Shown here: piece after piece, positions 1 to 33,204 of the stretch
Position numbering within the stretch: position 1 is the first letter of the stretch
Layout: every line of letters starts with the position of its first letter
IMG/VR virus record: IMGVR_UViG_3300029448_000193
Span: 1-33,204 of that record
Length of the DNA: 33,204 bases
Direction: 5' to 3' (one strand)
From: a virus
Notes under the pieces: generated by a model
Database searches by the model: none
Told to the model about the DNA's origin: nothing
What the model saw: only the letters and a program-made list of their open reading frames with translations
Program-made: the position numbers and the translations under genes

Positions 1-2
1 CG

Positions 3-341
3 CCGAAAGATGGAGCAAAAATATCACCAACAGCTTCAGTTCCAGTAAGAGAAGGTAGATTTCATACTAAGTTCTCTGGGGTGCAATATGAAAAACTACC
101 TAATGGCGGCAATCGTTTTATTTACAACACAAGTGATGGTCAGCCCTTTCAATTTACAAAAGAACAATTAGATGATATGTTTAAGGAAGTGTTTAGTAAG
201 AAGTCTGGGGTACTGCCTAATGACTTCCCTGGAGTAAAGGCATTCGAGGGTGGCAGCATTCCTTGGTTTGAATTTAAAGGAGTAGATCGTGGAAAACTCG
301 ACGAGTTCATCAGAAACACAGGAAAACCAATCACAGAGTAA
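3..341 (+). CDS. C-terminal part of a large internal virion protein (5' end missing here)
   Basis: The frame is open from the first base of the window with no stop before the first internal ATG (81), so this is the tail of a longer gene. The 112 residues end in FEGGSIPWFEFKGVDRG and GKPITE. From memory of marine phage proteins, this segment (YEKLPNGGNRFIYNTSDG... then GVLPNDFPGVKAFEGG) forms the C-terminus of the protein whose preceding part carries SGRNDVVVLDR and HWESW motifs, exactly what the gene running off the other end (31205-33204) encodes. Joining the ends with a one-base overlap keeps the frame. I therefore read it as the last seventh of that gene. Its place among virion genes suggests an internal or ejected protein; no enzymatic motif is visible. 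Confidence 0.75.
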   Translation, partial: PKDGAKISPTASVPVREGRFHTKFSGVQYEKLPNGGNRFIYNTSDGQPFQFTKEQLDDMFKEVFSKKSGVLPNDFPGVKAFEGGSIPWFEFKGVDRGKLDEFIRNTGKPITE

Positions 342-345
342 TGTG

Positions 346-426
346 ATGAGCCTTGTGCAAAAATTGTACAAAAAGCGTGAAGTTATGCCAATGGAAGCGG
401 AACCAGACGAGAAGTCTGAAGACTAA
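346..426 (+). CDS. possible 26-aa small protein
   Basis: An ATG four bases after the preceding stop opens 26 codons, starting MSLVQKLYKKREVMP and ending in an acidic tail EAEPDEKSED. A weak GAG stands about seven bases upstream. It fills the short gap before the terminator at 450-474, and phage late operons often hold such tiny basic-then-acidic proteins. I do not recognise a family and cannot exclude that it is untranslated. Confidence 0.3.
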   Translation: MSLVQKLYKKREVMPMEAEPDEKSED

Positions 427-449
427 ATAAACTAAATAAGAAGAAACAC

Positions 450-474
450 AGGACGCTTTTTAGCGTCCTTTTTT
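450..474 (+). terminator. intrinsic terminator inside the virion operon
   Basis: A perfect 8-bp stem AGGACGCT / AGCGTCCT closes a TTTT loop and runs into a T tract (469-474). It sits 15 bases upstream of the 1097-aa virion gene, so it separates two co-directional structural genes. It may attenuate rather than stop transcription, or a promoter lies in the few bases after it. Confidence 0.85.
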
Positions 475-488
475 ATTGCGAGATCCAC

Positions 489-3400
489 ATGGCAGTTGAC
501 CCACAAGTTCTATCACAGGAGCAAATGCAGCGCGAGGCAATCAACAATGCTGGTGCGCCTACAGAGTTTGCAACAGATCCGGCTCAAGGCGTTGAGGTTG
601 CGGGCCTTGGTAGTTTAATAAAGCTGCTCTCAAAACAACCTAATGATGTACCAATACCTCAAACGCCAGAAAATATTGACGCAGCTACAGCTCCAATAAC
701 AAAAGGGGCTGGCAGAGTTCCCACGCCCGTTGAAGAAGTGCTTATGCCTCAAGATGGAACCGGGTCTTATCTAGAAACTCAAAAGAGAGTTGCGCCCCAG
801 GTCTTGTCAACTCCAGCATTGGAAGAGTTTCAGCGAAGAGGATATAGCGCCTTTCCAAACAGATCAGATGAACTGATTCAAGATGCTGAAAAGGCCTTGG
901 ATGCAGATGCAGCTCAAAGAGAAGAAGCTCGAATTTTAGCAGAAGAGGCAAATCGAAAAGCACAACAAGCGCTTACCGCTGATGCCAAGGGTTTTGGTCC
1001 TAATAGCGCTATTGCTGATGAGCAAAAATCAAACACGATACTAGAAAAGATTGCTGCACACGATAAAAATATTAAAAGTCTAGCACAAGGTGGTCCGTTT
1101 AACTTTGATCGGATTGATGGATACGATGACCTATATGCAGCATTAACTGCTGTTGGTGATGAGTATAAGGTTGAGCAAGTCGCACGCACTCGCGGCAAAG
1201 TATCAAATGAACAAACGATGGAAGAGGCAGCAGAAATTCTTGCAGATGAGCTTGGTTTTTCTCGGATGCTTCTTAAACGTAATATTAAAGACGGTGGACT
1301 TTCCGCAAGCCAATTTGTTGCTGGGCGTGAATTACTCACAAGAAGTGCAACCCGGCTGATTGATCTTGGTCAGACAATTAAGAGCGGTGAGGGAGATGCT
1401 CTCACACGGTTGCAGTTTCGAAGACAGTTATCAATCCATGCGGGAATACAGTTACAACTCAAGGGAGCACAAACAGAAACAGCTCGAGCTCTTCAGTCTT
1501 TCAACATTATGGTGGGCGGCGAAGAAATGGCAAACGCTTCAAGCGCGGCTGTTCAGCGCTTGCTTGATGATGGCGGTGGAGCGGAGCTGACAGATGAAAT
1601 GGTTGATAAGTTTCTGGCAGTTGGAGCAGAAAGCGGGCAGGGCGGCATTAATATGTTCGCAATCAAATCGTTCTATGCAAAAACAAAACGAGCAGTTCAC
1701 GAAGCTTATCTAGTTGGTCTTCTTTGGAACGCCTCTACTCAAGTCAAAAATATTGTCGGCACTGGTTCGTTTATGCTCTATCAAATTCCAGCAGAAATAG
1801 CAGCAGGAGCTTACGGGAGCGCGATTCGTAAAATACAAAACACTGCTGGTTTTGAAATTTCACCAGAACAAGTTTACATGGAAGATGCTCTACTGAGAAT
1901 TAAGGGCTGGAACGATAGTTTTAAAGATGCTTGGAGAGCAGGTTCTACTGCCTTTAAAACTGAGCTACCCGGTAAACGTCCTAACAAATTAGATTTAGAG
2001 CAATATGCAGCGATCTCTGGTAATCCGAATACGTCGATGGGACAAGCCGTTAATACACTAGGTAAAGTACTACGTATTCCGTTTAGAACACTACTGGCTG
2101 CTGATGAGTTTTTCAAAGTCGTGTCTCAGCGCGGCGAGTTGTACACACGTGTCAATCAGAGATACCAACAAGTTTTACGAGAGGGTCGCTCCGCAGATGA
2201 AGCAGAAGCAGAGGCTGGAATGCTCTTGCTTGATCCTAGATCAATTGGCGATGATTTAGATATCATTGCCAATTATGATACGATGCAAACAAAGCTTAAA
2301 GGTATTTCAAATGCTGCAAGTTATCTTCAAAGCTATTGGCTTGGCAGATTCATAATACCGTTTGCGACAGCTCCGACAAACTCAATGTTAAAACTTGCAG
2401 AGTTCTCTCCGATCGGCGGGGTTAGATCTGTTGTAAACGTTGAGAATATGAACCCAAAACAGAGGCAGCTTATGGCTGGGCGGGCAACTCTCGGCACATA
2501 TACTATGTATCAATTTTCGCAATACGCTGCGGAAGGCCGAATAACGGGGGCCTACCCAGAAAACAGAAAAGATTGGGATACTTTGCCTCCAGGCTGGCAA
2601 CCTTACAGCTTTGTTGTAAAAAACGAAGGCTGGCCTAAAGACAAAAATGGAGAGGATCTTCCACTATACGATGATTTAGGAATGCCGAATGGACCAATAA
2701 AATATGTTTCTTATGCTGGCTTTGAGCCCGTTGGTGCTATTATAGGGGTCGGTGCAAATCTGTTTCAAAAAATATCTATGATACCTGGTGAGCGACAAGG
2801 GATAGAATATGCCAGTGATGCAATATTGGCTGGACTAGCAACTACCGTAGATTACTACAAAGAGCTTCCAATGCTTCAAGGTATCGCGGACGTAATTAAC
2901 GCAATTGATACTGGAAGAGTAGATCTTTTAACCCGTTCTTTTGCTGAAAGCAGCAGTGTTCTTGGTGTTGTTCCAAATCCTATGAGTGCGATCCAAAGGG
3001 TCGGAATGGATCTTTATGACCCCACACAAACGCGGCCTCGAATGGATAAACAATACTATACTGAAGCTGACATACTTTCGGGTGTTGAGGCAGTTAAAGA
3101 TGCAGATGGTAAAATCGTTACTCCGTTTCAATATTTTCACACAAAGGGGCGAACTAATGAGCCAAACTATTTATTAATTGGAACCCCAAAACAGAGTTCG
3201 ATGGCAACAACGATTCAGTCGTTTCAAAGCTACATGCAAAAAGACAGTCTATTTATTGATGAGCGAGATATGAATGCGGTTGTTTATGATGTGCTAGGAA
3301 ACGTTAAAAAAAGAAACACTATTAGTGTTTATGATCGTCCTGTCGCTGCAATTAGAAATCGTATTTTAGGCGTTAGAATTGAAGAGGGCAGGGCTCCAAA

Positions 3401-3782
3401 CGATTTGGAGAAAGAGCTGCATCGTCTGTCGATTTCAACAGGATCGTCGGGGCTAACTAACAGAAGTAGTATTCGCGGCGTTCCGCTTGGATTTGGTGAC
3501 GAATCCGATTTAACAGGATTTGTAAAAAATAAACACGTTACATACATATCTGGCATTGGATCTGTGGATTTCAGAAAAGCATTGGCGATTAGAATAAAAG
3601 ATTCAGCATACATTTATTCTGAAAATGACTTTGCTAGAAAGAAAATGCTCAAAGATATTGAACGCGAATTTTACAATACTGGCATTGTCGAATTTTTAAA
3701 CGACCCAGAAATGGGATCAGAAAATTTACGACAGGCAATAATTGATCTTGAGGAAGCAAAAGCACAAGGAAGAATTCAATGA
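489..3782 (+). CDS. large internal virion / DNA-ejection protein (T7 gp15-gp16 position)
   Basis: At 1097 aa this is the largest product of the window. It lies between the internal virion genes and the tail fibre, where T7-like phages encode the core proteins that leave the head first and build the channel for DNA entry. The N-terminal 110 residues are Pro/Ala-rich, followed by a highly charged helical stretch (about 125-170). A more hydrophobic segment near 410-450 (LVGLLWNAS, then QIPAEIAAGAYGSA) could enter a membrane. I see no transglycosylase Glu motif or other catalytic signature. The start ATG follows GCGAGATCCAC, a weak ribosome site. The 3' end overlaps the fibre gene by four bases (ATGA). 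Role is inferred from size and position; the family itself is not named here. Confidence 0.75.
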   Translation: MAVDPQVLSQEQMQREAINNAGAPTEFATDPAQGVEVAGLGSLIKLLSKQPNDVPIPQTPENIDAATAPITKGAGRVPTPVEEVLMPQDGTGSYLETQKRVAPQVLSTPALEEFQRRGYSAFPNRSDELIQDAEKALDADAAQREEARILAEEANRKAQQALTADAKGFGPNSAIADEQKSNTILEKIAAHDKNIKSLAQGGPFNFDRIDGYDDLYAALTAVGDEYKVEQVARTRGKVSNEQTMEEAAEILADELGFSRMLLKRNIKDGGLSASQFVAGRELLTRSATRLIDLGQTIKSGEGDALTRLQFRRQLSIHAGIQLQLKGAQTETARALQSFNIMVGGEEMANASSAAVQRLLDDGGGAELTDEMVDKFLAVGAESGQGGINMFAIKSFYAKTKRAVHEAYLVGLLWNASTQVKNIVGTGSFMLYQIPAEIAAGAYGSAIRKIQNTAGFEISPEQVYMEDALLRIKGWNDSFKDAWRAGSTAFKTELPGKRPNKLDLEQYAAISGNPNTSMGQAVNTLGKVLRIPFRTLLAADEFFKVVSQRGELYTRVNQRYQQVLREGRSADEAEAEAGMLLLDPRSIGDDLDIIANYDTMQTKLKGISNAASYLQSYWLGRFIIPFATAPTNSMLKLAEFSPIGGVRSVVNVENMNPKQRQLMAGRATLGTYTMYQFSQYAAEGRITGAYPENRKDWDTLPPGWQPYSFVVKNEGWPKDKNGEDLPLYDDLGMPNGPIKYVSYAGFEPVGAIIGVGANLFQKISMIPGERQGIEYASDAILAGLATTVDYYKELPMLQGIADVINAIDTGRVDLLTRSFAESSSVLGVVPNPMSAIQRVGMDLYDPTQTRPRMDKQYYTEADILSGVEAVKDADGKIVTPFQYFHTKGRTNEPNYLLIGTPKQSSMATTIQSFQSYMQKDSLFIDERDMNAVVYDVLGNVKKRNTISVYDRPVAAIRNRILGVRIEEGRAPNDLEKELHRLSISTGSSGLTNRSSIRGVPLGFGDESDLTGFVKNKHVTYISGIGSVDFRKALAIRIKDSAYIYSENDFARKKMLKDIEREFYNTGIVEFLNDPEMGSENLRQAIIDLEEAKAQGRIQ

Positions 3783-6700
3783 CCGTTTCATCGTCAACCA
3801 ACCGCGTGTCCTTTTCTGGAAACGGTTCTACAACAGCATTTGCATATTCATTTAAGATATTCGCTGACAGTGATCTGACAGTGATTTTGCGAGCAGCGGA
3901 CGGTACTGAGACAACTCAAACGATTACAACACACTACACTGTTTCAGGCGCAGGCTCGTCAAGTGGTGGGAATGTAACGTTTGGATCTGCCCCAGCTTCT
4001 GGCGTGACTGTTGTTATTTTGCGCCAGCAACCATTGACACAAGGCCTTGACCTGGTTGCCAACGATCCGTTTCCAAGCGCCAGCATCGAAGACAGTTTAG
4101 ACAAACTTACTTTCATGGTTCAACAACATGACGAAGAGCTAGGTCGTGCAATTAAAGCGAGTAAGACAAACACAATTTCTGGTTCAGAATTTACAATAAG
4201 CTCTACAAATCGAGCGAACAAAGTCTTTGCTTTTGACAGTTCTGGCGACTTGTCAGTAACTCAAGAGCTTGGAACTTACCGAGGTGATTTTGCTGCATCC
4301 ACTGCTTACGTTGTTCGTGATCTAATAAAGGATACGTCCACTAACAATATCTTTTTAGTTAATGAAGCACATACATCATCAGGATCTGAACCTTTAACGA
4401 GCAATACAAATTCTGCAAAATATACGTTAATTGTTGATGCAAGTTCTGCTACAACCTCACAAACAGCAGCTGCATCGAGTGCTTCGGCGGCGAGTACATC
4501 TGCTACAGCGGCGGCATCTTCTGCAACAGGAGCAGCATCTTCTGCAACGGCGGCTGCTTCAAGTGCCACCACTGCGACAAACGCACAAGCAGCAGCTGCA
4601 TCTTCTCAAGTTTTGGCAGAGAACGCAGCAACTTCTTTCACTGGTCAGTATAGCACTGGATCATCTGATCCAACTTCAAATCTTAATACTGGAGATCTTT
4701 TCTATAACTCAAGCAGTAACCTTATGAAGGTTTATAATGGCTCGGCTTGGGTTAACCTTACTCCTACGAGTTCTGAACAAACAAATATAGATGCTTTAGC
4801 CGCCAGCGCAGTAATTACGGACATGGCACTGCTCGCAACCAGTGCAGTAATCGAGGACATGAGTATCCTTGCTACTTCAGATATTGTAACGGACATGAGT
4901 ATTCTCGGAACGTCTGCAAATGTAACAGCAATGTCAAATGTTTCTGGTTCAATTTCAAATGTAAACACGGTAGCAAGCAATATTTCAGACATTAATTCAG
5001 TTGCTTCGGCGACATCTTCTGGGCTTGCAATTTCGACAACAAATAAAGTTAGTTTTCGAGACAGTGATTTATTTATAAATTCGAGCGGCGATGGTCAGCT
5101 AGATATAGATGCAGACACAGAGCTAGAGATTACTGCACCCACCGTAGACTTAAATGCTTCTACTTCGGTTAATGTTAGTAATGATCTTAAACTAGATAGT
5201 GACGCTGCGGTGCTAGGCTTTGGCGCTGATAATGATGTTACACTTACTCATGTAGCCGACACAGGTTTATTGTTAAACAGTACAATGGCTATTCAGTTTA
5301 ATGATGCGTCACAGTTTATTAATGCACCATCTGCTACTGTGCTTGACATCAATGCTACTGATGAGATTGAGCTTAATGCAACTCTTGTAGATGTTAATGG
5401 CAATCTTGACGTATCGGGAACTGTGACTGCAACAGGCACTTCTGTTTTTGCTTCACTAGACATCTCTGGCGACATAGACGTGGATGGAACAACCAACCTA
5501 GATGCAGTGGATGTAGATGGTGCAGTAAACTTTGCGGCTGATGTTACTTTTGCTGATGGTGCGGATATTATTACTGCTTCTGCTGGTACAAATAATGTTC
5601 GTGTAGGTGTAAACGCTGGAAACTCAATAGCCTCTGGCGGTAATGAAAACACAGTAATTGGTGATGAAGCTGGTACTGCACTGACCACAGGTGATTCTAA
5701 TGTAGCTATTGGATATAATGCACTTAAAAGTGAAGATGCTCATAGTTTTAATGTAGCGGTTGGCCGAAAAGCTTTAGAAAATATGAATGTTGGTGCAAAT
5801 GGCTTTAATACAGCCGTTGGACAATTTGCTGGAAATGCTCTGACAACAGGGGTTCAAAATACTTTTCTTGGATCTAATGCTGGTGATGCACTTACTGACG
5901 CAGATTATAATACAGCCCTTGGACAATCTGCCCTTACTACTGACACATTAGGTTCTCGCACAACAGCAATTGGAACTTTTTCTTTATTTAATCAAAACCA
6001 GACTTCAGCAGTTATAACTGGAAATACTGCGGTTGGTTATGCTGCTGGCAATGATGTTACAACAGGGGTTTCTGATACTTTTGTGGGATACAGTTGTGGG
6101 GCTAACACAACAACGGGTGGTTTTAACACGTTTCTTGGTTATCAGGCAGGTATTGGTTCGTCTAGTACCGCACACACAGGGAATGAAAATACTGTAGTTG
6201 GTGCTGAAGCTGGCACTAATATTCAAGGTGCTGCCAACGGAAATGCAATTCTAGGTAGATCGGCTGGATTGAGTCTGACAACTGGAAGTGACAATGTTTT
6301 TATTGGCCATGACGCAGGTCGTGATCAAGTAACGACAGGATCTAATCTTCTGTACATAGCTAGATCAAATGCGGCTGCTGGTAATGATCAAGTTTGGATA
6401 CATGGCACTTCAACTGGAACTTGTATCAATGGTGATAATTCTACGGCTTGGGCGCAAACTTCAGATAAACGCATCAAGAAAAATATTACAGATAGTGATG
6501 CAGGTCTAGATAAAATAAACCTAATAAAAATAAGAAACTTTGAGTATCGTACTTTTGACGAATTAGACGATGATGTTAAAGCACTCAATAACGGTAAAGG
6601 ATTAAGCTTGATTGAAAAATCAGGTATTAAGACAGGAGTTATTGCTCAAGAAATAGAAGAAATATTTCCTGATGATGTGCAAGATGTAGGTGATGGAACT

Positions 6701-6808
6701 AAAATTGTAACACCTAGTGATATGAATTTTGCACTTATTAAAGCAGTCCAAGAACTAAGTGCAAAAAACGATGCATTAGAAGCACGTTTAGCAAAGCTGG
6801 AGGCTTGA
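3779..6808 (+). CDS. tail fibre / spike with self-cleaving S74 chaperone domain
   Basis: A 1009-aa receptor-binding protein. Residues 1-150 resemble the T7 gp17 N-terminal domain that anchors fibres to the tail (VSFSGNGSTTAFAYSFKIF, VTFGSAPASGVTVVILRQ). About 215-285 is a Ser/Ala/Thr-rich stretch of short repeats, likely a coiled stalk. Residues 600-860 carry many degenerate units of the type NTAVG-x-xAG / NTFLG-x-xAG, as in trimeric beta-helical adhesins. The C-terminus holds a Peptidase S74 intramolecular chaperone: SDKRIKKNI starting at Ser895, then GVIAQEIEEIFP and a closing coiled coil (LSAKNDALEARLAKLEA). In this family the domain trimerises the fibre and cuts itself off just before that serine, so the mature fibre should end near residue 894. 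It overlaps the preceding gene by four bases. Confidence 0.92.
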   Translation: MTVSSSTNRVSFSGNGSTTAFAYSFKIFADSDLTVILRAADGTETTQTITTHYTVSGAGSSSGGNVTFGSAPASGVTVVILRQQPLTQGLDLVANDPFPSASIEDSLDKLTFMVQQHDEELGRAIKASKTNTISGSEFTISSTNRANKVFAFDSSGDLSVTQELGTYRGDFAASTAYVVRDLIKDTSTNNIFLVNEAHTSSGSEPLTSNTNSAKYTLIVDASSATTSQTAAASSASAASTSATAAASSATGAASSATAAASSATTATNAQAAAASSQVLAENAATSFTGQYSTGSSDPTSNLNTGDLFYNSSSNLMKVYNGSAWVNLTPTSSEQTNIDALAASAVITDMALLATSAVIEDMSILATSDIVTDMSILGTSANVTAMSNVSGSISNVNTVASNISDINSVASATSSGLAISTTNKVSFRDSDLFINSSGDGQLDIDADTELEITAPTVDLNASTSVNVSNDLKLDSDAAVLGFGADNDVTLTHVADTGLLLNSTMAIQFNDASQFINAPSATVLDINATDEIELNATLVDVNGNLDVSGTVTATGTSVFASLDISGDIDVDGTTNLDAVDVDGAVNFAADVTFADGADIITASAGTNNVRVGVNAGNSIASGGNENTVIGDEAGTALTTGDSNVAIGYNALKSEDAHSFNVAVGRKALENMNVGANGFNTAVGQFAGNALTTGVQNTFLGSNAGDALTDADYNTALGQSALTTDTLGSRTTAIGTFSLFNQNQTSAVITGNTAVGYAAGNDVTTGVSDTFVGYSCGANTTTGGFNTFLGYQAGIGSSSTAHTGNENTVVGAEAGTNIQGAANGNAILGRSAGLSLTTGSDNVFIGHDAGRDQVTTGSNLLYIARSNAAAGNDQVWIHGTSTGTCINGDNSTAWAQTSDKRIKKNITDSDAGLDKINLIKIRNFEYRTFDELDDDVKALNNGKGLSLIEKSGIKTGVIAQEIEEIFPDDVQDVGDGTKIVTPSDMNFALIKAVQELSAKNDALEARLAKLEA

Positions 6809-6809
6809 A

Positions 6810-7079
6810 ATGAGTAGAACATCACAGACAAAAGCAAAAGCACATGAGGCATGTTTGGGTGGCGCAAGAACAATTAATACAGTAATCGCTACGCACAATA
6901 AAGGTAACGCTTCTACGGATGTAGACTTTGGGCATGACCTTACCCATGACGAAAAGAAAGAACGTGTGAAGCGTAGTGTGGGCTATCTCAAACACCAGAA
7001 GACATTTACTGATTGGACTACAGAAGATTTTACAGCAATTGATGCAGCTATTTCGGCTGCTGATACATTTACAGATTAA
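6810..7079 (+). CDS. conserved small protein next to the fibre, unknown function
   Basis: An 89-aa soluble, charged protein with no membrane segment. Its C-terminal half (HDEKKERVKRSVGYLKHQKTF, then DWTTEDFTAIDAAI) matches a pattern I recall in small proteins downstream of fibre genes in marine podoviruses. The start lies one base after the fibre stop, with the fibre end supplying an AAGCTGGAGG-like ribosome site. It ends in a one-base overlap (TAATG) with the next gene. Function unknown; a fibre assembly role would be a guess from position. Confidence 0.7.
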   Translation: MSRTSQTKAKAHEACLGGARTINTVIATHNKGNASTDVDFGHDLTHDEKKERVKRSVGYLKHQKTFTDWTTEDFTAIDAAISAADTFTD

Positions 7080-7285
7080 TGAAGAAACGAGTAATGATGA
7101 GTAAGACTGTTCAATCAGCGCATGAAAGAATTGATGGGCTGGAGAAAGAAGTTGTGGCGATCCGAACTCTTATTGATGTTCAATTTCGAGATCTGTTTAA
7201 CCGGGTCAAAAGAATTGAGATGGTTTTTTTAAGTGTGGGCGCTGCGATTATTGGACTACTTTTAAAGCTTGTTCTGTCACCCTAA
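7079..7285 (+). CDS. XhlA-like coiled-coil membrane protein, holin accessory
   Basis: A 68-aa protein with a charged amphipathic helix (SAHERIDGLEKEVVAIRTL) and one C-terminal transmembrane helix (VFLSVGAAIIGLLLKLVL). This is the layout of haemolysin XhlA-type proteins, which sit with holins in phage lysis cassettes. The start ATG overlaps the previous stop; an alternative in-frame ATG is at 7094. It leads a run of small membrane proteins that ends at the endolysin, supporting a lysis role. Confidence 0.6.
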   Translation: MKKRVMMSKTVQSAHERIDGLEKEVVAIRTLIDVQFRDLFNRVKRIEMVFLSVGAAIIGLLLKLVLSP

Positions 7286-7753
7286 ATGATTGAGGTTGCG
7301 GCCGCAATCCAAGGAGCTACGTTTGCTTTCAACGCTTTAAAAAAAGGTATCACAATAGGCAAAGACTTGGAGTCAATGAGCGCAGACTTGTCTCGCTGGG
7401 CTGGTGCTATGAGTGATCTCGATTTTTGCGAAAAGCAAAACAATAAGCCTAGCGTCTTTCAAATCTTGGGGGGCGGTGTCGAGCAGCAAGCGATGGAAAT
7501 ATTCGCTGCCAAAAAGCAGCGTGATTCCATGAAATTGGAGCTCAAAAATTATATATGTGCGGTTTATGGACCATCGCATTACGAGGAGCTTTTGCGCATC
7601 GAAGCTGAGATCAGAATTCAAAAACGCGAGAACGAATACGCTAGATACGAGATGATACAAAGTATCAAGGAGTGGGCGGCTGGCATAACCTTGTTTGTTG
7701 TCCTTTGCGCTGGAATGTTTGGTTTTATTTGGCTCGCTGTATACGCAAAGTAA
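7286..7753 (+). CDS. conserved phage protein with C-terminal membrane helix
   Basis: 155 aa, largely helical, with one strong transmembrane segment near the end (GITLFVVLCAGMFGFIWLAV). The core (ITIGKDLESMSADLSRW, AMEIFAAKKQRDSMKLELK, then a Tyr/Glu/Arg-rich helix) resembles a family common in T7-like marine phages next to lysis genes. Function is unknown. It follows the preceding stop directly (TAAATG), so it is co-translated. Confidence 0.65.
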   Translation: MIEVAAAIQGATFAFNALKKGITIGKDLESMSADLSRWAGAMSDLDFCEKQNNKPSVFQILGGGVEQQAMEIFAAKKQRDSMKLELKNYICAVYGPSHYEELLRIEAEIRIQKRENEYARYEMIQSIKEWAAGITLFVVLCAGMFGFIWLAVYAK

Positions 7754-7761
7754 GGAAGAAA

Positions 7762-7971
7762 ATGGCTAAAACATTTATTGATGACTACAAGATCTTTGTT
7801 CGTGGCATGATGCTTGTAGTAACAATTCTAACATACCAGGCTGTGCATTGGTTTATGAGCATTCCACCCGACGATATGACCACCCAAGCGGCTAGTCTAG
7901 TAAGTGTATGCATGGGAGCATTAACAGGCACTTTTGCAGTCTTTGTTAACGCAGAAGGAAAAGCCAAATGA
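7762..7971 (+). CDS. small two-TM membrane protein, probable holin
   Basis: The start ATG at 7762 is preceded by TAAGGAAGAAA, a good ribosome site; upstream in-frame starts lie inside the previous gene and lack one. The 69-aa product has two hydrophobic helices (MMLVVTILTYQAVHWFM and AASLVSVCMGALTGTFAVFV) joined by a short DD-containing loop, and a charged tail EGKAK. Size, topology and position before the endolysin fit a class II holin. No family is certain. The stop overlaps the next start (ATGA). Confidence 0.6.
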   Translation: MAKTFIDDYKIFVRGMMLVVTILTYQAVHWFMSIPPDDMTTQAASLVSVCMGALTGTFAVFVNAEGKAK

Positions 7972-8201
7972 AATGGTTCTCGTCTTCCTATTGGTGGTCA
8001 TTGTTGATGGGATTACCCATGATTCGGGCGAAGAAATCTACTTCAACAGTATCGTCACCTGTTCCGATTACTCCAGATGGATCGAAGAAACAGGCGAAAA
8101 AACGAGGACGGCCAAAGGGGTCACGAAACAAACAATCTACGCGCACTGTCTCCCCAAGATCGTTGACCCAAAAAAAGTTAAAATCTGGAAGTAGCAAATG
8201 A
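7968..8201 (+). CDS. small basic protein with RGRPKGSRNK AT-hook-like motif (overlapping frame pair)
   Basis: A 77-aa protein whose start overlaps the holin stop (ATGA, 7968-7971) and whose stop overlaps the next start (ATGA, 8198-8201), so it fits the operon exactly. An AGAAGGAA ribosome site precedes it. The N-terminus is aromatic and hydrophobic (MKWFSSSYWWSLLMG); the rest is strongly basic with KKRGRPKGSRNKQ, a motif recurring in small phage proteins that resembles an AT-hook. A second credible gene occupies the same bases in another frame (7973-8194). Function unknown; a membrane-anchored basic peptide is what the sequence shows. Confidence 0.6.
   Translation: MKWFSSSYWWSLLMGLPMIRAKKSTSTVSSPVPITPDGSKKQAKKRGRPKGSRNKQSTRTVSPRSLTQKKLKSGSSK
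7973..8194 (+). CDS. small secreted-type protein nested in another frame, two conserved-looking Cys
   Basis: A second ATG five bases after that of the 7968 gene opens a 73-aa frame on the same strand. It begins with a hydrophobic signal-like stretch (MVLVFLLVVIVDG), then YFNSIVTCSDYSRW and ends AHCLPKIVDPKKVKIW. Signal sequence, one Cys, about 30 residues, second Cys in a CLPK context is a pattern I recall from small marine-phage proteins; the 18106-18318 product has a similar layout. Both frames could share one ribosome site. The layout recalls nested spanin genes Rz/Rz1, but no lipobox or proline-rich region is present. Confidence 0.5.
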   Translation: MVLVFLLVVIVDGITHDSGEEIYFNSIVTCSDYSRWIEETGEKTRTAKGVTKQTIYAHCLPKIVDPKKVKIWK

Positions 8202-8545
8202 TAGGACAGATCATTGGATCACTTGGCGGTCTGGCAAAGTCGTACATTGATGCGAAAACCGCTGTCAAAATCACTGAAGCAGAAATCAAAAAGAAACAGC
8301 TCACGGGGGAGATGGATTGGGAGCAGTCAGCAATTGATGCTTCAAAGGATAGCTGGAAAGACGAACTTTGGACAATTGTGTTCGTTCTTATTCTTGCTGC
8401 AAATTTTATTCCTTCTCTTCAAGACACAATGGCACAAGGATTTGCCAACCTTGAGACAACCCCCCTGTGGGTTCAGTGGGGAATGTATGCGTCGATTGCC
8501 GCCTCGTTTGGAATAAGAACAGTAAAAGGATTTGGGAAGAAATGA
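8198..8545 (+). CDS. GTA-type 3TM holin
   Basis: A 115-aa protein with a helical charged N-terminal half (IKITEAEIKKKQLTGEMDWEQ), then SWKDELWTIVFVLILAANFIP, and a C-terminal hydrophobic pair around WVQWGMYASIAASFGIRTVKG. The order of SWKDE, GFANLETTPLWVQW and the ASFG-x-R end fits the family named holin of 3TMs for gene-transfer-agent release. Such proteins permeabilise the inner membrane for the endolysin, whose gene follows with a four-base overlap. Confidence 0.75.
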   Translation: MIGQIIGSLGGLAKSYIDAKTAVKITEAEIKKKQLTGEMDWEQSAIDASKDSWKDELWTIVFVLILAANFIPSLQDTMAQGFANLETTPLWVQWGMYASIAASFGIRTVKGFGKK

Positions 8546-9165
8546 GTGATGCAATGCGTAAGCTCCAGGTCAAGATAGGCGCTGCTGAAGATGGTGAGTT
8601 CGGTCCTAATACAGCTCGGTCAATAGCCAAATTTTACGGTCTATCTCCAGAACGTGGAGCCCATTTGTTGGGCCAGGCTTCACATGAAAGTGGCAATTTT
8701 AAACGCAGCAGAGAAAATCTAAACTACAGCTGGAAGGGTCTGATGACGACATGGCCTACCCGGTTTACAAGTGTAGCAGAGGCTAGAGAATACCACAGAC
8801 AACCTAGCAAAATAGCTAGAAAAGTCTATTTGCGCAGTTCGCTCGGCAATGAAACTGAGGACGATGCAGAGCTCTTTATCGGCAGGGGCTGGCTGCAATT
8901 AACAGGCAAAGCAAACTACCAATCCTTCGCGTCAGAGATGAGTGTGCCAGAAGTCCTGACAGATCCTAGCCTGGTAGAGGAAGAGTACGCCTTTGAAACA
9001 GCGCAATGGTTCTTTGACAAGAACGGATTGTTTAAGCTGGCAGACGAGGGTGTCAGTGAAGAGATCATCAAGAAGATCACACGTAAAGTAAACGGCGGTT
9101 TTCACGGTCTAGACGATAGGATTAGCAAGACAAAGAAAATTTACAGATGGCTCATGGAAGCGTGA
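8542..9165 (+). CDS. endolysin, GH19 chitinase-like muramidase
   Basis: The start at 8542 is chosen because GGGAAGAAATGA places a ribosome site next to it and overlaps the holin stop. The 207-aa product starts with a short segment reminiscent of peptidoglycan-binding repeats (KIGAAEDGEFGPNT) and continues as a GH19-type catalytic domain: HLLGQASHESGNF with the likely catalytic Glu49, ELFIGRGWLQLTGKANY, and a final ITRKVNGGFHGLDDR. These enzymes cleave glycan strands of the cell wall at lysis. There is no signal peptide, so export depends on the holins upstream. It is the last rightward gene before the attachment/integrase region. Confidence 0.93.
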   Translation: MSDAMRKLQVKIGAAEDGEFGPNTARSIAKFYGLSPERGAHLLGQASHESGNFKRSRENLNYSWKGLMTTWPTRFTSVAEAREYHRQPSKIARKVYLRSSLGNETEDDAELFIGRGWLQLTGKANYQSFASEMSVPEVLTDPSLVEEEYAFETAQWFFDKNGLFKLADEGVSEEIIKKITRKVNGGFHGLDDRISKTKKIYRWLMEA

Positions 9166-9175
9166 TTTTTGGCTT

Positions 9176-9496
9176 GGGTCGCGACTCACGGGTCGCGTTT
9201 GGGTCGTGTGCAGTGGTGTGTCGTGCGTGTATAACTGCGCGCTATTGACATAGATTTGCCTTAATTGTATGAAAATCGCGCACTACCGCACATTTATTTT
9301 CGGTTACCGCCCCCGGGTCCGATCCGTGTATTGTGAGCGCGTTTATGTCCATAGCTCTAGGAGCAAGGAACACATACTATGCAAGCTAAGTAATTGCAAT
9401 AGTTAAATAAAAATGCCGGCATTTCTGTTGCTACACGGGTCTAAGTACCTAAAGGAAAAGGAGAAAAAAAGGGGGCTGGGTCGCGTTTGGGTCGCG
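9176..9496. repeat. clustered GGGTCGCG repeats in the lysin-integrase gap; attP candidate
   Basis: The 439-base gap between endolysin and integrase contains GGGTCGCG at 9176, 9190, 9478 and 9489 plus GGGTCGTG at 9201. A 17-bp unit, GGGTCGCGTTTGGGTCG, occurs exactly at 9190-9206 and 9478-9494. CCCCCGGGTCC occurs at 9310-9320 and 9521-9531. Between the clusters lie a 14-bp palindrome AAATGCCGGCATTT (9411-9424) and a 25-base all-purine tract (9451-9475). Two groups of short repeats around a central stretch beside int is how arm sites flank the core in many attP regions. The core itself cannot be identified without the host junctions. I see no ORF worth calling in the gap. Confidence 0.5.
9245..9273 (+). 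promoter_or_regulatory. sigma70-type promoter candidate in the attP region
   Basis: TTGACA (9245-9250), 17 bases, TATGAA (9268-9273). It fires toward the integrase but about 330 bases before it, with the hairpin at 9506-9533 in between, so its transcript might be a short untranslated RNA. Sequence match only. Confidence 0.45.
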
Positions 9497-9505
9497 AAGA
9501 AAACC

Positions 9506-9533
9506 GTGGACCCGGGAAAACCCCCGGGTCCAC
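9506..9533. terminator. strong GC-rich hairpin upstream of the integrase promoter
   Basis: GTGGACCCGGG and its exact complement CCCGGGTCCAC form an 11-bp stem around a six-base loop AAAACC. No long T tract follows on the + strand (ACTTGTAAT), so it is a weak intrinsic terminator by that test. It would still block read-through from the lysis genes into int, or could be a recombination-related structure. Confidence 0.5.
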
Positions 9534-9535
9534 AC

Positions 9536-9580
9536 TTGTAATTGATCGTTAGTGCATCTATATTTGACATAATTAGTCAA
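9536..9580 (+). promoter_or_regulatory. integrase promoter with repressor operator
   Basis: A promoter TTGTAA (9536-9541), 17-base spacer, TATATT (9559-9564) is followed at 9564-9580 by the perfect palindrome TTGAC-ATAATTA-GTCAA. The same 17-bp arrangement lies between cI and cro and before the exonuclease gene. The operator covers the end of the -10 and the expected start of transcription, so bound repressor should block int. The ribosome site GGGAG precedes the ATG at 9605. Confidence 0.65.
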
Positions 9581-9604
9581 GCAACCTTAACGGGAGAATA
9601 CAAG

Positions 9605-10726
9605 ATGCGTTTATCAGTAAAGTTTTGGAAGTCACGTAAGAAAGCTAACAAGGCTGCGTACCTGGTTAATTATCGAGGTCAGCAAAACTTCTTTTACACA
9701 GAAGGTGAGGCAGAGCGCTTCATTGCTCAGTTAGAAGTTGAGGGTACTGGAGATTTTTCTAAGGCTTGGGATTGGAATGTTTCCAAACTTTCTCAAGAGT
9801 TCTTTGCGCACATCGACGATAAGCTGCGCAATGGATTGGTGAGTAAAAGCTGGCACGATGACAAGACCCGGCACACAAAGCTCTTCTTAAAGCTAACACT
9901 AAACGATGCTCCAATTCTAAAAGCTAAAGTGCGTGAAATCTCAGACGGCATGATGGCTCTTCAGCTCATCAAGCAGATTGCTGAAGGACGCTCAAAGAAA
10001 ACAGTCGAGAATATTATTGGATCACTCATTGCACTCTTTGACTTTTCAAAGTTGTCAGGTTGCCGTCAGAGTAACCCGGCGAGAGGGCAAAAGCTTACTG
10101 GAGTTATGAAGTCAGCAGATGCTTACGAAGTTGAGCGCATCCAGCCAAATGTCGTAAGCAAGATCTTAGATAATTTAGATGATGAGTGGCGCTTGATTGC
10201 ATTTTTTGCGTTGGCTACTGGTCTGCGCCAGGGTGAGCAACGTGCTATCACCTGGGGCGACATTGACTTCAATGCCGATGAGGTTCGCGTTAACAGAGCG
10301 TACAAGCACTGTGGAGCGCTTGGCTGTCCTAAGACTACAAAAGGGAAGCGTAAGCTTGACCTTGAGCCCGGTCTAAAAGGTGAGCTGCAAGAACTGTACA
10401 TGCGCAGTGGAAGACCCGCTGATACTGAGCTTGTGTTTCCGAGCCAAGGCAGAAACATTGAGAAGCGTAAGTTTCAGCGCCGCCTTAAAGCAGCCTGTGA
10501 CGCAGCAAACGTACACCCGATTCGTTGGCATGACTTGCGCCACTTCTTTGCGTCCAATCTTCTCCAGGAATATCCTGGCGATGTTTGGAGAGTATCCAAT
10601 ATGATGGGCCACCGTGATGTTAACACAACCACACGGATTTATGGTCACTGGATTGAAGAGGAGAAGGACAAAGCGGAAGCTCTTGCCCGGATGTCGAGCA
10701 AGTTCTCCCGTTTCGCAAAAGGTTAA
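9605..10726 (+). CDS. int: tyrosine-family site-specific integrase
   Basis: A 373-aa recombinase that would insert phage DNA into the host chromosome at an attachment site. The start ATG at 9605 has CGGGAG nine bases before it; the upstream in-frame extension crosses the operator and is rejected. The N-terminal third is the arm- and core-binding part. The catalytic domain shows Arg208 (ATGLRQGEQRAITW), a lysine in PKTTKGKRK, HDLRH (His309, Arg312), MMGHRD (His336) and nucleophile Tyr346 in RIYGHW. All catalytic positions are present, so it should be active. Its last four bases overlap the 3' end of the opposing excisionase-like gene. Confidence 0.95.
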   Translation: MRLSVKFWKSRKKANKAAYLVNYRGQQNFFYTEGEAERFIAQLEVEGTGDFSKAWDWNVSKLSQEFFAHIDDKLRNGLVSKSWHDDKTRHTKLFLKLTLNDAPILKAKVREISDGMMALQLIKQIAEGRSKKTVENIIGSLIALFDFSKLSGCRQSNPARGQKLTGVMKSADAYEVERIQPNVVSKILDNLDDEWRLIAFFALATGLRQGEQRAITWGDIDFNADEVRVNRAYKHCGALGCPKTTKGKRKLDLEPGLKGELQELYMRSGRPADTELVFPSQGRNIEKRKFQRRLKAACDAANVHPIRWHDLRHFFASNLLQEYPGDVWRVSNMMGHRDVNTTTRIYGHWIEEEKDKAEALARMSSKFSRFAKG

Positions 10727-10935
10727 TTAGAAGGAAGCGCCTGGCTTGGCGCTTCCTCCCCCCGTATTATTTTATCCAAAACAATTTTTGGAACGTAGAC
10801 CGTCTTTCCAAGTTTCAAAGTGTGTATCTCATCACGCTTTAACAGTCTTCGTGTTCGCTCATAATTCGCCCGCGAAACATCGCCAAACAAAAACTCTGAA
10901 GCCTGACTGATCGTCATTAGGTTGGCTTCCATCAT
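10723..10935 (-). CDS. excisionase-like small HTH protein
   Basis: A 70-aa basic protein read leftward, last in the recombination operon. It contains a winged/MerR-like helix-turn-helix (MTISQASEFLFGDVSRANYERTRRLL) and then KLGKTVYVPKIVLDKI, typical of DNA-binding proteins that bend DNA at attachment sites or of AlpA-like regulators. The start ATG at 10935 overlaps the upstream stop (TGATG); a GTG at 10944 is the only alternative. Convergence with int and co-expression with Erf/exonuclease suit an excisionase made on induction. A transcriptional regulator remains possible. Confidence 0.6.
   Translation of the reverse strand: MMEANLMTISQASEFLFGDVSRANYERTRRLLKRDEIHTLKLGKTVYVPKIVLDKIIRGEEAPSQALPSN
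10732..10757. terminator. hairpin between convergent int and excisionase-like gene
   Basis: AGGAAGCGCC and GGCGCTTCCT form a 10-bp stem with the loop TGGCTT, directly after the int stop. It lies within the 3' coding end of the opposing gene. There is no T run on the + side, so termination may be partial. Confidence 0.55.
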
Positions 10936-11303
10936 CACGCCCACGGGTCTGTTTGTTTTTCTCGCGGCGCAGTGTTGTATGTTTGGTTGACAACATTTCC
11001 AACCGCTTCGCTTTGTTCCCTAGGTTCGTTTACAAAGAGGCTAATGAAAGCGACTTTTGGAAAGTCTTTGATCTCTTGTGCATGATTGCGCTCAGCAATT
11101 GTGACTCCGATCTCTACTCCAGCAGCGTGGAGCTCTCGATGCAATCGCTCACAGATATCTTTCTGATCTTGTGTCATAGGTTGATAACGTCCTGCATTGT
11201 CATCCCAACGGGTACGCATATTAACGTATGCAGTTGCTCTGTATTCACGATCAGGTGAGAGAGTTTGTTTTGTTTTAAAACTTGATTTTGAAAAGTGCGG
11301 CAT
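10935..11303 (-). CDS. unknown protein of the recombination operon, SSB-like tail
   Basis: A 122-aa soluble protein between Erf and the excisionase-like gene. Motifs visible: PDREYRATAYVNMRTRWDD near the start and FPKVAFISLFVNEP near residue 90. It ends in KQTDPWA, an acidic-aromatic tip loosely like single-strand-binding protein tails. I do not recognise the family. Start and stop overlap both neighbours (TAATG, TGATG), so it is translated with them and probably serves recombination. A single-strand-binding accessory role is only a guess. Confidence 0.6.
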   Translation of the reverse strand: MPHFSKSSFKTKQTLSPDREYRATAYVNMRTRWDDNAGRYQPMTQDQKDICERLHRELHAAGVEIGVTIAERNHAQEIKDFPKVAFISLFVNEPREQSEAVGNVVNQTYNTAPREKQTDPWA

Positions 11304-11929
11304 TAGCGTCTTTCTCCAGTGTTTAATTTATCCCAATGCTGCTGGTAAAAGTCCTTTAGTTCAGCCGTGAGTTCACGACTATATTCCTGTAAAGCCTCGC
11401 GTTGCACAGTTGTATCTGTGGCCCATTTTTTAATTTGGTAAACTTCTTTTGATCCTTTTATAAAAGCCTTTTGCTTATCCACCCAGATGCGCCATTCTTG
11501 ATCATTACTTGGAATATCTGGGGATACATCGTGGTGAGTATGCTTTTGAGCATCAACATTGCGCTGATGCTTTTCGATCTCGTTTACAGATGCGTACTCA
11601 CCGCCATGTAGCCCTAACGCCGCCAAGGCGCGTCCTATGGCACTAGTTTCACAGTTCTCTATCGCTGCGCCCTTGTTGATGTTTGTGCTTCCCCGGATCT
11701 CTTCAGCGTATCCAGAGCTGACGCAGAAACCCGTCTTGTCGCGAATAAAAGCTTTGATCAGTACCGTCTTACCGTCATTAATTATCAGCTCTGTCTCGAT
11801 CCCTAGATTTAAGCCAACGTGATTCCTGAAAGCTTCAACTCTCTGGCCAACCATTGAGTACTGTTTTCCGCCTTGCACCCTGACTTTAGACATACTTGTG
11901 ATTGCGGCCTGGATTTCTTTTACGTCCAT
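11303..11929 (-). CDS. erf: Erf-family single-strand annealing recombinase
   Basis: 208 aa. The N-terminal 120 residues carry Erf-type features: an early hydrophobic helix, FIRDKTGFCVSSGYAEE, then AAIENCETSAIGRALAALGL, the hallmark end of this Rad52-like domain. Such proteins coat single strands made by a phage exonuclease and anneal them, circularising DNA and allowing replication by recombination. The C-terminal 80 residues are helical and charged (KQKAFIKGSKEVYQIKKW). The start overlaps the exonuclease stop (TGATG), the classic exonuclease-annealase pairing. Confidence 0.88.
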   Translation of the reverse strand: MDVKEIQAAITSMSKVRVQGGKQYSMVGQRVEAFRNHVGLNLGIETELIINDGKTVLIKAFIRDKTGFCVSSGYAEEIRGSTNINKGAAIENCETSAIGRALAALGLHGGEYASVNEIEKHQRNVDAQKHTHHDVSPDIPSNDQEWRIWVDKQKAFIKGSKEVYQIKKWATDTTVQREALQEYSRELTAELKDFYQQHWDKLNTGERR

Positions 11930-12888
11930 CAGTGAACTCCCCAGAATTTCTTTGCTTCATCGAGATATGATTGTGGTTGATTCCAATACAGTTCATGCCA
12001 ATTAGGACTGACTAATCCTAACAGTTCCTCTTTGTCTTGAGCTGCGCGGAGAATGTTCTCAGTCGTTTTGTGATGACTTGAGATTTTATCTACAACGTCC
12101 TGGAGAAAGTCATCTCGAAGTTCCGGCGCATTCTCAGGTGTAAAAATTCTGTAGTCTGATGCATTCGCGTAAACAAGGAAGGGGGGCTGATGACCATTCA
12201 GCGCCCAGAACCCGGCACACTGAAACACGTTGTTCATATCCCAGCTCATGGACGATAAAGATGTTGGAAGATAATTAGTAGTCCAACCGTGCTTATTTTT
12301 CGGAGCGTACTTTGACCATTTTGTTTTGAGATCTCCCCTGCGCCCATAATCGGGCAGAGTGCAGTGAGGCACAGCATTCCCTGGCAAAGTATCGAGAAGC
12401 TCTATTTCACCTATAATCCTATTGTCTTTTGCCATTGCCTCTTTGAGGCCCATGATTGAATTTTCGATCACCAAAGGCAGCTCTTCACAGTATTTGTCTC
12501 GCTTACAGTGATCCAGCTCTAGCTCATCAGGCGTGGAACCCATTGGCTGATACTCACGCAGCTCTTTCACTGCCATTTGGGTACACTCAGCAATGCTAAG
12601 AGTAGAGCCAAACTCATCAGGAATTAGATGCATATCACAAAATGTCTGAGTTGTTCTACCAGACTGCATGTTTGCTGAGGTCTGAGATCCAAGAGCTGCA
12701 ATGACTGATCTTGCGGCTTCTCTTTCGTCTGCAGAGCTGTCCTGATCTTTAATTACCTTCCAGGCTTCATTGATTTTTGGGCGCACATGCACCTTCTCAA
12801 AGAAGTTTCGAGAACGATCTTTTGAGCGTGGATTGCTGTGATGAAAATAATTGTGACGAACTGACCAGTGCGGCAAGCTGTGTAACAT
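11929..12888 (-). CDS. PD-(D/E)XK phage exonuclease
   Basis: 319 aa. A GAGG eight bases before the ATG at 12888 decides the start; a TTG seven codons upstream is less likely. The nuclease core shows GEIELLD (about residues 160-166) followed by GRRGDLKTKW (182-191), the E...D-x-K pattern, and later MNNVFQCAGFWALNGHQPPFLVY, the Q-x-x-x-Y/W-like helix and strand of YqaJ/lambda-Exo relatives. It would degrade one strand at a duplex end to feed Erf. It leads a leftward operon whose promoter overlaps an operator (12932-12948). Confidence 0.82.
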   Translation of the reverse strand: MLHSLPHWSVRHNYFHHSNPRSKDRSRNFFEKVHVRPKINEAWKVIKDQDSSADEREAARSVIAALGSQTSANMQSGRTTQTFCDMHLIPDEFGSTLSIAECTQMAVKELREYQPMGSTPDELELDHCKRDKYCEELPLVIENSIMGLKEAMAKDNRIIGEIELLDTLPGNAVPHCTLPDYGRRGDLKTKWSKYAPKNKHGWTTNYLPTSLSSMSWDMNNVFQCAGFWALNGHQPPFLVYANASDYRIFTPENAPELRDDFLQDVVDKISSHHKTTENILRAAQDKEELLGLVSPNWHELYWNQPQSYLDEAKKFWGVH

Positions 12889-12917
12889 ATCGTGAACCTC
12901 GGAAATCAACCCTGGAT

Positions 12918-12948
12918 TACGATAAGACTACTTGATCTTTCCTGTCAA
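12918..12948 (-). promoter_or_regulatory. recombination-operon promoter with repressor operator
   Basis: Reading leftward, TTGACA (12948-12943) is followed after 17-18 bases by TTATCG/TATCGT as a -10. The + strand here reads C-TTGAT-CTTTCCT-GTCAA-G (12931-12949), one mismatch from the TTGAC-N7-GTCAA operator, covering the -35. Bound repressor should silence exonuclease, Erf and the excisionase-like gene together. Confidence 0.65.
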
Positions 12949-12971
12949 GGTACATGACTTAAAAAATTAAC

Positions 12972-13634
12972 TTAAACCCATTTAACATGCATCCCTCTCA
13001 AGGTTGGTCTATAAACGATAGATACAACCGGACTTGCCCATTCCAATTCCATCTCACGCATGGCTTCATCATTATAAGGTGAATATATTGTGTAGAGGCC
13101 TCGAGGCTCTGGGTACAGTTCACCACCTTGCAGATTATCGTCACCTTTAATTTTTATAAGGCACACTTGTTGAAAACATTCTTTGCTCACATAAGAATTT
13201 TCGATGGGATCTCGCAGCATGAAACTAAAGGTGTCATTCCACAAGTGCTCATACCCTACATCTTTTGAATCAGCAAGAAGTGTACTTACTGTCCAGTGCA
13301 TTGCGACGAAATCTGAGTTGTAGTAATCGTGTGCGTAAATATAACCGCACGGTGTGCATTTACCATCTTTCATACACGGCAATCTCGTTGCCTTTGCATT
13401 TTCGTCAACATTCCCCCTGGCAACAATTGGAATTGGATTAACTTTAAATAGGATTTCTTGAACAGTGCAACCAAGGATAGCCGCGTATCTTTCCGCATCT
13501 GAAACAGAAAGAGAAACTTTAGCATGAATTTGACGAGACAGTGTTTCGGGGGTCACGCCGATTGCAGCTGCGACCTCTCTCTTTGTCATTCCAGACATTT
13601 TTATTCGTGCTTCTAAATTATTTTCCATAAACAT
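12972..13634 (-). CDS. CI-like lysogeny repressor
   Basis: A 220-aa XRE-type DNA-binding protein transcribed away from cro. An AGAGG eight bases before ATG 13634 sets the start; an ATG at 13667 would place an operator inside the gene. The helix-turn-helix is at residues 16-38 (MTKREVAAAIGVTPETLSRQI). The C-terminal part has a Cys-rich turn (PCMKDGKCTPCGYIYAHD) and a beta-rich end (CLIKIKGDDN, LYTIYSPYNDEA, SPVVSIVYRP). I cannot find the Ala-Gly cleavage site or the Ser/Lys pair of S24 repressors, so RecA-stimulated self-cleavage is doubtful. Position opposite cro and the shared operators support its role as the master repressor. Confidence 0.82.
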   Translation of the reverse strand: MFMENNLEARIKMSGMTKREVAAAIGVTPETLSRQIHAKVSLSVSDAERYAAILGCTVQEILFKVNPIPIVARGNVDENAKATRLPCMKDGKCTPCGYIYAHDYYNSDFVAMHWTVSTLLADSKDVGYEHLWNDTFSFMLRDPIENSYVSKECFQQVCLIKIKGDDNLQGGELYPEPRGLYTIYSPYNDEAMREMELEWASPVVSIVYRPTLRGMHVKWV

Positions 13635-13646
13635 TTTATAAGCCTC

Positions 13647-13663
13647 TTGACTAAAATAGTTAA
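13647..13663. promoter_or_regulatory. operator O1 at the cI start
   Basis: TTGAC-TAAAATA-GTTAA, one mismatch from the palindrome TTGAC-N7-GTCAA, with C and G flanks also symmetric. It ends six bases upstream of the AGAGG-ATG cI start, so it overlaps the expected cI transcription start and would give autorepression. Confidence 0.7.
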
Positions 13664-13672
13664 GCATATTTT

Positions 13673-13702
13673 TTCCTTAAGGAACTAGACAAAATAAGTC
13701 AA
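13673..13702. promoter_or_regulatory. operator O2 and central palindrome in the cI-cro region
   Basis: O2 is TAGAC-AAAATAA-GTCAA (13686-13702), one mismatch from consensus, again flanked by C and G. TTCCTTAAGGAA, a perfect 12-bp palindrome, lies at 13673-13684 between O1 and O2. Rightward, TAGACA (13686-13691) with TACATA (13710-13715) could serve cro; leftward, TTGTCT (13692-13687) and TATGCT (13668-13663) could serve cI. Both promoters would be covered by the operators. Confidence 0.6.
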
Positions 13703-13722
13703 GCTATGATACATATTACGTT

Positions 13723-13935
13723 ATGACACTTGATGAATTTAGAAAGTCGAACGGCTGGTCGTACTCGGAGTTAGCTAGACAATTGGGCGCAAGCCACGCA
13801 ACAGTTGCAAGACGTTGGTGCTTAACTAAAAATCATAAGGATAAAACTATTCCCTCGTCAACATTTATGAACCGGATAGTAGATAAATCTATGGGCAAGG
13901 TTCAGCCAAATAGTTTTTACATGGGCGAGAATTGA
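13723..13935 (+). CDS. Cro-like early regulator
   Basis: A 70-aa protein with a helix-turn-helix near residues 12-33 (WSYSELARQLGASHATVARRW). It starts the rightward operon opposite the repressor, where Cro proteins compete for the same operators. No ribosome binding site precedes the ATG (GATACATATTACGTT) and there is no other early Met. With TACATA ending seven bases upstream of the ATG, the mRNA may be leaderless. It overlaps the next gene by one base (TGATG). Confidence 0.75.
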   Translation: MTLDEFRKSNGWSYSELARQLGASHATVARRWCLTKNHKDKTIPSSTFMNRIVDKSMGKVQPNSFYMGEN

Positions 13936-14396
13936 TGCGTGAGAAGGTTTATTGTGGAATTGATCCCGGCTATGTAACAGGCGGCATATCTATTGTTTCT
14001 GGCGATTGGGCGCAGGTTTACGATTTGCCTGTTTTTGAATCGGGCGGTATAAACTGCCACGAGCTGGATCATATCCTCAACAGTACAAGCATAGATTTTG
14101 TAGTGATTGAAAAGCAGGGCGCTAGACCCATGCAAAATGCCAGCTCTACTTTCAATCTTGCAATGGCTTACGGTCAGATCCTGGGATGCCTACAGATGGT
14201 AGGTCTACGACATGAGATCCATTCTCCTCACGCGTGGAAAAAAAAGATGCGTGTGACCAAGGACAAAGATTACGCAAGACAACTAGCTATCCAACAGTTT
14301 CCCAAGCTTGCCACTGATCTCAAGCTCAAGAAGCATGAGCATAGAGCTGAAGCATTGTTGCTTGCAGCATACGCTAGAGAGCTGGACCGTGGCTGA
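13935..14396 (+). CDS. RuvC-like Holliday-junction resolvase
   Basis: A 153-aa RNase H-fold nuclease. Acidic residues expected in the active site are visible: Asp10 in CGIDPG, Glu59 in VVIEKQGARPMQN, and a C-terminal KKHEHRAEALLLAAYA helix where His136/Glu139 stand in for the usual Asp pair. It would cut branched DNA produced by Erf recombination or trim replication intermediates before packaging. The start ATG follows GGGCGAGAATTG. It sits in the early operon directly before the methyltransferase, whose frame may begin within its last codons. Confidence 0.85.
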   Translation: MREKVYCGIDPGYVTGGISIVSGDWAQVYDLPVFESGGINCHELDHILNSTSIDFVVIEKQGARPMQNASSTFNLAMAYGQILGCLQMVGLRHEIHSPHAWKKKMRVTKDKDYARQLAIQQFPKLATDLKLKKHEHRAEALLLAAYARELDRG

Positions 14397-14403
14397 CAAA
14401 CTC

Positions 14404-15414
14404 ATGGCACACGTTGATCTGTGCAGTGGCATAGGCGGCTTTGCTTTGGGCTTTGAATGGGCTGGTTTGAGCAAGCCTGTCTTGTTCTGCGACATAGAGC
14501 TTTGGAGCCGAAAGGTATTAGCAAAGCACTGGCCTAATGTGCCGATAGCTACAGACGTAAAGGAACTTGCTGATGACCCAACTCCCATTATTCACGCAAT
14601 CGGAGACAGACCAAGCATCCTCACAGCCGGATACCCATGCCAACCTTTTAGTCAAGCAGGGCAGCGTAGAGGCAGTGAAGATGACAGACATATCTGGCCA
14701 GAAATATTTACCATTATTCAAAAAGTCAGACCAGATTGGGTTGTTTGTGAAAACGTTTCTGGCCACATCACTATGGGCCTCGACGAAGTGCTTTCTGACT
14801 TGGCAGACAAAGCCGATTACGCAGTCCAAACATTTCATCTTGGAGCTGTATCCGTCGATGCCCCACACAGAAGAATGCGACTCTGGATCGTCGCAAGAAA
14901 TGTGGCCAACGCCAATAGCCTCAACAGGTGGGCCGTACAAAAACCACAAGGGAGACGAAAAGAAAATCCCATCAAGCGGCAATCCTCTAGCAACAGCAGT
15001 TGCGATGTGGCCGACACCAACAGCAAACAACGCAGGCGAAAAGCTTGTAGAAAACTTGACAGACAAGAATGGCAAAACACCGAAACCAAACGAAAGAGCT
15101 TACAACCCAAAAACAGGAAAGCACACTCAAGTCACGCTCAACAGAGCAGTGAAGATGTGGCCGACACCTCGAGCGCGAGATTGGAAGATGACGGGAGACG
15201 TGGCGAACTGGGCAGAGAGCGCGATAGGAGACGAGTGCCTACGCAGAGCAGTGGGGAGAAAAGAAGCAACACCTGGAAGCCTGAACCCCCAGTGGGTCGA
15301 GTGGCTAATGGGATACCCAAGCGGGTGGACAGACTTAAAGGGCTAGGCAACGCAATTGTTCCACAAATTGCAATGCGGATTGGTCAAACGATCAAGGCGG
15401 TTAACGATGGCTGA
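14404..15414 (+). CDS. C5 cytosine-specific DNA methyltransferase
   Basis: 336 aa from ATG 14404 (a GTG at 14389 is possible). Motifs in order: I, DLCSGIGGFALGF (5-17); IV, GYPCQPFSQAG with nucleophile Cys79; VI, CENVSG (115-120); VIII, APHRRMRLWIVA (153-164); and the C-terminal GLGNAIVPQIAMRIGQ. The enzyme transfers methyl groups from S-adenosylmethionine to cytosine C5, probably to protect phage DNA from restriction. The stretch at 166-308, where target recognition sits, is odd: rich in Arg, Ser, Gln, Asn and Lys, with repeated NVANAN/DVADTN/DVADTS. The same bases encode a second protein in the +1 frame (14681-15346), which explains the composition. No cognate restriction enzyme is nearby. 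Confidence 0.92.
   Translation: MAHVDLCSGIGGFALGFEWAGLSKPVLFCDIELWSRKVLAKHWPNVPIATDVKELADDPTPIIHAIGDRPSILTAGYPCQPFSQAGQRRGSEDDRHIWPEIFTIIQKVRPDWVVCENVSGHITMGLDEVLSDLADKADYAVQTFHLGAVSVDAPHRRMRLWIVARNVANANSLNRWAVQKPQGRRKENPIKRQSSSNSSCDVADTNSKQRRRKACRKLDRQEWQNTETKRKSLQPKNRKAHSSHAQQSSEDVADTSSARLEDDGRRGELGRERDRRRVPTQSSGEKRSNTWKPEPPVGRVANGIPKRVDRLKGLGNAIVPQIAMRIGQTIKAVNDG
14681..15346 (+). CDS. gene nested in the methyltransferase, +1 frame (MWPTP / EWLMGYPSGWT family)
   Basis: A 221-aa frame lies wholly inside the methyltransferase on the same strand. Its ATG has AGAGG eight bases upstream, a better ribosome site than many genes here. It starts MTDISGQKYLPLFKK, continues GLFVKTFLATSLWASTKCFLTW and ELYPSMPHTEECDSGS, has three MWPTP units (MWPTPIAST, MWPTPTANN, MWPTPRARD), and ends LNPQWVEWLMGYPSGWTDLKG. 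From memory this whole pattern is a family commonly annotated beside phage cytosine methylases, and WLMG-x-P-x-GW also occurs in the recognition part of some single-chain methylases. A recognition or partner subunit is possible; the activity is unknown. The frame stays open from at least 14567, so the AGAGG site, not ORF length, decides the start. Confidence 0.65.
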   Translation: MTDISGQKYLPLFKKSDQIGLFVKTFLATSLWASTKCFLTWQTKPITQSKHFILELYPSMPHTEECDSGSSQEMWPTPIASTGGPYKNHKGDEKKIPSSGNPLATAVAMWPTPTANNAGEKLVENLTDKNGKTPKPNERAYNPKTGKHTQVTLNRAVKMWPTPRARDWKMTGDVANWAESAIGDECLRRAVGRKEATPGSLNPQWVEWLMGYPSGWTDLKG

Positions 15415-15646
15415 CCCAGTGATGGTGAACTGTCCCAGGTGTAGGGGCCAGGGAGAAAGGGAACAACCAGTATTCTCAGGGCGATTTGATGACGCTCATG
15501 TAGCTGTTTTTGAGTGCGATGTATGTGGTGGCTCAGGAAAGGTAGATGTCTTGGAAGACGCGATCCTAAGAGTGGAGCCGCCGAAACCTTATACATACAA
15601 GAAATGGAGAATTGAAGAGGCCATATTTGGGGATGATGAAGACTAA
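15407..15646 (+). CDS. small zinc-finger protein, DnaJ-type CxxCxGxG
   Basis: 79 aa from the ATG at 15407, preceded by AAGGCGG and overlapping the methyltransferase stop by eight bases. Two cysteine pairs, CPRCRGQG and CDVCGGSG, about 30 residues apart form a DnaJ-like zinc site. The rest is acidic (EEAIFGDDED end). It may bind protein or nucleic acid; no partner can be named. The next gene, in another frame, starts inside its last codons and also has such pairs. Confidence 0.7.
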   Translation: MADPVMVNCPRCRGQGEREQPVFSGRFDDAHVAVFECDVCGGSGKVDVLEDAILRVEPPKPYTYKKWRIEEAIFGDDED

Positions 15647-15971
15647 GCATAAGGTCGCTCACATGCTGTTTGAGCTGTTTGATGACAAGGTTGATGGAGC
15701 TTGGTGGACGGTACAGCCAGTGTCAGCATTAGAAAAGAAGGACAGAAAGGTTTTGTTTAGTGGGCCAGTGGAGAAGCTCATGGCAGAACAACTCAGATCA
15801 CTTGCGATGAGGATGAAGGAGCTTGAGCCCATTGATGATGTTTGTGGAGAATGTGGAGGATCTGGATGGGTTGGGGGCGAGGAGTGGAAGAGAGTATCGG
15901 GCGAGTATCAGGCATACGAACCCGTGGATGGCTCAAGCAGATGCGAGAGTTGTAACCCATTAGGAGTATGA
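15633..15971 (+). CDS. small protein with C-terminal zinc-finger cysteines
   Basis: 112 aa from ATG 15633 (or 15636), just after GGGG and overlapping the previous gene by 14 bases; a TTG at 15612 is less likely. The N-terminal 60 residues are helical and charged (HKVAHMLFELFDDKVDGAWW). The C-terminal part holds CGECGGSGW and CESC, a zinc-binding arrangement. Function unknown; it appears to be a distant companion of the protein before it. Confidence 0.65.
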   Translation: MMKTKHKVAHMLFELFDDKVDGAWWTVQPVSALEKKDRKVLFSGPVEKLMAEQLRSLAMRMKELEPIDDVCGECGGSGWVGGEEWKRVSGEYQAYEPVDGSSRCESCNPLGV

Positions 15972-15974
15972 ACG

Positions 15975-16160
15975 ATGCACACTAAAAAGCTTCCCCGGAT
16001 TAACTACGAGATTAAGCCAGTGACCCGCCAGCTATTCTCAGAAAGAGAGCTGCGCTTTCAAGAGACAGTGCGTAATATCAGGATGATGGATCAGGAAGAT
16101 TTTGATCAGGTTATGAAGATTGCAAGCCGTATCACACACGCAATGCTTAGAAGAAGTTAA
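15975..16160 (+). CDS. small unknown basic protein
   Basis: 61 aa, charged and probably helical (ELRFQETVRNIRMMDQEDF), ending in basic MLRRS. An AGGAG eight bases before the ATG supports translation. It closes the methyltransferase-to-zinc-finger run before a promoter. No family recognised. Confidence 0.55.
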   Translation: MHTKKLPRINYEIKPVTRQLFSERELRFQETVRNIRMMDQEDFDQVMKIASRITHAMLRRS

Positions 16161-16179
16161 ATTGTTTTACTTGTACCTA

Positions 16180-16211
16180 TTGTAATTAGGCCCAATGGCC
16201 CTATATATAAT
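16180..16211 (+). promoter_or_regulatory. promoter candidate before the 16255 gene
   Basis: An AT-rich TATATATAAT block (16202-16211) follows TTGTAA (16180-16185); TATATA at 16204 gives an 18-base spacer. GGCCCAATGGCC, a short hairpin, lies between them. The unusual 94-base gap in an otherwise tightly packed operon supports a new transcription start. Confidence 0.45.
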
Positions 16212-16254
16212 ATATGAACGGGCAATGAAGCCCACTAACTCAGGAGAGATGACA

Positions 16255-16521
16255 ATGACAACGATTACACTCAGTAACAACAAGGTAAAAGTAAACGGAC
16301 GCATCATATGGGATACGCGCAATATTAGTAAGCTAGAAAAAGTATCTGGCGGTGCTTGGAAGGGCGAAGATATTGATGGAAATACCTTTCGCATTATTGG
16401 CGGCTTTGAATCAGGTGGTGGACGTAATGAATGGTACTTAGAAATGCCTCTGGCGTTTGGTGAGCAATCAATTCCTTACACAAGTGCAGTCGCGTGTTTT
16501 CAAGCAATGGGAAGAGTATAA
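16255..16521 (+). CDS. small unknown protein
   Basis: 88 aa from the ATG at 16255, eight bases after AGGAG; the in-frame ATG at 16249 is too close to it. The protein looks beta-rich (TTITLSNNKVKVNGRIIWD, FRIIGGFESGGGRNEWYLE), with a glycine turn. No cysteines, signal or membrane segment. It pairs with the XRE regulator that follows after one base, in the style of a co-expressed module, but I do not recognise it. Confidence 0.6.
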   Translation: MTTITLSNNKVKVNGRIIWDTRNISKLEKVSGGAWKGEDIDGNTFRIIGGFESGGGRNEWYLEMPLAFGEQSIPYTSAVACFQAMGRV

Positions 16522-16522
16522 G

Positions 16523-16732
16523 ATGACACCGCAACAATTCAAAGAGGCCCGGCAGACGCTGGGCCTTACGCAATCTCAGCTAGGACACATCCTCAAAACT
16601 AACCCAAGAACGGTTAGAAAATGGGAAACGGATGATGACACAAGGCCAGTAAATCCAATAGCTCAAAGAGTTATTGAGTGGATGCTAAACGGCTATAGAC
16701 CGCCTGAGTGGCCCGGCGGTGACGCTACGTAA
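16523..16732 (+). CDS. XRE-family regulator
   Basis: 69 aa from the ATG at 16523, with GGGAAGAG before it. Helix-turn-helix at about residues 5-33 (FKEARQTLGLTQSQLGHILKTNPRTVRKWE), then NPIAQRVIEWMLNGYRPPEWP. This RTVRKWE type, with a short C-terminal Pro/Trp tail, is common near phage replication or late-control genes. It lies immediately upstream of the palindrome/DnaA-box region and could bind there. Whether it activates or represses cannot be told. Confidence 0.75.
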   Translation: MTPQQFKEARQTLGLTQSQLGHILKTNPRTVRKWETDDDTRPVNPIAQRVIEWMLNGYRPPEWPGGDAT

Positions 16733-16770
16733 CTTGCGCGGTGGTGCGCGGTAAAAGTAAGATCATGTAT

Positions 16771-16997
16771 TGTGGATAAGTTTAAGTATTGACTAGTTTT
16801 TTAGCTCGTTCTTAAAATCGACTTGTCGTTTACATGCTTAGCTAAGCGCTTAGCTAAGCGCATAGAATAGCGCTAAGAACTGCAAAAAAGAAAGTGATTA
16901 AAACTTAAAAATAAAAAGATGCTTAGAATAGCGCTTAGCTAAGCATAGGGGCCAGAACTATTATTCACCAGCAAAAAAGCGATTTCACTGTGGATAA
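16771..16997. other. candidate replication origin: DnaA boxes, palindromes, AT-rich tract
   Basis: Two perfect DnaA boxes (TGTGGATAA; complement TTATCCACA) at 16771-16779 and 16989-16997 enclose three copies of the palindrome GCTTAGCTAAGC (16836-16847, 16848-16859, 16933-16944). A 16-bp inverted repeat, ATGCTTAGCTAAGCGC at 16834-16849 against 16931-16946, and a 12-bp direct repeat TAGAATAGCGCT (16863 and 16924) add to the order. Between them runs an A-rich stretch (16884-16920), a plausible unwinding element. The layout resembles a DnaA-dependent origin with iterons; a partition site or regulator array is the alternative. Confidence 0.6.
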
Positions 16998-17004
16998 GTA
17001 CTCA

Positions 17005-17421
17005 ATGACAGATCTTGATGAAATGTTTTTGACAGCAGCTGAAACAGAGCGCAAGCTACCACTTGCCATTGTTAAAAAAAAGCTGAGCTCATGGCCTGAG
17101 TATGTACAAGAATGGAGTGCTTACGGTTATTCAGACTTTGCTCCCAAGTTACCTAAGCCAACACCAGCAGAAATTTCGCAGTATGATAAAGTTTTATGCC
17201 TTGGCATTGATAAGATGAACAGCGATGATCGAAGATTGGTTTGGGCAGTAGCTCAAAGCGCAGCCTTCCGGGAACGTGGACCGCAATGGAATAGGCTTGC
17301 AAGAATTCAAGGCTTAGCTGATGGAAGACAGATCAAGCGCAGATACTTCGATGCGCTGATCAGATTGCATTACAAGCTCAAAGCTGAAGATGACGATGAA
17401 CTACTCGCCAAGATCTTCTAA
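17005..17421 (+). CDS. DUF6362-like helix-turn-helix protein
   Basis: 138 aa from ATG 17005; a GTG at 16990 overlaps the DnaA box and is less likely. An N-terminal helical part (DEMFLTAAETERKLP, SWPEYVQEW) leads to DDRRLVWAVAQSAAFRERGPQWNRLARIQGLADGRQIKRRYFDALIRL, an HTH like that of sigma-factor region 4. The pattern agrees with DUF6362 proteins I recall from alphaproteobacterial prophages, also found just upstream of terminase genes. A role in switching on late genes is plausible but unproven. Confidence 0.65.
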   Translation: MTDLDEMFLTAAETERKLPLAIVKKKLSSWPEYVQEWSAYGYSDFAPKLPKPTPAEISQYDKVLCLGIDKMNSDDRRLVWAVAQSAAFRERGPQWNRLARIQGLADGRQIKRRYFDALIRLHYKLKAEDDDELLAKIF

Positions 17422-17427
17422 GCAAAA

Positions 17428-17468
17428 GGCTAGATCGATCTACTTCTGGCGTATAGACCAATCTAGCC
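17428..17468. repeat. inverted repeat after the DUF6362-like gene
   Basis: GGCTAGAT (17428-17435) and ATCTAGCC (17461-17468) form an 8-bp stem around 25 bases, and TAGATCGATCTA (17431-17442) is itself a perfect 12-bp palindrome. No T run follows, so I read it as a regulatory structure rather than a terminator. Confidence 0.4.
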
Positions 17469-17529
17469 GTCTTCATTAAGCAAACCAGGAGTGACCATAC
17501 CCCTAGAAATATATTACACTGATCACAAA

Positions 17530-17546
17530 ATGACAGATCATGTCAA
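17530..17546. promoter_or_regulatory. weak fifth copy of the repressor operator
   Basis: ATGAC-AGATCAT-GTCAA differs from TTGAC-N7-GTCAA at one position and has the same G after it. It lies about 150 bases upstream of the small terminase gene, near AT-rich TATATTAC (17508-17515). A chance match of this quality in 33 kb is not negligible. Confidence 0.4.
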
Positions 17547-17650
17547 GCTTCTACGATAAATATAGTAAGGCACTTGATCGAATGCATGAAATGTGGTATC
17601 GGAACGATATAATTGAAACACCTGTCTGTTTAAAAGATCTCGTCTGTTGA
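17540..17650 (+). CDS. possible 36-aa small protein
   Basis: ATG at 17540 opens 36 codons (MSSFYDKYSKALDRMHEMWY ... ending CLKDLVC) that stop nine bases before the terminator stem. The amphipathic helix and the position between operator-like site and terminator suggest a separate short transcript. No good ribosome site is visible. Not recognised. Confidence 0.35.
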   Translation: MSSFYDKYSKALDRMHEMWYRNDIIETPVCLKDLVC

Positions 17651-17658
17651 GAGTAACT

Positions 17659-17686
17659 GGTCAGCCTTACCGCTGGCCTTTTTTTT
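17659..17686 (+). terminator. intrinsic terminator before small terminase
   Basis: GGTCAGC and GCTGGCC pair (one G-T) around CTTACC and are followed by eight T. It ends nine bases before the terS start, so early transcription likely stops here, and late transcription would need anti-termination or a promoter in the remaining bases. Confidence 0.85.
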
Positions 17687-17695
17687 GGAAATGTA

Positions 17696-18109
17696 ATGGC
17701 TAAAGTTCGCGTGACAAAAGCGCAGTTAGATTTTATTTGTGATGAGCTGATTGAAGGCAGATCACTGGTAAAGATCTGTGAACAATCTAAAGCACTTCCA
17801 AGCTATCGCACAGTCTATAGGCATATTAGAGAAGATAGTGATGCTTACGATAAGTATAGAGCAGCTAGGAATATTCAATGCGAAATGCTTAGAGATGAAA
17901 TCCTAGAGCTGGTATCAGCTCCACTGCCAGATGATCCAAAGATGGCTATGGCTGAAGTCCAGCGTAGAAGACTAGAAGCCGATCAAAAGGATAAATATAT
18001 CCGGCAGCTACAACCGCTCGGTCTTAGAGATAAGACAGAAGATCAAACCAATACTGGATCTATAACACTGACTTGGGCAAACGGAGATATTGAGGCAGCA
18101 ACAGATTGA
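17696..18109 (+). CDS. terS: terminase small subunit
   Basis: 137 aa. The N-terminal helix-turn-helix binds packaging DNA in this family: DFICDELIEGRSLVKICEQSKALPSYRTVYRHI, followed by SDAYDKYRAARNIQCEMLRDEILEL and a RRRLEADQKDKYIRQL helix for oligomerisation. The protein recognises phage DNA and hands it to the large subunit, encoded 480 bases downstream. It follows the terminator at once. Its stop overlaps the next start (TTGATCAC: TGA, with ATC read as the second codon). Confidence 0.88.
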   Translation: MAKVRVTKAQLDFICDELIEGRSLVKICEQSKALPSYRTVYRHIREDSDAYDKYRAARNIQCEMLRDEILELVSAPLPDDPKMAMAEVQRRRLEADQKDKYIRQLQPLGLRDKTEDQTNTGSITLTWANGDIEAATD

Positions 18110-18318
18110 TCACTTTCTACACAGTGCTCATCTTAGCCTACATTGTGGACGCTCAAGAATACCAGGCAAAGATGCTCTTCGCTTCTCACAAACAATGCCA
18201 GGACGCTATGGAAGCAATCTACCCAGTGATGTATAGGATTAATAAAGATGCTATCGCGCAATGCATACAGTCTTCGACGATGAGCTCAGCTCCACGACCA
18301 AGAGCTAGGCCAGGATAG
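18106..18318 (+). CDS. small secreted-type protein with two Cys
   Basis: 70 aa, beginning at a TTG that overlaps the terS stop. A hydrophobic N-terminus (ITFYTVLILAYIVDAQ) looks like a signal sequence, followed by SHKQCQDAMEAIYPV, AQC and a Pro/Arg tail (APRPRARPG). One Cys, about 20 residues, second Cys after a signal is the same layout as the nested 7973-8194 product. Possibly a periplasmic protein; no function known. Confidence 0.55.
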   Translation: MITFYTVLILAYIVDAQEYQAKMLFASHKQCQDAMEAIYPVMYRINKDAIAQCIQSSTMSSAPRPRARPG

Positions 18319-18588
18319 GAGACATAGTGCTTAGTATCTATACTTGTATCTGAGACTGTCAGTGTTCTCGCGCACGAAGCATGGCCAACGTTTTGTTTTT
18401 TTAAAAGTGATTGCGTAGTTTCTGCGACCAGGATGCGACCAGCTACTGTTAACCTACTGTAATGTAATGCTTTGGACCCGGGGGACATACCCGGTGCGTT
18501 GTTTTTTTGGGGCCAGGCAGACCCCCACCCCCCGAAATTTTTTGCTGCCTTCTGTATCTATATATCCACCTATCCAGGAACCACACAC
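18319..18588. other. 270-base non-coding region before large terminase; packaging-site candidate
   Basis: No convincing ORF. It holds a direct repeat TGCGACCAG (18423, 18434), a stem CCGGG/CCCGG with GGACATA loop (18478-18494), a T run, and a stretch of G then C runs (18509-18533) with TGGGG...CCCCA pairing, then T6. TGGACCCGGG (18473-18482) recurs at 9507-9516. GC-rich, structured DNA between terS and terL is a common place for a cos or pac site, but nothing identifies the cut. Confidence 0.4.
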
Positions 18589-19863
18589 TTGAAGATCGTC
18601 ATTCCATATTCGCCTAGACCTTTGCAGTCGAAGTTACATTTTGACATGCAGAAGAAGCGCTGGGGGGTTGTTGTTTGTCACAGGCGTTGGGGTAAGACTG
18701 TATGGTCTGTTAATCATCTTCTTAGGGATGCGGTGCTTAATGAGAGAAAGGCTTGTAGGTATGCTTATATGGCTCCTACGTATCGCCAGGCTAAGAATGT
18801 TGCATGGGATTATTTGAAGCAGTTTGCTGGTAGGATACGGAATACGAAATTTAATGAGACGGAATTGCGGTGTGATTTACCGAATGGTTCTAGGATTAGC
18901 CTATTGGGGGCTGAGAACCCGGATAGTTTAAGGGGGATATATTTAGACGGCGTTGTGATGGATGAGGTTGCACAGATGCCGGAGAATGTTTTTCCTGAGA
19001 TTTTGCGCCCTGCGTTATCGGATCGTAAGGGTTGGGGGATATTTGTTGGTACACCGATGGGTCACAATGCTTTTTTTGATGTTTACGAGCAAGCGTGTGC
19101 GAATGAGGATTGGTTAACTGTAGTTTACAAGGCGAGTGAAACGGGCTTGCTGGATGATGAGGAGTTAGAGGCTGCTCGGGCTATGATGTCTGAGGATCAG
19201 TATAATCAGGAGTTTGAGTGTTCTTGGAATGCGAATGTTCCGGGCGCTATTTATGGCAAAGAGTTGGAAGAGGCGCAGGGTGATGGGAGGGTATGCAATG
19301 TGCCTTATGACCCGGCTGTAAAGGTAGATACATTTTTTGATCTTGGTTTGAATGATTCAACGGCTGTTTGGTTTACGCAGACGGTTGGCAGGGCGATCCA
19401 TGTTATAGATTACTATGAGGCGCGAAACGAGGGATTGCCTCATTATTGTCATATTCTCAACAGCAAAAAGTATTTGTATGGAAACCATTTTGCTCCGCAT
19501 GACATTGAGGTGCGTGAGCTAGGGAGTGGTAAGTCTCGAAAAGAGGTTGCCTGGGAGCTGGGATTAAACTTTCGGGTTGTTCCAAAGCTTCCAGTTGAGG
19601 ATGGTATACATGCTGCAAAGCTGTTGATCCCGAGGTGTTATTTTGACCGGGAGAAGACAAAGGTAGGGTTAGAGGCTTTGAGGCAGTACCACAGGGCGTA
19701 TAATGAGAGAACGAGGAGCTTTAGGAGCTCACCAGTTCACGATTGGTCTAGCCATGCAGCGGATGCGTTTCGGTATTTTGCGGTTGGCCTGAGAGAAGTA
19801 AGAGACACATCCCGGCCCCCGCAAAAAGATGCTATGCGCGAATATGATCCTTTTGCGGCATAG
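18589..19863 (+). CDS. terL: terminase large subunit
   Basis: 424 aa from a TTG at 18589 with CCAGGAA eight bases upstream; the product then starts as KIVIPYSPRP, usual for this family. The ATPase domain has Walker A in CHRRWGKT (30-37), the following MAPTYRQAKNVAW, and Walker B GVVMDE (121-126). The nuclease domain shows FFDLGLNDSTAVWF, and a final HDWSSHAADAFRYFAVG supplies the last acidic residue. It pumps DNA into the prohead and cuts it. The coding strand is much richer in G and T (TTG, GGG, AGG, GTT codons) than its neighbours, which hints at a separate origin. Confidence 0.95.
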   Translation: MKIVIPYSPRPLQSKLHFDMQKKRWGVVVCHRRWGKTVWSVNHLLRDAVLNERKACRYAYMAPTYRQAKNVAWDYLKQFAGRIRNTKFNETELRCDLPNGSRISLLGAENPDSLRGIYLDGVVMDEVAQMPENVFPEILRPALSDRKGWGIFVGTPMGHNAFFDVYEQACANEDWLTVVYKASETGLLDDEELEAARAMMSEDQYNQEFECSWNANVPGAIYGKELEEAQGDGRVCNVPYDPAVKVDTFFDLGLNDSTAVWFTQTVGRAIHVIDYYEARNEGLPHYCHILNSKKYLYGNHFAPHDIEVRELGSGKSRKEVAWELGLNFRVVPKLPVEDGIHAAKLLIPRCYFDREKTKVGLEALRQYHRAYNERTRSFRSSPVHDWSSHAADAFRYFAVGLREVRDTSRPPQKDAMREYDPFAA

Positions 19864-19874
19864 AAGGAGATAAA

Positions 19875-21128
19875 ATGGCAAACAAATCTTTTCTTACAAA
19901 GATATTTGACGATGTTGCGATGGATTTGAATTTGAAAGAAAAAGACGCTGACTATCTTAGTCGTGTGGATGAAAGAACGCAGAGATCATACGATTCCGTT
20001 TTTCCACGATCTAGCATTATAACGTCTAATAATGGTAGTTCATCTTCTGAGGCACAAAGCTCCACACCATCCACACAAAGCACCAGTTCAAATACTGATA
20101 CATCAGGCGCTCGTCCAGAGCTTATGACATTTGATGTTAATGATATAGTCGGTCAGGGGGGTGCTAGATTTGGTGGAGATGCACGGTCTTACATAGTTTT
20201 ATCAGATGGTAAAAGATTTGAAACGAACAGAGAGATCGGCGTTACTCAAGAGATGATTGATGCTGGTTTAAAGGACCATGACCATTATGCAGTTTCTGGT
20301 ATTGCTCCTAGCGCAAGAGCAAAAGGTACTGGCGGTGAAATTGCTCGTGTATTTAACATGGCCAAAACGTATGTGGACGCAAAGAACGAACAAATTCTTA
20401 AAGATCAAGAAGCTTGGGATGCTGCAAATACTAATAACGAAGGCGATGAAGATGGGGATGATCTTGATGAAGGGCCACAGTTAGTTGCAGATTTAGATCT
20501 TGAAGCTGTTGATGATACTGCTGCAAGTCGTGAGGCAACAGAAACAACGAATGAGGCATATGAAGACGTTGTTGATCAAAGCAGCGATACTTTTGGAACG
20601 GGAGCTGGTGTTGAAGATGTTATTCAAGAAAACTCAAGTTTTATTGATCCTGATGAAGAAGCCCGTCAGCTTGAGTTAGCAACTGCAAATGCTGCTTTAG
20701 ACGAGGCTCTTACTTTTCAAGGCATAAGATATCCAGATGCAACGGCTTATCAAAGAGCGGTGCAAGAGGATGCCAGTTATTGGAGAAGCTTTTATGATCA
20801 ACAAGCCAGAGAAAACGCAGCGTCTGCGGGTGGAGCGTCTTCTGCACTTGGTCAAGTTGGCTCAAATCAAACAACAATAAACTCAGGCGATGCTCTGTCA
20901 AATGTCAGTGAGGGAGCCCAATATTCCACATCTTCCACAGCAAAAGGCGGTGAGATGGAAAAAGACGCTGCTGAGCTCACAAGTACGGGTGCTTCTGAGG
21001 ACGATGCAATTGAGATGTACACAAAAGGGCGCAGATCAACAATTTTAACAACACCTGGTGGATTGTTAAATGCTGATGAAGAATATGACGATGGAACATT
21101 TAGAGCTCGTCGAGGTTTGATATCGTGA
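19875..21128 (+). CDS. unknown low-complexity protein with C-terminal GRRSTILTTPGGL motif
   Basis: 417 aa, AGGAG seven bases before the ATG. Residues 50-80 are almost all Ser/Thr/Asn; 190-250 are Asp/Glu-rich. A globular part may lie between (RFGGDARSYIVLSDGKRFE, IGVTQEMIDAGLKDHDHY, about 95-145). The last residues KGRRSTILTTPGGLL ... RRGLIS match a motif I recall at the C-terminus of much shorter proteins lying between terL and portal. The protein looks like that tail fused to a long flexible region. Probably a head protein; function unknown. Confidence 0.65.
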   Translation: MANKSFLTKIFDDVAMDLNLKEKDADYLSRVDERTQRSYDSVFPRSSIITSNNGSSSSEAQSSTPSTQSTSSNTDTSGARPELMTFDVNDIVGQGGARFGGDARSYIVLSDGKRFETNREIGVTQEMIDAGLKDHDHYAVSGIAPSARAKGTGGEIARVFNMAKTYVDAKNEQILKDQEAWDAANTNNEGDEDGDDLDEGPQLVADLDLEAVDDTAASREATETTNEAYEDVVDQSSDTFGTGAGVEDVIQENSSFIDPDEEARQLELATANAALDEALTFQGIRYPDATAYQRAVQEDASYWRSFYDQQARENAASAGGASSALGQVGSNQTTINSGDALSNVSEGAQYSTSSTAKGGEMEKDAAELTSTGASEDDAIEMYTKGRRSTILTTPGGLLNADEEYDDGTFRARRGLIS

Positions 21129-21328
21129 AGATCAAACCACAAAACCAAGCTGGAATTATGGGTGCTAACAGTTATCAGCCAGCCCAAGAGCTTGGTCGTA
21201 TGACTGTAGATCCGCTTGAGCGTTTGCAGCAAAAACAAGCTGGAAGAACGCATGGCAGAATACTTGATGGTATCTTGACCAAGAAACCTAAACCAACCCT
21301 GATGACAAGGAAATCAAATGGCAAATAA
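21125..21328 (+). CDS. small unknown basic protein before portal
   Basis: 67 aa from a GTG overlapping the previous stop by four bases (GTGA). Basic, Gln- and Lys-rich (PLERLQQKQAGRTHGRILDGILTKKPKPTL), probably helical. Position within the head operon suggests a minor head component; no family recognised. Confidence 0.55.
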   Translation: MKIKPQNQAGIMGANSYQPAQELGRMTVDPLERLQQKQAGRTHGRILDGILTKKPKPTLMTRKSNGK

Positions 21329-21476
21329 AGGTTTATATGCAAATATTCATGCAAAAAGAAAGCGTGGTGAACCAATGCGCCAGCCTGGTGAAAAGGGTGC
21401 TCCATCTGCGCAAGATTTTAAGGACAGCGCAAAGACTGCAAAAAAGAAAACAATGATGAGCAAAAAATATGGCTGA
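21318..21476 (+). CDS. 52-aa GLYANIHAKRKR protein
   Basis: MANKGLYANIHAKRKRGEP, then MRQPGEKGAPSAQDFKDSAKTAKK: this string is the signature of a widespread tiny phage protein, usually 40-60 aa, located near portal or capsid genes. AAGGAA precedes the ATG. It overlaps both neighbours (21318-21328 and 21469-21476). Very basic; it may bind DNA or coat in the head. Function not established to my knowledge. Confidence 0.85.
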   Translation: MANKGLYANIHAKRKRGEPMRQPGEKGAPSAQDFKDSAKTAKKKTMMSKKYG

Positions 21477-23061
21477 AATAACGCCTTTAGTTCAAATGTT
21501 AGATCGGCGTTATAAAACGCTGCGCTCTCAGCGAACAAATTGGGAAAATCATTGGCAACAACTCGCTGATTATATGCTGCCCAGAAAAGCTGACATTACG
21601 AAAAAACGAATGCAGGGTGACAAGCGCACAGAGTTAATTTTCGATGGAACTGCTATCCACGCGGTTGAGCTACTCGCATCATCTCTTCACGGTATGCTCA
21701 CAAGCCCAAGTACGCCCTGGTTTTCGATGCGTTACAGAGATATGGAGCTCCAACAAAACGATTTGGCTAACGAATGGTTAGAGGCAAGCCTTGATCAGAT
21801 GTACAAATCGTTTCAGAGATCAAACTTCCAAGAACAGATCCATGAACTTTATTATGATTTAGTAGTCTTCGGAACTGCTGCATTTTACGTAGAACAAGAT
21901 CCCCAAGGGTTACGTTTTTCAACACGACATATTGCAGAAATATGTGTAAGCGAAAATCAGGAAGGCCGCGTTGATACAGTTTATCGCCATTTTAAAATGA
22001 CAGCGCGGGCTATCTCAATGCAGTTTCCTAAAAGCTTGTCGCCAAAAATTAAAAAAGATGTAGATGATGACCCATATAAAGAGCATGACCTAGTTCATGT
22101 TGTTTATCCTAGATCCGAAAGCGGTGGAGCTAGAGGAAGTGACAAGCCTATAGCAAGCGTCTATTACACAGCAGATGATAGGCAGCTTCTAAGCGAAGGG
22201 GGCTTTGACGAATTCCCGTTTATGGTGACAAGATTTGTAAAAGACAGTGTATCTACGTATGGAAGATCCCCGGCTATGTCGGCGCTGCCAGATACAAAGA
22301 TGCTCAACAAAATGAGTGAAACAACAATCAAGGCGGCGCAAAAACAAATTGATCCACCCCTAATGGTTCCAGATGATGGATTTATGGGGCCAATTAGAAC
22401 AACTCCAGGATCTCTTAACTTTTACAGATCAGGTACTAGAGATCGTATGGAGCCGCTCCAAATTGGAGCAAACAATGCGCTTGGCCTTAATATGGAAGAG
22501 CAACGACGAAACGCTATTCGCCAAGCCTTTTTCGTGGACCAGCTCTTACTTGGGCAGGGGTCAAATATGACTGCGACAGAAGTTTTGCAGCGCAACGAAG
22601 AAAAAATGCGTCTATTAGGGCCAGTCCTTGGTCGGCTTCAAGCTGAGCTGCTTCAGCCAATGATTTCCCGGGCGTTTGCGTTGCTGCTCCGGGGCGGGTT
22701 TCTCCCGACCCCCCCGGCTGAATTGCAAGGACTCGATATTGATATTGAGTATGTCAGTCCACTAGCAAAGGCTCAAAAGCTTACAGATTTACAATCAATG
22801 CTTAGAGGCTTTGAGGTTATGCTTCAAATGGCTCAAGTTGCGCCCGTTATGGATTATTTAGATTCTGATAAACTTGTTCAGTACGTTGTCGAAACTACCG
22901 GAATGCCAGCGCGCGTAATAAGAAGCAAAGCAGAAGTAGACAATATTCGCCTTGCAAAAGCCCAAGCAACTGCCCGTGTGATGCAAGAAAATCCTGAGAA
23001 TGGTTCAGATATGCTTCAACAAATGCAAGGTGCGATGAACGGTCAAACACTTCAACAATGA
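21469..23061 (+). CDS. portal protein (T7 gp8-type head-to-tail connector)
   Basis: 530 aa, the usual length for podoviral connectors. The N-terminal RRYKTLRSQRTNWENHWQQLADYMLP, then LASSLHGMLTSPSTPWF and the central FVKDSVSTYGRSPAMSALPD with TIKAAQKQIDPPL are typical. The C-terminal part (ATEVLQRNEEKMRLLGPVLGRLQAELLQPMI) forms the helices around the channel. Twelve copies build the ring through which DNA enters and leaves. The start overlaps the preceding 52-aa gene; the stop overlaps the next (ATGA). Confidence 0.95.
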   Translation: MAEITPLVQMLDRRYKTLRSQRTNWENHWQQLADYMLPRKADITKKRMQGDKRTELIFDGTAIHAVELLASSLHGMLTSPSTPWFSMRYRDMELQQNDLANEWLEASLDQMYKSFQRSNFQEQIHELYYDLVVFGTAAFYVEQDPQGLRFSTRHIAEICVSENQEGRVDTVYRHFKMTARAISMQFPKSLSPKIKKDVDDDPYKEHDLVHVVYPRSESGGARGSDKPIASVYYTADDRQLLSEGGFDEFPFMVTRFVKDSVSTYGRSPAMSALPDTKMLNKMSETTIKAAQKQIDPPLMVPDDGFMGPIRTTPGSLNFYRSGTRDRMEPLQIGANNALGLNMEEQRRNAIRQAFFVDQLLLGQGSNMTATEVLQRNEEKMRLLGPVLGRLQAELLQPMISRAFALLLRGGFLPTPPAELQGLDIDIEYVSPLAKAQKLTDLQSMLRGFEVMLQMAQVAPVMDYLDSDKLVQYVVETTGMPARVIRSKAEVDNIRLAKAQATARVMQENPENGSDMLQQMQGAMNGQTLQQ

Positions 23062-23276
23062 ACAAAAAACTAGAAGAGCTGAAGCTCAAATACCGTCGAA
23101 CCTTTCATTCGGAAGATGGGGAGCAAGTGCTTGATGATCTCAAACGCCGATTTGGCTTTGAGGCAACCACATTTTCTGGCGATCCTTATCAAAGTGCATT
23201 TAACGAAGGACAACGAGCAGCATTGCTGCTGATCGTCAGAATGTTGTCCGAAACAAAGGAACCAATAAATGAGTGA
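23058..23276 (+). CDS. Bbp19-like small head protein
   Basis: 72 aa. YRRTFHSEDGEQVLDDLKRRFGF, a DPYQSAFNEGQRAALLLIVRML stretch and short length match the Bbp19 family found between portal and scaffold genes. Overlaps both neighbours (four and eight bases). The role in the virion is unknown. Confidence 0.75.
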   Translation: MNKKLEELKLKYRRTFHSEDGEQVLDDLKRRFGFEATTFSGDPYQSAFNEGQRAALLLIVRMLSETKEPINE

Positions 23277-24054
23277 AGAGGCAATCCAAGCTGACGCTGG
23301 ATCTCAAGAGGCTATTGCAGCCCCAAACTTTTTAGAAAGCATCCCAGAAGAGCTCCGATCTGAACCCGCTCTGAGAAACTTCCAGGACGCAGGGAGCCTA
23401 GCTAAATCTTACGTTCATGCACACAGAATGATAGGAGCTGATAAAGTTTCAATTCCAAACAAAAGCGCAACCCCTGATGAGTGGCGCGAGGTTTATCAAA
23501 AGCTGGGAGCACCCACACAAGTTGATGCATATCAATTTGATGGATTAGATAAAGGTGTTGCAGAACAACTCAAGAAACAAGCGTTTGAATCAGGACTTAG
23601 CCAAGCGCAAGCTAACGCGGTTGCAGATTTTCATCTGAACCAACAAAACAGCAGAAACGAGGCGCTCAAAGAGGCTGGCGAAAACGCCATCTATGAAAGT
23701 GAGCAAGAGCTTCGCGCAGAATACGGAAAAGCTTTCGATCAGAAAATACAAGCTGCACAAGGCGCTGCAAAACAACTCTTGGGCGGCGTTGAGATTTTCG
23801 AAGAAATACAACTTGCTGATGGTAGGATGCTTGGCGATCATCCTGACATAATCAGAATGTTTTCTACGCTTGCAAAAGAAATTGGCGAAGACCAATTGGT
23901 TGGAGAAACAAGCGAAATGATAATGACACCAGCGGAAGCGTCGAGGCAAATCACTGACCTCACGCAAACCAACGGCCCATATTGGGATAAACAGCATCCC
24001 GAACATGACAATTATGTAGCTGAAGTTCTACGGTTACGTGAGTACAGTGGATAA
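23269..24054 (+). CDS. scaffolding / capsid assembly protein
   Basis: 261 aa, acidic, helix-rich, directly upstream of the capsid gene. FLESIPEELRSEPALRNFQDAGSLAKSYVHAHRMIG is the typical start, followed by VSIPNKSATPDEWREVYQKLGAP, a long coiled segment (140-200), and PYWDKQHPEHDNYVAEVLRL near the end. Scaffolds guide capsid assembly and leave the head before DNA fills it. Confidence 0.9.
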   Translation: MSEEAIQADAGSQEAIAAPNFLESIPEELRSEPALRNFQDAGSLAKSYVHAHRMIGADKVSIPNKSATPDEWREVYQKLGAPTQVDAYQFDGLDKGVAEQLKKQAFESGLSQAQANAVADFHLNQQNSRNEALKEAGENAIYESEQELRAEYGKAFDQKIQAAQGAAKQLLGGVEIFEEIQLADGRMLGDHPDIIRMFSTLAKEIGEDQLVGETSEMIMTPAEASRQITDLTQTNGPYWDKQHPEHDNYVAEVLRLREYSG

Positions 24055-24182
24055 CCTTCTAAAGACCCACGACATCAAGCTTGTGAGCCAAGCAGTCCAG
24101 CAGACTTAAAACCAAGCCACGGCCCGTAAATGGATAACCCCGGCGAAAAAACCCCAAATTTTAACGATTGTAGGAGAGACAA

Positions 24183-25043
24183 ATGTCTACTCAGATTACT
24201 ACTGCTTTCGTTAATCAGTTTTCGTCAAACGTCCAAATGCTATCGCAGCAGATGGGCAGCAACCTTCGCAACGCGGTGGATGTAGAAACTGTTAACGGTG
24301 AAAAAGCTTTTTTTGATCAGGTGGGCGCTGCAAGCGCAGTCCTGAGAACAAGCAGACATGCGGATACACCGCTTGTTGAAACCCCCCATTCTCGGCGAAT
24401 GGTAACTTTAGCAGATTATGAGTACGCTGACTTGATCGATGATCAGGACAAAGTGCGTCTGCTTATTGACCCCACAAGCACATACAGCCGTGCGGCTGCT
24501 GCTGCAATGGGCAGAGCAATGGATGACGTAATTATTGCTGCTGCCTTGGGAGATTCAAAAACTGGAAAAGATGGCTCAAGCACAACATCTTTTGCTTCGG
24601 GTAATATTATAGCGAATGGGAGCGCTGGATTAACAATTGCTAAACTTCTAGAAGCAAAAGAGCTTCTTGATGCGGGAAATGTTGATCCATCTATCAAGCG
24701 TTTTTGTGTTGCATCACCAAAACAAATCTCTGATCTGCTTGGTACAACTCAAGTGACAAGTTCAGATTTCAACACTGTCAAAGCTCTTGCTCAAGGTCTT
24801 ATAAATACCTTCTGTGGCTTTGAGTTCATTACGTCAAATCGTCTAACAACAAGCTCAAGTGACCGTCAGGTTCTTGCTTTTGCGATGGACGGTATCAAGC
24901 TTGCAGTCGGCAAAGAGCCGTCTTCACGCATAGATGAACGCGCTGACAAATCTTACGCCACTCAGGTTTATTATTGTCAGAGCATCGGCGCAACCCGCAT
25001 GGAAGAAGCGAAGGTCGTTTCTATCCTTTGCGCAGAATCATAG
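24183..25043 (+). CDS. major capsid protein
   Basis: 286 aa, after a 128-base leader without an ORF and a strong TAGGAGAGACAA ribosome site, as expected for the most abundant virion protein. TTAFVNQFSSNVQMLSQQ starts a helical N-terminus; LVETPHSRRMVTLADYEYADLIDDQDKVRLL and the Ala-rich AAAAAMGRAMDDVIIAAALG helix are common in coat proteins of this type, as is the closing ATRMEEAKVVSI. It likely takes the HK97-related fold; that is family knowledge, not visible here. Confidence 0.92.
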   Translation: MSTQITTAFVNQFSSNVQMLSQQMGSNLRNAVDVETVNGEKAFFDQVGAASAVLRTSRHADTPLVETPHSRRMVTLADYEYADLIDDQDKVRLLIDPTSTYSRAAAAAMGRAMDDVIIAAALGDSKTGKDGSSTTSFASGNIIANGSAGLTIAKLLEAKELLDAGNVDPSIKRFCVASPKQISDLLGTTQVTSSDFNTVKALAQGLINTFCGFEFITSNRLTTSSSDRQVLAFAMDGIKLAVGKEPSSRIDERADKSYATQVYYCQSIGATRMEEAKVVSILCAES

Positions 25044-25053
25044 GAGTTGAGCA

Positions 25054-25533
25054 ATGACTACTAAAAATTCAACGCTCATAGCTAACTATGAGGCCAGCCC
25101 CCAGGTCATGAGTAATGCTCAAGAACTGCACGGCGTACTTCGTGTAGCGCAAGGAACCATTGCTCTTGTTGCGGGAGATAGTACTGACAATGATATTGTT
25201 ATGCTTGCACCCATTCCATCAAATTCCTCTATTCCGAACATCTTTATCGGAACTGACACTTTCGGTGGATCATGCACATTTAATGTAGGTCTGTATCAAA
25301 CAGACGGTACAGTTGTGGACGAAGATCTGTTTGCTTCTTCAGTGGCTGATGCCGCTGCAATGGCAGACGTTCGACACGAAGCAGCCGACATTAATACGGC
25401 TGGAAAGAAAGCTTGGGAACTCGCTGGTGCTTCAGTTGATCCCGGCGGTTACTACTATGTTGCTGTTACTTTTAACGCAACAGGCGGCACAGCTGGTGAC
25501 ATGGCTTTTCAGATTAACTATGTCGTTAGCTAA
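25054..25533 (+). CDS. head structural protein, probable decoration
   Basis: 159 aa immediately after the capsid gene, with GGAGTTGAG upstream. Beta-rich, Gly/Ala/Thr/Asp-heavy (IALVAGDSTDNDIVMLAPIP, GGSCTFNVGLYQTDGTVVDE, GGYYYVAVTFNATGG), no membrane segment. Position and composition suit a capsid decoration or head-completion protein. Family not recognised by name. Confidence 0.65.
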   Translation: MTTKNSTLIANYEASPQVMSNAQELHGVLRVAQGTIALVAGDSTDNDIVMLAPIPSNSSIPNIFIGTDTFGGSCTFNVGLYQTDGTVVDEDLFASSVADAAAMADVRHEAADINTAGKKAWELAGASVDPGGYYYVAVTFNATGGTAGDMAFQINYVVS

Positions 25534-25805
25534 AAGAAGGTCAAAATCCTAAAGGCGGGCTCAACGCCAAAGGGAGAGCTTCAGCTTCCGGCAATCTTAA
25601 GCCACCAGTATCGTCGGGTAATAATCCCATGCGCGCTTCCTTCCTGGCGCGCATGGGAAACAACTCAGGCCCAGAAAAAGACAAAGACGGTAAGCCAACT
25701 CGCTTACTTCTTTCTCTGAAGGCCTGGGGTGCATCTTCCAAAGCGGATGCAAAGAAAAAAGCAAAACGAATTTCACTGATAAACAAAAACAAGGCTCAGG
25801 CATGA
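25520..25805 (+). pseudogene. DUF6321-like gene interrupted by a +1 frameshift
   Basis: The frame ending at 25805 encodes EGQNPKGGLNAKGRA, NLKPPVSSGNNP, RASFLARMGNNSGPE, GKPTRLLLSLKAWGASSKADA and a basic end: the DUF6321 pattern I know from phages. Yet that frame has a stop at 25527-25529 and no start codon before the NPKGG motif. An ATG at 25520 in another frame gives MSLAKRRSKS, the kind of start this family has, and one extra base within AAAAGAAGG (25532-25540) would have to be skipped to join them. Either a programmed +1 shift, a true mutation, or one wrong base in the assembly. Remaining internal start: ATG 25628. Confidence 0.65.
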
Positions 25806-26407
25806 CCTCAGTTGTAGACATTGCTAATTATTCGCTCAATACAATTGGTGCATCAAACATTGCTGCCCTCGATGAAAACTCTAAGCCCGCGAGGATCATA
25901 AACCAACGCTTCAATAGTGTGCGAGATACGGTGTTCCGGGCGCATCCCTGGAACTGCCTTATAACTCGTGCCGAGTTAAATCAGGAAACAGAAACGCCCG
26001 CATTTGGATATGCATACCAGTACCCTCTGCCTACAGATCCTTTTTGTCTCAGAGTGCTAGAGTTTAACAATGGAACAATGGGCTATCCTCAAGACAATAT
26101 GCTTTCTAATAGCGGTGGGCCTGTTTTTGTCGTCGAAGGTCGCAGGCTTATTACAGATGAAGGAACTGCCAAAATTAAATATATTGGCAGAATTACTGAC
26201 CCAAATGAGTACGATGCCAATCTCATAGATGCTTTAGCAGCTCGTTTAGCCTCAGAAATTTGCTATTCGATCACGGGCTCCAGCTCAATGGTTCAACTCA
26301 CAACAGCTATGTATCAATCAAAACTTAGTGAGGCTCGGTTTGTCGATGGTACAGAGGGCGCACCTCAAAAAATAGAAAGCAGTGATTTCATAGAAAGTCG
26401 TTTTTAA
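25802..26407 (+). CDS. tail tubular protein A (T7 gp11-like)
   Basis: 201 aa. The start SVVDIANYSLNTIGASNIAAL followed by NQRFNSVRDTVFRAHPWNCLITRAEL and the YQYPLPTDPFCLRVLE segment are diagnostic for this family. The protein forms the gatekeeper ring under the portal. It overlaps the frameshifted gene before it by four bases and the next gene by one (TAATG). Confidence 0.95.
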   Translation: MTSVVDIANYSLNTIGASNIAALDENSKPARIINQRFNSVRDTVFRAHPWNCLITRAELNQETETPAFGYAYQYPLPTDPFCLRVLEFNNGTMGYPQDNMLSNSGGPVFVVEGRRLITDEGTAKIKYIGRITDPNEYDANLIDALAARLASEICYSITGSSSMVQLTTAMYQSKLSEARFVDGTEGAPQKIESSDFIESRF

Positions 26408-28728
26408 TGGCGCGCTCTGCCCCAGCGCTATCCAGTTTTACAGCTGGAGAAATATCTCCGCGATTAGAAGGTCGCGTTTCTATTGAAAAATATAGAGAAG
26501 GTCTGTCTGATTTAACCAATATGATCGTTCAACCGCATGGCGGTGTTCAACGCAGACCAGGCACAGAATATCTAGGAGAGGTTAAAGCAAGTGATAACAT
26601 AGCGCGCCTTATCCCCTTTGAGTTTAAAACTGCTGATACCTATGCTCTGGAATTCGGCAACCTTTATATGCGTGTATTTAGAAATGGTCTTCAAGTTTTA
26701 AATGCAGCAAAAACAATTTCAGCAATTACAAAAGCCAATCCTGGCGTACTTACATCCAGCTCTCACGGATATAGTAACGGAGATGAAGTTTACCTTACTA
26801 ACACAGGCGCAATGAGCGAGTTAAAAACTCGTAACTATAGAGTTGCAAATGTCACAACACATACGTTTACATTAACAGATTTGTATAATGTAGACATCAA
26901 TACGACAGGATTTACAACCTTTGACAGTGGTGTAACAACTGCAAAAATTTATGAAGTTACAACGCCTTATGCTCATTCAGATTTAGATAATCTGCGATTT
27001 GCACAAAGCGCTGACGTGATGTACTTTTGTCACCCTTCTTACGCGATAAGGACACTATCGCGAAGTGATCACGATAATTGGACGATTGCTACGCTAAGCA
27101 TTTCTGGAAGCCCAACTCCAAATTTAAATAACGCAACAAATAACTATCCATCTGTTGTTACATTCTTTGAGCAAAGGCTGGTTTTCGGCGCAACAAATAA
27201 TAATCCACAAACGCTCTGGTTTTCAAAATCAGCCGATTATGATAATTTTACGGTGGGAACCAACGATGATGATGCTCTTATCTACACAATTGCATCAAAC
27301 AAAGTAAACGCAATCAGGTATCTTTCAGCTACGCGTGTAATGACAATAGGAACGAGCGGTGGCGAATATGTTTTAACAACAACAAATGGCGGTCCAGTAA
27401 CCCCAACAGCTACTGTAATTAGAAAATATTCAAACTACGGTTGTACTGATGCAGACCCCGTGCAAGTTGCAGACGTAACATTATTTATTCAGCGCGGTTC
27501 ACGCAAGGTTCGTGAGTTTAAATATGCAGGTGATGTAAATCAGGATGCATACACAGCTCCTGACATTACAATTCTGGCAGAGCATCTGACAGAAGGCGGT
27601 GTTTTGGAGTTTGCGTTTCAGCAAGAACCCGAATCTATTATATGGGGTAGGAGAACAGACGGTACTCTTTTGGGATTGACATATAGACGAGAAGAAGATG
27701 TTTATGCCTGGCATAAGCATGTGATCGGTGGTCACTTCTCCGAATGTACAGTAACGGTAACTGACTATGCAAACATAGCCGTTGGCACAACTCTTACATT
27801 TACAAAAAGTGATGGAACAACCGTCACATTTACATCTGAGGCATCCGGGTCATCAGCTCCGACATCATCAACAGGCTTTCGTCCAAATACAAACAACAAC
27901 ACAACAGCCGATAATATTTTTACGGCTGTAAATGCACATTCTGATTTTACAGTCAGCAACCCCGCGTCAAACATTGTAACGATTAAAGAAACAAGCCCCA
28001 GCGCAAATGAACTTCTAAAAGTAAGTAGTTCTGATTCAACTAGGCTTGCGACCACAGACCAAAGCATTGCGATGGTTGAGTCAATTATTAGTCTTCCAAC
28101 CGATTCCGGCGAAGACGAACTCTATATGATTGTTAAGCGCACAATTAACAGTCAAACCAAAAGATATGTCGAAGTTTTAAAACCATTTGATTTTGGCAGC
28201 AGTTCAACAACGTCCTTTTTCGTCGATAGCGGTTTAGTTTATTCTGGATCTGCAATTACTAGCGTAAATGCGCTTTATCATCTTGAAGGTCAAAACACAG
28301 TTATCCTTGCAAACGGAGCAACCCATTCAAGCAAAACCGTATCCTCTGGAAGTATTACGTTTGATTTTTCTATCACATCTGGAGCGGTGGGGCTGGGTTA
28401 TACTTCAACACTTCAAACACTAAGGTTGGAAGCAGGATCTGTCGATGGAACCTCCCAGGGAAAACCCAAGCGGATTCACGCAGTCACAGTTCGTTTTGAT
28501 AAAACAGTGGGCGCAGAAATTGGAACAGATAGTAATAATGTAGATCGAATTTTCTTTCGCGATGATTCAATGGAGATGGATACAGCTATACCGCTGTTCA
28601 CGGGTGATCGTGAAATTGAGTTTCCTGGCGGGTTTGATGATGATGCCAAGATTTTTATCAGACAAGCGCAACCTCTGCCTCTAACAGTGTTGGCGATATT
28701 CCCACGGTTAAACACGTTTGATATTTAG
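26407..28728 (+). CDS. tail tubular protein B (T7 gp12-like tail nozzle)
   Basis: 773 aa, close to the 794 aa of T7 gp12. SSFTAGEISPRLEGRVSIEKYREGL, then NMIVQPHGGVQRRPGTEYLGEV, and later TFFEQRLVFGATNNNPQTLWFSKSADYDNF and VREFKYAGDVNQDAYTAPDIT are landmarks of these nozzle proteins. Residues 450-550 form a Ser/Thr-rich beta insertion. It assembles below the gatekeeper ring to complete the tail channel. Confidence 0.95.
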   Translation: MARSAPALSSFTAGEISPRLEGRVSIEKYREGLSDLTNMIVQPHGGVQRRPGTEYLGEVKASDNIARLIPFEFKTADTYALEFGNLYMRVFRNGLQVLNAAKTISAITKANPGVLTSSSHGYSNGDEVYLTNTGAMSELKTRNYRVANVTTHTFTLTDLYNVDINTTGFTTFDSGVTTAKIYEVTTPYAHSDLDNLRFAQSADVMYFCHPSYAIRTLSRSDHDNWTIATLSISGSPTPNLNNATNNYPSVVTFFEQRLVFGATNNNPQTLWFSKSADYDNFTVGTNDDDALIYTIASNKVNAIRYLSATRVMTIGTSGGEYVLTTTNGGPVTPTATVIRKYSNYGCTDADPVQVADVTLFIQRGSRKVREFKYAGDVNQDAYTAPDITILAEHLTEGGVLEFAFQQEPESIIWGRRTDGTLLGLTYRREEDVYAWHKHVIGGHFSECTVTVTDYANIAVGTTLTFTKSDGTTVTFTSEASGSSAPTSSTGFRPNTNNNTTADNIFTAVNAHSDFTVSNPASNIVTIKETSPSANELLKVSSSDSTRLATTDQSIAMVESIISLPTDSGEDELYMIVKRTINSQTKRYVEVLKPFDFGSSSTTSFFVDSGLVYSGSAITSVNALYHLEGQNTVILANGATHSSKTVSSGSITFDFSITSGAVGLGYTSTLQTLRLEAGSVDGTSQGKPKRIHAVTVRFDKTVGAEIGTDSNNVDRIFFRDDSMEMDTAIPLFTGDREIEFPGGFDDDAKIFIRQAQPLPLTVLAIFPRLNTFDI

Positions 28729-28737
28729 GATTACAAA

Positions 28738-29346
28738 ATGCCCATTGACCCAATGACTATTTTAGCAATTTTTGGAATGGGTACAAGTATTGCAGGGGGC
28801 GTTGCGTCCAAAAATGCTGCTGATAGGGCTGCAAAAGCTGCAAAGGAAGTGGGGGATTTTAACGCTAATATTATAGAGCGTGATTTAACTATCCTTGAAA
28901 ATCAAAGAAAAATTATCAATGCAAATCTTTTATTGGATGAAAAGCGGGATAGGTATCGTTTTTCTGGCGTTCAAGGTAAAGTAATTGCTGGCTACGCAGC
29001 TGCTGGAGTAGAGGTCGCACAAGGCACTCCCATGCGTGTACTGCGGCAAAATGCAAGAGAGTTCGAGTATGACGTTAAAGTACGAGCCTTTAATAATGCT
29101 ATAACAAATATGCAAATTACAGATGCTAAAGAGGGTGTTCGTCTTAATGCAGAAATGTCTCGAATGGAAGCTGGATACGCAGCCGCTGGAATGCGGGCTC
29201 AAGGTACAGCATCATTAATATCTGGATTTGGAAGTGCAGCAAGGATGGGTATGTCGAGCGGCATGTTTGGAGATCAAAACTCTAGCCAAAACCATTCTAG
29301 TTTTAATGTTCCTAATCTTGGATCTGGAAGAACATCGAGGTTTTAA
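28738..29346 (+). CDS. internal virion protein (T7 gp14-like)
   Basis: 202 aa. A hydrophobic Gly/Ala start (ILAIFGMGTSIAGGVASKNAADRAA) is followed by long helices and repeated GYAAAGVEVAQGTP / GYAAAGMRAQGT motifs, typical of gp14-type core proteins, which are ejected into the outer membrane ahead of DNA. It ends in a one-base overlap (TAATG) with the next virion gene. Confidence 0.8.
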   Translation: MPIDPMTILAIFGMGTSIAGGVASKNAADRAAKAAKEVGDFNANIIERDLTILENQRKIINANLLLDEKRDRYRFSGVQGKVIAGYAAAGVEVAQGTPMRVLRQNAREFEYDVKVRAFNNAITNMQITDAKEGVRLNAEMSRMEAGYAAAGMRAQGTASLISGFGSAARMGMSSGMFGDQNSSQNHSSFNVPNLGSGRTSRF

Positions 29347-31205
29347 TGAAAATTCCACTCTTTACATCTCAAGCTCAAATGAGTCGAGAAGTGCCAGGAC
29401 GCTCTATTTCAGCTAGGATGTCTATGGCGGGTCCAAGATCAATAATTGAGCAATCAAGTGTGGTCCAAACTGCTCTTAACGAAGTGGGAAGCTACGCTGA
29501 ATTAAAATACAAAATGCTTGATGAAACTGAGCGTAATGAGCTCGTTTTTGGCGCAAAAGAACAAATAAGAGATACTGCTGCTCGAATTGCAAGGGGAACA
29601 GACAATACTATTTTTGAGGGCGGTAAAAACTCCAAATGGAATGCAGAAATGGATGGGATTAGATCTAGACTGATGTCTGGATTTAGAGGATCTCAAGCAT
29701 CAAAAAATATCTTTGATCAAGAGTTTCGAGTTGCCAGCTCAAATGCAGCTTTTTCGCTGCGTGAAAAAATCAATGATAGAATTGAAGCCCGACACACTGC
29801 GTCAAACAGTGCGCTAAAAAAACAAATTATAAAAACGTATGGAGATCCAGGCGCGGATCTTGAAGGCCTTACAACTGATCTGGCCTCTTTTAGTCAAATC
29901 TTACTCCGTTCGCTGAAAAATCAAACTATTAACCCACAATTGGTTGAAGAAATAGGATCTGATATTTTACCAGCTGTTGCAGAACAGCTAGTGATGGGAT
30001 GGGCTGGTACTGACCAAAAACGTGTTTTGTCTTTGCACCACGCACTTACTGCATTTGAAAATTTGGAAGAAACTCAAGACGAAATAGACTTTTCAGAAAG
30101 CAGGGCAAACGCCCTGACAGAATTTGAAAAAATTGGAAAAGAGGGCGGCAATTACACTCTACAAGTTTTACTGTCTGTTCAACCCGGTGATGCTAATCGA
30201 ATTATTCAAAAAGCGTTAAAGTCAGCGTCAAGCTTTGCAAAGCTTGACGAAGAAGTAGCTAAGTCAGCAGTAAAACAAGAAAAAGAAATTGCGCAGCGAA
30301 TATATACATTTGCAATGAGCGGAAGACTAAAGGGTAAAAATACAGTTACTCTTAATGAATTAAGAACGTATTACAATCCAGCGCAAGGTTTTACTGATGC
30401 ATTTATTAACGATTTTGCAACTTCCGATTTAGGAAATAATAATTATACACTTGATGGTCCCAAGGTTCAGAAATTTTTACAAAACGTCTTACGCTCAAAC
30501 CCGTGGTTTCAAACACAGACAAACCTAAGTAACAGTCTAGAAAATTCAATTTTAGATAACACTACACCAGATAACTATTCAGACGCAGATAATGATAATG
30601 TTGTTGATATTCTTGATGACGCGCACAGAAATGGAACGCTGACGATTGATAATCTTTTACTCCAACAAAACAAATTGACCCGCAAAATGTTTAATTATTT
30701 TGTAGATCTAATTGAGGATGATCAGAGAACTGAGCAAAACGAGCTTAAAGCAGATGTTACTAATTACTTTAAAGAAATTGAAAATAGGCTTGGAGCACAG
30801 ATAAACGAAAATACTGCTGGCAACAGTGCTCTTACAATTTCAAAAGGCGTGGTCAAAGATGTGTTGGGTCAAATTAGAAAAATAAGGAGAGAAAGAGATC
30901 AGGCGGGAGACCCTATGAGTTTTTCTGACATTACTGAATTCGGAGAAAAGCTCTTGCTCAAGGTCGAAAAAGAAAAAGTTATAAAATTACGACGACAGTT
31001 TAAGTTGGAATTTAGAAACACACTTAGTGACCCAAATAGCCCTCTAAATTTAGATTTAACCGATTCAAGAATTATCTCAAATCCTAGGGCAGCACTTGAT
31101 GCAGTGTTTGATAGTTTGGCTTCACCTAACACGCAATTACAAAACAATTATAATTCACTCCTGGGATTGATAGGTCGCTTTGAAGCAAACGGGGCTTTTA
31201 ATTAA
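29346..31205 (+). CDS. large internal virion protein, family not recognised
   Basis: 619 aa, strongly helical and charged throughout, without signal or membrane segment. The start (KIPLFTSQAQMSREVPGRSISARMS) resembles the openings of internal core proteins with PGRS-like motifs. Positioned where T7 encodes gp15. No transglycosylase signature seen. It is presumably a core or ejection protein. One-base overlaps (TAATG) at both ends. Confidence 0.7.
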   Translation: MKIPLFTSQAQMSREVPGRSISARMSMAGPRSIIEQSSVVQTALNEVGSYAELKYKMLDETERNELVFGAKEQIRDTAARIARGTDNTIFEGGKNSKWNAEMDGIRSRLMSGFRGSQASKNIFDQEFRVASSNAAFSLREKINDRIEARHTASNSALKKQIIKTYGDPGADLEGLTTDLASFSQILLRSLKNQTINPQLVEEIGSDILPAVAEQLVMGWAGTDQKRVLSLHHALTAFENLEETQDEIDFSESRANALTEFEKIGKEGGNYTLQVLLSVQPGDANRIIQKALKSASSFAKLDEEVAKSAVKQEKEIAQRIYTFAMSGRLKGKNTVTLNELRTYYNPAQGFTDAFINDFATSDLGNNNYTLDGPKVQKFLQNVLRSNPWFQTQTNLSNSLENSILDNTTPDNYSDADNDNVVDILDDAHRNGTLTIDNLLLQQNKLTRKMFNYFVDLIEDDQRTEQNELKADVTNYFKEIENRLGAQINENTAGNSALTISKGVVKDVLGQIRKIRRERDQAGDPMSFSDITEFGEKLLLKVEKEKVIKLRRQFKLEFRNTLSDPNSPLNLDLTDSRIISNPRAALDAVFDSLASPNTQLQNNYNSLLGLIGRFEANGAFN

Positions 31206-33204
31206 TGACAATGAATACAGATCAAGAGCTTATGAGATATCTCGAAGCTGAAGAAATGGCTTTTGCAAAGCCGGATGTGAAACGTATGTCCAGCGCTATT
31301 CGACAGTATAATCCTAAAACAAAGCAAAATGATGTACTCGTAAAGTTGGCTAGTGGAGGTGCGTTTAACATTGGCAGCGAAGACTTACCAAAACCAGAGG
31401 TAATGGATGCAGCGCCGGAAAAGCCTTTCGATATGAAAGTGCAAGATGTAAAGGATTACAATGCGCAACTTAAAGAGCAACAAGGATTAGTTTCGTCAGA
31501 GGATTTAGAGGCGGCTGGCTTTGACCCTCAAGTCATAGAGATGGCAGAACCTAAAACTTTATCAACTGACGCAATCTCGCAAGCATTATCTGACGGCACT
31601 CCAATGTTTGATGAGCGTGATCCGAACATACGAGAAAATGGTTTTTTTGGTACGCTAGATTTCTTGAAAGATGTAGGATTTGACGAAACATCTGCAAACT
31701 TTATAGCAGATGCAATGTGGGGTTATAAAAACCCGGTTGGTACTGGCGTTATGGATTTTGCAACGCTTGGCATAATGGACATCCAAGAAGGTGCGCAGCT
31801 TTATAAAGATGGTAAAACAACAGGCAGCAATGTTTCTAAGGGTCTTGGCATTGTATTAATTGCGGCTGGTATTGCAGAAGCTACTGGGGTCGGGGTTGTT
31901 GTTTCCAAAAAGATAAAAGCAAATCTGCCAGCAATTCAAAAAGCATTGCAGAAAGTTGGAACTAGATTAAACCAACCGGGCGAAATGCCAACTACAAGCT
32001 CATTTGGTGTTGGTGCTCTCCCATCCGGTCAAGTGCCACAAAAATTAATTGTTGATCCTGTCTTAGAAGCAGCTGGCAAAGAAATGGCTGCAAGTGTTGA
32101 AAATGTAACGCTTGGCGCTCCTACAGACATACCGTTAGTTTCTCAGCTCGCTCCAGAATACAGAGTTACTCTGCAAGGTGTAGAACCTGGTGGCACTGGT
32201 AAGCAGTCATTTATAAAAAAGGATATGACACCAAGCAATTTTATACAGATGTCATCAAATCTTACTCAATTAGGCGAAGAATTTACAAACCCGTTAGCCA
32301 GTGAAGAAACATATGCACTTATGATGGGAAAGATTCAAAACTCTGTAGAAGTTCCAAAGCCACCATCTTGGATGATTGAGCATTCCAACAATATTGAAAA
32401 ATGGGGTAGCTGGTTTCAAGGCTTGACCCCTGATCAACTTAAAGCAGCTGATGAAGGTTTATCAATTCAGAAGGACTTTCAAGATGCCTATGCTTCTGGA
32501 GCTGGGCCTGAGTTAACTGGTCAACTGATGTTATGGTCAATTCTATCTCGCAGACTTTCAGCGTTTCCACATGAAAGTGGGTATATTGAACTTGCAGAAG
32601 CTGCTACGCCATTCATCCAAAAGGCTGCTAATGGAACTTGGACGGATGCAGATACAGCGGAATGGCTAAAAGTTGTACCGCAAGCAATCCCAGCTGGAAC
32701 ACCCGGCAAATCAGGAACCTCTAACGCTAATGATTTTGGTAAAGTTTTTTTGAAAAAGATGGCGGCGGTAGATGAAAATGGTGTTTCAGCTCTAACACGT
32801 TTGCATAACCTCATTGCAAATCCAGACATGAGTAGCACTGAAATACGCCGAGCGTACTATGGTCTAGCTCAAGATACTGGCATTGCCAATAAGATTTTGT
32901 CCTTTGCGCTTCTTGTTTCGGGACGCAATGATGTCGTGGTTCTTGACCGCATTCAGATAAATAGAATGTGGGCTGGTGGTGATAAGATATACGACGATGT
33001 TTATACCCAGTTTGAGGGCGCACAAGGGTTGGCTCAATATGAAGCTCTGGAAAGATCATTGGCTCAAACTGTTCCACAAATGTATCAGGCAGCTGGCAGG
33101 GGCGATGTAGGATCTGTTGGCCGTTATCATTGGGAAAGCTGGGTTCTATCATCAGGGCAAGTTGTAAGTCATCCCACATTAGAAGGTGTTGTTAAGGCTG
33201 GTGC
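31205..33204 (+). CDS. large internal virion protein, 5' part (continues at window start)
   Basis: 666 codons are open to the end of the window; the ATG overlaps the previous stop. Regions: acidic N-terminus (1-170); a segment with KNPVGTGVMDFATLGIMD and a hydrophobic GLGIVLIAAGIAEATGVGVVV (about 215-235); then a globular domain with LTGQLMLWSILSRRLSAFP, SGRNDVVVLDRIQINRMW, EALERSLAQ and RYHWESWVLSSGQVVSHPTLEG. I recall the last block from marine phage proteins, where it continues into the sequence found at 3-341. The full protein would be near 780 aa. An enzymatic domain riding in the virion is conceivable, but no catalytic motif is recognised. Confidence 0.8.
   Translation, partial: MTMNTDQELMRYLEAEEMAFAKPDVKRMSSAIRQYNPKTKQNDVLVKLASGGAFNIGSEDLPKPEVMDAAPEKPFDMKVQDVKDYNAQLKEQQGLVSSEDLEAAGFDPQVIEMAEPKTLSTDAISQALSDGTPMFDERDPNIRENGFFGTLDFLKDVGFDETSANFIADAMWGYKNPVGTGVMDFATLGIMDIQEGAQLYKDGKTTGSNVSKGLGIVLIAAGIAEATGVGVVVSKKIKANLPAIQKALQKVGTRLNQPGEMPTTSSFGVGALPSGQVPQKLIVDPVLEAAGKEMAASVENVTLGAPTDIPLVSQLAPEYRVTLQGVEPGGTGKQSFIKKDMTPSNFIQMSSNLTQLGEEFTNPLASEETYALMMGKIQNSVEVPKPPSWMIEHSNNIEKWGSWFQGLTPDQLKAADEGLSIQKDFQDAYASGAGPELTGQLMLWSILSRRLSAFPHESGYIELAEAATPFIQKAANGTWTDADTAEWLKVVPQAIPAGTPGKSGTSNANDFGKVFLKKMAAVDENGVSALTRLHNLIANPDMSSTEIRRAYYGLAQDTGIANKILSFALLVSGRNDVVVLDRIQINRMWAGGDKIYDDVYTQFEGAQGLAQYEALERSLAQTVPQMYQAAGRGDVGSVGRYHWESWVLSSGQVVSHPTLEGVVKAG

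Follow-up and report, generated by a model that had tools for sequence, protein, structure and literature searches.

The window, by which we mean the whole stretch of 33,204 nucleotides that was analysed, carries on its plus strand a gene for a C5-cytosine methyltransferase (alpha, frame 0), located directly after a gene for a RuvC-like resolvase and with a Cro-like ORF close by. An integrase gene and a gene for a repressor-like HTH protein are found in the same phage. Within the methyltransferase ORF, a second reading frame (+1, beta) has no stop between 14567 and 15346. The features of both frames are as follows.

14404 to 15414, plus strand: alpha chain, C5-cytosine methyltransferase with motifs I-VIII and X, no motif IX
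14559 to 14564, plus strand: AAAGGA, Shine-Dalgarno sequence of beta, 8 nt before ATG 14573
14573 to 15346, plus strand: beta chain, 257 aa, W-P-T-P array and putative motif IX; PHROG 1008, conserved +1 overlap
14638 to 14640, plus strand: catalytic cysteine (PCQ) of alpha motif IV, invariant in two alignments
14681 to 14683, plus strand: internal methionine of beta, taken as the start in the initial annotation; homologues reach further upstream
14792 to 14857, plus strand: beta hairpin, residues 74-95, one of the regions of beta that AlphaFold models better
14863 to 14895, plus strand: alpha motif VIII, PHRRMRLWIVA (alignment)
14903 to 15007, plus strand: beta cassette 1, WPTPIASTGG... (unit analysis)
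15008 to 15157, plus strand: beta cassette 2, WPTPTANNAG..., 50 codons, wholly missing in locus L008 (alignment)
15158 to 15280, plus strand: beta cassette 3, WPTPRARDWK... (unit analysis, L008 alignment)
15281 to 15334, plus strand: motif IX-like segment of beta, LNPQWVEWLMGYPSGWTD, with constraint in both frames
15340 to 15366, plus strand: alpha motif X, GLGNAIVPQ (alignment), followed by a confident helix

The alpha and beta chains

The alpha chain starts at ATG 14404, with GTG 14389 as a possible alternative, and matches Pfam DNA_methylase (7.5e-34) and PHROG 363 (1e-65). The catalytic PCQ and ENV are present within motifs I-VIII. The sequence match to M.HhaI, in which alpha residues 3-170 align with M.HhaI residues 14-177, ends after motif VIII, and inspection of motifs and alignments revealed that motif IX is absent from alpha's own chain. 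The initial annotation had stated that the host frame keeps all methyltransferase motifs, which holds for motifs I-VIII and X but not for motif IX, as an IX-like segment is encoded in the nested frame, and this distribution explains why the chains would form a pair. Alpha and beta were each modelled separately, from alignments that excluded the rows of phage records. In the AlphaFold model of alpha, residues 1-178 form a confident catalytic domain, most of residues 179-316, which overlie the recognition region of beta, are unstructured and of low confidence, and a confident C-terminal helix is found at motif X. A fold search with this model matched M.HhaI and M.HaeIII, the matches covering about 180 of the 327 residues.

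For the nested frame, the open stretch from 14681 to 15346, the AGAGG located 8 nt before ATG 14681 and the ordered motifs quoted in the initial annotation were all found again. The start proposed there, however, is an internal methionine. Because the N-termini of beta homologues begin upstream of 14681, and because AAAGGA is a better Shine-Dalgarno sequence than the AGAGG of ATG 14681, translation of beta would most likely start at ATG 14573. At 121 of 149 loci beta has a start codon with a Shine-Dalgarno sequence, where 44 would be expected. Ribosomal frameshifting into one full-length chain, with a +1 shift following motif VIII and a return ahead of motif X, would accord with the existence of a single-chain relative of the same order, but beta has its own start signal and a long frame ahead of the needed shift, and two shifts per chain would be required; such a frameshifted fusion was rejected as very improbable.

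Beta as a chain of its own had no match in Pfam, and nothing was found in the PDB by sequence or by fold. The AlphaFold model of beta alone is poor (pLDDT 58.6), with the hairpin and the IX helix (residues 239-246) among its better parts. The beta segment LNPQWVEWLMGYPSGW matches the motif IX that alpha lacks, and the C-terminal end of beta has the form and the map position of this motif. As judged from motif form and position, motif IX would be supplied by beta. The ORF that follows alpha (window positions 15398-15646) weakly matches the DnaJ CXXCXGXG zinc-binding domain as well as an anti-termination Q-like PHROG family.

Conservation of the nested frame and selection on it

Scans of viral contigs by beta and by alpha revealed that alpha and beta are paired in the +1 register at every locus, and 164 of 168 viral-contig loci hold this pair and nothing else, some contigs being counted in both scans. 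Similarly, when bacterial genomes were scanned with the proteobacterial beta alignment, the +1 overlap was present at 80 of 80 loci, and window-type and proteobacterial betas can be aligned over nearly their full length (hhalign E 1.8e-33). In even draws of genomes, centre genomes included, 10 of the 274 members of one class and 3 of the 297 from another phylum gave a match to PHROG 1008; the loci examined from these draws keep the +1 overlap with alpha, locus L365 being apparently decayed. If the same class was ranked by alpha, beta accompanied most of the best alphas, and this draw also contained ordinary C5 methyltransferases without beta, save for weak matches of 19-24 bits. The nested pair is recurrent in phages and prophages of many bacterial phyla. 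The same +1 overlap was observed at all fetched loci when homologues were compared at the DNA level, and the suggestion of the initial annotation that two phage protein families are two readings of one DNA stretch proved correct, the families being PHROG 363 and PHROG 1008, both labelled 'DNA methyltransferase'.

Stops do not occur freely in the beta frame. In 10,000 synonymous-codon shuffles of the window, with the alpha protein kept fixed, a mean of 7.5 stops and not a single open frame were obtained, compared to 0 stops observed, and the +2 frame in the same shuffles was flat (17 stops observed, 19.8 expected). For 231 alpha/beta pairs, 0 stops were observed in the beta frame and 1213 expected, a count that is partly given by construction since the pairs had been picked with an open beta, whereas the window shuffle test and the loci found by alpha alone are free of this selection. 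In 57 single-chain controls of the streptococcal type, the matching +1 stretch contained 291 stops and was open in none.

The identity of fourfold alpha codons, determined for pairs at 70-90% alpha identity, amounted to 51% before and 56% after beta; within beta it was 78% for the catalytic overlap, 86% for the cassettes and 91% for IX. Fourfold codons of the beta frame are only 62% identical over the cassettes, which is near background and indicates that beta is the constrained frame there and alpha nearly free, while over IX both frames are constrained. Constraint in each frame, which the initial annotation had proposed to measure, is found over IX; over the cassettes it lies on beta. Single-chain controls likewise show a higher codon identity over motifs IV-VIII, so that codon identity is not decisive in the catalytic zone, and the claim for this zone rests on stop avoidance, on column-level locking of third bases and on the start signals. 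For pairs at 55-70% the value for the recognition region was 0.61 in nested enzymes and 0.46 in single-chain controls, and for IX it was 0.82 and 0.36, respectively. Across loci of 32-71% GC, third bases are free before and after beta and many of them are locked from about alpha residue 117 on. In one leucine column CTG and TTG occur 102 and 100 times with base 3 fixed, as would be expected if base 3 is the second codon position of beta. A Leu/Arg test concurs over IX and does not support about the first 65 residues of beta, and amino-acid constraint is slight in the initial part of beta.

This lack of constraint in early beta and the rise of codon identity over motifs IV-VIII in single-chain controls are in line with a nested frame that merely results from codon conservation in alpha and from low-complexity repeats, with beta being a spurious annotation, as the initial annotation had allowed for one of the families. 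We consider this highly unlikely, as the single-chain controls are full of stops in the matching frame, the window frame was never open by chance, the beta frame is the conserved one over the cassettes, and the start signals of beta exceed chance; a spurious translation is also contradicted by the conservation across phyla and by the presence of the IX-like segment in the nested frame. The sequence comparisons show a genuine nested +1 frame that is conserved and subject to selection.

Exchange of W-P-T-P cassettes

The recognition region of beta is made up of units that are about 25-55 residues long and open with W-P-T-P or a similar motif. Betas mostly have one to five such units, and nine are present in locus L122. 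Clustering of 516 units led to 30 families with at least 4 members. When beta pairs with a common family were compared, 1,317 of 1,342 differed in other units, and for most of the larger families the unit that follows on the right is taken from many different families. Among 49 pairs of enzymes that are distant from one another (44% identity over alpha motifs I-VIII), the common unit is 76% identical in the frame of beta, 69% identical at the DNA level and 36% identical in the frame of alpha, the best other unit reaching 40%. The same cassette family was never encountered twice in one beta, compared to 3.7 cases expected (P 0.02). The betas of the window and of L008 are exactly one whole 50-codon unit apart, at W-P-T-P joints, and the neighbouring units are nearly identical. 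Whole cassettes are exchanged between betas, and these patterns fit a recombination of putative recognition modules between distant phages.

Multispecific phage C5 methyltransferases possess several exchangeable recognition modules in one enzyme. Beta likewise contains several distinct and exchangeable putative recognition modules. It resembles in this respect SPR, phi3T, rho11s and H2, where, however, the modules are part of one chain in one frame, whereas those of the window are located in a nested second chain. SPR, phi3T, rho11s and H2 are multispecific phage C5 methyltransferases cited in PMC8936443. We tentatively suggest that beta might be a modular specificity subunit in which every W-P-T-P cassette recognises a DNA target of its own, in which recombination of whole cassettes at the conserved joints, the cassettes staying open in the frame of alpha as well, changes or adds specificities, and in which as many targets are read as there are cassettes (mostly 1-5, up to 9), although the odds seem to lie slightly against this full reading.

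Two further arrangements were encountered. Locus L122 (2667-4472) encodes a beta of 602 residues in which five of the nine W-P-T-P units follow motif IX and lie past the point where alpha ends, and locus L062 (132-1952) harbors a tandem of two nested alpha/beta pairs with different cassettes.

A proposed two-chain methyltransferase and its relatives

We consider it highly probable that the nested genes encode the two chains of a heterodimeric 5-methylcytosine DNA methyltransferase whose target is chosen by the cassettes of beta. Alpha would contribute an AdoMet-binding catalytic domain (motifs I-VIII) and motif X, separated by a long disordered linker, and beta, translated from its own ATG and Shine-Dalgarno sequence inside alpha, would contribute motif IX and a target-recognition array of exchangeable W-P-T-P cassettes. 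The two chains very probably join into one DNA-methylating enzyme, in which the methylated sequence would be set by the cassettes of beta.

We infer a heterodimer, with alpha catalysing and beta recognising, since an alpha without IX and a beta with an IX-like segment at the matching map position correspond to the arrangement of M.EcoHK31I. Such an enzyme is also suggested by the presence of the +1 pair at all fetched homologues and the absence of beta from the 57 single-chain controls, by stop avoidance, start signals and a third-base locking that is confined to beta, and by the alpha model with its catalytic domain, disordered linker and motif X helix. Further support comes from two relatives, Fancypants gp73, where the alpha-beta order is found in one chain and one frame, and Medusa gp78/gp77, which is split into two consecutive chains. 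Recognition is placed in beta because in that region the frame of beta is conserved, that of alpha is nearly free and alpha is modelled as disordered. Counting against the two-chain enzyme are the poor model of beta, its lack of any fold or sequence match, the increased codon identity of controls in motifs IV-VIII and the first ~65 beta residues left unsupported by the Leu/Arg test. Of the possibilities raised in the initial annotation, a catalytic chain plus a recognition chain is favoured, as the nested frame is conserved across phyla, is selected and holds the motif that the host frame lacks. A separate function of beta, for instance as a regulator or an anti-restriction protein that merely overlaps the methyltransferase, would suit its lack of Pfam or structural matches but is most unlikely, given that beta provides the IX-like segment that alpha lacks, is found together with alpha throughout and has its unit order fused in frame in the single-chain relative.

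The two-chain design is already known from M.EcoHK31I (YGGCCR) and is not new in kind, a precedent that the initial annotation had missed. Lee, Kam and Shaw reportedly found in 1995 that EcoHK31I beta is nested in alpha in another frame and that both proteins are needed. The small chain of the window pair is likewise nested in the large one in another frame, a likeness in arrangement. In M.EcoHK31I, as in the window pair, the larger chain has motifs I-VIII and X and the smaller chain has IX, whereas its predicted target-recognition domain has been placed in the larger chain (PMC3404938) and ours is assigned to the smaller one. In M.AquI, a C5 methyltransferase is split in the variable region and the second chain carries recognition, IX and X (PMC3404938). 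A catalytic chain combined with a recognition/IX chain is common to M.AquI and the window pair, and M.AquI resembles Medusa gp78/gp77, but in the window the genes are nested and motif X remains part of alpha. What goes beyond M.EcoHK31I is the breadth of the distribution, the assignment of the recognition region to beta and the swappable cassettes of 25-55 residues recombined between distant phages.

In locus L068 beta is fused to motif X. The recognition part of beta may plausibly have been derived from an ordinary chain through offsetting frameshifts. In locus L171 (Candidatus Megaera plasmid pPCS109), IX is found in the frame of alpha and the W-P-T-P region in +1, and this is possibly an intermediate or a decaying copy. 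Locus L374 (1501-2412) encodes an ordinary-looking C5 methyltransferase without W-P-T-P that has an IX-like EYEILQGFPEGWTEV in +1 and lacks such a stretch in its own frame; this may be another nested design of independent origin, or the gene may be damaged.

The context of integrase, repressor-like HTH protein, resolvase and Cro-like ORF makes self-protection of a temperate phage against restriction the likely role, the enzyme shielding phage DNA from restriction by the host; no partner endonuclease was seen among the window ORFs examined. Long same-strand overlaps selected in both frames are uncommon, and this one is widespread over phyla. The nested design explains the existence of two phage 'methyltransferase' families, and it accounts for the VAD-type repeats of alpha chains, which are W-P-T-P read in the other frame. 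With the swappable cassettes, it can be tested directly how phages alter their methylation specificity.

A general account of the nested alpha/beta design was not found in open-licence papers. Inner genes had already been annotated case by case, which the initial annotation had overlooked: Lily gp63 ('g62 internal gene'), Leyra LEYRA_62, and genes of K1G and K1ind2 ('Mte8-like protein') belong to the same alpha/beta pair in the same register. When annotated coordinates were compared by hand with the frames found, 5 of the 20 annotated records inspected showed both genes, 11 only alpha, among them N15, epsilon15 and BcepC6B, and 4 only beta. As annotation mostly shows one gene, anyone studying a single chain would be dealing with only half of the enzyme. 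In phage epsilon15 (L396:863-2032) and phage N15 (L172:1113-2108) an unannotated beta is located in the +1 frame of an annotated cytosine methylase, and at loci L173, L180, L182 and L005 beta is annotated and the catalytic alpha is not.
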